64,000 nt of DNA, taken from positions 1,178,001 through 1,242,000 of the forward strand of contig JBCAML010000018.1 in NCBI GenBank assembly GCA_038503075.1. The letters are read 5' to 3'. The stretch's first letter is position 1; every line of letters starts with the position of its first letter. The translations under genes and the position numbers were made by a program. Under the pieces are notes generated by a model, which searched no databases, was not told where the DNA came from, and worked only from the letters and a program-made list of their open reading frames with translations. This stretch comes from Gyromitra esculenta. Its lineage: Eukaryota; Ascomycota; Pezizomycetes; Pezizales; Discinaceae. Below, piece by piece: positions 1-64,000 of the stretch.

Positions 1-3000
1 ACAGTTCCCCCCCGCTAGTGTTGACCGTTTCGATTATATGCCTTGGGCCTGGCTCCCTGCATTGATTATACACAGATTAGTACCTACGACCGGGGGTGCC
101 TGTCTGGTTCCCCCCCTCCAGCCCATGACTAAACGGCCCGGCAGTGGCCCAGAATAAGGTGTGGCATCTCTACTTTGTATGCACGATAAAGAACTGCGCC
201 GGGCCTGGGCGAACTATTAGGCCGCTGGGAATCAAGCTCATCTGGTGTAACAGCCACAGCAAAACATGCAAGTACCATAGCCCACAGCAAAAACATTTAA
301 GCCAGCCTATTGAATAAACCCGGATACCCAGCTGGATCTTAGATATTCGATTCGAAATACTGCGACATCAATATTTTAGATGTGGCATAGCTATGTCTCC
401 TAACCATTAGCCATCTTATAGATATCTGTCTGTCGAGTTGCATGGCTACCTCGCAAATATTAGCACACGCAGGTTGGCTATCGATCTGCACGCAATTACC
501 CTAGGATCGAGTTATCGTAACGAGATTTTTCGCTACCAAGAGATGTGGTACTGTTGGAGGCAGGAATTGGGCGGACATAGAGTACCATGCACCACAGTTA
601 ATTTGTTGGTGTTGACGGGATGCTATTGTATCTTTATTATTGCGAATCAAGTGATCATATACGATAACTAACCCCCCCTCTACCTCCCTAGAACTAATAC
701 TTTTCTCTCAACTATAACTTCACACCCGGTGAAGACATTACGTATACCATTCCCCTCCGATCGCAATGCGCAGGGGATGCTTGAACGCACGTCAATAGCT
801 CCTCGGATCAAAAATATCCCCTGTGCTAGAAAGCTCCATGACACGTCGCACAAGTTTGGAATTTTAGGTTAAACTCCGTTTCGGCCGGTAGCCGAACATG
901 GTTTGATCTAAATTAGGAGCCATGTACTCTAACCACTTAATAAAGATAGGGTTGCGATGTCTGTTGATAGGTTGGCCGCACGGCTAACCAAACACCCTAA
1001 TTCAACGTAGGGCAGGAATATTCACACACACACGTGAATAAGTAAGAGCCTTGCCTCCTCCCCCCTACCGCATCAACGAAATTGGGCGTTTTTTGCTGAA
1101 CTGCTAAGCTTTGAAGAAGATGCTAAATATGTCAAACCTCGATTAGGTTTAGAAGCAGAGGATCTCGCTGGAAGAAGGTAGAGGGTTTTATAACCCATTT
1201 GGGGGAGTCTTCTGTGGGTTGATGTGCTCCGCCACCCCTACTTGCATATAAGATAGGAGTTGGCTTTTTCTCAACCCGCGGAAACCAAGCATTATCAATC
1301 TTCCATCAAGAACCCAACCTTGACTCCTCTGGAGTATCTTACTATGGCCTTTTTCTTCTTTTCTTCTTATGGGGTGAGTTAACGTTGCGGCTGACTTATC
1401 TTGGCTAGCAAAACGTGTCGTTTATATGTAGTTACTTCACCGCATTTCTCACCGTGATTCTGTGCCACACCACGTGGAGCCAACAAGCCAAAGTGTGCTA
1501 GTGCTGAGCCGCATCTGGAGCAGTACAGCTCGGCCTCGATATCAAGGACCGATTACCATTAAAGATCAGCTAGAATTTCCCCCCCCCCGACCCTGGTTTT
1601 TAAAAGGAATTGGGTAGAAAGGAGGTCGATGACTGTAGTTGGTTTCAGCAGCTGAGAATACTCTACAAGGCTCTTACATAACGCCTAGGGCAATAAGCAC
1701 CGAGTGATGGCCTGTGGTTGTTCAGCTCCATATTCAGCCGCAATGTGCACTCGGATCGATACCTATTCAGCGCTTTGCACTCTCACGTAAACTTGTCAGC
1801 CAGACTTACTCCGCAGTTGGCCAAACTCATACATACCTGTTGATACTTGCAGAGCTTTCCCGGGGGGGGAGTATCGAGAGGTGCGAATAAAACCCACGAA
1901 CTCGGTCAGCTAGCTACACCTCATGCACACAGGATTACTTACATATGTAGTATCGATATATGTTCCATTACTCCTAAATGCACAATGGCGGCGAATGCTT
2001 GGATTTATTTCCTAGAAATTTTTAAAGAAAGTCTAGATCTATCAACGGTGTTGGCCGGAAGGCTTTTAGATTGTGGCGCAACTTAAGCTGGGCTCGGGAA
2101 ACTACGACCCGGTTTTGAGTAGTACATAGACGTACGAATGTGCTGATGGAGCAAATCGCCGGAAAAGGATGTCGAGTAACCGGCTACCACGGGGCGCGCA
2201 GTTTTAGGTACAATATGGTATTTGTAAGATACGTGTAGTATAAGTACAGCCTCTGGTAGAATTACTCTAGAATAGTAGCAACTCAGGATCCGAAGGGTTC
2301 ATCGGTCTTCTAGACTCATCGGAAGGATTTTGGCAGCGGTATTAGCTACTCTACCCTGCGTGGGGAGCCTGCTTACCCTCGTTTTTCTACAATAGTTCTA
2401 CCGCGGACTGTATATACCGTTAGGTCATTTTTTTTATCTAGTCATAGGTGCATGCAAATACATCTAATTCCCACTGCTTCATCTCCGAGCTTTTCAATAT
2501 CGCAACGTCCGTGCTCTTTCACCGTCAAAGCACGAGCGGTGAGGCAAGCTGAGGTTCATTTGGTGTTCGAGCAAGCTTCGTTATATCGCGAGATCTCACA
2601 CAGTTATCTTTTTCATGGAGAGGTAAGTGTAGCCATAACGTCAGTTATGTGCAAAGTGTGATCGGATTTCGAGGCTTGTGGCGGTACTTGAATGCAGTCG
2701 TACACTATAGCTATGGTATATTGATATTGCTACGTTGGTTTGCAATCAATCCAGAATCAAAGTTCCACCCTTCGCCTTCGTAATTGCGTATTGCTAGGTA
2801 CAGGCATTGTGTATAGGAGATATAAAGCGTCCATTTACGTAGAAGTACAACGGCCGTTATTCTACGATCTCTGAAGCAAAGAAGATTAGTCAATACATGT
2901 AGTTAAGCGGGGCCATTTACTAGAACAAAGGCCTTAGGGGATAGAGGGCTACGTACGTGCGCGTATAGTATATACAGCTACACCTTGCTACGCCGAATAC

Positions 3001-4818
3001 TAATAGTCTGGAGGATTTGGTACCTCCGGTATACTGCGGTACGGGATAGCATGATGTAGCCGTACTTAAGCTATTTGGCGCCAACAATAACGATGGGCCC
3101 ATCGTAACGCTAACCCGTTATGCAAAATTATCACTGAACTAGAGATTGGAACAGGCCGTTTTCGGATCCTAGGCCTATTAGAAGGCTTACCAAATCGTCC
3201 GACACACAAGGTGGCAGACAAAGTAGATATCCCCAGACAAGATTTGTCTGAGCGAAGGATCAAACCCTTCTTCTGATCTTTTTTTTAACTTCTTCCACCA
3301 GTCCAGCCACGAGACATGACCTCCCCAGAAAGGGTTCTCATGAACCCAGCAACTTCCGTGGGGGTCGCCTCAGTTCGCTCGTTCCGTAACGATGTCAATC
3401 TTCTAGGGTTTTTTTCTTTCATTATGAATTTAGATAATAACTATGCGGAATTTCTAGTGTCTCAAGGACCTGGACATCTGTGCTTCCGGGTCGTGAGCTA
3501 TTTTACAGAAGCGGCACAGCAGTGACCTGATTTTGCCACCCACTCGCCTCAAATTCAAATCTCGGGTTAACATAGAAGCGCATCGACAGTTGGCTTCACC
3601 AGCATACGGGAAATACCTAATAAGCCTTCAGTCATGCTTCACGGTTAGTAGGATCTCTACACTATTTCTAAAAAAAACTGTGTCCCCAGAACCTCGTAAA
3701 GATCTGGCCAAAGCACTTAAGAAACTGACACACGAATGAAGCTACATACAAGTAGAGTACAGCTGCACTTTGGTATATGCCAAAGGTATTGGATATTTCA
3801 TATGGAATAGCAAGGGATTTCAAGGAACTCGGGATAACAAATCTACCTTTGCAGCTCCGGTAGAAAAATAATCCGGCCAAAGGATCTTGTACAAGAAAGC
3901 AAGGGGTTCGGTATGCTACGGTAGTACATGCACAGCAAGACTCGAATATATGTAGAAACCAGACCAATGACTATTTCTTCCCCCGGGCCCGCCGGTTGGA
4001 ATTGGGCTCTCCACATTAAAAACCTCCTCTACATCGCACTGCTAAAGTATCAAGACAATCTGTGACGCTTATCCGACAACTAGATTGAGTGGCTGGGGTT
4101 TACTGCCCTGGCCAGCCTCAGAGAAGTCTAGAGCAATCATCTCACTTACATATATATGTCACACAGTTAGGACATATTCAGCGTGAGCTGCAGAGGCAGG
4201 CTGGGTTTGCTCGGCTGGCTATTTGCTGAATTGATTCATCATATATCACTCGATTTGGCCTTGAAATCCACGTCATCTATTTATTTCTCCAGAAGCAAGT
4301 AATCAAAATTCCAGAGTAAAAAAATAGATCCGAAGCATGCTATAGGTACAGTTGTGTAAGAAAAAATCTCGACACCCCAGCCGCTGTCTCGTTAGTGAGG
4401 TGGATGCCAACATTTTTCTTACACGGCTGCACTTTTTTATCTTCCCTCTAGATTATTTCTTGGGATTTTCTCTTGTTGAGACACGCCCTCTGGATAGGTC
4501 TGATTAATATCTTTCTCTCAGTGGTCGAGACGTTACCCACCCTAGCGCTCAATGAGTAGGAGTTCTATAATGATGTAACCATATGATTCAATGTGTGGAA
4601 GGCCTAAGCCATATGATAGTAGAACGCCTACCCTGAATCTGATCGATCTCTTTTTGATAAGGAAGAGTGTCGACAGAGGAGATAGGGATTTATTAGGGCT
4701 CTAAAATATCCCTGAGAAAGTAGTGGTTTATCGGTATCCCATCATATCTTTTGATTCCGAGATTTAAATAATCTATCTCCTAACAAGTATCGTCCATCCT
4801 GTCATGCAAATTCACGTA
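1..4818. other. Gene-poor intergenic DNA
   Basis: No gene could be supported here. The longest open frames are under 100 codons, show no recognisable motif and are not joined by plausible splice sites. The stretch holds homopolymer tracts (a C run near 1580-1587), short AT-rich patches and one TACATGTA palindrome at 2894-2901. It could be decayed transposon sequence, but no terminal repeat or coding relic was recognised. Confidence 0.5.
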
Positions 4819-6204
4819 CTACAGGGTCCCCGCAACAAGTATCTCCACATCCCTCCGAAATACGTCTACAAATGTTTCCATAAGCTCTATTTCTACCACT
4901 CCCTCTTGGTAGCATACACATATACTCATATCCCCCCCTTTCACCGAAATTACACTGAACTCAACTCCACACCCCGGTACACTTGCGCTTTGTGAGAATA
5001 TCATTCTACCGGGAATATTCCATCCGTTCTTCCCGGGGAGGCCCTTAAAAACGCCTAAGTTCGAAATTCCAAAAGAGTCGTCTCGCAGAGTTCCAATCTT
5101 TGACTTCAAAAAAGATGCGTAGTCCGTTACATATTTCAGCAACCCTGTATTGGTGTCTTGTGTTCCAGCTTTAATTCGTTCTTCGAGATGGGCTCTGTAA
5201 GATCGTGCGAGCTCCCATGTGGACAAATTGGTAAGATCTGTGCGTGTTTGATTGATACCCGTAGAAGACACAAACACACCCATGGTCTCGTCCGTCACAT
5301 AGTCTGGCATGAACCGACGCAGGTTTATAGCAACCGCGGAAGTAATTTCTGTCACAGGGTTCTCTGAACCTGCCGGGAGAATGGAGAAAAAAGATTTCGC
5401 GATGAGGACTTGCAAGAGTGCCGTGATTGTAGTTTTCTCTGTTCTACAGGCGGATAGGAGGGTCTGCACTGTTTTGGCGGGGAAGACGAGAGTTTGGATG
5501 GACGTCTTCAGACCATTAGAAGATAGTTGAATTGGGGCACCACACCAAATGTTGGGTGGATGTGAAGCCGGGAACCATAAACGAGTCCAGAGCTGGCTGA
5601 TAAGAAACCTATAGGAGGTGGACATTGGTACAATGTCTTCTAATGCGCTAAGGAGTGGAATAGCTGGCGGCTTGATGATGTTGTTTATCTCCTCGTTTTG
5701 CCCCGAGGGACGGGAGCTATCAAGAGCTTTTAGAAAGGAAATATGGAACGCCTCTCCACTCCCCCCATCACCGATCCCGTGATGGAATATAAACACTACA
5801 TCTACCCCACGCATCTCATCGTGCTTTTTCGGTTCAACTACCAAAATCCTCCAAAGTGGTAGCCTACCAAGCTCTTGAAAGGGCGTTCTATGTTGTGTAG
5901 AGAGGATCTGGTCAATTTCTCGCTGCTCTTCATCATCCGAGTCTCCAGAGAGTTGTACGAATGATGTAACTTCGTCGAGATTAATCTCCTTTAGGCGTGC
6001 AAAGTATGGTTTGGCTGTGTCTTCGTCTAGAACTGTGAGCCCGAGGGAAGCATGCGTTGAGATGAGAGATTCTAGCGTGCGGAAGAGGACTGCGCGTGTG
6101 AGGCTTTGTCCATTTGTGCTCACATATCGTGCAGTCATGCCAACATTAACATAGAAACCTAGGTTATGGCGGTGCGTAGACCACCTCTCAAGACACCCTA
6201 TCAT
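4819..6204 (-). CDS. Alcohol acetyltransferase / condensation-domain acyltransferase
   Basis: Single-exon gene of 461 residues. The family (AATase, related to the HxxxD condensation superfamily) transfers an acetyl group from acetyl-CoA to alcohols, giving volatile esters, or to other small acceptors. The N-terminus reads LERWSTHRHNLGFYVNVG (residues 4-21), the usual opening of fungal family members, so the ATG at 6204 gives an essentially complete protein. The catalytic HHxxxDG motif is intact as HHGIGDG at residues 141-147. An acidic loop (SGDSDDEEQRE) lies at about 86-96. No signal peptide or membrane segment is evident. It is divergently arranged with the RNase H-like gene starting about 600 bp away. 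The true acceptor is unknown; many fungal homologues are simply annotated as AATase-like. Confidence 0.85.
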   Translation of the reverse strand: MIGCLERWSTHRHNLGFYVNVGMTARYVSTNGQSLTRAVLFRTLESLISTHASLGLTVLDEDTAKPYFARLKEINLDEVTSFVQLSGDSDDEEQREIDQILSTQHRTPFQELGRLPLWRILVVEPKKHDEMRGVDVVFIFHHGIGDGGSGEAFHISFLKALDSSRPSGQNEEINNIIKPPAIPLLSALEDIVPMSTSYRFLISQLWTRLWFPASHPPNIWCGAPIQLSSNGLKTSIQTLVFPAKTVQTLLSACRTEKTTITALLQVLIAKSFFSILPAGSENPVTEITSAVAINLRRFMPDYVTDETMGVFVSSTGINQTRTDLTNLSTWELARSYRAHLEERIKAGTQDTNTGLLKYVTDYASFLKSKIGTLRDDSFGISNLGVFKGLPGKNGWNIPGRMIFSQSASVPGCGVEFSVISVKGGDMSICVCYQEGVVEIELMETFVDVFRRDVEILVAGTL

Positions 6205-6809
6205 GTGTTAACATTTTGCTTTCAATTACTGATGGAGAATGAAGTGTCGCGCACCCGCAGGACGAAGATTTTCCGCGATATTCGCCATGATAACAATATT
6301 TCAAATATCAGGGTGGTTATGTTGGTATCTGATGAGAGGTAAGATGCTCGTGAGCTGTGACTCCTTTTCCACGAGTTAAGACAACTGGCCCATCTGAAGA
6401 TCCCTGGCTACATGGATATGCGGAAGATCTAGTTCCCGGAGTCTTTGTAACGTACATAGATTATCACTCGCGCTAATCGATGGAGGCTGGAGAGCCTCAC
6501 TCCTGGCAATAACGCTATCACGTGCGAATCGCAGTTCTCAACTTCAACCACCAGTTTCAGTATCAAGTGCCGATATGCAGCGCTCAATATTTATTGGGCC
6601 AGCCACGAAGCTACTTCTCTTCGGCAAAGCTTCTTTTCCACTTCCTGTACTGAGATTTGGGCCTTCGATTAGATTAACCTTGCGTGAAAAATCGAATTGG
6701 CTTGTAATGTCCCGGCCATTTTGAATGAAAAGAGATTCCAATCCTTAAATCAAAACAAAGCTGACTAGTACAGAAAGGCAAAGATACTCGCCCGCCAATA
6801 CCCCCAGGA
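6205..6809. other. Divergent intergenic region, acyltransferase / RNase H-like gene
   Basis: About 600 bp between divergently transcribed genes, presumably holding both promoters. No convincing TATA box was picked out. A short open frame runs from an ATG near 6571 on the plus strand, but no splice donor in it joins in phase to the downstream RNase H-like frame. Confidence 0.4.
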
Positions 6810-7508
6810 GTGCACGAAAATGGCATCCCTAACACCGATGAACTATTTAGCGTATTTACCATAGCATCAAGAATAGCTCTCCCTCACCGCCGGTTCGCTC
6901 CTCCAACCCCCAGAACGAAACCCCTCGACATATTCTACCATGCAATCACTCGAAATAAAAATCCTCCCATAACACGCCTCGTTAATAAGACCGATCCCTT
7001 ACAAATCCTCATATTCTGCAATGGCATTCACCGCAAACATCCCAACCCTGGCGGCCTCGGCATCTACTTTAGTTTTAGAGACAACTTCTCTGCATCGCTA
7101 GCCGCATCTGAGGATGGTCTAGGGTACACCTATAATAGTGCAAATATCCAAGCGGTGATTACTGCGCTCCGGCTTCGAGATTGGGGCGCAGAAGGGTTCA
7201 CAAAGGTTGTGGTGGCTTGCAATGTGCCGTATATCACTGACGGCGTGAGCGGGAAGGCTGTCAAGTGGGAGCAGCAAGGATGGGTGTCGATGAATGACGT
7301 GCCGATTTCGAATAGAGAATTTTGGATAGACCTCTTGTCTGCGATCGAGAAGCTGGAAAAGAGCGGCGTGAATGTGCAATTTTGGACGATACAGAAGGCG
7401 GATAATCTCGCAGTCGAGCTTTCAGAGATTGGGATGGAGCCGGTAATTCCCTCACCTGGCCTAGGCTCTAGAATGAGGATGCTGACTGGAGAAGGAGCTC
7501 GGAGTTGA
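6810..7508 (+). pseudogene. RNase H-fold protein with lost catalytic residues and no ATG
   Basis: Open frame of about 232 codons matching an ascomycete RNase H-like family. The N-terminal signature RRFAPPTPRT...PLDI, then NPPITRLVN, is followed by the RNase H fold: first strand ILIFCNGIHRKHPNPGGLGI, helix SANIQAVITALRLRDWG, then VVVACNVPYITDG and C-terminal KADNLAVELS. The usual acidic residues are gone: the first D (TDG) is N in CNG, the helix E (RAEL) is missing in NIQA, and the TDS-type D is replaced in CNVPY. Only the last D (KADNLA) survives. The frame opens at GTG 6810 and has no in-frame ATG between the stop at 6762 and MNDVP (codon starting at 7289). Either an upstream exon was missed or the ATG was lost. 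The otherwise open frame suggests recent decay or a catalytically inactive, still-used protein. Confidence 0.6.
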
Positions 7509-8098
7509 GGAAAAATCAGCCTTGGAAAAGGAAAAAAAGTCTAGGCGCCAAACAGTGGGGTATTTACTCTTTGGGGGGGCAGGGCTTATAGCAGGTTTGA
7601 TTGCTCTTAAGTTCGGATACTAGCTCCAAGTGTGATGGGATTAGCCTCTTGTGCTAGTATGTATTAATTCAAATATATATAAGGTAAAAAAAGGAAGCCT
7701 ATAATAAATGCTAATCTCGTTGTTTGCGAGATGGTGGGGATCAAAATAGCTAGCCAATCGCAAATAAATTATCGCTATGTCTGGGCTGATTCCCGTGGGA
7801 TTGATTGTTTTGTTTTGTGTTTTGTTTGTTTTTGTTAAAATCTGGGAAAAGAAAGCGTGGGCTTTGGACTATGTGGCCAGGAGGATGGGATATGAGGAAG
7901 GAGATGATATCATCGGATTATGGTATTTTCACGCATTGTCATAGCTTTAGTGCTAGTTACAATCAGTGAGTTAAACAAAAACTAAAAAAAGATTCCCGTG
8001 GGAAGGTTTTTTCAGAAGATAAATCACGTCATATCAGCTGATTCCCTAACTATTTGGCCGCCAAGGCTTCCTAGAGGATGAGTGATTTGTAGTGACTA
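7509..8098. other. Intergenic, 3' of RNase H-like gene
   Basis: AT-rich sequence with T-rich tracts around 7808-7840 (repeated GTTTTGT-type blocks). No gene seen. Confidence 0.4.
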
Positions 8099-8271
8099 CA
8101 GTAGACTCTCGATATAAGCATACGCTCGGGACCAAAAAATGTATGCCTATATCGAGGTTATGCTTAGATCGAGGTAGACTTTATATGTGCGAGTGAAAAC
8201 GGGACTGCCGAGCTAGATGCCTATAGCACGAATATGCTTATATAGAGTATGCTTATATCGAGAGTCTACTG
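8099..8271. mobile_element. 173-bp MITE with perfect 25-bp terminal inverted repeats
   Basis: The left end (8099-8123, beginning CAGTAGACTCTCGATATAAG) and the right end (8247-8271) are exact reverse complements over 25 bp. The element is bounded on both sides by TA (8097-8098 and 8272-8273), as expected for a Tc1/mariner/pogo-type target-site duplication. Internal blocks near 8140-8175 (GTATGCCTATATCGAGG and a TATGCTTAGATCGAGG-like copy) are degenerate versions of the terminal repeat. There is no coding capacity, so it is a non-autonomous element that would need a transposase from elsewhere. Perfect termini imply a recent insertion. Confidence 0.9.
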
Positions 8272-8273
8272 TA

Positions 8274-9001
8274 CCCCAAACTCTTCACGGATTTGTGTGT
8301 GGGGTCACGGAAAAGGTTTGGAAATTTGACTAATTAGAATTATATGTAGACTAGTCAATCTAATGACATATTCTGCGAAACTCGTAGTTGTAGGTTAGTG
8401 TGGCTCATGAGGTACAGCTGCTCGAGGCTTCGACTTAGGGCATATTTTGCTGCTCGCCTCGAAATCTAGGATAGTATAAAAAATGTAAGGTTTCCTCTAG
8501 ATGATCGCGAGTCTGCATTTTCAGTAGGCCGTTTAGAAGATTTATAGATATTCTTCACCTTTTTACCCTACGACTTCAATTATTTAGATATCTATAGGTT
8601 TAGGGCTAGGGGGTACTTAGCAGGGAATCACAAAATTAAAAGTCGCTAGGAAACAGTACCCTGTTGATTACATCTTCCTTTCGCTTCTTCGCCTCCTGTG
8701 GGCGGGTATTTTCGGGACTGAGATATGGATCACTTAGTGAAGAATCATTTAGGGGGTCGTTTAACGGAGGGTTACATAGGGGGTTGTGCATTAGAGAGTC
8801 GTCTATGAAGGAGTATTCATTTAGAGTGCTACATGTACCTCTTTGGACATACATGCAGGCATACCGTGGTAAAACAGTCCTATGACACGTAACCAAGGCT
8901 AGGAATCAACGTTAATAGATGCACCGCTGCTCTCAGTCAAACTTTAGCATCCATCCCATCCATACTCCAATCTATTGTTTACTCTGGAGGATCGAGAAAT
9001 A
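8274..9001. other. Intergenic with imperfect short repeats
   Basis: No gene supported. Around 8690-8830 the plus strand shows imperfect short repeats of GGGGGTCGTTTA / GGAGGGTTACATA / GGGGGTTGTGCATTA type. On the minus strand they give a repetitive NDPL / NDSSL / SDPYL-like open frame with no recognisable domain. A TACATGTA palindrome is at 8831-8838. Confidence 0.35.
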
Positions 9002-10127
9002 ATGGCTGAGACAGTAGCCCTTGCTGGAAGTATTATCGCTGCAATACAACTTACGGGAACCGTGACGGCTTTTAGCTACGAGCATCTTTCAAAAATAAGA
9101 TGAGCACCTAAGGGTCTTCGAGAACTTGTAAGCAGGCTTGGCCCCGTCAGCAAAGTTCTTATCGGATTGCAGGATTTGGTCGACAAACCCGCGGGGCCTA
9201 GGCAGCAGCGGTCGACGGCACTACAGATGTTAAATTTGGAGGATGTGCCGTTGAAGGGAGTTTCAGCGGAACTGGAAATACTCATGGGGAAACTAGAACC
9301 GAAGAAAGGGTTTAGGGGGTAATAGGGGCCTTTAAAAGAAACGGAAGCTATGCAACATATCACATAAATTGAAAAGCGCAAGACCGTTTTTATCATTGCT
9401 CTGGCCATAGGTCAAATGTGAGAGAATATCTAGGTGTTTAATAGAGGCTACCGTTGTGACTTGCTGACTCGAATACAAGGTCTTTTTCGAAGACTATTGA
9501 TGAGAGTCTCCACGATACAAAGCATGCCATTTACGAAACCTAGTCACCACACCAGAACACAAATTTGAGTGTTCAGGATATTCCAAGACTTGCCCAGGAC
9601 TCGAACCTAACTATTCGGGGTACAGAAAAGCTACGACAAAATACTAATTTAACCCTACAAGATCTCAAAAGACTTTCCCAAAGGACCAGCATTAGCACAA
9701 GTAATATCGAGAATTTTGTCTAAAAGGCTGACACTACTACCCAAGATATCCTAGAATTTGTGCAAAAAAATTGGCCTAGCCTTACACGATCTCAAGAAAT
9801 TTTCCGAAGGCACAAACTTAACGAAAAACGATATCGAGTGGCTTGTTCAGAAGTGTAATCCAACTGTCCGTAACATCTAAGAACTTGTTCAAAAGAACGA
9901 ACCTTGCTCTTCACAGCATTGAAACGCTTGCCTCGAATACAAATCTAACCACGAGCAATATCGAGAAAGTGGTTCATAAAGCCCACTCTACCATGGAGGA
10001 TATTCAAAAACTCTCACAAGACACGAATTTTAGAATTCAAGGTATCTCTATGATAAGACTCAATTGGAACTTATGGACTATGCTTCGGGATCTGAGTGGT
10101 GTGATGAACTATTTTGTGCCTCGTTGA
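9002..10127 (+). pseudogene. Relic of fungal NLR/STAND receptor N-terminal domain
   Basis: The frame opens ATG at 9002 with MAETVALAGSIIAAIQLTGT, the usual opening of the fungal N-terminal domain found in NACHT/ankyrin STAND proteins. It meets TGA at 9101, then continues in the same frame with APKGLRELVSRLGPVSKVL, LQMLNLEDVPLKGV and LEILMGKLEPKKGF. More in-frame stops follow (TAA/TAG near 9323, TAA near 9365), with PLKETEAMQ and IEKRKTVFIIALA between them. From about 9545 a 14-residue repeat appears (TNLSVQDIPRLAQD, SNLTIRGTEKLRQN, TNLTLQDLKRLSQR, and so on), continuing with frameshifts to about 10127 (NTNLTTSNIEKVVHK, HSTMEDIQKLSQD). Several stops could come from C-to-T change (CGA to TGA, CAA to TAA). 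No nucleotide-binding or ankyrin part remains. In the family this domain precedes the NTPase of receptors used in non-self recognition. Confidence 0.65.
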
Positions 10128-10259
10128 CCTGGAGCAGGTTCTCACTTGTTCACGTCCATACTGACTACGGTAGATATTCAGAATAACACAGTCCAGAATA
10201 ATACACAAGAAGGTAGCTACACTTTAAAGTGCTGTGTACGAAGTCGACAATTCAAGTAG

Positions 10260-10433
10260 GTACTCGGGTCAGGGGTGAAGTATTAGGACTTACTAGGGTG
10301 TCACGGATCTGAGCGGTCACAGTATCACTCTGTTGTTTTCACCGTGCCCTACTGCATTTCGTAATATTTCGCTACGTCACGGCGTTGTTCTCCCTTTCCA
10401 GGTGTCCCAATACTTCACCCCTGACCCGAGTAC
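10260..10433. mobile_element. 174-bp MITE, copy A
   Basis: Perfect 25-bp inverted ends: 10260-10284 (GTACTCGGGTCAGGGGTGAA...) and 10409-10433. A related copy lies at about 57102-57273 with the same internal order (blocks GGACTTACTAGGGTGTCAC, then TTTCGCAATATTTCGCTACGT-like, then GGTGTCCCA). If the target site is TA, the element proper starts CTCGGGTCAGG, one TA inside the GTAC ends. No coding capacity. It sits just downstream of the broken STAND-like gene. Confidence 0.85.
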
Positions 10434-11822
10434 TTTAGAATGCAACACTCTTTGTTGGAGAAGCTTCCTAATACGGGGTGCCTCCACGGGTGTGGCTTCG
10501 GAGTCGAAAATGATTGAGAGACAGGTACCCGAGCACACGGGCACTCGAGCGCCCGAGAGAGAGAGCTATTTAGATAGTGGCCGTATGCCCACCTCAAGTA
10601 AACATAAGCAATTAAGCAATCGAGTCCTCTATTCCTCCCTACGCGCCCCAATATCACAACACTCTTTGTTGGATATATGGTATATATCCATAGGCTTCCT
10701 AGTGTCTCATATGGTACGTCACTACTCGGGATACCGAAGACGTTCGGTATAGTCTATACTGCTAAAGGGGGTTGCTCGGGCCGATCTATTCGGCGCCCAA
10801 AAAGCCCCCATAAACCTGTTTATATATGACTCCATAGGGAGTATATATATGGAGCTCTTCTCCCGTTCGTCTATTCTGTTTCCTCTTCTCCCGTTCACTG
10901 GACAGTCAATATATCAGATCTATTCATTATTTCAACACTCTTGGTGTAACTTTGTGCGAGTGATATACTATGATTTTGGGAAATGAAATACCCATGTCTT
11001 TTTATTTATCCCGTAAGCCATATTTAATACGAGCAAAACTATGGTAGGAAATATGATAGTCGTAACAAAAATCATGGATGCGGATGCAGTTTTCTAAGAA
11101 GCCAACAAGGATTTTCACTAGCGGCCAAACCCTAGATACATGTAGCTACAGTTCAGTCACCTCAAAAACCGCAGGGACTTATTAGACACAACTACATGTA
11201 TACTAACTTAAAGCCTCGGCCATGCATATGTGGTGGGGGAAAAAAAAAGTAATGAGTATATCGCTATAAACATCTGTAGCTAACGCTCACCGACCCAACA
11301 AAAACCTCGCAAGGCTGCCCGTCGCATCTAGCTTATAAGTCCTCAAATCCACCCGGAAGCAAAGGCGGTTTAATTGAGATTGAACACTCATATCAACTTC
11401 GTCAATAGACGTTATTCCACACTATATAGTTCAATTGTCAGAGATATACATTCCCGCTCGATCTTTCTATACCCTAAACCATTTTCCTCCCCCCATATTA
11501 CACATACCCCCCAAAAAAAACCAGAGAAAAAAGAAAACCAAAGTTTTATCTATCTTACAACCCTAAAAAACGGTGTGAAAAAGTGAAAAGGAAGGAAAAA
11601 AGGTAGTGTAAAGGTATGGCATAAAAGAGTAGAAAGGATTGACGATCAAGCATCAGGAGGAACAATATACTTACACCTCTCCCCCGTCGTCACACCCTTC
11701 AAAAAAAAAAATAGAAGAAAAAATCAAACCATCTCAGGACCCAAAGTGAAGAAAAAAGAAAAGCGCGCTATGCATAACATATAATGACCCCAGCGCCCCC
11801 GTCCCTTATAAATCAGCAACAA
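10434..11822. other. Intergenic, AT-rich
   Basis: No gene recognised. Contains two TACATGTA palindromes (11137-11144, 11193-11200) and A-rich runs near 11515-11600 and 11701-11710, close to the 3' end of CDC45. Confidence 0.4.
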
Positions 11823-14415
11823 TTACCCAATAACGCTTTTTAAACTCAACCCTTCCAAAAACCCTGCTAAATCCTCCTTCCGCACCTCCACCACGGTAGC
11901 TTCAAACGCATCAATCCTGATTCTAGCCTGCGTCGTATCAGCAACCTCCTGGAAAGCTATACCAAACTTATTCCGCCCTCTCTTCCTCTCTTCCTCCTCA
12001 TCCTCCTCATCCTCCTCATCCTCATCCTCGTCTTCCTCATCCTCATCCTTTTCCTTTTCCTCTTCCTCTTCCTCCTCCCCATCCACATCTACTTTGATCT
12101 CCTTTTCCTTCTTCCTCTCCCCCCTTTTCTTCTTAGCTGATATACGACCACCAGGTACAGTGCCGACGACAACATACACTCCACGGCGCTCGTTAAGGGA
12201 GGCGACAACAAGCGGAAGATGCTTTGTCCGAGACTGCTCGCGTTCCTGTTCGAGGATCGCTTCACCGAGCCAGAGCGCAAGTTTTGAGACTGCGTTTGGG
12301 TGCGTGAAGATAGCGACGTCAGGACCTTCTTTTACGACGGCCAAGCGGAAAGCACGGAGAAGTCGTATCTGACGTTTTTCGATTAGAGCGGTGCCAGTGC
12401 GAAGGATGGCGCGATGGAGTTCCATGGCTGTAGGTAGGGCGGATTTGAGAGCTTCAATGCTGTGGGCTATGAGTTAAAATCCAACTTAAGAGAAATTGAA
12501 GGGGCCCAAGCGGCACCTGCTGAGAGGACATGGGTGAAAGAACGTACTCTTCTAGGGCATCATAGGCACCCCAAAAATTACCGATCCACGCCTCGCTCTC
12601 TCTACTCTCTTCTTTTCTCCCTTCTTCTTCTCCTTCAATTACCTCCCCATCGCCCAATTTCACCGCCAATCCTTTTTTCCCCATCTCTAGCAATCCACCA
12701 ACAATATATGCTACATCTACCGCACTCAGACATCCACTCCAACCCCAGCACCTCACGAATCCCTCCCGCACTATACCTTCCAATCCATACAGCGGCGCAT
12801 ACTTCTCCAGCCGATCTCGCAAAGTTCGCTTCAGATCCATATCCATGTGTGTATAACTTTGCTTGCACTGGTTCAGACTAAACCCCATTTTCGCTAATAG
12901 CTTGTGAAGTCGTTTTCGTCCGTGTTCGGACCAGATATGGAGCTTGGAGCCCAGAAATGAGGAATGCAGCATCGAGTCATATAACGACCAATGACGGATC
13001 AACATGAACCTGTATTCGGGTGAGAGTCGGATTGCTGTGTCTTCTGGTGACCGCGCCGTGGTTTGAAGGGAGTTATTAACGCCATTTGTGGAGCCCGCAA
13101 ATACAGAGAATGTGTGGGCATCGGGTGGATTAAGACGGCGAACTTCATCTCGGAGGACAGAGCGGATTTGCTCTTCACGGCTAGAAACCCAACCTAATTC
13201 TGCACTTTTCTTTGGAGGGCCAGAGGAAACGCCTCGGCCGTAAATTTCGCCAGAGGAGACACCAACAATGGCCAACCAGAGGAGATCATTGTCTTCTCGG
13301 CCGAGGTCAGAGGCAAGGGAGTAAAGGAGACCGGATATGGGCTCGCCATACCAGGTACCCTGGGAGTAGTAGAATGCAACCGTAGCTTCATGTTTGGCTC
13401 TAAGACGGCGGAGCTTTCGACGAAGGGTTTTGGCTATAGGGGGTGGCCGCAAAGGAGGTGGAGGAGGAAGTTGTTGTGAAAGAGACGAGGCGGGAGAGTG
13501 TGAACGTGCTGGAGGGGGGGACGATGCAATGTTGTGCGTTGAAGGGTACGAGAGCAGGGTGTGGCTATGGAGCAAAGGAGAGGACGCATCAGACTGAATC
13601 TTGGGTCAGAATCTGGGCGTAGGGAGCATTTAGAGGGAACGACAAACCTTATTACTATCCCTTCTCATTCGGATCCGGGACCTATTCCTATCGTTTTCTT
13701 CGTCATTTTCTTCATCTTCTAGTTCATTCGAACTCTTTCGTTTCCGGCCACTCGTACCCTCGGGTCTAACAATGTCCAAAGGGGCCTCTCCACCTTCATT
13801 GTCGTCCTCAGTTTCTGCATCCTCCCGCCCTTCGTCCTCGCTATCACTATCATCTTCTGAATCCACCTCTGGCATATCTATCAATGCTTTGAAAGCTGTT
13901 CCCTCCTCTCTCATATCTTCCTCAATGTCTCCATCATCAAAACATTTAATCCCCCCTACCCCATTACCTACCCCGTATTTCCCTCCCTCGACCTTTCCAT
14001 CTTCCCTCACCTGCACATCCCCATGCCCCGCTTGAAGCCCTGTATACACATTATAAAGGTTCCATGGTCGTCTACCATCAATAATCCAGCACTCCACATT
14101 CCTCCCTTCCTCCCCCGACAAGCCCAGAAAATTTGACAAATCCACCAATCCCCCAAGACCCAAACATATTACGAACCGTAGCTCCTCGTTACCACTAATA
14201 AGTGTATTGTTAACCTTTTCGAGCTCCTGGTATCCAGCGACAGGGTGGATCTTATGTGGAATGTAGTCTGATTTCAGAAGATGAGTGAGAATTCGAGTTG
14301 CGCAAAGAGAATCGGTGTCAAGGGCACAGAGAATTAAGATCGAAGGATTAGTGGAGTGTGCGTGCGCTTTAAGGTGGGCGTAGGCGGAGGAGAAAAGGGT
14401 GCGGGGAATGAACAT
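11823..14415 (-). CDS. CDC45: DNA replication initiation factor Cdc45
   Basis: Cdc45 joins Mcm2-7 and GINS to form the CMG replicative helicase in the nucleus. Three exons fit in phase: 13648-14415, 12548-13593 (acceptor ATTCAG) and 11823-12459 (donor GTACGT at 12547, acceptor CCCACAG), giving 816 residues. The N-terminus has the DHH-like fold: SILILCALDTDSLCATRIL (about 25-43) and ECWIIDGRRPWNLYNVYTG. An acidic loop follows (PEVDSEDDSDSEDEG). Exon 2 has KLRRLRAKHEATVAFYYSQG, LLWLAIVGVSSG and IRHWSLYDSMLHSSFLGSKL. The exon 2/3 join restores FWGAYDALED-IEALKSALPTAM, the conserved Cdc45 sequence, followed by LRTGTALIEKRQIRLLRAFR. The C-terminal part carries an extra run of about 40 mostly Glu/Asp residues encoded by a TCC/TCA repeat (about 12000-12080). 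Two ACGCGT boxes lie about 180 bp upstream of the start. Confidence 0.93.
11990..12085. repeat. Trinucleotide-type repeat encoding acidic tract in CDC45
   Basis: Plus strand shows repeated TCC, TCA and TCT triplets (TCCTCCTCATCCTCCTCATC...). On the coding strand this gives an almost unbroken Glu/Asp run near the CDC45 C-terminus. It lies between the KKKRGERKKEKE basic patch and the conserved KFGIAFQEVAD segment, so it is an internal surface insertion. Confidence 0.8.
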
Positions 14416-14591
14416 TGGAAGCTATGATCGGACGATGATCACCCGGGGGAGGTTCCAATTTGGAGCGGATGATTCGAAAGCACGTAAGCGGTATTCCGGT
14501 AACGAGGATTGAAAAATTATAGGATATTGTGAAGTCGTTCAGAGCGAGTCGTAAATGCACGTTAAGGGGACGTTTCTTTGTGTGTTTCGTC

Positions 14592-14606
14592 ACGCGTCCG
14601 ACGCGT
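14592..14606. promoter_or_regulatory. Pair of ACGCGT boxes upstream of CDC45
   Basis: Two ACGCGT hexamers (14592-14597 and 14601-14606) about 180 bp before the CDC45 start. In yeasts this MluI cell-cycle box is bound by MBF and drives G1/S expression of replication genes. Single ACGCGT sites are common by chance in a window of this size, but two within 15 bp in front of a replication gene are less so. Binding is inferred. Confidence 0.5.
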
Positions 14607-16656
14607 CGTTAATTGCGGAGGTTGGGAAATCAATTACGGTACCGATAAAGATAATCGCTTGGGCTAGCTCGACTCGGCTCGACTCGATTCAAAAGAGAGT
14701 ATGACACTGTAAGGAGAGAATGGTCAACTCAAACAAGGGAATGTAATGTCATAGAGTGCGTAGAACGTATTCGCACAGGACTTTGCTGTAGCTGTTGGAA
14801 TTTGAAGAGTCGTGGAGGGGGAGGAAAGTTAGGGGGACGCGAAATTGCTTGGCCCCAACCTGAAGCGCGTAGAGTCCAAATCAACACCACCAACCAACAA
14901 CCACCAGAAACTCTCGGCCATCGCTGCAGGATTCGCCAATTCCTTCCCATGAATTATTTTGGAATATCCGAATCTATAGATCTTGAATTCGTAAGCACGG
15001 TTCAGACATTGCATAATCCCGCATTTTTCGGCAAAGACCGATTTTACTAGCCCGCCCTCTCTAGTCAACCCTAGCCCTTATCAATAAAGGTAGGTTGGAC
15101 GACCAAACCAAACTGCACTCTACATCCTCTCAAATACCAGGAACAATCTGTAGGCTTTCTATAGAAGCAGTTTTCAACTTTGCAATGTCTCCCAAGTGTC
15201 TGAGGAACCAGTGATTTCTTATGACGCAGTCTATATTAAACTTTCCACCTGTGAGGTATGAATGAAACTCCGAGTGGAAAGCAAGTACATGTATACGCGC
15301 TACTAAGCCGCGTTATATAGATCTTATAGAGGTTCCAGCTCAGTGTCCCTACTTTTTGACAAAAAATTCTCGATCTACATACCAACACCGTCGAGCTCCG
15401 CTTACGAGTGACAGGCTATGAAGACCGAAGATAGACAGTAAATTTTACCCGACAGTACTATTTTTCTGTAACATCACATAAAGGGAAAAGTAATAGAAAG
15501 CATGTAAATGATACTATTTCCAAATATGTATGGAGGGAAAATAAGCATGACCACCTCGTCTTATTCCCCGCAATCCAGGCCATGTATGGATCAGAACCAA
15601 CATCTATTCTCTCGGTATCGCATATAGTAGCACCATTTTCTATTAATTTTACCATCTAAAGATATTATCGCTTTTATTTGATTCCCTAATTCGGCCTATT
15701 TAAAGTACTATGGGTAAAACGTTTCTCGCCATCGGTATTTTAAAGCCTATCGCTTCAATGTGTATGAAGAGGCATGGGGCATCCAAATTTAGCCTTATGA
15801 GGACTAATATCCGTATACGCAGAGTATCTTATGTTGTCTAGTAACTTCTTAACCGTTGTATGACCAAGAGATTGTAGCGTAGAAAATCGATTCTTAAATA
15901 TGTAGAGGAGAGTGATGCACGTTTCTGCAATTGAGGTTGGTACCAGGATCCGGAAGTTTAGACGATTGGTATACTTGCTCGGAGAAAGTTTCAGTTAATG
16001 ACCTGTTAAGGGGAATATATCCTCTCCTTTTATAACCCAATTCGATTTCTAGTCCTTCCTTAATTTCTTTGCTTCGTTAGTCTAATATTGAGGATAACGA
16101 TTTTTGAATTAGAGAAATTTATCCAAGGATTGATAAGTAGGGCTTAGTTAACCTTTTTCGTAAATCATAGCTATACCTATAGCGGGAGGATAATTTGCTT
16201 CTTTTTTTGAGATTAAAATCACCCAAAGCATCATCCTCCAATTTACGCAGATTCACAGATGATCACTCGAGATGTTGTTGGCAAGAACCAATAATATGTA
16301 GGCTTGGCAAAAATATTCAGACTTCAATAAGATCTGGCTACGTCCTTGTAAAAACAGAGTTTATCTGGTCCCCATACCAATCTTACGGGTCTACTGTTTC
16401 CACCAGATTCTGCTCCATTCTACTTGTTCGCCCCGTTGGCTTGGTGGGTTCTCGAAGTCTCTCTGGCTAGCTAGCATATTCACCACCACCACCCATTCTT
16501 TGCTTCGAATTCCCCACAGGGGCTTGTTTTAGCCAGATTAGGGATTGCGTTTCAATCCCTCTGGGGTGAGAAGCTTTTCTGTTTTTACTAAGTAATAAAC
16601 ACATGCTGACCAGGCAGTAGGACTCCAGCGTGTGCGCCAGACGACCTGTCCAAGCC
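14607..16656. other. Intergenic, start of accessory-looking island
   Basis: About 2 kb with no supported gene. Open frames are short and lack known motifs. A TACATGTA palindrome is at 15286-15293. The DNA is AT-rich from about 15.4 to 16.4 kb. Confidence 0.4.
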
Positions 16657-17226
16657 ATGGTTCTTTTCGAAGTCGAAAGGAAATTCATCTTCCTCCCAAA
16701 GCTTATCTCTATCTTCAGATCCAACAAAGGTCAGCCGCCATTTAGGCATCTAACCTATAAGGGAGCAACTACATTCCGCGACACCTATTACGATTCTTCC
16801 AATATCCTGTCTAGCCATGGCATCTGGATTCGAAAACGAGATAAATGCTGGGAAGCAAAGAGACTTGTGAAGGGAGATTTCGTGCAAACATCGTACGAAG
16901 AAATCACCAATTCGCCGAAAATTCGTAGTCTAGTTCATGAGCATATACCGGAGATATCTGTCAATAGCGAAAACTTTGGACTAAAGATTTTTTGCGATTT
17001 CACTACCAAGCGAGAAATTTATCTAGCTGATAAAAAGTTTTCAATTATGTTGGATGAAGCAAATTTCGGGCACATAGTCGGCGAGGTTGAGCTTCTTACA
17101 CAAGATGTGTATGCCGCGGAGTCCGATATTGATAGATTTTTTCAGAAGTACTCTTGGTTCTTCCAGAATGGGAAACCTAAAGGGAAGATAGAAGCGTATC
17201 TAGAAAAATATGGCCCTGGGGTTTGA
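16657..17226 (+). CDS. CYTH-domain triphosphatase (thiamine triphosphatase-like)
   Basis: Single-exon gene of 189 residues with a complete CYTH (triphosphate tunnel) fold. The ATG at 16657 puts the ExExK signature at its normal N-terminal place: MVLFEVERKF, with E5, E7 and K9. Other tunnel residues are present: RDTYYDS (about 49-55), WIRKRD (68-73), CWEAKRL (74-80), the basic strand DFTTKREIYLAD (about 124-135), the acidic strand IVGEVELL, and C-terminal GKPKGKIEAYLEKYG. CYTH enzymes hydrolyse thiamine triphosphate or inorganic and nucleoside triphosphates, using Mg2+ bound to the ExE glutamates. The size and the W-IRKR/CWEAKR pattern best fit the eukaryotic thiamine triphosphatase group, but substrate cannot be read from sequence. 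It lies tail to tail with the UMP/CMP kinase. A cytosolic location is expected because no targeting signal is seen. Confidence 0.87.
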   Translation: MVLFEVERKFIFLPKLISIFRSNKGQPPFRHLTYKGATTFRDTYYDSSNILSSHGIWIRKRDKCWEAKRLVKGDFVQTSYEEITNSPKIRSLVHEHIPEISVNSENFGLKIFCDFTTKREIYLADKKFSIMLDEANFGHIVGEVELLTQDVYAAESDIDRFFQKYSWFFQNGKPKGKIEAYLEKYGPGV

Positions 17227-18056
17227 AGCCATTACATAATAGATATATATATGAACTTTTCTTTTATAAAATTTCAGTGTTCTGACGGGTAATTGCATGC
17301 GTTTAACTGGGCTTGTGTAATTCTGTTAAAATTATCGCTACGAACTTGCTCTCGTTTTCTGGGAAAGAAATTCGTCTGCGAAGAGTCTAAGGTATTACAT
17401 ACTAAACATCTATTTTGTAGCATCGCGGTGGCCCTAACGGTTACCAGCACACAGCGGGTAAGACAACAGTGGTTTTGGAGCGCTTAAAGAACCAGCATCT
17501 TACCAAGATGCATATACTTCCTCTGTTTTTTTACGTTTCGAGTCAGTCTAGAAGTTGAAACACCTACCAGTCGATAGATTTTAGTATTTCAAGAAACTAA
17601 ATCGCTGAGCAACTGGTGAGACGGACAAATCGCTCATGGTAAATGTTGTGCAATTCACCACTACATGTAGTAGCAATCATGTAATAGTCTGATCAAAGGT
17701 CAAGCTCTCCAAAATTGTGCTTCGCCATTGAGGGATGTATTATCACACGTAGCTTAGAGCTTTAAGAAATATGTCCCAAAAGGGTGTATTCCCTCATCTG
17801 AGCCCGAGTTTATGGGGTTGTGGTTGCAATATCTCTTGAAAAAAATATTTCGCGCAAAGCGACAGCAAATCTATAAAGGGTAAAATAAAGCGACCTTTTT
17901 AGGTTGCCAGAAACAGGTTATGGAAACGAATTCAAAGCAGCATAGTATCATCTAGTTAATAAAACAAAGACTGCAGTGTAAGGTCATACTCAACTCTTCC
18001 TCTCCTGGAACTCTTGAGTATCACTGCTTTGAATCACCCACGGGGCTGATGTAGTT
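17227..18056. other. Intergenic between convergent CYTH and kinase genes
   Basis: About 830 bp of AT-rich DNA between two 3' ends. No gene seen. Contains a TACATGTA palindrome at 17662-17669. Confidence 0.4.
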
Positions 18057-18952
18057 CTATAGCGTGTTAACATCTATCAGCGAAAGACAGAGAAACGTAT
18101 GCTTTACCTCTACTACCCGCTTTACGTCAAAATACCCACTTTCCAACGGACCATTGCAGTCGATCTTACTTAAGTTAATGGTATTATACTTTATCGTCAA
18201 CTTTCTAGAAATTTGGTGATAATACGTACTGTAATCACTTTATCTTTCGTGCGAAAATACTCTATGACAGGCATTGTGTCGTAATTGAAACCGTACCATC
18301 TTTTTTCAAAAGCCTCCTCGTTGTCATCGATACGCTGAGAATACGTGCCTCTAATCAAGACTCGTTTCAACATCACTTCGCGAGTGCCGTCGAAATGTAA
18401 GGTAACTTTGCTTTTGCACACCTGATATATATGCTTGTTAAATAACCAGCCATTTATCAATGTAGGTACGTGTAGCTGCAGGGCACACATACCGTGTTCT
18501 CAAAGTGAAGTGCCTGATCCATATTACGTGGAAAACCATCAATTAGGAAAGTTTTAATGCCTTTCTTTATCTCAAGCAGCATTGCGTTTGTCAACACCGT
18601 CACGGCTAATTCTGCTGGCACGAGCTTTCCTTGCTGTAGCGTTTGTTCGATGAGGTCACTGTTCACGGAGCCCCGCTTATTTTTCTCTTCCCTCAAAAGA
18701 TCCCCAACGGATAGATGAGCGATATCAAATTCCTGTGCAAGCCTTTCGCACTGTGTACCTTTCCCTACACCGGGCCCCCCTATACATACGATATCAGTAT
18801 TTTCTACCTTGTCGCTATAAGGACCACGGGGACTAAGGGCCAATACCCAGGACGTTTATAACTAGGATCTCGCTATCCTTGAATAGTAGGCCTTTGGTAT
18901 GGGCCTTTTGGCATTGCTCTCTGTCATTTGAGGGTTCTTGGGGTTCTACCAT
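18057..18952 (-). CDS. UMP/CMP kinase-like nucleotide kinase (diverged)
   Basis: Adenylate-kinase-fold enzyme expected to phosphorylate UMP/CMP with ATP, supplying UDP/CDP and so CTP. Four exons fit in phase: 18847-18952, 18493-18779, 18230-18421 and 18057-18164, giving 230 residues. Introns are 67, 71 and 65 nt with donors GTATTG, GTATGT and GTACGT. The first splice rebuilds the P-loop: FKDSEILVINVLG joined to GPGVGKGTQCERL (about 24-48). Then come the NMP-binding region HLSVGDLLREE, the LIDGFPRNMDQA motif, the lid RGTYSQRIDDNEEAFEKRW (155-173) and MPVIEYF. The last splice adds ITIDCNGPLESGYFDVKRVVE, the normal C-terminal strand and helix. The lid has Q where SGR is usual, and DGTREVMLKR replaces the common CPEEVMLKR, so this looks like a diverged paralogue rather than a canonical URA6. 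The last about 15 residues are uncertain. It is divergent to viperin, 2 kb away. Confidence 0.88.
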
Positions 18953-20970
18953 ATTTATTCGCGTTTTGAAGGGATTTTATAGTTGAGATGCTTAGGACGA
19001 TATTTTCTCGAAGAGTAGCACGATACACTAGGATGAATTTCGGCTTAAACCCTATACGTAGGTGGATTTGAGAGATTCAAGGGTCAATTTTGGGTGGAAG
19101 GAGTTGATGGGTCGATGAGTTGGCAAAGGAAGCATTCCCGAAACTTAGGATGATTAATATTACAGATGCCCATAGTCACCACCCATGGCCACAAGCCGTC
19201 ACTAGCGCTATAGCATCATCATTGATAGGTCAGGTCAATTGATCTGGGGTATAAAAAGGCGCCAGAGGTTAACCCTTATTGTACCCACATACAGATGAAT
19301 CAAACGCGAGGCAAGATAACATACTTAAATTAAAAGTATAGTGAAAAATAAGATCGGAAAAGAATGACATTGATTGGGGAACAAGAGTTGTTATCACCGA
19401 TCAACCAACAAAGCAGTAACAGAGGCATGCGTTCTACTCATGTGACCGGATTGAAGACGCGTGGTTAGTGTTTCACTGAAGGGTTTAATCTCTAGGTAGT
19501 GCCCGCAATTTGTACTCTGCTATGCAGAGCATGCATATGCAATTGAATTGGGCGAATTAGATGTCCTTGTGTACCCGTGTTTACAGGGTCTAGTTTGCAT
19601 GGTGCACGTAAATCCAGATATGGTGCGGGAAGGCGTAGAGAGTGAATTAGGCAAGCTATCCACACCCTCTTCAAAAAAGATTTGTTAGCAAAGCCACAAT
19701 CAAAAAACCGCAATCTGAGGAAATGCCACTAATTTGTGGCTTTGACTACACATCCTCGCCTCTTGGTAAGCCGCTAAAAGCCTCTTTTGCTGTTTTCAGG
19801 ATTCTAATTGGTCATAATTATCTAAAGGTGTGGACAGGCTTGCCCAGCTCACCCTCTCCGCCTTCCCGCACCACAGGTAACCGAAACAGTTGATCTATGG
19901 AGATATGGACGGAGTCCAATAGCAACCAACACGCCACAATTCAAACGCCAAGGCACGAAAATACGGCATAGGAGTGTGAGCATGGGGCGGAGGAGTTATC
20001 CGTTTTATGGGGTCACCTTACGAACAATCTGAGACCTGTAACATCTTCATATCTGTGCCTCTAGTAGAGTGCACTCTCTTAGAATTAGTAATAGAATTAG
20101 GCTAGGTTTTGTGTCAATCTAGAAAGCCCTTCCTGAGGTTTGGCCACCCCGAAGAGCCTTTTCCATTGCGGCTTGCAGTCAGTATTTTATGAGCCTGAGC
20201 ATTTAGCGAAGATTGCGGGTCGCAAATATAATCTGAGAGGCCCATGTAGGGTAGACATATGTCTAATTGAGAGTGTAGGGCTAGTGATAATCTACGTTGT
20301 CCTACTGCCTTTGGCTGTAGGGCGAACCTTTGTAGGGCGACCGAACCACAGACCCAACCATATCCGCACACTTTCAGCATCTCAGAGGCTGTATCACAGC
20401 CGGGAGAGCTAGTTGCACCCTACCAAGTAAATAGTAAGCATTTTAAGTACATACCTTCGGATCCTGACCCCTCACTTGGCTATTATACCATCTCTTAAAC
20501 TTTGGTAATGGTTTTTCTAAAAAGGTGGGGGGCCTTTTTAGGACTCTATAAATCGACATCAAGCATTACCTAATCGTTATAAAGAGTTCGAATTAGGCAT
20601 AAATAGCCTAGAGAAGCTCTCTCAACCTATTATTCATATTTTATTCTATGTAACTGCCTGTATAAGACTCTAGGAACTAAAAATACCTCGATGATCGGAA
20701 TCCTGATGATGAGCGGTTACACGGTTATGCACCCCGCTCTGTTTAACGCAGTCGCAAAATATATGTTTATGTCGGTTCTTTTTGGTCGTACTAATGGATG
20801 CCACCAGTTGCACAGTTCAGAACTTGAAGAAGTAGATATTAAGACAGTATTGCCACGAATACCCTCTACCACACTTGCTGTAGAGTTTCTCTATTTTTTT
20901 AATCCAAGGTAAGTTCATTCAATTATGGGAACCTTTTTTTACGATTCTAACGCAAATATAGTTGCCTAGT
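18953..20970. other. 2-kb divergent intergenic region, kinase / viperin
   Basis: Holds the presumed promoters of the kinase (minus) and viperin (plus). No gene supported. Candidate TATA-like sequences on the viperin side are TATAAAT near 20546 and TATAAGA near 20661. A 253-bp inverted-repeat element lies in the middle (19621-19873). Confidence 0.45.
19621..19873. mobile_element. 253-bp element with about 46-bp inverted arms
   Basis: Left arm 19621-19666 (starts TGGTGCGGGAAGGCGTAGAG) and right arm 19828-19873 pair along their length with a few mismatches. Most mismatches are A on the left arm against G on the right (AGAGAGTGAATTAGG against AGAGGGTGAGCTGGG when aligned), a transition bias like that left by RIP or cytosine deamination. 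No coding content. The type is uncertain (MITE or simple foldback). It sits between the divergent kinase and viperin genes. Confidence 0.7.
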
Positions 20971-21939
20971 ATGATATTCGGATTGGTACTAGTTTTTCTC
21001 GCCCTTGCTGGGGTACTATTTATCACTCGTCGCCGTGCTTCTCGTCGTGTTGTCCCCGTTTCTGTCAATTACTTTTTCACTCGAAAATGTAATTACGAGT
21101 GCGGTTTCTGCTTTCATACGGCAAAAACTTCATACATACTGCCCATCGAAGATATAAAGCGAGGCCTTACTCTCTTAAGGGACGATGGGATGCGAAAAAT
21201 CAACTTTGCCGGTGGAGAGCCATTCCTCTATCCCAAATTAATGTCGACAATGTTGGCCTTCTGTAAAGAAGAGCTGAAACTGGAATCAGTGTCCATCATC
21301 ACCAACGGAAGTCTTGTCACAGAGAAGTTCCTGCTTGAGAGCGGAAAGCATATCGATATCCTCGGTGTCTCTTGCGACTCGTTTAACGAAGAGACCAATA
21401 TCCGCATTGGTAGAGGAACGGGCAAGCATATTGAGAAACTCAAGCTGCTGTCGGAGCTATGCAAGAAGTACAATATTAAGTTTAAACTCAACACGGTCGT
21501 CAATCGTTTCAACATCGATGAAGATATGAATGAAGCCGTCCGACAGCTCGATCCCTTCCGCTGGAAATGCTTCCAGGTCCTCATAGTCAAGGGAGAAAAC
21601 AACTCTGAGTCGACTCTTCGAGACGCTACGAGGTTCTGTGTAACTGACGAGGAATTTGACCGTTTTTGCAAACGGCATGCGGAAAATAAGTCGTTGGTGC
21701 CCGAGTCGAATAACGTCATGAAGAGTTCGTACCTCCTTCTCGATGAATATATGCGGTTTCTGGACAAAGATGCAGAGTTGACTAGTGAGTCGATATTGAA
21801 TGTTGGTGTACAAGCTGCATTGGCAGATATCAAATGGGATCAGGACACTTTCAATGAGCGGGGCGGAATATTCGATTGGACAACGAAGAAGGAGGAGGTG
21901 GGAGGTTGTGGCACTCCTAACACCAAATTGGAGTGGTAG
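20971..21939 (+). CDS. Viperin (RSAD2-like radical-SAM ddhCTP synthase)
   Basis: Single-exon protein of 322 residues. Eukaryotic viperins use S-adenosylmethionine and a [4Fe-4S] cluster to convert CTP to 3'-deoxy-3',4'-didehydro-CTP, a chain terminator of viral RNA polymerases. The ATG at 20971 starts a hydrophobic anchor (IFGLVLVFLALAGVLFI, 2-18) followed by RRRASRR, comparable to the membrane-binding N-terminus of animal viperin. The radical-SAM motif CNYECGFCFHTAKTS gives C40, C44 and C47. Then come GGEP (81-84), GVSCDSFNEETNIRIGRG (132-149), NRFNIDEDM, RWKCFQVLIVKGEN, the LVPESN segment, LLDEYMRFL and the characteristic C-terminus RGGIFDW...TKLEW ending in Trp. A short insertion (KKEEVGGCGTPN) precedes the last residues. 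Similarity to vertebrate viperin runs the full length, so the call is firm. CTP as substrate is inferred from the eukaryotic family. It is probably on ER or lipid-droplet membranes. Confidence 0.95.
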   Translation: MIFGLVLVFLALAGVLFITRRRASRRVVPVSVNYFFTRKCNYECGFCFHTAKTSYILPIEDIKRGLTLLRDDGMRKINFAGGEPFLYPKLMSTMLAFCKEELKLESVSIITNGSLVTEKFLLESGKHIDILGVSCDSFNEETNIRIGRGTGKHIEKLKLLSELCKKYNIKFKLNTVVNRFNIDEDMNEAVRQLDPFRWKCFQVLIVKGENNSESTLRDATRFCVTDEEFDRFCKRHAENKSLVPESNNVMKSSYLLLDEYMRFLDKDAELTSESILNVGVQAALADIKWDQDTFNERGGIFDWTTKKEEVGGCGTPNTKLEW

Positions 21940-22800
21940 TTTCTACGATTTAATTCACTTTTCTTTGGATTCGGACAGGTTGTACTGCCGTGTCATTTAT
22001 CACCGGATTCTCGCATGATCGATATATAATAATAAAAACCGTGGAGGGATTTCAGTAATACTGTCTGAGTTATCGCGCTCGGGAGATCATGTGATTCGGG
22101 AGCGGGAAGTTGTGCTTGGACCGCATAGTGATTCTGTAAAGACAATGTCTTTCTGTATTTCCTTCTTGATTCCATAATTGTTCGCGCCCCCAATCAAAGC
22201 CGTAGCTTAGCAGTGATAATCATTTCAATTCCTCGCTACATACATAAAAATGTAGCTCCACAGTAAATCTGCACACACATGTAGTTCTGTGACGGGCTCT
22301 ACCACTCGTACCGAATCCCACCAAAGATTTATTGACCCATAACTACAGTGGTAGCCGTTCAATGAGGCGACAGCAACAGTGATCCCCCAGCAGCAGGACC
22401 AACTTCACCATGCAGACAATGGAATTGAGGTATAAAAATGAACAGGTGGTAGAACTACACAAGGAATATTTTTATCTTGAAGCACAGCTCTAAACTCTCT
22501 TGTGAGCATGGAGAAATAGCCCGCATTGCTGGAGTGTGGTATTGCCGTTGTCGCTTCGTTAAACAACTACCGCTGTACATGTAGGTTCATTTATAACCCA
22601 ACCTAAGCCCACACGAGGCACCTTCAACGCCAAAACTAAATTTTCTACAGATATACAAAAACACTAATAGTACAATCTACAAGAAGACAATACGCAGAGA
22701 TGAAGGAAGAGGAAACAAAAGTACAAGGAAAAAATACAACCAACCAAGACACCTAACAATACCCTTCAACACCTTTCGTCATTTCCAATACCTACCGGCT
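21940..22800. other. Intergenic between convergent viperin and CDT1
   Basis: About 860 bp, no gene seen. Contains a TACATGTA palindrome at 22576-22583 and A-rich sequence toward the CDT1 3' end. Confidence 0.4.
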
Positions 22801-24405
22801 TTACAAAAACTCGCCATCCTCGGCCCTCTTCCCAAAAACAACGCCCACAACCTTCCCCACCTCCCGTACCTTGACCCACCCGTTATCCCCTTCCCTCTTC
22901 GCAATAAGCCTTACTGCTATCTCTGCTTGCTCACTGCTCACTGGATTCCTAACACTCTCCCTGATCCCCTCAACCACGGCCTTCATCGTCATATTACTCC
23001 CCCTCCCTGCCAGCCCCTTTAAAATCGGCTCAATATCCGGAATACGTTGTTCGGCCGCTATCCGTTCAGTTTCCTCTTTTGATAGGGCTTTACCAGCTGC
23101 TTCTGCTGCAATGGCGGCTTTAGCGCGAATACGGTCGAGCAGCGAGGAGCCACGTTTGGCAGGGGGGGCCTTGGAACTGCTTTTGACAATCGGAGAAACG
23201 GCAGGCTGATGACGGCGGAGCATGTCATCGAGGCGTTGTTGACCCTTTGTGTGAAGGACTTTAGCGATAGTGGCGGCTTTGGGATGGACGTGGATCTTGG
23301 CAAGGGGAATTGTAGACATAGGAATAGCGATGTCTTCGGTTTCTTCAGTCTCATCTTCTGACTCTGGAGGAACTACGAATGAAGATGGCGGAGTCGGGAG
23401 AACGGCTGCGCTCGGAGGAGCAGGAGTATTTGTAGTCTCCCAGAACGCTCTCGCTCGTGATGCGAAGTCGTTCTTTAGGTTATCCGAATTAACGAGCTTT
23501 CTGGCCCTGGTCTTCTCTGCAAAGTCGATGCAAATATTGTTGTCCCCATAATCGATCAGCTTTAGTCCACCCTCCTTCTCCCAATGTTCGTCTGACTCCT
23601 TCTGGTCGTTAGAATAGTGCGACAGGTAGACAATCTTTCGCACGTCTTCTATTGTGATTTTACGACGGCAGAGCCGTTCCACATGTAGCTTAATTGCTGA
23701 GAATACAGGCGGTTGTATACTGCTGCTATGATGCGCTCTGTGCAACAGCAGCGCTGTCAGGAGAGAGCTGTGGAGAGATTGGAGGAGTTTTAAATCTGCC
23801 GGGAGAGCACTTGATTCTGACGCTATGGTGAGAGGATAATCCGTCTCTGGATCCGCAGGACTTGATGTTGGAGGAGGTGTGAGGAGGCGTGTTCCCTTGA
23901 GAGGTTTTGTTTCTCGTTTTTTGGTAGGCGAGGAGACAAATTCGTCGCGGAGAGTACGCTTTCTTTTGCCACGGGGTGTTTTGGCAACTGGTGAAGCGGT
24001 AGTCTTTTTAAGTGAAACCTCTACAGGTTGGGTCTCGACAGCAGGTTCAACTTTTGCGGTAGACTTTTTAGGCGAAACCTTCACAGATTTGGCCTCGGCA
24101 GCAGGTTCAGCTTTTGCAGTAGCCTTCTTAGGTGAAGCCTTTACAGGTTTGGGCCCGACCTCTGGTTCGGCTTTTGCAGGCTCCTCTCGTCTTATAACAA
24201 CGTCTTCGTCGCCATCTTGTTTGATTTCAAAGGCTGGTACAAGTTCAATTTTTGCTTTTACCTCCTCCTCTTTCTTGGTATCTGTGATGACGCGAGCCTT
24301 TCCAGTCGGTTTTCCGGACTTGAGGACGTTTTTGCCTACAGTCGAAAAGGAGTGGAGGGTTTGTGTCCGGGTCGTGGGTGTGGCTGCTCTGCGGCGGGGA
24401 GGCAT
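22801..24405 (-). CDS. CDT1: Replication licensing factor Cdt1
   Basis: Single-exon protein of 534 residues. Cdt1 brings Mcm2-7 to origins bound by ORC and Cdc6 during G1, in the nucleus. The N-terminus (MPPRRRAATPTTRTQTLHSF) has a PCNA-interaction-like TQTLHSF, which could act in S-phase degradation as in other Cdt1 proteins. A basic, disordered region has three diverged copies of an EPA.E.KPVK.SPKK.TAK unit (about 75-145) and an SPTKKRETK patch. The middle winged-helix domain is recognisable: LLQSLHSSLLTALLLHRAHHS, FSAIKLHVERLCRRKITIEDVRKIVYL, GLKLIDYG. The C-terminal MCM-binding winged helix covers SSLLDRIRAKAAIAA to GWVKVREVGKVVGVVF. A (GGA)n run lies upstream at about 24535-24557. It is divergent to IDH2. 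Confidence 0.85.
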   Translation of the reverse strand: MPPRRRAATPTTRTQTLHSFSTVGKNVLKSGKPTGKARVITDTKKEEEVKAKIELVPAFEIKQDGDEDVVIRREEPAKAEPEVGPKPVKASPKKATAKAEPAAEAKSVKVSPKKSTAKVEPAVETQPVEVSLKKTTASPVAKTPRGKRKRTLRDEFVSSPTKKRETKPLKGTRLLTPPPTSSPADPETDYPLTIASESSALPADLKLLQSLHSSLLTALLLHRAHHSSSIQPPVFSAIKLHVERLCRRKITIEDVRKIVYLSHYSNDQKESDEHWEKEGGLKLIDYGDNNICIDFAEKTRARKLVNSDNLKNDFASRARAFWETTNTPAPPSAAVLPTPPSSFVVPPESEDETEETEDIAIPMSTIPLAKIHVHPKAATIAKVLHTKGQQRLDDMLRRHQPAVSPIVKSSSKAPPAKRGSSLLDRIRAKAAIAAEAAGKALSKEETERIAAEQRIPDIEPILKGLAGRGSNMTMKAVVEGIRESVRNPVSSEQAEIAVRLIAKREGDNGWVKVREVGKVVGVVFGKRAEDGEFL

Positions 24406-25099
24406 TTTGCTGGATGGACGATAATGATAATATAGGTACTTTTCACACTAGGCAGATGGGTTGATAGTAAATAGTGTACAGTGAATGTTGTACAATTTTG
24501 TGGAATAATTGTGCGAGAGATGAAGATGTGGACGGTGGAGGAGGAGGAGGAGGAGGGTAATAGGATGGATCTTTGTTGTTGCCGCGTTGCCTGGACAGCA
24601 GGCGCTGATCCAGTTCGGGCGTAAAGTGGAAGTTTTGGACGTGTTGGATTCGCGTAAATTACTCAGCCTCTACCTACCATATACTATTTAACTACCTTGT
24701 GCACTTCGTGCGCTTTAAGAATCGTAGAAAGAGAGCTATAGGACTCTTGCTAAGAGAAACTACATATATGTACTGCTAGACTGCATGCGAGTGTTGCAAC
24801 CTGAGGGGGTACCATCTCTTGGAAGATACTGGTAATCAGATCGTTCAGACTGCTAATCAGATGGCTGACTAAGGACCCACAGCTCCGGGCGGACGAAGCC
24901 GGCGAAACCCACAGGCTGGAAACTGTAGGTACCTTTTCCGGGAAGGCGCGTGCTGCAATCAATAGCCTGCATAAGTCAAGTCCCCCTCCATCCGAAATCA
25001 CTCTCCGCCGCTCCCCTCTCCCTCATCTCTCCGTCGAACGCCCGTGTCTTCAAATAAGAAAAACATCCTCCCTCCACTCCCTCGTATATACCTTTAATT
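24406..25099. other. Divergent promoter region, CDT1 / IDH2
   Basis: About 690 bp between the two start codons. It contains a (GGA)n microsatellite at about 24535-24557 and a TTCGCGTAAA motif near 24647 that resembles a degenerate cell-cycle box on the CDT1 side. No gene seen. Confidence 0.4.
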
Positions 25100-26724
25100 A
25101 TGTTCGCTGCTCGTGCTATTCCCAGGAGCCTTTTCGCCGCTCGGCCGCTGGTCCAGTCAAGAGCCGCCCTGGTAAGAGTTTTCTGTTTGCTTTTTTATGC
25201 TCTCCCGAAAGGTATGGGGGTCTGGGAAAACTTTTTCTAACCTTTTAAACATATAGCTTCGAAGAGCATATGCTACTGAGCAGAAGAAGATTGCGGAGTT
25301 CAAAGGAAAGAAGAACGCGGCTGTTCGTAAACCCCACTTTTTTTCGCCGAATGCATATTGTATCTCGGAAGACTGCATCACTGCATCCTCATTCCAACCA
25401 CCGAGTGATTGGCACATGTTGGAGATGAAACGAAGTGGGAGGTTCGTGGGTTGATTCGAATTCTAGGGAAACTATACAGTAACCTTTATTGAGGGTGATG
25501 GTATCGGACCTGAGATCTCAAAGTCTGTTAAGTCTATTTTTGCCGCTGCTAAGGTATGCACTCGAAGCTTATTTTGTTCTATGACTTAAACCCCATTCCT
25601 TTACTATAGCCCTTTTTAAAATTCTGTTCCGAGTGATGAGATTGTGCCCCTCTATTTTTCGTGATGTCAGCGGCTGATACAACCGACGCACAGGCCCCCA
25701 TCGAATGGGAATCCGTCGACGTCACTCCAATCATCAAAGATGGCAAGACTGCGATCCCCGATAAGGCAATTGATTCCGTTAAGAAGAATCTTGTTGCCCT
25801 CAAGGGACCGCTAGCTGTTTGTCCCCGACCTGTAATTTTTTATAGGTGACGGCGAACTAACCTTCTCACGTATTTCAGACTCCCATCGGCAAGGGTCATG
25901 TCTCCCTTAACCTGACCCTCCGTCGTACCTTCAACCTTTTCGCTAATGTCCGCCCCTGCCGCTCCATTGCTGGCTACAAGACCGCTTACGACGATGTCAA
26001 TACCATCTTGATCCGTGAAAATACTGAGGGAGAGTATTCCGGCATCGAGCACATTGTTGTCGAAGGTGTTGTCCAGAGCATTAAGTTGATCACCAAGGAT
26101 GCTTGCGAAAGGGTTCTCCGATTTGCGTTCCAGCATGCGGAGTCGATTGGTAGGAAGAAGGTCCGCGCAGTGCACAAGGCCACTATCATGAAGATGAGCG
26201 ATGGTCTGTTCTTGAGCACTGCCCGCGAGGTCGCCAAGGAGTTCCCCGAGATCGAATTCGATGCCGAGTTGCTAGATAATGCCTGCTTGAAGGTTTATCC
26301 TCCTGTTATCCAATCCATCACCTCTAGCTGCTAACGTCCAGCCTAGATGACAACTAACCCCGACCTCTATTCCGACATCCTCCTCGTCATGCCTAATCTC
26401 TACGGAGATATTCTCTCTGATCTCTGCGCCGGTCTCATCGGTGGTCTTGGTCTCACCCCATCCGGCAATATCGGTGACGAGTGCTCAATCTTTGAAGCTG
26501 TCCACGGCTCAGCCCCTGATATTGCTGGAAAGGATCTTGCAAACCCAACTGCGCTGTTACTGTCATCAGTCATGATGCTGCAACACATGGGATTGAACTC
26601 GCACGCCGACAAGATCCAGAAGGCGATTTTCGAGACGCTAGCTGAAGGAAAGGCATTGACAGGAGATTTGGGAGGAAAGGCGACCAACACACAATATACA
26701 CAGGCAGTTATCAGCAAGTTGTAA
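25100..26724 (+). CDS. IDH2: NAD-dependent isocitrate dehydrogenase, regulatory/catalytic subunit 2
   Basis: Mitochondrial TCA-cycle enzyme converting isocitrate to 2-oxoglutarate with NAD+, working as a hetero-oligomer with IDH1. Six exons fit in phase: 25100-25171, 25257-25326, 25480-25553, 25694-25816, 25879-26292 and 26347-26724, giving 376 residues. The N-terminus [19 protein letters not shown] is a typical mitochondrial presequence. Later blocks follow yeast Idh2 in order: [41 protein letters not shown] (across intron 4), [59 protein letters not shown] and [14 protein letters not shown]. For intron 3 the acceptor GCACAG at 25688-25693 is chosen over TGTCAG near 25669, because only it keeps the frame and gives APIEW. 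Branch sites are visible (GCTGATAC, GCTAACG). Confidence 0.93.
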
Positions 26725-27208
26725 AGTTTCTGAAGTGGATGTGAATGGATGAAAGAGAATCAGGTACATGATGAGGGAAAGAAATGGATTTAATGATTGG
26801 AAAATCATGTGCACACGAAGGAGATGTGTAGGGCGTGAGATAGATGATGGACGATACACTAGTTAGATGCCCCCCACATTGGGGGGAGGTCGGTTTTTTT
26901 TACCCTTTCTTTTTTCATGCTATGCCGGTGTCGTTTTAGGCGTGTGCGTGTGCGTGTCCATATGAAGAATATATCCGAATTTTCTCACATTGTTCATTTT
27001 TGTTTGCCGTGTTGAAGATTAGAAATCCCAGCTTACGGATGCAGGAACATGATGTGCGTGTAGGAGTTATGCACGTGTAAAGTCACTGCATGCAATCTAT
27101 TTCTTTGTTGCATGACCTTATGTGGGGTTATGCAACATGTAGTGCCTGATCGAGATACCCATTTCGTTTTGCGTCATGGAGAATCACTCGTATCATATAT
27201 TACATGTA
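26725..27208. other. IDH2 3' flank up to the transposon
   Basis: Contains the IDH2 3' UTR region with a GC hairpin and T run, GT-rich sequence (GCGTGTGCGTGTGCGTG near 26940) and a TACATGTA palindrome (27201-27208) into which the transposon is inserted. No gene seen. Confidence 0.4.
26870..26901 (+). terminator. C6/G6 hairpin followed by T-run, IDH2 3' end
   Basis: CCCCCC (26870-26875), a five-base loop, GGGGGG (26881-26886), then eight T at about 26894-26901, roughly 150 bp after the IDH2 stop. It looks like a 3'-end or pausing structure. In a fungus its role in mRNA 3'-end formation is only a suggestion. Confidence 0.3.
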
Positions 27209-28507
27209 CAGTGCCGTTCGCAAAGTCTTGGCACCCCTCCTCGTCAACGCCGAGGCCATACAAAATAGCCATAGAATAACATAGAAAGTAATATAAAAAA
27301 AAGAGAAAAATATATATACATGCTGACACATTGAAAAACATTTTACCACTTTGTATGGCTTCCCTCTGCAGAAATTACAGCTTCAATGCGCTCAGGCATG
27401 CTGTCTATCAAATTATTCAATACTTCTTGATCTATTGCTTCACACTCCTCCTGCATTGCTTTCCACAGCTCATCTGCACTATGAGGCCTTCTCTCTCTGT
27501 TTGTGAATCGTTCGCGAAGCCTAACTTTTAGAATATGCCAGGCATTTTCGATGGGGTTAAGGTCAGGAGAGTTGGCTGGGAGGGGCATTTTTTTGATACC
27601 ATAGGTGGTATTAACAAGGAGATTAAATTCGCCACTGTGGTAGGGTGCTTTATCTTCTACCACTCTTATGCGCTCCATAGGTTTGTCTAGCCCTTGTAGG
27701 AATGGTACTAAATGGGCTTCGTTGATTTCTCTGGCATACTGTCTGCCATTCAACCCCAATCTATCTCTTTTTGACTCCCTTTCATCTTTGGATCGGCGGC
27801 GGACTCGAACAAGAGGACTTCTTTTCCCATAGATAAAGGCTGCCCAGCAACCAACTGATATTCTTCCTGAGCGGAAGCTAGGGACAAGATTGGATTCCTT
27901 CAATTCTTCTCCTGCTTTGATCCTTACCTTCCTCCCAGGCTCATATGCGATATATTCAACCCTAGCCTCATCTAACCAAACAATTTTCCTCCATTCCTCT
28001 CTCCCCCATCTCCCCCATCTCCGGCACCACTCCAATCTCTTCTTCTTCTGCTCCTTTTGAAGCCATGGCTTTTTTCTCGGCACCACTACTTTAAATCCTA
28101 GCTCTTTTGTAGCCTTGTTGATTGTGGTACGACCAATATTCAAATCAGAGACCAATTCGGTAAGCTGATTCAAAGATGCTCGAGGATTCTCTAATGTCAC
28201 TGAATCAACCGTGTCGCGCACTTTTTTTGTGATTTTTGTTGGTCTTCCGGTCCTAGGTGCATCATGAACATGACCCCGCTCTTTGTATCTTTTGACAACA
28301 TTTCTGACAGTTGAAGGATTCAGGCCATTTTGTTTTGCAATTTTTTTGTATCCAAGTCCATAATCTGCTAGTGCAGCTATATCTCGATTGCAATCGTATC
28401 TGGGATTGAATTGCGTGTGTGGAGGGGCCATGGTAAGTAAAGTTGTCGCGGCTGTCCAAGTTGTGTTCGGTTCTGGGGAGGGTGCCAAGACTTTGCGAAC
28501 GACACTG
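27209..28507. mobile_element. Complete Tc1-family DNA transposon
   Basis: 1299-bp element with 28-bp inverted ends: 27209-27236 (CAGTGCCGTTCGCAAAGTCT...) and 28480-28507, differing at one base. It is flanked by TA on both sides (27207-27208, 28508-28509), the Tc1/mariner target-site duplication. TACATGTA lies immediately outside each end, so the insertion went into a TACATGTACATGTA-like site. It encodes one uninterrupted transposase. Near-identical ends and an intact frame indicate recent activity. Confidence 0.95.
27343..28431 (-). CDS. Tc1-type DD34E transposase
   Basis: 362 residues from the ATG at 28431. The longer open frame upstream of this ATG runs through the terminal repeat into flanking DNA and is not expected to be used. 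The N-terminal helix-turn-helix has DIAALADYGLGYKKIAKQNG and LNPSTVRNVVKRYKERG, followed by GRPTKITKK and a second helix-turn-helix region. The DDE catalytic triad is complete: IVWLDEARV, VVEDKAPYH and SPDLNPIENAWHILK, with 34 residues between the second D and the E (DD34E). It is expected to bind the element's inverted ends in the nucleus and cut and paste into TA. It is not interrupted by stops, so it could still be active and might mobilise related MITEs. Confidence 0.93.
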   Translation of the reverse strand: MAPPHTQFNPRYDCNRDIAALADYGLGYKKIAKQNGLNPSTVRNVVKRYKERGHVHDAPRTGRPTKITKKVRDTVDSVTLENPRASLNQLTELVSDLNIGRTTINKATKELGFKVVVPRKKPWLQKEQKKKRLEWCRRWGRWGREEWRKIVWLDEARVEYIAYEPGRKVRIKAGEELKESNLVPSFRSGRISVGCWAAFIYGKRSPLVRVRRRSKDERESKRDRLGLNGRQYAREINEAHLVPFLQGLDKPMERIRVVEDKAPYHSGEFNLLVNTTYGIKKMPLPANSPDLNPIENAWHILKVRLRERFTNRERRPHSADELWKAMQEECEAIDQEVLNNLIDSMPERIEAVISAEGSHTKW

Positions 28508-28935
28508 TACATGTAGTATCCCATGTTCTGGCACCGACCCGACAGCTATCATCGTGTTAGGATCCGTGCCTATGCTACCCTTGAGCCCACTACTTGTATC
28601 CATATTAGCTGCGTGTACCAGGTAAAGTGACGGAATATCCAATTTAGTGTAAGTGGAGTGCTAGCGTTTTATGACCTTATAAGAAGAAAATCCTTTGTAT
28701 GAAGTATTTCCTAGAGCTCCTCACTTTAAATATAAAAGGGAGTTTCCATCTATAACAAACATATGAACGTGGGACCATAGCTTTAAGCTTTCTTGAAAAC
28801 TCGATCATTTCCCCCAACTAGCGCCAAGCGATCGCAGACCCAAAAGGCACGTGATCAAATTTCGCATTCACCCCACCAAACCTCCCCCCACTATTCTGGC
28901 TCGAAGCTCCAATCCAGCCAAAAACCAAACTCGAT
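28508..28935. other. Intergenic, transposon to BUD32
   Basis: About 430 bp, no gene seen. Presumably contains the BUD32 promoter; C-rich pyrimidine tracts lie just before the start (28845-28900). Confidence 0.4.
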
Positions 28936-29649
28936 ATGTCTGATTCAGTACCCGAAGACGTCACCCCGAAAATCCTAATCTCTCAAGGCGCCGAAGCTCT
29001 TGTTTACCGCACAACCTTCCTCCTTCCAACGCTTCCTGCACTGCTGAAGCATCGCCCGCGGAAATCGTACAGACACCCTACGCTTGATGCCCGGCTTACG
29101 AAACATCGAGTTCTTTCCGAGGCGCGGCTTCTTGTTCGCGCTCGCTCATTGGGCATCCCTGTGCCCGCGGTCTACTTTGTCGATGAAGCTCGCGGCCAGA
29201 TATTCATGGAGTGGATCGAAGGGCACAGTGTTCGCCAGGTTCTGGACGGAGTGCTTGCGAGCGAGGGCGGGGCGGGGAAGGTCGATCGGATGATGGTTCG
29301 GGTTGGCGAGGCTGTGGGGGGATTGCATAAAGCGGATATTGTCCACGGAGATTTAACGACGAGTAATCTAATGGTGCGACAAGTGGGGGATGAAGGGTCG
29401 GAGGAGAACGGGGAGGGGGAGGTCGTGTTGATTGATTTTGGATTGGGTCAGGTGTCGACGCAGGATGAAGATAAGGCGGTGGATTTGTATGTTCTTGAGA
29501 GAGCGTTCTCGAGCACGCATCCGAAGGCGGAGAAGCTGTTTCAGGACGTATTGAAGGCTTATGGGGAGAGCTATAAGGGGTCTAAGGTTGTGTTGAGGAG
29601 GCTGCAGGATGTACGTATGAGGGGGAGGAAGAGGAGTATGATTGGGTAG
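28936..29649 (+). CDS. BUD32: KEOPS complex kinase/ATPase Bud32
   Basis: Single-exon protein of 237 residues, the usual small size for Bud32/PRPK. It is the atypical kinase subunit of KEOPS/EKC, which works with Kae1, Cgi121 and Pcc1 to make t6A37 in ANN-decoding tRNAs in the cytosol; the complex also affects telomeres and transcription. Visible features: N-terminal LISQGAEALVYR (14-25) in place of a normal glycine loop; the ATP-binding Lys in LLKHRPRKSYRHPTLD (about 37-51); HRVLSEARLL carrying the helix Glu; catalytic VHGDLTTSNLMV (136-147); LIDFGLG (165-171) as the metal-binding DFG; and the invariant Bud32 tail RLQDVRMRGRKRSMIG (222-237). Start chosen at ATG 28936, directly before the conserved N-terminus. 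Confidence 0.95.
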   Translation: MSDSVPEDVTPKILISQGAEALVYRTTFLLPTLPALLKHRPRKSYRHPTLDARLTKHRVLSEARLLVRARSLGIPVPAVYFVDEARGQIFMEWIEGHSVRQVLDGVLASEGGAGKVDRMMVRVGEAVGGLHKADIVHGDLTTSNLMVRQVGDEGSEENGEGEVVLIDFGLGQVSTQDEDKAVDLYVLERAFSSTHPKAEKLFQDVLKAYGESYKGSKVVLRRLQDVRMRGRKRSMIG

Positions 29650-30353
29650 AGGAATATACGTCTTTGAGAAAAAAGTATCGCGAGATATCTCCAGTTCTGG
29701 GAAGCTCGGCCCAAACCAAGTGATTGTTACTGGACTACTGTGATTGGCTCATCCTTTTTTTTTCCCTTTAAAATCACTGGGTACGGTATAGTCGGTAGAT
29801 TTTACTTGCTCTATTCGCTGTATCATCCATATTAATAATAGTGGCTATATCTCCCAGCTACTACCTCCTTCCAGTTCTACTCTATCCAAGTAAAATACTT
29901 ATAGTTTGCAGTTAGTAATACGTTAAACACATCAAGGAGGGAAATTGCATAAGGCCACCCGTTTTCATTACAGTCGGCTTAGAATCTCCAAAAAATAGCC
30001 GTGTTGATGAAGCTTGGTTGCTCAATCTTAGAGGCCTGAATGGCGTCCTAGCTGAACGGCCTAAATCCAACCTCTTTAAATTTGGCAGGCGAGCTTCCTA
30101 CAGCACTGGATAGGGCAATCTTCAGTGCAGAGACGGGATGAAAGCGAAGTTAAGGCAGGGTAACGCATACCCAGATGATCACCTTTCTTACGTATTACTC
30201 ATCACGATATTCCTCGATCCCGTGATTCATCCTTCTCTCAACGACTCTTCATCCCTTTGCTCAGCCTTCCCTTCAGGTCTCACCACATCCTTCACGAACA
30301 CGAACATCCCCATCCACACAGCTATCTCACGAGAGGAAATCGAATTGATCATC
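29650..30353. other. Intergenic, BUD32 to ABD1
   Basis: No gene seen. The open frame of ABD1 extends upstream to an ATG at 30138, but the extra 72 residues have no family-like sequence and this part is more likely 5' UTR. Confidence 0.4.
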
Positions 30354-32339
30354 ATGTATGACTCTGCCCGCGACTGCTTCACAGAGCAACAACAGGAGCA
30401 GCATGCGGCAGAGCAGGCAGAGCAAGCTCGTCAACAGCAGCTCGCCGAAGCTGCAGCCCGCGATAATACTCCCCGCCGCCGCATAAGCACCGTTGGCGAT
30501 CTCCTGTCCCCTGTCGAAGACACCCACAATGCTCCGAAGAAAATTGCAGCTCAATCCGGGAGTCCTGATATGAGCTCAGCGACGCTGAGCCCGGACGAGA
30601 CTCCTCGCCAGAAACCAGCTACTGCGGCTGCGGCTGTTCCGTCTTCAGCTGGGAAGAAGCGAGAGCGCATCCCTTCAGATCCGCCGGAAGACCGCCGAAA
30701 ACGACACGCACCAGGGTCCCGAGGCCAAGACGGCAGAGATCGAGACCATGGCCGAGGCCATGGCCGAGACCAAGATCGCGACGACGGTCGGGATGGGAAA
30801 CGACGGAAACCTAGTGGTTCCAGTGCGTCCCCTAGCGACCGGAATATCTACGCTCCTCGCCGTCGCTCTAGATCCCCTCAATCCCAGCCCCAACGCTACC
30901 AGCGCAGGCCGGTTTCGCCAAGTGCAAGATACAGATATCGCTCTCCGCCGCCGCCACTAATCCCCAAACGAGACCCTTCGCCAACTCTCCCACCATCTGG
31001 CACGCGCAGCCGCGATGCATCACCCCCTCGTCAACGCAAGCGTCCTGGTGCTGCCTCCCGTTTTACTGAATCTGAGAAAGCTGCCATGCGCGAGAAGGCG
31101 CGCCAGGCAGAACTCGAGGCCGAACGCAAAGCAAAAGAGACGATTAGATCCCGTGGCGTTGAGGAAGTCGTCCGTGCACATTATAACGAAAAAAAGGAGC
31201 TAGGAAAAACATGGCGCAAGACTGACTCCCGTATCAAAGGACTACGTTCATTCAATAATTGGGTCAAGTCAACTATCATCCAGAAATTCTCCCCCAACGA
31301 CGGATTTGACCCTCGGAATCCACCCTTTCGCGGTAGCCCAGACTCTCGGATCCGTGTCCTTGATATGGGCTGTGGTAAGGGCGGTGACCTGTTCAAGTGG
31401 AAGAGCGCTCCTCAGGAAGTGGAGCTCTACGTCGGCGTCGACACCGCAAACGTATCGATTGACCATGCAAAAGAAAGATACGATTCTATGATTCGCGAGT
31501 CCCGTCAACGACGAGGAGGCGGCCGTGACCGCGGTGGACGGGATAAACCCGTTTTTGACGCCGAATTTCACGTCTTGGATTGTTGGTCGAATTGGATTGG
31601 TGACATTCCGATTATTAGTCACGTTGGCGCAGACCCTAATGTTGGCCCCGGCGCAGCCGGGCGCAACGCTGCGCGCTGGGGTGGCGGTGGATTTGATGTT
31701 GTCACGATGATGTTTTGTATGCATTACGCCTTTGAATCTGAGTCTCGCTGCCGAACTATGCTTCGTAACGTCGCTGGTGCATTGAAAAAAGGTGGCCGGT
31801 TCATTGGTACTATCCCTTCGAGTGATATTATCTCTGCGCGTGTACAAGGGAAGCATCTCGATGAAGAGGCGAAGCAGGAGTTGGAGAAGGGGGAGACTGG
31901 CGTACGGGAATGGGGGAATAGGATTTATAGAGTTCGGTTTGCGGAGGAGCCGCCTCGAAGTGGGACGTTTCGGCCACCGTGGGGGTGGAGGTATAGCTTC
32001 TTTTTGAAGGAAGCAGTAGAGGAGGTACCAGAATATGTGGTGCCTTGGGAAGCATTTAGGGCAATTGCTGAGGATTATAGTCTTGAACTTATCTATAAGA
32101 AGCCGTTCCATGATATTTGGAAGGAGGAGAAAGATGATAGGGACTTGAAAGTATTGAGTGAGCGCATGGGGGTAACAAATAGAGAGGGGAAGTTTATGTT
32201 AGATGACGAGGAATGGGAGGGCTGTGGTATGTTACCTCTTCATTTTAACATCCAGTGGCTTTTTCTCGTTTGGTATAGCGGACTAACGATGTTCGCTATT
32301 ATAGGTTTCTACCTGGGATTCGCATTCAGAAAAGCATAA
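30354..32339 (+). CDS. ABD1: mRNA cap guanine-N7 methyltransferase
   Basis: Nuclear enzyme that methylates N7 of the mRNA cap guanine using S-adenosylmethionine. Two exons, 30354-32226 and 32305-32339, give 635 residues. The intron (donor GTATGT, acceptor TTATAG) joins EWEGCG to FYLGFAFRKA, restoring the normal C-terminus. The start at 30354 (MYDSARDCFTE) matches the usual fungal N-terminus better than the ATG 216 bp upstream. About 290 residues are disordered and Arg/Asp/Ser/Pro-rich, including an RD repeat (GRDRDHGRGHGRDQDRDDGRD). The catalytic domain follows: FNNWVKSTIIQKF, VLDMGCGKGGDLFKW (about 334-348, the AdoMet-binding loop), DVVTMMFCMHYAFES (about 448-462), GGRFIGTIPSSDII and RYSFFLKEAVEEVPEYVVPW. 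All core motifs are intact. Confidence 0.93.
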   Translation: MYDSARDCFTEQQQEQHAAEQAEQARQQQLAEAAARDNTPRRRISTVGDLLSPVEDTHNAPKKIAAQSGSPDMSSATLSPDETPRQKPATAAAAVPSSAGKKRERIPSDPPEDRRKRHAPGSRGQDGRDRDHGRGHGRDQDRDDGRDGKRRKPSGSSASPSDRNIYAPRRRSRSPQSQPQRYQRRPVSPSARYRYRSPPPPLIPKRDPSPTLPPSGTRSRDASPPRQRKRPGAASRFTESEKAAMREKARQAELEAERKAKETIRSRGVEEVVRAHYNEKKELGKTWRKTDSRIKGLRSFNNWVKSTIIQKFSPNDGFDPRNPPFRGSPDSRIRVLDMGCGKGGDLFKWKSAPQEVELYVGVDTANVSIDHAKERYDSMIRESRQRRGGGRDRGGRDKPVFDAEFHVLDCWSNWIGDIPIISHVGADPNVGPGAAGRNAARWGGGGFDVVTMMFCMHYAFESESRCRTMLRNVAGALKKGGRFIGTIPSSDIISARVQGKHLDEEAKQELEKGETGVREWGNRIYRVRFAEEPPRSGTFRPPWGWRYSFFLKEAVEEVPEYVVPWEAFRAIAEDYSLELIYKKPFHDIWKEEKDDRDLKVLSERMGVTNREGKFMLDDEEWEGCGMLPLHFNIQWLFLVWYSGLTMFAIIGFYLGFAFRKA

Positions 32340-35300
32340 TTCAAAAAAAAAAAGGGGCCCCTTCCGGTGAAGAACATACCTATCAATGTTTGGGATGGGT
32401 ATGAAATGGAAATGCGAGACCTTATCGAGCTTGTGCGATATTACCTCGTGCCCCGGCATTTCCTTCGTTCCCATCTTCATTTCTTTTATATTGTTTTTAA
32501 CTATCTGCTTCTGGTGTCTTTTTGGCTGTTTCTGGATCTTTCTGTTATTTTGCTTGCTACTCTCAGAAACCTATTTGTAAAAAGAAATTCAAGAGTGGAC
32601 TCACATAAACCCTATTTTCCAAAAACTCTATTAGACTTTCATTGTGCGTTCTTGTTCGACTACGGAATTCTTGAATTAAGGATCACGGATTAGAGTGAGT
32701 GCGTCCCAGGCCTCCCATGGTTTACAAACGTTCGCAGTCGCCCGGCCGAACATTAATCGTGCATGCTGCCGAAGAAAAAATCCAACCCCACCTTTAAAAC
32801 ATCAAACCTACCTTCCGACTATCATTAAGATTATCATCATTTAGCATGCGTCGTAACTACCCATCCTACACACAGTATCATGTTCATCCAAACGCATTAC
32901 CATCACGGCATTCTACACCACTTTAGATAGTTTAGCGCGAATATCCACAGTACCATATCGCTTCAATACCGTCCGCATGGCGTTTCCACTCATTTGAGTA
33001 GTTTTTCTACAATCGATTTCAACTATTCAATGTGGGCTCAGTTCTGTATATTCTCTACGAATATGCGTACCGGAGCAAAAGACATCGGGGGAGCCAGTGC
33101 CGGACACAACGAAGCCGTCTCCAGATATTAGGTATAATCTTTTTCTCAAGGTGTCATTTGCTAACTTGGGTAGCTATATATTTCTTGATGGTTGCTACGA
33201 ACGCGGCCACCATACTCTCGTTGGATGCTGACTGTATGAAGATAGAAATGGTTATTATAATTATATCTAGGTGGTTTGGGGCCTTGGACTCCTTTCTCGT
33301 TCATCATCGTAGTATATAACTGATAACATTCAGTTTTTACATCTAACAGCCTTGGTGATTATTTAGTGTTTCAAACCCATCTTGTGGTCTCCTTTCCGTG
33401 TGCTCGTTTCTGCGATACGGATTCGTCCATAGTATTGATCCAAACTACTGTTAATCGCATCTGTAACAACATCGACCCTCATAACTAGTGATCAACGCAC
33501 ACTATCCAGATTATTACAAATCACTAATTGAAAGAACCTTAGAGTTTCTTTATAAGCTTTTCCCACTACTAAATACTTTTGTTAGACTGAGGAAACATTT
33601 ACACAAGGGATCGAGTCAATACGTTCCCATTCTATACTTTTTTTTTTTCAGGAATGTTGCTTACCTTATAGAGAATTTGGTGGTGGCTCATTTGCTATGA
33701 AAAACCCTCAATCTAGAATGCGTATTTCGCAAAATCTAGTTCAGATCTTACCTAAGAAAAATCAACACCACGCACGAGCATTAAGGCCTGCGAGCCCACT
33801 TTGCAGGAAAATATTTATATTTTACGCCAAACTAACGTCACTCTAGGCTTCTACAGCCATTAATCTTACCTACTAGAAAAAAATTTCTAATCCGCAAGCT
33901 CATGCTCATAACCTTCCATATGCTATACCTGAAATTGAGATTAAAGCTGATTCATAGATAGGTTTATGTACCAGCAACACATTTCCAATCTTCCAGCACT
34001 TATCCTAGAGCTCGTCCCTATCCTGCAGACCTTATGATGAATTGCATGATCTCAAGATACTTATTGACTTGCTTCTTCACATATTAACTGCGCAATTCTG
34101 GATTGTGTGATATCACCTGGCGGACGCACGAAGCCTCCCACTAGGTCGTAGCGTGAATACTAGACTCTTTAGTAATCCTCTCTACCACCAGCACGTTTCA
34201 TTCTCTATGTCCTATGCATGTTTTATTTGTAATGCTGATTTTGATGTCCTTCCATATTACAACCGTACATACGCAAACAGATTTACTAAAAGACATTTTC
34301 CGAACAAAATGACACCATAACACACTACATGCATTAGAGTATTTGTAAGTTGTCTCATCCCTCCTTAGGTTTCGTTGCCTGGCTAGTATGTGCATATGCT
34401 AACTTTGATTCTGATTCATTCCAGTCGTAAATCCATTCGTTAAAATGATAAAGATTTATATATGTGGATGTACCGATAAGCTGATATTGCCATCCACATA
34501 TAGGACCTCAACGCACTCACCAGGGGGTACACGCAATTATGTGAACTTCTGGTAGTACATAACTACATTCCAGCTCCAAGATTTCATGATGAAAGACAAC
34601 TACATTAAGTACCCTACGAACAAAAACGCTAGCAGCCAGCATTCAAATCGAGTACCGCTCAGCTTAAGTACTATTCGCAGTAAGATCTAATGCCACGATC
34701 TCCTCATTCATTGTTAACTTAATACATTTGAACTAATCACTTTTTCGTCATTCTGCATTGATCCCACCATAAGGATGCTAATGCTGGGATTTATCATCGA
34801 TAATACTAACGCTTAAAGGGGATTTCTTTGCAGGTCCGAGGGTAAATGCTGTTTCCAATTCCAGCCCAGGCGACTTAAATAAAAAGAAATATAATCTGAT
34901 TGGAGTGATTTCTACCCGCACATTGAATTCGGGCGTGCTATCAAGAGTTTATTTAAACTGGGAGTGGCAAATTAGTGATATCCGTCCGTTTTTCCTTACT
35001 GAAGCTAATGCGATCACAGCTGTCGACCGTATTCTTATTCTTCGCTCGCAGCACCCACTTATTCGGGTTATTAGTTGGTTAGAGTGATGGGAGGGGATAT
35101 TCATGTTGCTCCTCCATAAAGTTAATTTGTCTTCGCTTTAAAATAAGTTTTGGCCTATAACTACCTCCCGACAATAATTTCACTTACCTGTTGATCAAAA
35201 GTACATTTAGTATGTCACGTTTATTAGTTATCTTGTCTACAGAGTATAATATATATATTATAAATTTACTATTTTCGCCAGAGAGCAACCAACTTAACTT

Positions 35301-37564
35301 AAGGACACGCATGATCCCCGGTCATAAATTATCGTTGATATTCCTGGGATCACACATACACGTGACTGGATACTATATCTCCGCCAGCTACAAAAAGGGA
35401 TTTCGTATATTCATTACTCCCTCAGTATCGTATAAATAGCACTTGGCAAGCTTCCTTAGGAAAACTCGAGAAAAGATACGGATGAGATAGCCTTGCAGAA
35501 TAAGTTTGATCTGATTTTCATATATTTAGTACCCGTGCTTACCCTGTTTTTACTGGAGCTACAGACGCTTACTTTCCCGTTGCCGAAGACCGGTGGTCCC
35601 GAAGCAGGGTATTATTCCACGTTTTTTATTTCGGATTTTAATGTAAAGGTGATCTATGCGCAAAATCTATTTTTAAACCACGCGTCAGCTCACGTTTTCC
35701 GAGGGACCCCGGAGAAGCCGAACCCCCGTGTTTCTGAAGGGGAAACATTCTCGAATCTTGGTGCCGGGATCCTGGTTACGGATTTTAAAAAGGCCGTTTC
35801 GTGGAGACTTATTAATACATCATATCACAGGGGAGCATGACGACTCTTCAAACCAACTAGGTTGACCATGGCCAGTGTTCCTCCACTCAAGATGCCAATT
35901 GTTCTTAGTTCTTCAACCCCCGCTAGCATCTAACAAGGTTACATTTATCTTATCTACATCTTCCTCGATGGTAGGCACACCACCTAGCCATGTTGATACA
36001 ACGTTAGGATCGACTTTGAGTGCTGTTTCGGCAGTGTCGGTCAAGAATTACACCATTTACAAATAGGTCAAATGACATCTCTTAGCTAAAGCACGGAGCC
36101 GATAGCTTATTTTTCAAAGTGCTTCAGCTTAACGGAAATACGATTCCAGGTAGACAATCCTGGGAAGAGGCAGGGTAGACGGGACTGCGTGTGACCCATA
36201 GCGTGCACAAACTTTGTGTGAACACTCTAAGGATCATGAGGCGAACGTACTTCGGATGGTTTTGAGGAAATATGCTACGGATGTCAATATTGTTTCACAT
36301 TTCGCGAAGTAAAGCCCCAAAATGTAACTTTGCAAAATCCACAGGATAGAGCTATCACCATCTTTACATAAACAGTTTAAGCCAATGATTAACGTACAAG
36401 AAAGTGACCAGCTTTGAAAATGCCAAACTTAGCAGTCAGCACTGCCTCCACAAAGCTGATTCGTGTGACTTATCATTGTTGCACCAGCAGTATCACGATT
36501 TGTGGTTTTGTAAGTCACAATGCCGCCGATAACGGTGACAGGGGAGAGGATACATATGTATTCAACCTTGGCTGAAGGTAGCGATATGAACGTAGAGTGA
36601 CATTCGTTGTCGGAAATGAGAGGTGGAGGATGATTGGTTCTTAGCGGTGTGTCAAAAGCGGAAGGGTGTGGCCGGATTTTTGGCACCTTTCCGAAAAAGA
36701 GTTCCTAGCGATGTCCTTGCGGTGGCGGCAGCTGCTTTTGGGTGGATTCTGGAAACTGGTAATCTCCAGAGTCTCAACAGATCTCTGGGTTGCTCTGCAG
36801 TTGTCAAACGGCGAGAGATTTGGATATACTGGCAGCCTCTTAACAGCGAGATTTTATTGAGTGATGTGACCTCCGTGGCATGTAAATACATGTAGGTTGG
36901 ATACATGTATCTCTGCCCCTCGTTTCAATAGGCAGACAACATCAGGGTCCTGAGGCTCTTTCCGTTGGGGAATGCTGTAGATCCCCTTTCGTTGCACGGT
37001 GCTCCTGCGATGCAAGGCCCTAAACGCGTTAGATCAGGAAGGGAGAGGTGGGCTTAGTAAAGACAGATACGGAACCCCCTCCTCTCCGCGAAGAAGAAGG
37101 CAGGCCGCTCCTCTCCCCACATCGAATCCGCCCGCCAATCCACCGCAGGGCAACCTTCCTTTGGTCCTTGCCATTCCCGCCGCCACGGTCGGTTGCAGCT
37201 TTCCCTGTTGCAGCGACCTCTCTGACCCCCCAGCCATTTCTTTCCCATTAACCCCTCCTCCTTCTCCCCGTCCCACTCTCCCTCCCATCAGCATCTCCCC
37301 GTGCCTTCACCAACAGCTCAGTACAGTTCACTAGCGGTTGCCATTGCTACTGTTTACTTAACAACCATCTGACCACCTTCGCTGCCACGATACTTCACTC
37401 TCTCCTCCTCCTCCTGCTCGATCCTAACATCCTTTAACTTTATTCCATCCCTTTAGATACCCATTCTTCCATCGCCATCCTTTCTCCTATCGACAGCGTA
37501 GACCTGCTGTTGAATCAGCTTTTATTCTCTTCCCCCCCCTATTCACAAAATTTCGCTCATCAAT
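32340..37564. other. Gene-poor AT-rich region, 5.2 kb
   Basis: No gene supported. Frames at 34905-35087, 35191-35439 and 35493-35840 are open but unrecognised and not joined by good splice sites. From about 37 kb the DNA becomes C/T-rich, typical of a fungal promoter and 5' UTR, leading into SCH9. TACATGTA occurs twice close together (36887-36894, 36902-36909). The middle part may be decayed repeat DNA. Confidence 0.4.
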
Positions 37565-39713
37565 ATGTCGTCGTGGAAGCTGCCTAAATCTCTAAAACGT
37601 GAATTTCCTCTCCTCTGCTCCTAAGCTTCTTCATTATCCTACCCCTATCTACCTCAATTCCCATTACTACCGTGACTTTTCTTCCAAAGCTAGAAATACC
37701 TCCACCGGAGCTTGCTGACATGCTCCGTCTATCCCCCAGAGCTTAAGGAGACCCATCTTGGAACCCCCTCCAAAGACTCCCGTTCCTCGTCCACGTCAAC
37801 AATAACACCCAACATGAATGCACAAGCATCTACTTCTACTTTAGTAGCCAGTGATGGGACAGTGCCCACATCAACCTCTTCCAACCCTGGTGATGCTGGT
37901 CCTACCTCCACTGTCAAGCCGGGACTCCTTATCGTGACCCTCCACGAAGCCAAGAACCTTTCTTTGCCCCCTTCACATCAACAGTACAATACACAGCGTC
38001 CATCATCTTCATCTTCCCATAATGGCTCAGGTTCACGGCCAAGCACCGCTGGCAATTCATCTGCTGCCCACCATGGCCATCAGCGCAACATCTCGAAGCT
38101 TTTTAGGACTTATTGTGTTATCGAGTTTGATAAGACGCAGGTCATTGTCAACGCCAACTCTGGAACTCTAGACTCTCCTATGTTCTCGGGATATAGCACG
38201 CAATACAAGTTTGATGTTAGCAGAGATACTGAACTTAGTCTCGGCATTTACATGAAGAATCCTGGCTCTGGTGGAAATAGGGATGAGGATTTGTTTCTTG
38301 GTAGCTGCCGGGTCAACCCAAGATTCGAGGAGCCAACTCCTCCACATATTGGCAAAAAGAAGCAAGAGCAACCAACTGCCCCAGGAATGAGTGGCGTAGA
38401 ATGGATTCCACTGAGCAGTTCCACTGGTAGCGTCAAACTTGGTGTTGAATATAGGCGTAACCAAGATATGCCCTTGGCCATCGATGATTTTGAACTTTTG
38501 AAGGTCGTTGGGAAGGGAAGTTTTGGAAAGGTCATGCAGGTCAAGTAAGATCCCCCGATCAAAACAGAGCTTTCATCTCACAACATTTGTATTAATATTT
38601 AATATAGGAAGCGTGACACTCGGCGAGTTTATGCTCTCAAAACCATTCGGAAGGCCCATATTATTTCTCGCTCAGAAGTCAATCATACGCTTGCTGAGCG
38701 TACTGTTCTGGCTCAAATCAACAATCCATTTATCGTGCCTCTGAAATTTTCCTTTCAATCGCCGGAGAAGCTTTACCTTGTCCTGGCATTCGTCAACGGG
38801 GGAGAATTGTTCCACCACTTGCAGCGAGAAGGAAAATTTGACATCAACCGCTCCAAATTTTATACTGCGGAATTGTTATGCGCGTTAGAGTGTTTGCATG
38901 GATTCAATGTGATTTACAGGGATTTGAAGCCTGAGAATATCTTGTTGGATTACACTGGTCATATCGCTTTATGTGATTTTGGTCTCTGTAAATTGAACAT
39001 GAAGGAGGAAGACAGAACCAATAGTATGTTTCTTCGCATATTTTCTAGACACTTGATTAGTGGGTTGCGCAACGTACTAACTTAGCTAAACTAGCTTTTT
39101 GTGGCACTCCCGAGTATCTCGCGCCTGAATTGCTTCTCGGTCAGGGATACACTAAAACTGTGGACTGGTGGACTCTTGGTGTTCTTCTTTATGAGATGTT
39201 GACTGGGCTGCCTCCTTTCTATGACGAGAATACCAACGAGATGTATCGCAAAATTCTCCAAGATCCATTGCAATTCCCGGCGGATATCGATAGGGAAGCC
39301 AAAAGTCTATTGATTAGGCTTCTTGACAGAGATCCGGCCAGGCGCCTAGGGTCTGGTGGTGCTTCAGAAATCAAGGCTCATAGGTTTTTTGAGACAGTTG
39401 ACTGGAAGAGGCTTCTGCAGAAGAAGATCCAGCCTACCTTCAGACCGAATGTGGTATGTTCGAAACTAATTTCCATGAGATTTATTGCTTGATACTAAAT
39501 ATTACCTTCTAGGTGAATGCCATGGATACTGCCAATTTCGACAAGGAATTTACTAGCGAGGTTCCTACCGATTCTGTTGTGGATGGCGATTTCCTAAGTC
39601 AGTCTGTCCAACAACAGTTCACTGGCTGGAGCTACAACCGTCCTGGCCAGTTGGGCTTAGGTGAACCTGGTAGCGTGAGGGATCCTGGTCCTGGAAGTGT
39701 TATCGATAGGTAG
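37565..39713 (+). CDS. SCH9: AGC protein kinase Sch9 (C2 domain plus kinase)
   Basis: Sch9 is the main TORC1 effector kinase of ascomycetes, controlling ribosome synthesis, growth and stress response. Five exons fit in phase: 37565-37598, 37740-38544, 38608-39023, 39095-39453 and 39513-39713, giving 604 residues. The tiny first exon encodes MSSWKLPKSLK, and splicing gives KQLKETHLGTP. A C2 domain follows (GLLIVTLHEAKNLSLPP, then LFRTYCVIEFDKTQVIVNA, about 70-240). Kinase motifs: VVGKGSFGKVMQVKK (about 267-281), YALKTIRK, VIYRDLKPENILLD, LCDFGLCKL, the activation loop TFCGTPEYLAPE with T419, WWTLGVLLYEML and RDPARRLGSGG. The C-terminal tail has the turn motif area PTDSVVDG and hydrophobic motif QQFTGWSYNRP, the place phosphorylated by TORC1. 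All catalytic residues are present. Confidence 0.95.
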
Positions 39714-40354
39714 ACGATGTCTTTTTTTTGGTAAAATGGTTTTCTTTTGCTTGTTTTCTCATCGTTTTTTATTCCTGCTCTCATTTCGTCGATACTTTTC
39801 GGATTGTGTATGGTTTAGTCGATACGTTTGCAGTTTTTTTTTTTTGTTTCCACCTGTTGGGTTTCTTGATTTCCGTCGGAGGGATACACAAAAAGCGATT
39901 GGGTGTGGAAGATAAGGTAGAGGAGAGCGTGTGTGGATTTCGATGACAGGTGAAGAGTGAAATATGTGGTGTTCTGTTTCTCTTTTTTTCATGTTTTATC
40001 ACAGAATTCAAATTTGATATAAGAGTCCATCAGAATTACATACTCTTACGACGTGGTGTGCTTGGACAAAACTGTACCTGGGAGTGGTACCCCCGACAAC
40101 TGCGGTAGATATCGACGGGACGAGGTTGAGTTTGAGTTTTTGCCGATAGGGTTAGACGCGTTCAGGGCCAAAGCTCTCAAGCAGCCCCTTTTGTTTTTAC
40201 AGCCGCGTGATTCATGGCAGAACGGGACAGCTATCACGCATATTGAAAACCAGCACCCCAGGGCCCCCACCCACGGTATCCCACGAGAAGGAGGCCAGAG
40301 CTATCTATTCACAATATCCCCCACCTGGTCCGCCCAAGACTTTTCTAAGCAGAC
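39714..40354. other. Intergenic, SCH9 to membrane-protein gene
   Basis: T-rich 3' flank of SCH9 (T9 near 39834) followed by about 300 bp of more mixed sequence with a 114-codon open frame (40053-40397). That frame overlaps the start of the next gene in another phase and has no known motif, so it was not called. Confidence 0.4.
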
Positions 40355-41441
40355 ATGCATTTACAGCCATTGTTGTTTGGGGTCTCGCTACTACTGACCA
40401 CGGCCTCAGCGTCGGCATCCGGGAAGAGCGATATCAAGGCGCTTGAATATAGATTTGCTGACAGGGTAGAAGTATCTTGTCTAAACCGCTCCATGTTCGT
40501 TCTTTCCAGTTTCCTCCCACGTCATCGGCTAACACGATGGTAAAAAAAACAGCGACACGGGCGAACACATCCAAGATGAAAAGACTGGTGCCCTTCAATA
40601 TGTTCCCTTCGCCACATGTAACGAAACAGGTCTTCCATTATCTTTCGACTTCCATCGGGACTCACCGCAAGGGAAAGAAGTGAATTGCACCATCCCGTTC
40701 TTGTCGGATGAGATGTTTCATTTGCTAGAGTTCTACATACACCATGATTCGCCACTAGCCTGCAGAGTGCCTGTGAGACCCTTGGACGGAGAATTTGAAG
40801 TGGCTAAGGTCGGAGCAGGAGGGATTAGCGAAAATGGAGCATTTGTGCCATTGGGTATGTTGATTTTCCTCGTAGGAGGAGGTGGAAGGGTGGACCAAAT
40901 GAGCTACCAATCTAACTGATTGGAAACAGTATTTTCAATTTCTGGCAAGCTCGAATTTTCTCATCTTCACATTGCAAACCAAATGAACGTCATCTTCCAC
41001 CTCTCTTCTCCAGGTGTTCTCGACTCAGCTACTGCATACTCTATCTCACCTCTCACTCAGGCCACGCGTATCATCATTGGAGACCCTCTACCGTTACGTT
41101 TCAGCATACGCTGGTACGACAGCACCGCTCTTCCATCTATGACTTCCGGTATCCTCGTTGACGACGAGGGGTCATTACTTTTGCCGATACTCATAGTGGT
41201 TGCGATTGTGGGAACGCTGGGTTTTGCATTGTTGACACTGTGGAAACGGAAGGGCAAAGGCCGGGGGATGGACGGGATCATTGGAAATGGATATAGTGGA
41301 AGCAGTTCCGGGAACGGAAAAGGAAGTTATGCGAGAGGTGGGGAGGGATCGGGAGGTTATGGAGGTTTCAAGGGAATTTCAGTTAGGGGAGGAGATTCTG
41401 GGTATGGGTATGGTGGATTTTCGGGAAAGAGGAAAGATTGA
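40355..41441 (+). CDS. Conserved type I membrane glycoprotein of unknown function
   Basis: Three exons fit in phase: 40355-40494, 40553-40854 and 40930-41441, giving 317 residues. The first intron uses a weak donor (GTTCGT) with branch GGCTAACAC and acceptor AACAG; it joins EVSCLNRS to IDTGEHIQDEKTG. The second uses GTATGT/AAACAG. A signal peptide covers about 1-20 (MHLQPLLFGVSLLLTTASAS). The lumenal part has paired cysteines and Asn-glycosylation sites (NRS, NET, NCT), then LLEFYIHHDSPLACRVPVRP, LEFSHLHIANQMNVI and IIIGDPLPLRFSIRWYDSTALPS. A single membrane span follows (LLLPILIVVAIVGTLGFALLTLW, about 245-267), then a basic, very Gly/Ser/Tyr-rich tail of about 50 residues. It looks like a lineage-conserved ER or secretory-pathway protein. 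I do not recognise a named family and assign no function. Confidence 0.75.
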
Positions 41442-44400
41442 TTATAACTGACGATTGTGCTGCTTTTTGGAGGAGGTTTGAGATACGGTTGGTAATCATG
41501 CTAGTGCTTATTTTTATTTTGTCACGATATGGGAGAGTTGGTTTTATATTGATATTTGTATGACTGATGGATAGAGAAGCTTGACATTTAAATTATCTTG
41601 TGTCTTCTCTTAGTACTATGTGTATGGTATATATGTGTTATGGTTTGGTATCGGGGATAAACGGGGGTAAAAGCGATATTATTTTCCTAGCTCCCATCAT
41701 CTACCGCGTAGTTTCGATCGACTTTGCTTCGAGAGAGATCCTTAGCCACTCTGTTAACTTCCTTTCATACTAACAGCAGGCCATGGGTAGGTCGAGATGA
41801 GGAGAAACATATTCTCATAACAAGGGGAATGAAGAAAATGATGGAGAATTAGTGAGATCGATGCCCTGAAGGTCCGAGGGTACCCTAAAGCAATAGGGCT
41901 GATTAGGGATGAGAGGGGAAACCATATACACCGAACAGCTTTCGCCAAAGAAAAACAGAAAGGGGGTATATTGTCAGCCGTTTTTCTTTACTAATGCTCA
42001 GACAAGCCCACCAGAGCAGTAAGGAAGACGTGCCCAGCCTAAAGATTTTCTAAATTCCAGTACCTCGAAATTTAAATACCCTAGATCTTGGTTAGGAAAA
42101 TTTGTGTCTGCTGCTGTTGTTGTTTATTCATTAGGTACATTTAACCCGAAGGTTATGGTACTCTCGTGTCTGCTGCTACCGGGAGTAGATAGCGATTTCC
42201 GAGGGGGATTCTATGGTGGTGTACATTAATTGCTACAGTATTATCCTACTAAAGGAGTGACAACCTGAAATTTCTGATAAGCTGAATAGGTAAGTAAATA
42301 AATTAAAGTCTTGGTGGTTATAATATATCACTAATTGTTAGGGTTAGGGTTATAATCTCACAGGAAGTCACTCGGAGCCGTTGGGATTGGCAATTTTAGG
42401 CCTTATGTTCCATCCGCTGGGATAGATCACTCATCTCTCCCTCCAAAGCACTGGCTACATGTATGTCCTCCTATGTTTAGCGCTCGGTTAAGCGCCAGCT
42501 GCTATACAGCATCTAAACATAGATAATGCGCCTACCTACAGATCTCCTTTTAAGATCATCACTAGTAATTTTACTGGCCAAGTTTATTTGCAACGGCACT
42601 GGATCAGGATGAAATTACCGGCAGGAAAAAAGCAAATCGTCATCGAGCATTCCGGGTAGCCGCAGAATCAGGTTTTTCGGGGAACGACCTTGGTAGAGGA
42701 TAGTTTAATCCACGTGGACATGCTGTACTCTACCTACCGAGCGATGAGGTATCGATGATGTCAACGCTCACAAAATATTTATCCAATGGTATATAGAGTC
42801 CTCTTTGTCGCCTGAGTCTCAGTAGACCCATCCAGCAAAAAAGAAATGTTAGCGTTCGCAGGTTCTGGGCGTACAGAAAGTCTTGATAAAAATTTAATAT
42901 AACTAAAAAATTATTCGTGGCCCGAGCATCGAATCGAGCATCGAAATTTTATTTTATTTTTCTCTCTATCCCTTTAAAGACAATTCGAAGTCTTCAGCTC
43001 CACGGTTTGGATAAACCTTAGCTTTTTTCTCGCTGCTTGCAGAAAAGGTTATTGGGAAACCATCAATTTTACCTCTAAATCACAGCACCAACTAACTGAA
43101 ATAGAGAAATAAATTGTTTCTACCAATTTAGCTAGAGATCTGCCAATCGCGGATGACATTATACGTGGGTCGTTCTCGTTACAGTATATTTACGCGTCCC
43201 TCCGGTGAATATTTGGACTTTGGAATTGTCTCGGAACAGAATTTCACTGGCCGTGAGTGTATGTAGCTTATTGGAACAAAAAATTTGCGAGTTTACGGGT
43301 CGACATATCACAAGGAGCGTAAAAAAAAACATACACACATAAACTGCAAGATTAGTTTAATATCTTGGAATAAACGATAAAAGACCTTAATATCTACTAA
43401 AATATAAGTAAATTATCTATTATCCGTGTTGATGCAAAAATCAAAAATAGCAATCTCCAGTCACCTAATTCTCGAACTCCTCTTCTCCGTAAATGAATTT
43501 ATAATGTGGTAATATATCCTCTTCTAAATTATTTTTCGGCTCTGACGTTATTCAAGCCCAACGGTGCGCATATTTATATCTGAAACAGTGAAATCTATCA
43601 TTTCTCCCAAATACGCAACTCAATTTCACGTGTGTTGCGGTTCGTTGAACGAACCCCACTAACACCCAACCTGCAGGGAACGTGCATTCCAAGTTTCGAT
43701 CTGCACAAGCTTCACTAACCAGAAGCTAGAGTACGTATACGCAAAGCTAATGACGTAGTACACGCTTGCTGCAGAATATAGTGAGGGTGGGGAAGAGGCC
43801 ACTTATGGCTCTTTACAATACCATTTACTAAATTCGATTACAAGTAGCAATTCTATAGTTTTTAACAAAGTATAAATTCAACAGATTTTATTTGCTCCAA
43901 ATTCTGGTTTGCCGATGTTCATTTTCCTGCAAGGATAGAAATTATTTTTATTTTTATTTCGTGATGTGGGGATCGAGATCACTCTTACCGAGAGGCGGCT
44001 AAGAAAAAATAACCAGTCAACGACAACCCTTCTAGTTTTCTTCTTCAACATCTCCACTTCTCGGCAATGAGGATACCTGAGTAGCCTGTGAGTGAACGAT
44101 ACGTTGAAGAGAAGATAGTTCCTAAGCAAAGAGAATATCCCCGACCACGACACCAGACGTAGTTACTATTAACATGACCAACGCATAGAAAAGAAGGCCG
44201 GGATGAATGCTCACATAAGTTCGGGGGAGCAATATGAGTGATTCAAAGAGCGATTCATACTAATTTCTCGATTTATATCAAGATTGGGTACGTACAGGAA
44301 CTTAGACTAAAGCTTAAAACCTAACAATACTCCGAGGAGCTATGCCTGGCAGTTTTTAGCTTCTCTGTAATAAAGAGGCTAAATTTTGGGACAGTCGTTG

Positions 44401-46008
44401 GGTGACATGTGTATTTTTTTTTTTCCTTTTTGGGTTTATTGACTATTGAACTGGGTCCAACCTGAGCATGTTATTAACTGTCTCGGAGTAAAATATTGGA
44501 ATGCATGTGTCAAACGTTATAAAGTTAGCTTACCACGGCTTAGGATTTAAGATGTCTCGGCTGGGCTTAGAATTTGGCAGCTCTTGGAAGTCCCGCATTC
44601 ATTGACAAAATCGAGTGATTATCCGTGACTATAATAAATGGAGATAACGCCTAGCTCGGCTAGGAGGGCTACGGCATAAACTGCGCAGAATTCTTTTACG
44701 TACAATATTGATAACACATTGGGACAGAATTATTGAGCTAGCTGACTTGAAATCAGCGAAGAATGCCGACGGAAGTTTTGAGTCTAGGCTTCGTTTAAAC
44801 CCTGCGTTTTTAAATTCCCGAATATACATGCAGCAGCCTTAGAACTAGGATTTGAAAAGTCTGCTTGCCTCCGAGATGTAACTTTAGTGTCGTTGCAGTA
44901 TCATTCAGTGGCTAGGAAACAGTTTAGTCCGAGGTGAGGTAAGCTTTACAGTAAGTCTGTTGGCCATATATCGTGTGGATTCACGCCCTATGTTCCAGAT
45001 GATCTTGATACACGTATGCAAAAGTGGATACGTTCAAAGGTCAAACATGAGACCAAGCTCTTACCCTCTTGTCTTTTTACCCCATTTTCTTTTTTTTTTT
45101 TAAATGCAGGTCCAGTGATTGGTGGGATTCGAATTTGTGATATGTTGAGTGAGCTAATACGAAAAGGTACCATCCAATGTGTGAGAGTGGTCCGTGTTAC
45201 ACCCAGTGTCCTTTAAGCTGGGTCATATTCCAGTAATATTCCCCACCTAACTGCACGATCAAGCATCGCGGATGCTAGTAGGGCTTCCGCAAGTACGAAC
45301 ATTTCGATCTGGAGCATGGCAGTCTGGCCGCCTGAGGCGAACCACGTCAAAGGAAGCTATAAAAACGTGGAAATTCGTCGAGTACCATGCCAATCTACAC
45401 TTTTAACACACTCTATCTCAACGGAGGAATAAAAATGTGAGATGGTCGCGGTAACCGGCGAGATCTGAATCATCTGTTTGCAGATATTGAGGAGAGGAAC
45501 CATCAACAAGGTGAAATGAAGGATCGATGCAAATCTGAACCACGGTATCGCCAGACCCAGGTACTATGGAGAGAAAATTTTCACGGCCAGTACACCTGCA
45601 AGATAAATCCGAAAATATTGTGATACAATTCTGTAACAAGCGGTTTTATGTCACTATATCATGTCTTTGAACATTTCTACTGAAAAATATATCAGCATGC
45701 TTGGTTCATCACAATTTTCTCGCGGATTATAGAGGCTAATAATTGGTGACCAAGTTCTAGCGAGACGTGTGCAGGTTCATTTAGGCACAGTAAGACATAT
45801 GAACTCACTCGGTATAACTTCTTGATGCATGTTAAGCAACAAGGGGTTTAACCACAAGCGACCATGCCAAACAGTACAGGAGATTACTAAACTCTACTAT
45901 ACAAACTCTACAGATCTCTCTCTGTATCGTTGAAAATTCGGCTATTTGCCAATATCCTTTAGACGCGTTGGTCTAGGCCCAAATTAGAGGGTGGATACTG
46001 GGTCTGCT
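41442..46008. other. Gene-poor AT-rich region, 4.5 kb
   Basis: No gene supported. Contains a short interstitial telomere-like run TTAGGGTTAGGG (42338-42349), a TACATGTA palindrome (42456-42463), a 17-bp palindrome GGTTCGTTGAACGAACC near 43638, and an exon-like frame on the minus strand (45418-45605) preceded by a good splice acceptor (ATCTTGCAG). The latter is discussed as a finding but not called as a gene. Confidence 0.4.
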
Positions 46009-46680
46009 TTAATAGTTTCCTCCGTCGGCCCATAGTTTTTTGTTGTAGTTTTCAGTCAGCCGTTCATCGTTACCGAATCTGTTGCTATTAGTATACGTGT
46101 CTACTCTTGGGCCAACAAATTTAGCATAAACATACTTCTCTTGCCACTCAACGAAACCTCCATCAAGCACATAAACTTCTTGTTTCTTGACTCTTCCACT
46201 TTCATCTCTTTCTTTTGGTTTTCCATCATCATCAATGTTGTCAGTGGTAACCCTAACTGTTGAGCCCACCCCAAACAATCTCTCGCGCTCGCGAAGGTAT
46301 TTCAACGCAGCGCTAGGACCACGCTGCTGGGAGAGAGCACAGTGAAACACGACTTTCTCAGCTCCTTGAAGCTGACGTGCAAGATCTGGTGCACTGTAGT
46401 CAAGTGTTTCGGATGGTACATGACGTGAAAATTTGATATGGCCACCAATGTGGTCTATAGAGAACATCAAGCTACCGTTTAGTCCTCAGGGATTGAGATG
46501 AGAGAGAAGGATGAGAGATTGCAACATAGAATAAGAATTGCAAGTGCAGATTACACAAAGCTTACCTGAATCTCGCACATCGACAACTACAACCTTCTGC
46601 TTAGTCGGCTCTGTCAAGAGAAGAGAGCTGAGCCTTTCACGGGAGATTCTGCTCAATGATGGGAAAGTTATGCTCGACAT
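46009..46680 (-). CDS. CDC25-like rhodanese-fold phosphatase
   Basis: Two exons, 46566-46680 and 46009-46454, with a 111-nt intron (donor GTAAGC, acceptor TCTATAG), give 186 residues. The splice joins VVVVDVRDS to DHIGGHIKFSRHVPSE, rebuilding the standard CDC25/rhodanese CH2A-like motif. The active-site loop HCALSQQRGP has C77 and R83 in the CX5R phosphatase pattern, followed by AALKYLRER, and VYVLDGGFVEWQEKY closes the rhodanese fold. This matches the small fungal CDC25-like phosphatases (S. pombe Ibp1, yeast Ych1 type) and arsenate-reductase-like proteins. The loop length (five residues between C and R) fits a phosphatase rather than a sulfurtransferase. An insertion with acidic and basic residues (about 107-128, TTDNIDDDGKPKERDESG) is unusual in length. 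No targeting signal is seen. Confidence 0.88.
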
Positions 46681-48870
46681 TTTTAGGAAGTACAGTTTTC
46701 GATTCCTGGGTTGTAAGTGAGTTGGTTTGGGATGGCCGGTGGAATGGCTGGTAGAGTAGTGGGGCTGAAGTGGGGTTGGGGCAGGCCTTGGACCATGATA
46801 ACGCCCAGATCACTACCCAGACTCGAAATAACGTAATATACAGTTGGCCGAAGCCTCTCCTCCAATTTGCTAATAACAAATCTGCACGGCACCCATATAA
46901 CGACCTTAGTTGAACATAATTCGTTTTGTCACGAAATTTTTTTTTTCGTCGTTCAGATCGGACACTTGAAGAGTAACCCTAACCCACTCTCTTAGCACTA
47001 TCCAACTTCAAGCAATTCTGTGGTCTGCGGCCCTTTCAACATTAAAATCGCAAGGGCCCGCTTATTGGTTATGAAGCTCAAATAAGCCACGGGAAATCAG
47101 AATTGAGCTAGAGGGCTTTATCTAGGATGTTACTTAAGTAGCTTATGTGAGACTCGCCGAAAACTTACCATATGAGCTAACTCTAGCGCGAGCTATAGGT
47201 CCTCGATCTACATGATATAATTAGGAACAGTTTCTTTTCTGGATCACTAAGCTCATTGGCTATATAACGCCTAGTAACACCCAAGTCGGTAAAGATCTAC
47301 AGAACTAGAGGGATCTTAAACGCAAGGAATTATACAGACGCCCAATCTAAATTCTAGGCCGATATATTTGGTATCTGAATGATTAGGATATTAATACCGA
47401 TGATATCCGAATTTCTAAGCTCATAACTCCTCTTCTTTTATCTCACCTATTAGGTGTGACAATCCATTTCTTGCCAGAGAAACCCATTTCTTTCCGGGTT
47501 AGTAGAGTTTTTAATTTAGACCATATATTTAAGGGGGTCAAAGAACAAACAAAACTAGCAGTATTAATTATACTCAAGTAGTATTTTTAAAAGGTAACGT
47601 GCGGGGTAAGGCTATGCGTATATCATGTAGGCTCCCGTTTGATGGCATCTGTGCACGCAAATCATTAGGACGAGGACCAATAGATGACATATCATGGATG
47701 AGAAATTATGTGCTTCTGATGGTAGTTTCGATCAATTGATACGGACTCTTCAGTTAATTGGTAAATAACAAATCAGCGATAGCAAAAAATCAAAAATTTA
47801 GTACTTGTGCAATGCAGAAATTATAGTGCACAACGGGCTGCACGGCCTGAGACAGACATCAAAGCGTGCTCAGTAATCTGGTGACCAAGAAGCCAGAAGT
47901 CACTCAAACGGAAATATACTTGGTCATGAGGGAGCTTTATTCTAGGTGAATGCATTTTAATTGACATTATAGGCTCAAGGTTGATGATGGCCAAATCTTC
48001 CAAGGATTTGAAAACAGCAAACCATAGGATGTCCCATCCAGCTGACCAGAATATGTTTACTCTACCTGCTGTGCGCTAGGATGAGGAAGATCGTATGAGC
48101 AAGCTGACCGATGATCCACCAACCAAGTCCATAGCTAAAGACATCATCTTTCCATATCTTTCAACCGAGGCCATTGTTAGATATCTTACCCACCCACACA
48201 AAAGGCACCAGTAACTGAAAAGCATTAAGAGGAAAAACACTCACGAGAAACACGTGATCACCCACGTGTACCCCGCGTTTCAATGTCCATTTCCTCACAG
48301 TAGAATATCGAATTTCAAGAATTCTGAGTGGCTGGCCGGCTGGGGATACGTATGATCGACATCAATATTGGCGAACCAGCAAGCTTAGAGGCAGATAATG
48401 CAATGTCTCTTCTAAAACGATTCGTATCCGGCATCCCACGGAGTTTCGTATTTCCGAGCCACTAGGCCTGTGTGCTTCACGTCCCTGCAGCGGGGAGGCC
48501 ATGTTGAAATTGCTTTTTGTGTCCCGCCATATGGTTGGACGCGTTTGGGCGGCCTGTTGCATTGTGGTGATGGCTATTCTGCAATTCTAACGGAGGGAAA
48601 ACTAAGCTTAGTTGTCAAGACTTTTGGGTAACTGAGTCATAGAGAAGAATTCAAAGGCGCGTAATGTGCTCCAATAGAACAAAGGGGGTTTCGCAGTATC
48701 TCCTTTTTCGTTCTGCTTTTGGAGTCAATGAAAAATTGCCAATATTTATTCGGCGAGCAGTTTGGCCTACCCGACGCGGTCTAGCATTAACAGATGCTGG
48801 TAGGATTTTGAACTTTTTGAACTTGGACATCAATGCTGAATCGGACCTTCTAGCTGTACGCAGTTTCTGC
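46681..48870. other. Intergenic, AT-rich
   Basis: About 2.2 kb with no supported gene. A telomere-like TAACCCTAACCC lies at 46974-46985, about 300 bp upstream of the rhodanese gene start. Open frames near 48650-48915 on both strands have no recognisable domain. Confidence 0.4.
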
Positions 48871-49043
48871 GAACTGTACAGTTGCCCCTGGGTCAACGAC
48901 GGGCTAGGCCAGTAACGAACAGGGGTTTTGGGAGTGAGAAAGTAACAAGTATTAATTTCCTAGGTCGGTTGTTTTCCACTGTTCAGGCCCTTGTTCATCG
49001 TTGACCCAGTTTCGTCGTTGACCCAGAAGCGACTGTACTGTTC
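48871..49043. mobile_element. MITE with about 31-bp inverted ends
   Basis: Left end 48871-48901 (GAACTGTACAGTTGCCCCTG...) and right end 49013-49043 are reverse complements with 4 mismatches in 31, three of them C/T transitions. If TA is the target site, the element proper is 48879-49035, starting CAGT and ending ACTG, as in Tc1/pogo-type MITEs. Just inside the right end the block CGTTGACCCAG is repeated twice in tandem. No coding capacity. Confidence 0.75.
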
Positions 49044-50655
49044 ATCGTGGCCGCCGACGATCAACCGCGTACAGCAGGATTGCGGTGTTAAACGCGATAG
49101 CGGCGACAGCTTCTTGATTTGAATGCCATTCAGTATTGAGATGCCGTCATAACTGCCGTCATCAGACGTGCCATCTACATGTAGTCCGCCGATATGATAT
49201 TATGGTACAGTACAGAAATCCCTTATCCGGATTGTCACCCTATGGAGAATTTCTCCATCAGCCTCTGTTTTCAGGGGAACTTGTAATTGTCTTTTCGTCA
49301 ATGCGTGTATGTGTGTATGTATGTATGTCTAAAGTACCCCCACAAAAGGCGCTCGTTATCAAAAATACCATCTATCTCTCTCATTATCACACCTATCGGA
49401 TATGTCCGGATTTCTTTATGATTACCAAAAACCCTAAGAGTGTTGGCTATTTTATTTATTTTTTTGATTAGGCGGATATAGCGATGTGAGGAAATTGTGG
49501 ACAAAAACAAAATAAAGGCCAACGATATCAAATATCGTTTCTTATGTTGAAAGTCGTGATGCAGACTTCTTGCATGACTCCTTGCTCCTAATCTCGTGAA
49601 ATCTTGACATTGTACGAAATACCCTGCAAGCCCAGCTCTGTTGTGAAGGGCGAGGCAGCATGTACAACGTGGAATGCAGGTAAGGTCTTATTGCGCTTAG
49701 AATGGAAGCGAATGGTATAACGAGGAATCGTAGTTAGTATTAAGACATAATTATACAAGAACCTGCTTTGTCAGATAATAATAATAGGGTTCGATGGAAA
49801 GGACTGAGAGCAAAAACAAAGTTTGGGAGGGGGACCTCAAGCCTGGATCGTTGGGTTTGTTGCTTTTGCAACCCCAGGTGTCACCAGCATTAGCAATTGA
49901 TCAGGGGAGTCGAGTGATGGGGATAACAAAGGCAATCGATATTCCTATTGTACTCATGAGGTTTTTCCTCAGGGGAGAACTCGACGGATTGAGAATCGCG
50001 CCAAGAAACACGGTAAGGTGGGAATTTTTGGGATTCCTACCGTCTTCGGGCATAGACCGTGAAATAATAAAGTGTTCAGTATAAGACGCATCAACCTATG
50101 TACGTACATACTTCGGATGTGTATCAGCATTCTGGAGGAAGCCGATTCCGTGCATACGGTGTGCTTGTGTGCCGCCAATGGTGAGTACGGAGCAAGCAAG
50201 TTGCGGGAAGGACATCGTTGGATGTTGCCGCGATGCGACGGGTGTACGTATGGTTAGGGGTATGAAGCGCACATAAACGATACGTATATACATACATACA
50301 TGTATATACATGTATGTAGAGAGTGGCTGCTGCAGAGCCGGTTAGGCATGGATAGGGGGGTTTGTCCATCGAGTGAGGGCTTCCAGTGGGGTGTTTGTCC
50401 ATCGAGTAGGACTCTGGTGGGGCAGTTGCTTAGGGACGAGTCTAACATCACATCCATGCCTTGCGTTTTCGCGATTTGCTAATGTCCGAAAGAATGAAAG
50501 GGATTTCTATGGACAGACCTCTGAGCCCAGAGCCCGCTCATGGATGGATGGCATCCTCCGCGTCTTTATTCTTCTTTGATCAATCAACTATCATCCCCTC
50601 TCACCAGTCGCATTGGTGTCCTGTTAGACTCCCTCCCCACCTTTTTAGGTTTGAC
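49044..50655. other. Intergenic with microsatellites and a direct repeat
   Basis: Contains a GTAT/GTGT microsatellite (49306-49328), an alternating ATAC/TATG tract with two TACATGTA palindromes (50281-50316), another TACATGTA at 49176-49183, and a 33-bp-spaced direct repeat with core GTTTGTCCATCGAGT (50360-50374 and 50393-50407). No gene supported. Confidence 0.45.
50281..50316. repeat. ATAC/ATGT microsatellite
   Basis: Tract of TACGTATATACATACATACATG type continuing into TATATACATGTATG. It contains TACATGTA at 50297-50304 and 50307-50314. Confidence 0.8.
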
Positions 50656-50665
50656 TTTATATAAA
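50656..50665 (+). promoter_or_regulatory. Putative TATA box of the FKBP12 gene
   Basis: TTTATATAAA, about 200 bp before the FKBP12 start codon. It is followed by pyrimidine-rich sequence and then CAACAACAGCAGCAATA directly before the ATG, a favourable fungal start context. Confidence 0.45.
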
Positions 50666-50861
50666 CCACCCACCCACCCGTTATTTTGCAGCACACATCA
50701 CTGTTCAAAATAAAATAAAATCATCTACTATCTTCATCTTCATTGTTCACGCCAAATATCCTACTTCCGCAAAACTGTATCGCTCAATTGCATCCAAGTT
50801 CAACTTCCTTCTCCCTAGCTTCCGCCAAAGAGTCAACTCTTTTTCAACAACAGCAGCAATA

Positions 50862-51729
50862 ATGGGCGTCAAGAGGACAGTTCTCCAGCCAGGCGATGAA
50901 CAAAACTTCCCCAGGAGTGGTGACGAAGTAACGATACACTATGATGGCACTCTTCAACAACCCCCAGGCCAAAGGTATGCCCCCCCACAAGCCTGTTAGT
51001 TTTGTCCATGTGATGTTCGTTGACAGCTGCTGTATTTCAAGGTTCGACTCATCTATCGAGCGTCAGAAACCTTTCATCACTAAGATCGGGGTTGGGAAGG
51101 TAATCAAAGGTGAGCCTTTTCTCCGTCATCTGCACACCAAGCAGAGTTTCCGTCCTCGTCAAGCTACGCTTTCTCTGCGTTGCTAGCTACCTTCTCTCTT
51201 TAAACTCAAAGAAGCTAGAGCTTAATTGAGTTGGTTTTGACGTTCCGACAGGTTGGGATGAAGGCGTCCTCCAGATGTCATTGGGGGAGAAGGCCACTCT
51301 TGAGATAACTAGGTAAAGCATTCCCTGTTCACAATCTTTCGTCCGAGCTTTTTTCCCGTTGAACGCCTCGCTCTTTTTTTTCTTCTCTTTTTTTTGATAG
51401 GAAACGTTTCGACTAACCACAATTATAACTGCTTGCATGGGGATTAGCGACTTTGCCTATGGCGAACGGTATGTACCATAAATTGCGTTTTTCGCGACCC
51501 ATCAATCCCAGCGGTTCACTTACAGGGGGTATCCTTACGTCACAGTGGTTTTCCTAACTTGATCCCACCACATGCGACTTTGATTTTGTAAGTTTTTGTC
51601 CCCCATGCGTACCAACGTAGTCGATGTGACATACATTTCTACACTTTGCATACTGACCACTGTTAATATGGATACAGTGAAGTCGAGCTTTTAGCGATTA
51701 ACGACAAGAAATCCCCGAATTTCCGTTAA
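50862..51729 (+). CDS. FPR1: FKBP12 peptidyl-prolyl isomerase
   Basis: Six exons fit in phase: 50862-50974, 51042-51109, 51252-51312, 51448-51468, 51546-51587 and 51678-51729, giving 118 residues. It is a cytosolic cis-trans prolyl isomerase and, in fungi, the receptor for rapamycin and FK506. Conserved order: [98 protein letters not shown]. The binding-pocket residues Tyr (IHYDG), Asp (RFDSS), Trp (GWDEG) and the FPNLIPP loop are all present. The extra residues versus about 107-112 are at the C-terminus (AINDKKSPNFR). For intron 4 the acceptor at 51543-51545 (CACAG) is needed; an upstream CAG at 51523-51525 would add 20 nt and break the frame. The exon density (six exons in 870 bp, one of 21 nt) is high for the window. 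Confidence 0.92.
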
Positions 51730-54700
51730 TAAAGCCCCCGGCTTTACCAGAAAGCCGGTGCAATTCCAATTACTTTCTCCAAAAGCATTGTCGAATCGAA
51801 TTCTGAATATGGGGTGGGGGGAGGTTTAAAGGGTTGGGAAATTGGTGTTTCTTTCGGTTCGAAAATTGGTTTTCCTGGCGATACTTTTCTGGTTCTATTT
51901 CCTGTTCAGGCTATCTGATAGCCTGGCTTCATGTTTGTTGGGAAGTCGTTGCAGCGGTTAGATTTTGGGGACGGACTAGGGGGGTGAATGGAGAAAACTA
52001 TACTGCAGTTTTGTTTCATCTCAGTTCAACAGAACGGTGTCGCGTATGAGAGCCCAATAAGTGAAGGTAGTGGGAAGAAGTGAAGAAGCAGGCGGCAAAT
52101 GCGATTGAGGCTCGGCGTATGGATTCGAAGCGAAGTAAAAAGAAAAAAGCCAATATTTTTGTGCGCTGTAGATCAGATTTGGATCTGTGTTCTTTCTTTA
52201 CCTTGAAGATCACATTTCCATTACACGCATACAACTCCCAGCTAGCCCAATCGGATTCGTGTAGCTTCTTGTTTAGGACAAGAGCTGCAGAAACGACAAC
52301 GAAGCCGTTGACCGTCTGAGCCGTTTTCATACGCTGAAGTCTTGGGTTTTCTCGGCTATAAATTCGGCCTCCTCCATGCCAATATAGTGTGGATGGTCTT
52401 GTAAACGGGTCTGCTCTGTATCCATGGTACATATCCGCACATATGTAAGTAATGATGTATGATACGACAATTTACATGGGCAAAAATCGATCCCCCAACC
52501 GAGTCTGTGATAAACATCAAGCATCAGCCGAAAAAAATTAGGTAGGCCACATCTATTGCGCAAGGCGATCCTTGAAATCAATTTTATCCTGAATCAGGTG
52601 GACAGGCTAGAGGACAACACGCGTTCAACAGTCAGCAAATCACGGGTGTCTTGTATAGGGGATTTTTGGGTTGTTACGCCAGCCTGCTATTTCCAACGTT
52701 TTCCACGTAAACTTAACTTGGCCCCCTTCTCTTGGGTTCTGGAACCACGTTATTGGTATCATCGAGTTCGTCCAATTGCGCAAGATCGATCTGGAAGTTC
52801 ATCAATGACGGAAAGAACAGAACAATACCACCTCCAAATAGGAACTTCAAAGACATTTCTCACTGAATCGGGCTTGTTGGCAGAGAATGCACCTCGCGTT
52901 CACCCCGTGTGGATTGAATTGATTGACTGACTAACCAAGCCCAGGTTTGACAGGTAAGGATGCACGTATATGCCACATATCATACCTTCTCGACAAATTT
53001 AAAGGCTAATCCTACTGATTGGTCAACTGAATGACAACGCATTTAGTCAGCCAGTAACAAAACATGCCAATAAATAATTCGGAGTAGAAGGAAGAGGGAA
53101 TGAGGAATTGGATAGGGACAGGACAGGGGAACTTTTGTGACACCACATGTGATTTAGCAGTTCGCCAACTCCCGGATTGAAGGAAAGGAAAGCAAACGCG
53201 GGTTGAACTGGCTGTCTATCGAGCTACTACACTGGTATGGTCCCGTTACCCCCGGGAAAGATTGTCCGGGGCACCGCGGGGATCGGGAAACGTAACAAAG
53301 TCATAAGAAACACATATGGACCGACAAGAAAAAGAAAAAAAACTACGAAGGAATTGAGAAGAAAAGAGAGCACATAGCTCGTCGAGACCTACAAGCAGTT
53401 GCCATGGCGTACATGCAAATTCCTGCTCCACTGATCATAAAGCCGTTTTCAAACCCTTCTCCTTGCATAAACTCCTGAAAATTACAGAATTGTGCTCGCT
53501 ACCTATGACGAGGATGAATGCATGTGTGCGTACGTTCCACCTGGATATTTAAGATGCGGCGGAGGAGGGAAATAGAACACTTTGTGGGTACTGGGCCACC
53601 CAGATCTGCAAAGGAGGTATTCGTTTTTTCTAAAAATTTAATAGGGAAGCTAGCTGGAGACATCCGAAGTTGAGATGTGATGGCTGACAGCAACCGATCG
53701 AAGCGAAGTTAGCGAACGGGCAGCCTCCGCGGTTCTCCCCTACATAACCTACTGTACTGTACTATTGCCTTGCATGGTTAATTGGTGGTTTCCACATTTC
53801 ACGCACACACTTGTCTACCACCTACATCGCAGAATACCCTATGTTCGGGCATTGAAAATAATCTTATATATCACAAAGATGTGCTGTAGTTGCTTCGCGG
53901 CCCTATTCCCCCCTTAAACAAATGATTGATGCCCTTGGCTGAAAATTTTCGGAAAATTTTAAACACACCCTTCAGAGACGATATCCACTACTAACATGGG
54001 ATATCGCAAAATAAATCCCCTCGGTAAGTTAAAAAAATGATATGGGAAACTACTCACCAATAAGCATTCAATTGATTGTGGAGACGAACATCGCAAAGTC
54101 AACCCTCATCGCTCTTACCTCAACGCTAGCTCAATCATGGGGAACCACCGCTCCATCAAGTACATTGCCAATTCATAAACTCGGAGTTACTGCTTGCAAA
54201 GCTTTGATTGAATCCATTACAGGGTTCTTTTTCAACAAAAGTAGGTATCCAAATCTCAAGCTAAATATAGTTACAGGGGACGAGACAGTGTATACCCGTG
54301 CGACAGGAACGGAACAGAATTTCTTTGTCTCATCCTTGCGTGACACACGTTAACAAGTCTCATGGGAAAGATTTACGATGGCGCAACTGTACGACAGTGC
54401 AACCGTGCAACAATTCTATCGCAAAAAAAGAGAGTAATCAATCGATCGACTCTTCGTCAATCGTTTTGGAAAGAATTACCTCGATTCTTGATCAGAGGTA
54501 TGAACTCATCAAAGGTACAACAACAACTGCCGTGCCGTATCTGGGCAGGAAAAACCTCACAGCTCAGACCAGAATTGGCGCATGTTCAATTGCACGTTAA
54601 TGCAAAAGCAACATAATGATACATAGAATTTATCCAGTACTTCCCGAATTTCTTGCTTCGTCGGAGAAGCTCCCCAAAACGCCCCCAAGATCGTGCTGGG

Positions 54701-57101
54701 CTTTGAAGCTTCGCTAGGCTTTTTCTTTCGTTGTTGGTATGTACTCATATACACAAATAATAAAGGTACAAAAACCTCCGATTACATGCTTATATGTGCA
54801 AGGTACAAGCTATGCAGCCACAGGGTTATTACCGTTCCGCTGCACCTTTGTGCTTCGTCTTGATTTTACACAGTAAACTACAGAGACACATTAGGCGGCG
54901 ACCGAAATGTGCGTAGCTATATAGGCTGTGTACCATTCCCATGCAATAACGTCTGTGGCTCCCTCTCGCTGGCAAAGCCACAGTATATATGGTATATTGA
55001 TGTTATACATAGGGTATATCCTTGAATGGGTGGCTTAAAGCCACGTTTTACGGCCCGTTACAATGGTCTGGATCTTATGAAGTGGCATGGTAGTTCTAGT
55101 TTTTCTACCGGGAGGATAACGGCATCTTGGTTCCGGGCCTAATCGCGTACCCAACCCTACCCTCGTAGGTTACTTCGCCAGAAGGCAACAGCCAGAGACA
55201 GTGAGATGGTAGCCTATCGAAATGCTATCGTTGGGTTTTATGTCACATGTCTTTCTCATTTCGGGCTCTACTGCCGAAAAAATTGTCGATCTGTTCCAGA
55301 ACAGAGTCGACATACCTTCTCGAAAGCTCCAGCAGGGAAAGCATTTATCTAGGAGGCGAACCATTGGTTGGTGAAATCGGAGTTTTGAACTCCCGTTGAC
55401 AGGAATAATCGAACCAGGTTAAACCTAGTCATTTGATATCTGGACTTTTCTCAGACCGAAAAATTAAGTATATCACCCCCCGGGCCCAGAACTGGAGAAA
55501 AAAAAAATCAGGCGATTGAGATTCTCTATTGTTGAATCCTACTTCAATCAGTTTAGAGATAGCGGGCCGAGTCTTACGACTCCTTGGTATAGTAATAAGG
55601 TTACTGTTTTAGGAACCCTATACTAGCTATAGTATTGACGTATTATGGCCGGTATTCGATCTAGCGCGTTTGGTGCAGCCCAATAAATCTTCGGAGCAAA
55701 GGCAAAAAAAAAAACCTTGGTAAGTTCTATATCAGGATACCGCAGCTGAGGAGCAAGGAAACTTGTTGTACACACTCCCTTTCCTTGCTTTAATTATCCG
55801 GGTGATATCGCATGATTATTAGCACTTTTGCCTGTCTATTCAAGGTAAGGGATATCTAGCATAATCTCGTTGTAAACGAGCTTAACAGCAGCAGGCATTC
55901 AATAATAACTTATTTTATCAAGAGGTTCTCGCGCTCTTCTTTCTTTTTTTTTTCGAAGAAGGTCGTCTGCCTGTGGTTAATCGAGACCGGCAACCAAATC
56001 AAGCGTGACGGTAAGCCCCAGAGAAACTAAATTTTATGTATGCGCTGGTGATAACTCCTATAGAAGGTAGGAGTAACAAACACTAGGCGCAGATTTCAGG
56101 GCCAAGCCCACCAGTGTTTTTTCTACCTTTTAGTCTCAGGATCAGATATACTATCTCAAAGGGGATTGTGGTCTATCGAAGCACCACCCCACCCCAACCA
56201 TCTTGAACTCACTACATCTATTTCCCTGCTTTTTGAAACTCTAAAGTCTCCCTGTAAAATCTTGCTCATGGTATGTACCTAAAACGCATAAGTAGATACT
56301 TTCGAGTTATTGCTCATGGGGCGCGTGCTTGTTTCGCGTCCGCCCTGTATTTATATCCACTGAAAAGCGCACGAAGGTCTAGATTGAAAGGGCTACGAAT
56401 AGTCTGTCGTGTATTAGCTGCAGGCGCAGAACAAGGGTTTTCTATATCAGATCTGTAGAGTACGTATACGAGCTCCAGCATGGGAATCACATTAATGGAC
56501 TTGGAGCACCAAGAATACATGCGCAGTTGATCTTCGTAAATCTTAACGGAATAGATTACTGGCAGTTTAATACTACTAGTTTAAAAACTGTAGGTGTAAA
56601 TATCAAACGTTGATGCTCGTTTCTCAGATCCGAGCGACATCCGCTGCACCTTGCTGACAGTAATCCGGGGATCTTTCGACCGGTGGGGTTTCATGACTAT
56701 GACATCATCGTCATCATCCTACTCCTTATCTTTCTTGTACTGAGCTGCAGCTGCAGCGCACATAGATATACAAAAGCTTAATCTTTACTACTTTCTCGTT
56801 GCTCGCAATAAAGCGCGTGCAGTAATTTCGTCATTAGTAGTACAAGACAGCATGCCGATTACTTGAGCTTTGTAAGTCTTGGGGTTTCAGTACGTACATA
56901 CACTCTAAAGAGAATGATAGACCCGTGAATGTGATAATATCGCATACTGATATGGCGGTACGGAACGCCTATACGCGCTTATAAGTAGTAAAGTCATAAT
57001 TATCAGTGATGTACACAACTTACACGGTGAACACTATATAATCACGTCAGTTCAAATTTTGCTAAAGAATTCAGGGACGTAGTATATTTCCTTTAGCCAT
57101 A
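51730..57101. other. Gene-poor region, 5.4 kb
   Basis: No gene supported. Frames such as 52556-52930 (124 codons) and 54042-54353 (103 codons from an ATG) are open but match nothing recognised. Homopolymer tracts are scattered through it (A9 near 55499, T10 near 55945). Confidence 0.4.
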
Positions 57102-57273
57102 TACTTAAGTCAGGGGTGAGGTATTAGGACTTACTAGGGTGTCACATATCTGAGTTACCACAGTTTTGCTCTGCTGCTCTCGCCGTACCCTATTATATTT
57201 CGCAATATTTCGCTACGTTCCGGCATTGTTCTTCCTTTTCAGGGTGTCCCAGTACTTCACTCTGACCCGTATA
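57102..57273. mobile_element. MITE, decayed copy B of the 10.3-kb family
   Basis: Same family as 10260-10433. Left end TACTTAAGTCAGGGGTGAGG against TACTCGGGTCAGGGGTGAAG in copy A; internal blocks GGACTTACTAGGGTGTCAC and TTTCGCTACGT are shared; the right end near 57251-57270 has AGTACTTCACTCTGACCCG. Differences between the copies are mostly C/T or G/A transitions. Terminal repeats are no longer perfect, so this copy is older or has been mutated. Confidence 0.75.
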
Positions 57274-59513
57274 GGTGATACGATACTTAAGCAGAGACAT
57301 AAATTTATGATCCGTCGTTTGTGCATACATGTATATCCCAACGATGAATTAAGTTATATGCTCCTGTAGCCTTGTAAAACCTTGAACATTGTGCTCAATT
57401 TGGCTGGACTGTATTTTCTGCGGTTTCTTTTTTTTTTTGACCACCAACACGTTAACAAGTATACGTAGGCCTATCTAACAGCCGTAAATATAAGACCCAA
57501 CGCGTCACTAACGCCTATTAACTAACTGGTCAATCTATCACATGACTATCCTAACATTAACGACATAGGCACCAAATTAGTTCTACTATATACTCCTTTA
57601 GGCCAACGTAGAAACCCACAGCTGCCCACTCACCAATTGACTACTTTCTGCCAACTTAATCAGCTCGTTTCCACCCATACAAACTGTATATAGGGTTAGG
57701 ATTATATAGCCCTTTTAGGACGTTTGATAGGTTTCAAGATAATACACCACGTTTCTAAGTCCCTTCTCGTTTAACCAGCTCTCTAATCTTATCGTTTCAA
57801 CTAACTCTTACGGATATTTAGTCGGAAACAAAACCAGGTTTTAAAAAAAAAAGGAATGCCAAAAAATATACAAAAGGAAAGTTGGGAATTGAGAAGAGAC
57901 AGGAAGTACGGGTAGTTTGGTGGTAATAACATGAGAAGAGTGACGGTGCTGGCGGAGAGAAATGTGGAAATGATTGAAACCCATGTCTTGGCGATGGGAT
58001 ATTAATTACGTGTAGCTAAATAGATTCCCTGCAGGAAAGAAACTTTTCGAGTCTTTCGACAGGCTAGGTCTTGTCTAAGCGAACTCCTAATAATATTAAG
58101 TTCAGAGCGTTCCCTAGAGAGCCACTAAAAGGCACATTTACATTTTCAATCTGGATTCCTATTTTCCAGTACACTGATCGCCTCCTCAAAGCCAAAAGCT
58201 CACTATTAGCCAAAGTCTCAAACGAAGTCATATTTGTTTCCCCTCTATTCAGAGCGAAATTGAATTTGGGGAGGTGGGAACACAGAGGCGTTTATTATTA
58301 TTTATTTTTCATTTTATTCACCAAAGAGCACTCGAACTGCAGCTTTTCAAACTGCATAGCGATTGGTCGAGATGCAAACTATTCCATTTACTCTTTGTTT
58401 CAGGTTTATTGGTTCTAACTGGTTATTTACCACCCCACATCCAATCAACCCCGTTCCCCTGGGGGGTTTTCTCACACTTCTCTAACCTTTATATTACCCC
58501 CCTTATAGCGCACGGAAAAGAAAAAAGCCGTTCGATCACCTGGGAGAAGGAGCGGTGGGGAAATCTCCCGTACGATTCCTGCCAAATGTAAGATTTATAC
58601 AAATAAAAGAATTCCCGATTCCGGCGGAGAAAAATAGAACCAGCCCAGAGAGAACATAACACCAGCAACTACCACTCCAACCCCCTTAATTCTTCTCTCC
58701 GCCCTGAACCCCGCCCTGAACCCCGCCAATCTACAGCTACCATTACAAGGTCGGGGGGGGGGTGGAAAGGTGAGAAATTCCCCCCTACAGAAATTTTTGA
58801 CAAAAAAAATAGGCTGCAGAAGCCAAATGTGGGTATATCAGGCAAGGGATTACAGATGAACAAAAACGCAAAAAACAAAAAAAGGGCATACCTGTCTTGA
58901 AAAAACCTCCCCAACAATTCATCTCTTCATTCCTTACCTGACATTCTTTTGAAAAAAAATACAAAATAACAAAGGAAAAGCAAGAAGAAAAAAGCAATAC
59001 CGCTAGGCTCTCCCCAAAGAAATCGTCGCAAAAAAAAAAAAAACAGAATACCCCAAACCAAATTAACCCCAAACCCAAATTAATTAAGAAGCAGAAATAA
59101 AAGAGGAATACAGAATATTCCACGAGGCTACGGATAGGTACAAAACAGATATCCAACGCCGCTCCAGAAGATAAAATGCCTAAATAACCAAATGAAACCA
59201 AAAAGATATGAAAAAACGAGGTGCCAAATATGTAAAAACAAGAAGTGAAAATGGAGATGAAAGCTGAAGTCAGGTGGGTGCATGTGTAGCAGGTTGGAAT
59301 AACTATAGATACATGTGATAGATGAACAGTAAAAATGGTGATATTGGGTATATTATCTCTAAGAATAAAAAACTGGTCAACTAGTTTTGAGGAATGCCAG
59401 GAGAGCAAGAATGCTTTTTTGTTGTCTAATATGCCCCTTTTTTGATCGTCAACACTACCGAGCGGGGAGATTTGATCCTAACACATCAACCACAAATAGA
59501 ACTTAGCAAACAA
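57274..59513. other. Intergenic, 3' flank of MSB2
   Basis: No gene supported. The stretch 58.7-59.4 kb is A-rich on the plus strand and gives a long Phe-rich minus-strand frame with no ATG start, judged an artefact. It probably includes the MSB2 3' UTR. TACATGTA at 57326-57333. Confidence 0.4.
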
Positions 59514-62500
59514 TTAATTCCACCCCAAAGAATTCTCAGCCATCATAGGAGCAGAAATTTGCTGCGTCCTCGCGCTGGCCCTCCCTCCGCTTCCCCTCTT
59601 ATCGAAAGGACTTCTCGCTCCATGCATAACCGCGGCGCCGCCTCCCATAAGGCCACTGGCCGGGTTGCTTCCAGGCGACACACTTCGGTTGATAGAATTT
59701 GACCGACCATGTCTCCCTCTCCTCTGCCTATATCTCCTGGCCACCAAGAACATCGCAGCACCATACACCGCAGCACCAGCAACAATTCCACCAGTCAGAC
59801 CAATAGTTTTTCCAGAGACAGTGCTCGATCCAGAAGGTACAGAACCCATCGGAGCAGCATCACCATTGTCAGGTGAGGTGTTACTGGAATCCCCTCCACC
59901 CAACCAACTTCCGCCACTACCTCCAGTAGAGCTCCCGTCGCCATTAAGGTCATCTGTGCTTGCAATCAATGGAATCGACGCGTCGAGCAAATTCATCATC
60001 TCGTACACTGGGTCTGAGGTACAACTGGTTGAGGATGCAGTGCAGCTAAATAACGAGGATGCAGGTGTATGGCGATCTAAGTCAAGAGTGTCGACCATAT
60101 CGCTGGGAACGAAACAGAAAGCTAGTGTAGTGATCCACCCCTTGTTCTTAGTAGTATCGTATGGCTGAAGCGTATGCATTATTACAGTGGATTCCGTAAT
60201 ATTGAGTCCATTTGCGATCCCCTTGGGGAGATATTCAAAGATCTGCGAAACTGCTACGGGATGCTTCACGATAAAGCCATAGTTCAATGGATACTGGAAA
60301 CCAAGACGCACAAGAGTATAGTTGACGGGCTGAGAGGGAATTCCTCCTGGGGGTATGATAACCTTTGGAAGGTTGGTAGGAATACCGGTTACTACAGAAG
60401 TTGTAGTGGTCGTGGTTGCATCACCTGAAGTAGGGGTTGAAACGCTGGTAGAAGTTGGAGCTAGCGAAAGACTTGAAGGGAACCACTGAATGGTCGTGCT
60501 GCTGGAGGTGGTCGAAGTAATAAGGGTCGTCGAGGTGCTGATTTTGGTTGACGAAGTCTCCTCTGGTAGGGTAGTTGTCTTCTCGGTTTTAGTTTTCTCG
60601 GTCGAAGTCACAGTATTATTTCCAGCGACTGGTGTAGAAGTTACTGTTTCGGCTTTACTAGTGTGTGTGGAAGTACCAGTGTGTGTGAAAGTGCCAGTAT
60701 GGGTATGAGTACCGGTATGGGTGGTTGAAGTTTCAATGGCGGCCGAAGAGGTACCATTTACAGTTGTGTCAGTTGGCGGTAACGTATGGGTACCAGTGGT
60801 AGGCAAACTAGTTACGGTGGAAGTACCCAAGGTGGTGCTCTCAGAGGTTCCATTCCCAGGGGTTGACCCTAGAGTTGGAGTTGAGACTGGAAGGGAGATA
60901 GTGCCGGAGCCCGTGATAGTTGGTAAGCTGGTGATTGTTGAGTTGAGGTCTGGAAGCCTAGTAGGAAGGACATAACCAGACGTGGAAGAGATCAATGAAG
61001 AGATCAATGAAGTTGGGTTTAAAGGAAGGGTTCCGTTTGTCTCAACAGGAAGCGAGATACCTGACGTCATAGTAGGGATGCTGGACAAAATGCTAGTCAG
61101 AATATCTGTTGGTACGGTGTTATTGATAGGAATTTCCAAAGATCCTGTAGGCAATGATGAGGGAACGAGAGTTGAGAATGTGAGGGAAGAAATGACATCG
61201 GTCAGCGATGGTAGCAGCGACTGCAAGGTTGAGGAAATTCCAGAAACACCAAGAATCGGCGTAGTTTCTATTCCAGTCAGCAAAAAAACAGAAACTATGG
61301 GAATTGCTGGAGACAGTTATTACCGTTTATAACACTGTTAACGTCGGTAATTATTGGGAGGGTTGAGGTCAACACACTAGTTGGTACAATGCTTTCTAAT
61401 GGATTGCTGGTAACTCCAGTAATGGTAGCAGTAGAGTTAACAATATCAGCTATCGGCAACAGACTAGCAGTATCTGAGACTGCAGAGCTTGCGCCAGAAA
61501 CTACTGTTGGCACTGCCACAGCAGCAGAAGTGATGTACGAGGCCACGGAATCGGTCACAGAGCCCACAACAGAGCTGACGCTCGAAATAACAGAGCCAGC
61601 AGCAGAAGTAACGTCTGAAACGACAGAGCTAACACCAGAAGGCGCTGCAGCGACAGCAGAAGTAACGTCCAAGACAGCAGAGCTGACACCAGAAGATGCT
61701 ACAGCGACGGCAGAAGTGACGGCAGAAACAACAGAGCTAGCACCAGAGGGCGCTACAGCAACGGCAGAAGTGACGGCAGAAACAGCAGAGCTAACACCAG
61801 AGGGCACCACAGCAGCAGCAGAAGTAACGCCCGAGACGACAGAGCTAATACCAGAGGGCACCGCAGCAGCAGCAGAAGTAGCGCCCGAGACGACAGAGCT
61901 AACACCAGAGGGCACCGCAGCAGCAGCAGAAGTAACGTCCGAGACGACAGAGCTAACACCAGAGGGCACTGCAGAACCTACAGCTGAAGTAACAACTGAA
62001 ACGGCAGAGTTAACACTAGAGGGCACTGCAGCAACCCCAGAAGTAACATCCGAAACAACAGAGCTAACACCAGAAGCAACTGCTGTAGGTACTGCAGCAG
62101 CCTCAGATGTGACGCTCGAGACGGCAGAGCTAGCACCAGAAATCACAGAACTTGCACCAGAAGCCACAGCAGATGTGACGCCCAAGACGGCAGAGCTAGC
62201 ACCAGAAGCCACAGAACTTGCACCAGAAGCCACAGCAGAGGTGACACCCGAGACCACAGCGCTAACATCGGAAGTGACAACAGCAGTAGCAGAAGTGACG
62301 TCCGAGACCACAGAGCTAGCACCAGAAGCCACAGCAGATGTGACGCTTGCGGCCACAGAGCTAGCACCGGAAACCACAGAGCTGACCCCAGAGACTGCAG
62401 CCGTAGGTACTGCAGCCGCAACAGAAGTGACATCGGAAATCACAGAGCTAACATCTGAAGCCACAGCAGAAGTAACGCCCGAGACCGCAGAGTTAACTCC

Positions 62501-63322
62501 AGAGACCACAGCTGTAGATACTGTCGCAGCAGTAGAAGTGATACCTGAGACAACGGAGCTTGCGCCGGAAGCGACATCCGAAACCGCAGAGCTAACCTTA
62601 GAGACCACAGCTGTAGGTGCTGCAGCCACACCAGAGCTGACATCAGAAACCACAGAGCTGACATCTGAAGACACTGCAGAAGTGGCACCGGAAACCACAG
62701 AGCTAACCCCGGAAACAACAGCCGTGGGTACTATAGCCACGCCAGAAGTGACGCCCGAAATAACAGAACTAGCACCAGAGGCCAAAGCTGTAGGTGCTGC
62801 TTTAATATCGCTCACAGCAGAGGTAACGCCCGAGACAGCATTTGAGAGCACAGAGCTAAGTGGTAAACCCAGAATTCCTGATCCCGAGGTTCCTGTCACA
62901 GTTGCTGACTCAGTGCCTGCCACAGTGGTGGGTGCTGACGCTGAAGATACCGCAGAGCCGGAACTTGTTGATCCACTTGTAGTTGGAGTGTCCGACGGCA
63001 GGACGTAAATAGTAGTTGTGATTGTTGGGTCAGCGGCTGATGAACTTGGCATAGCTGGAGTGCTGGCAAATAATGACGACAGAAAGGCATTGAGATCAGT
63101 GCTGGATGCAGTTTTTCCTGGATCTGATACAATAGTTGACGGATCGGAGGCGGCCGTTACAGTAGTTGTGTTAGTGGATATCTGTCTCTTGATGTGCCTA
63201 GGGAAATAGTATTTCGGCGAGTCGGCAGGAACTGCATCTGTATTAGGAACGGCGGCAGCAAACGCAACTAGCGATGATAGAGCTGGTAAGGCGATAGCGA
63301 AGGCGATCCGAGGCGTCTTCAT
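59514..63322 (-). CDS. MSB2: Signalling mucin Msb2
   Basis: Plasma-membrane mucin that senses surface or osmotic cues and feeds Cdc42/Ste11 MAPK pathways; in plant-associated fungi it contributes to invasive growth. Two exons, 61324-63322 and 59514-61267, join in phase across a 56-nt intron (donor GTAATA, branch TGCTGAC, acceptor GAATAG), giving 1250 residues. A signal peptide covers about 1-24 (MKTPRIAFAIALPALSSLVA). An enormous Ser/Thr/Val-rich region follows, with tandem SGVSSVVSDVTSAVAAVP-like units (about 150-600), then TTT/STT-rich mucin sequence. The conserved extracellular domain begins NYTLVRLGFQYPLNYGFIV (about 980) and runs through GIANGLNITESTVIMHTLQPYDTT to MVDTLDLDRHTPASSLF. One membrane span (IGLTGGIVAGAAVYGAAMFLV, about 1154-1174) is followed by RRYRQRRGRHGR and a cytoplasmic tail of about 75 residues ending SLGWN. 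Homology is clear in the last third. Confidence 0.93.
61617..62075. repeat. 54-nt minisatellite within MSB2
   Basis: About eight tandem copies of a 54-bp unit (plus-strand core ACAGAGCTAACACCAGAGGG, then CACCGCAGCAGCAGCAGAAG and TAACGTCCGAGACG). Each encodes an 18-residue Ser/Val/Ala/Pro unit of the mucin on the minus strand. Units near 61790-61960 are almost identical. Less regular repeats of the same theme continue to about 62850. Confidence 0.85.
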
Positions 63323-64000
63323 TTTGGCTACCGTGGTTTTATTTTCCCACTCTTTCTCCTCTCTCTTCAGTTGGATGTATCTTCGAAAAAACGTTACTTC
63401 AAGGAAATATTGAGTTGAAGCAGCGCACTATGTAATGGAATATCAGTTCGCCAGCTGGAGGGATGTTATTGATACTGGTTTTCGTGAAACGAGTGGACGG
63501 CTTGACAGTGCAAAACAGAAGCGGGAAGGTGAATCAAAAGAACGTGGGGCCTGTCAAAGAGAAGACGGTAAAAGAATGTGTCAGCGCCCAATACCAGGAA
63601 CGTAGGGGGAAGTGTGGTGTTATAGAAATTGAGGAAGTGGGTGGGTGTTGGGGACGGGTGTGGTTAAAAGGGGTACAAAGTGAAACCCACGGAGCAAAAC
63701 TCCAAGCGAAATCAACAACAAACACTCAGACCCAATCCACCTTTAAAGCAACGGGAGTGGTGTTCCTTTTGAAAGTGTTGCCTTCGTCGAAACAACTCCC
63801 TGCCAAAAATAGCTATTCGTAATTCGTTTTTCTGAGAAATCAGCGGACTTTATTTAGCGAATTAGCGGGCTTCCTCTAGCAGCGTTTCGAGTAACAAAGT
63901 TTCCAAAACGCGATACGAGGCTTTATCCGCCACAGCAAAGAAAGAAAAAAAGCACAAAACTAGCCAGCCACCAGGATGAGCAGAACTCACCAGTGCTAAC
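63323..64000. other. MSB2 promoter side
   Basis: Upstream of MSB2. A 119-codon plus-strand frame (63463-63822) is open but unrecognised and is not called. No gene is cut by the window edge that I can detect. Confidence 0.4.

What the first reader, a model, noticed from the sequence alone, without database searches (positions are those of the whole stretch)
16657..21939. Fungal viperin next to a UMP/CMP kinase: an RSAD2-CMPK2-like antiviral nucleotide locus
The sequence shows a full-length viperin (CxxxCxxC at C40/C44/C47, C-terminal Trp) and, 2 kb away and divergent, a four-exon UMP/CMP kinase-fold gene. In vertebrates RSAD2 (viperin) and CMPK2 are neighbours and induced together, CMPK2 supplying CTP for ddhCTP; nucleotide-kinase genes also neighbour some prokaryotic viperins. 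Seeing the pairing in a fungus, with the kinase diverged from canonical URA6, suggests a dedicated pathway making chain-terminating ddhCTP against RNA mycoviruses. The CYTH triphosphatase tail to tail with the kinase could be a third member (for example clearing modified triphosphates), but that is more speculative.
Basis: partly seen in the sequence, partly recalled or inferred. Interest (0 to 1): 0.88.

Follow-up and report, generated by a model that had tools for sequence, protein, structure and literature searches.

The report
Fungal viperin with kinase and triphosphatase
A fungal gene for viperin, an enzyme known from antiviral defence, sits beside a specialised nucleotide kinase and a triphosphate-cutting enzyme, and the triphosphate-cutting partner recurs on the same contig as viperin in several distantly related fungi, which suggests a dedicated nucleotide pathway.

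Summary
The three genes are real: a CYTH/thiamine-triphosphatase-like gene (16657-17226 +), a four-exon URA6-type kinase (18952-18057 -) and a single-exon viperin (20971-21939 +), in a 47 Mb Pezizales-like genome. The comparison with RSAD2-CMPK2 holds as analogy, not homology: the kinase matches the adenylate-kinase family and no thymidylate-kinase model (CMPK2's family is recalled). It is not the housekeeping copy: a canonical URA6 lies on another contig, and the kinase belongs to a separate paralogue clade (grouping with Pezizales URA6 rejected, p-AU 0.002). In Wilcoxina mikolae viperin, CYTH and a kinase of this clade share one contig length, 332 kb. The commonest families beside prokaryotic viperins are thymidylate and deoxynucleoside kinases; CYTH is not among the 25 listed. 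Best reading: a fungal viperin module in which the kinase feeds, and the CYTH enzyme clears, modified nucleotides.

The parts
16657..17226 (+). CYTH (triphosphate tunnel metalloenzyme) gene, 189 aa, thiamine-triphosphatase-like, ExExK at E5/E7/K9
   Evidence: (PF01928 E 3e-4, 21.1 bits, under the 23.2 cut-off); the other CYTH found in the genome has lost ExExK
18057..18952 (-). URA6-type nucleoside monophosphate kinase, 230 aa, exons 18952-18847, 18779-18493, 18421-18230, 18164-18057; member of a separate paralogue clade
   Evidence: The 3' end is the least certain part (an alternative 34-nt intron would give another C-terminus)
20971..21939 (+). Viperin (radical-SAM nucleotide dehydratase), 322 aa, N-terminal hydrophobic stretch, CxxxCxxC, C-terminal Trp
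19621..19873 (.). MITE-like insertion with 36-nt terminal inverted repeats in the kinase-viperin intergenic space; not part of the module, but it widens the gap
   Evidence: 29 match rows over the genome, from 17 candidate places

Best explanation
A fungal viperin module. Viperin (shown by sequence) makes 3'-deoxy-3',4'-didehydro nucleotides (ddhNTPs; known for a fungal homologue from the literature, inferred here). The linked URA6-type kinase phosphorylates pyrimidine monophosphates, so feeding CTP/UTP to viperin or returning ddhNMPs to the pool (inferred). The linked CYTH enzyme, with the triphosphate-tunnel residues that I checked kept, hydrolyses triphosphates; its most likely substrate in this setting is the ddhNTP product, so that it protects the host's own polymerases or ends the response (inferred). 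The viperin-CYTH pair recurs in three classes of Pezizomycotina (linkage from contig lengths and locus tags); the kinase is an additional partner, seen so far in two genomes.
For: The viperin and CYTH lists share 14 exact contig lengths against about 0.3 expected (12 longer than 5 kb against about 0.1). Neighbouring locus tags in Botryotinia calthae, Scytalidium lignicola and Claussenomyces; two numbers apart in Trichoderma viride. In Lachnellula suecica one predicted protein carries viperin followed by this CYTH. Linked CYTHs are spread over the CYTH tree. The kinase clade is separate from the canonical URA6 rows (100/98; p-AU 0.002 against grouping with a set of Pezizales-like URA6). Viperin, CYTH and kinase of Wilcoxina mikolae all have longest contig 332,409. 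CYTH residues at 14 sites are kept in 13-15 of 15 linked proteins, the misses being gaps in two fragments and one Tyr for Trp57. Viperin of Thielavia terrestris dehydrates CTP and UTP (PMC9642334, passages).
Against: No expression, product or substrate data. Trp57, equivalent to the thiamine-stacking Trp53 that gives human ThTPase its high specificity (PMC8615392, passages), is conserved, so plain thiamine triphosphatase activity is possible. The E. coli CYTH protein ygiF did not hydrolyse ATP, ITP or GTP (PMC3440374, passages), so nucleotide triphosphates are not a general CYTH substrate. In the lists the kinase clade shares a viperin contig length only in W. mikolae, at unknown distance; the contig lengths of the Maublancomyces gigas, Lasallia pustulata and Geoglossum umbratile members are in neither the viperin nor the CYTH list. 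One review argues that viperin should not be equated with antiviral function (PMC9642334, part 1 of the main text).
Confidence: 0.45

Rival explanations
1. The CYTH protein is an ordinary fungal thiamine triphosphatase or tripolyphosphatase and stays near viperin only by inherited gene order.
For: Trp57, Tyr44 and Lys68 match, by my reading of the alignment, the human ThTPase residues Trp53, Tyr39 and Lys65; the solved relatives are ThTPases; ygiF does not cut ATP, ITP or GTP (PMC3440374, passages).
Against: Gene order differs between lineages (CYTH-kinase-viperin here; viperin then CYTH in one predicted protein in Lachnellula; one number between them in Trichoderma), yet closeness is kept. 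In the kinase list, used as a rough comparison, 119 of 120 entries share no contig length with the viperin list.
Confidence: 0.28
2. The CYTH enzyme acts on RNA 5'-triphosphates (for example of uncapped mycoviral RNA), a second antiviral arm beside ddhNTP.
For: The capping RNA triphosphatases of fungi belong to the same tunnel superfamily (PMC8615392, passages); this genome has a separate PF02940 gene on C7, so the CYTH is free for another role.
Against: Its solved relatives by sequence are small-molecule triphosphatases, not Cet1-type enzymes.
Confidence: 0.12
3. Kinase proximity is lineage-specific and not functional: an old URA6 paralogue that happens to lie at the viperin locus in some Pezizales.
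For: Linkage seen in two genomes only; clade members in M. gigas, Lasallia pustulata and Geoglossum umbratile are on contig lengths not found in the viperin or CYTH lists.
Against: Window and W. mikolae kinases lie in different sub-branches of the clade, so the linkage is older than their split or arose twice; the lists are cut at 120, so absence from them is weak.
Confidence: 0.3
4. The locus is homologous to the vertebrate RSAD2-CMPK2 pair.
For: Same logic of viperin divergent from a pyrimidine nucleotide kinase (PMC10058120, passages).
Against: The window kinase exons match the ADK family and no thymidylate-kinase model at E 0.001; the genome's PF02223 matches are both on C5. Many URA6 relatives do carry a precomputed PF02223 label beside PF00406, so the two families are not far apart.
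Confidence: 0.02

Closest known systems
Vertebrate RSAD2-CMPK2 locus
   Same: [quoted passage not shown] CMPK2 raises ddhCTP (PMC10058120, passages)
   Different: CMPK2 is of another kinase family (recalled: thymidylate-kinase-like); I recall no CYTH partner there
Prokaryotic viperins with kinases (PADLOC pVip, 'associated with kinases' and 'viperin-kinase fusion')
   Same: Viperin with an adjacent nucleotide kinase (PMC11249213 states that 15% of bacterial viperin genes lie next to a CMPK2-like kinase gene, passages)
   Different: Commonest neighbour families are Thymidylate_kin (11) and dNK (9) among 116 neighbour ORFs; no CYTH or ADK in the 25 of 94 families listed; one weak URA6-profile match in 500 flanking ORFs
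Animal thiamine triphosphatase (THTPA, CYTH superfamily)
   Same: ExExK, tunnel residues, Trp/Tyr/Lys of the active site
   Different: Low overall similarity; the gene is linked to viperin
Plant TTM1/TTM2 (CYTH plus uridine-kinase domain)
   Same: CYTH joined with a uridine-kinase domain; TTM1 is linked to pathogen resistance (PMC8615392, passages)
   Different: One protein with both domains, a different kinase (recalled), prefers pyrophosphate, no viperin

Membership tests
Viperin (SAND) | Whole-length match to the viperin profile | tested here: met
   NF038283 260 bits, cut-off 180; TIGR04278 385.9 bits, under its cut-off of 450
Viperin (SAND) | CxxxCxxC cluster motif and C-terminal Trp | tested here: met
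   C40/C44/C47 and terminal KLEW read; the cysteines are invariant in 21 aligned fungal viperins
Viperin (SAND) | Makes ddhNTP from NTP and SAM | not testable with these tools
   Known for a fungal homologue (PMC9642334, passages)
UMP/CMP kinase (URA6) | P-loop, DGFPR, LID arginines, DD | tested here: met
   Invariant columns in the 10-sequence alignment
UMP/CMP kinase (URA6) | Score above the curated UMP_CMP_kin_fam cut-off (207.6) | tested here: not met
   TIGR01359 is the best model but at 181.4 bits; three other clade members score 153.4-184.8. Filed as URA6-type paralogue, not as URA6
CMPK2 | Thymidylate-kinase-family domain (PF02223) | tested here: not met
   Window exons match PF00406 (94.3 and 25.9 bits) and not PF02223
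CYTH / thiamine triphosphatase | ExExK and tunnel residues | tested here: met
   alignment to 3tvl
CYTH / thiamine triphosphatase | Pfam CYTH gathering score 23.2 | tested here: not met
   21.1 bits; many relatives carry PF01928, others carry no label
CYTH / thiamine triphosphatase | Hydrolyses thiamine triphosphate | not testable with these tools
   Substrate unknown
RSAD2-CMPK2-like co-regulated pair | Co-induction by virus | not testable with these tools
   No expression data at hand

The most novel reading that the evidence does not exclude
Ascomycete viperin is part of a conserved cassette with a built-in off switch: a dedicated CYTH triphosphatase that destroys ddhNTPs, and in some lineages a dedicated URA6-derived kinase that feeds the reaction. 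The papers that my searches listed did not show, in titles, abstract starts or the passages read, a viperin system with a product-clearing partner.
Probability: 0.32. Interest if true: 0.85.

Novelty: new variant of a known kind. Interest (0 to 1): 0.72.

Why it matters
What viperin does in fungi is open: the papers read give in vitro activity only. A triphosphatase partner kept across classes points to nucleotide chemistry as the selected function, raises the question of how a cell removes chain-terminating ddhNTPs, and gives a small gene set that can be tested by deletion and by assay. It also suggests that viperins recruited nucleotide kinases more than once from different families (thymidylate/deoxynucleoside kinase in prokaryotes, CMPK2 in vertebrates, a URA6 paralogue in fungi).

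Tried and rejected
Homology of the kinase to CMPK2: rejected by family assignment. Recent duplication of the genome's own URA6: rejected by an AU test of eight rows held together (the tool warns that the test shares the model's pull between long branches and presumes a group named beforehand); the clade holds when P0133/P0214 or P0124/P0125 are dropped. Kinase as the only URA6: rejected. CYTH as capping RNA triphosphatase: a separate PF02940 gene exists. The 1703-base shared contig (P0094/P0268) was dropped from my count: short, and its viperin looks Orbiliomycete-like while its CYTH looks Leotiomycete-like to me, so it may be a coincidence like the 1535-base match between CYTH and kinase lists, whose sources differ. 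Scans of viral contigs for viperin and CYTH gave no relative; the first scan of prokaryotic genomes gave none, I think because the patterns were too fungal, the second worked. A fungal CYTH profile on 500 prokaryotic flanking ORFs gave no match at E 1, though the profile may be too narrow. Literature: viperin with CYTH listed one paper, on Epstein-Barr virus; viperin, triphosphatase and fungi listed four, none on this subject by title and abstract start; searches listed nothing on a fungal viperin gene cluster by title or abstract start (listings cut, e.g. 10 of 28 and 15 of 45). The library lacks most subscription papers, and the main paper on prokaryotic viperins is not held.

Limits of the linkage count: the best 120 of 2185 viperins, 120 of 207 CYTHs and 120 of 2679 kinases are listed, each with the length of its longest contig only; I never saw the fungal contigs themselves, so 'same contig' is inferred from identical length, same sources and, where given, same species. 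The kinase list as comparison is imperfect because it covers all fungi. The own URA6 in the trees is one open frame without its last exon.

Full report
What is there. The window lies on contig C18 of a 47.1 Mb, 23-contig genome. Three genes lie between 16657 and 21939: CYTH (+), kinase (-) and viperin (+). Viperin runs from 20971 to 21939, 322 aa, one match in the genome. Among the ten window ORFs that I scanned with Pfam, the nearest named ones are CDC45 on the left and CDT1 on the right, ordinary replication genes.

The kinase. I rebuilt the gene as four exons with GT-AG introns of 67, 71 and 65 nt. The first intron cuts the P-loop strand, and its removal gives VLGGPGVGKGT, as in Maublancomyces gigas P0124. 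Uridylate kinase 1uky is the closest solved relative. The genome search gave six ADK-family matches, which I read as four genes: a URA6-type one on C22, this one, and one each on C8 and C16 with DGFPRT..Q, the adenylate-kinase type (type recalled). The window kinase is 47% identical to the C22 frame, which is 79% identical to the Rhizina kinase. In a tree of 116 rows (114 of the 120 listed hits, six two-domain proteins left out, plus the two own kinases) the window kinase, P0124 (M. gigas), P0125 (unnamed) and P0185 (W. mikolae) group together (98/84), joined by P0133 (Lasallia pustulata, Lecanoromycetes) and P0214 (Geoglossum umbratile, Geoglossomycetes) at 100/98, apart from the other 110 rows. 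The rows are long-branched; the clade stays when P0133/P0214 or P0124/P0125 are left out, and holding the window kinase together with seven Pezizales-like URA6 rows is rejected, p-AU 0.002. So it looks like an old, fast-evolving paralogue with its catalytic residues kept, not a spare housekeeping copy.

The CYTH gene. It is a thiamine-triphosphatase-like member, just under the Pfam cut-off. The other CYTH found in the genome, on C4, has lost the ExExK motif, the Trp and one tunnel glutamate, and the capping RNA triphosphatase gene is elsewhere, on C7. In 15 viperin-linked CYTHs, window and Lachnellula included, the 14 sites checked are kept apart from gaps in two fragments and one Tyr in place of Trp57; the same holds almost throughout the 107 other listed CYTHs, so conservation does not by itself mark the linked ones. 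The residues that the review PMC8615392 names for catalysis and thiamine stacking in human ThTPase (Tyr39, Lys65, Trp53; passages) have counterparts by my reading of the alignment.

Recurrence. The protein search tool gives no gene neighbourhood, but it gives the length of the longest contig for each hit. The 120 listed viperins (of 2185) and 120 listed CYTHs (of 207) share 14 contig lengths; lengths that differ by 1-10 bases give an expectation of 0.3 (12 against 0.1 for contigs over 5 kb). The 14 pairs agree in sources and, where named, in species. I drop the 1703-base one and count 13: Wilcoxina mikolae (Pezizomycetes), Botryotinia calthae, Mollisia scopiformis, Scytalidium lignicola and Claussenomyces (Leotiomycetes), Trichoderma viride (Sordariomycetes) (classes), and seven unnamed contigs of 4.8 to 52 kb. 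Five of the unnamed contigs are shorter than 9.4 kb, so both genes lie within that span. Locus tags are next to each other in Scytalidium (g5285/g5286) and Claussenomyces (006203/006204), and in B. calthae if its tags run in tens (g00050/g00040); they are two apart in T. viride (006841/006843). Lachnellula suecica P0030 (Leotiomycetes), not among the 13, carries viperin and this CYTH in one predicted protein, probably two merged neighbouring genes. Podospora tags 703060 (viperin, one species) and 703040 (CYTH, another species) fit as well. On a quick CYTH tree without bootstrap, the label 'linked' (16 rows, the 1703-base one included) is not clustered: 15 changes against 15.4 in shuffles. So the closeness is old or was regained many times. 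How far apart the three are in W. mikolae I cannot say.

Prokaryotes. A scan of GTDB genomes gave 122 viperin relatives, 80 kept. Of 500 flanking ORFs of 90 aa or more I took the nearest on each side if within 500 bases and at most 560 aa: 116 ORFs from 76 of the 80 loci. Pfam finds Thymidylate_kin in 11 and dNK in 9; neither CYTH nor ADK is among the 25 of 94 families listed, the last of which have two members, so one or two such neighbours could be hidden. A fungal URA6 profile hits one of 500 ORFs, weakly. PADLOC has models for viperins with kinases and for fusions. So a kinase partner is a known theme, a URA6-type kinase appears to be a fungal version of it, and I did not see a CYTH partner outside fungi.

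How it most likely works. Shown: the genes, their conserved active-site residues, and recurring linkage as far as contig lengths and tags show it. Known from others: viperin of Thielavia terrestris dehydrates CTP and UTP (PMC9642334, passages; part 1 of the main text); CMPK2 raises ddhCTP in pig cells (PMC10058120, passages). Inferred: the kinase raises the pyrimidine nucleotide supply of viperin, and the CYTH enzyme removes ddhNTP. The second step rests only on the linkage and on the general triphosphatase chemistry of CYTH enzymes. Against it stand the conserved stacking Trp, which leaves thiamine triphosphate open as substrate, and the report that the E. coli CYTH protein ygiF does not cut ATP, ITP or GTP (PMC3440374, passages). 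A role against mycoviruses is a guess in all readings.

Verdict. A specialist would, I think, be surprised by a triphosphatase that travels with fungal viperin, and it can be tested at once on public genomes.

Noticed in passing
window 19621-19873: MITE-like element, about 250 bases with 36-nt inverted ends, in the kinase-viperin intergenic space; similar copies on many contigs of the genome.
   Followed up: partly
window 20691-20970: An upstream frame ends in a GTAAGT donor; splicing to the AG just before the viperin ATG keeps frame, so a 5' intron or a 73-residue N-terminal extension is conceivable; close relatives start at the same Met.
   Followed up: partly
G000:C4:2001946-2002152 (L011): Second CYTH gene that has lost ExExK, the Trp and one tunnel glutamate; its function is unclear.
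   Followed up: partly
L029:5387-5950: Kordia: a 188-aa ORF 51 bases from the viperin match hits a fungal URA6 profile weakly (E 2e-4), the only such neighbour seen.
   Followed up: no
L030, L053, L070: Prokaryotic viperin ORFs of 1353, 460 and 466 aa, longer than usual; possible fusions.
   Followed up: no
window 27346-28545 and 30114-32336: A Tc1/Tc3-type transposase and an mRNA cap guanine-N7 methyltransferase gene lie downstream.
   Followed up: no
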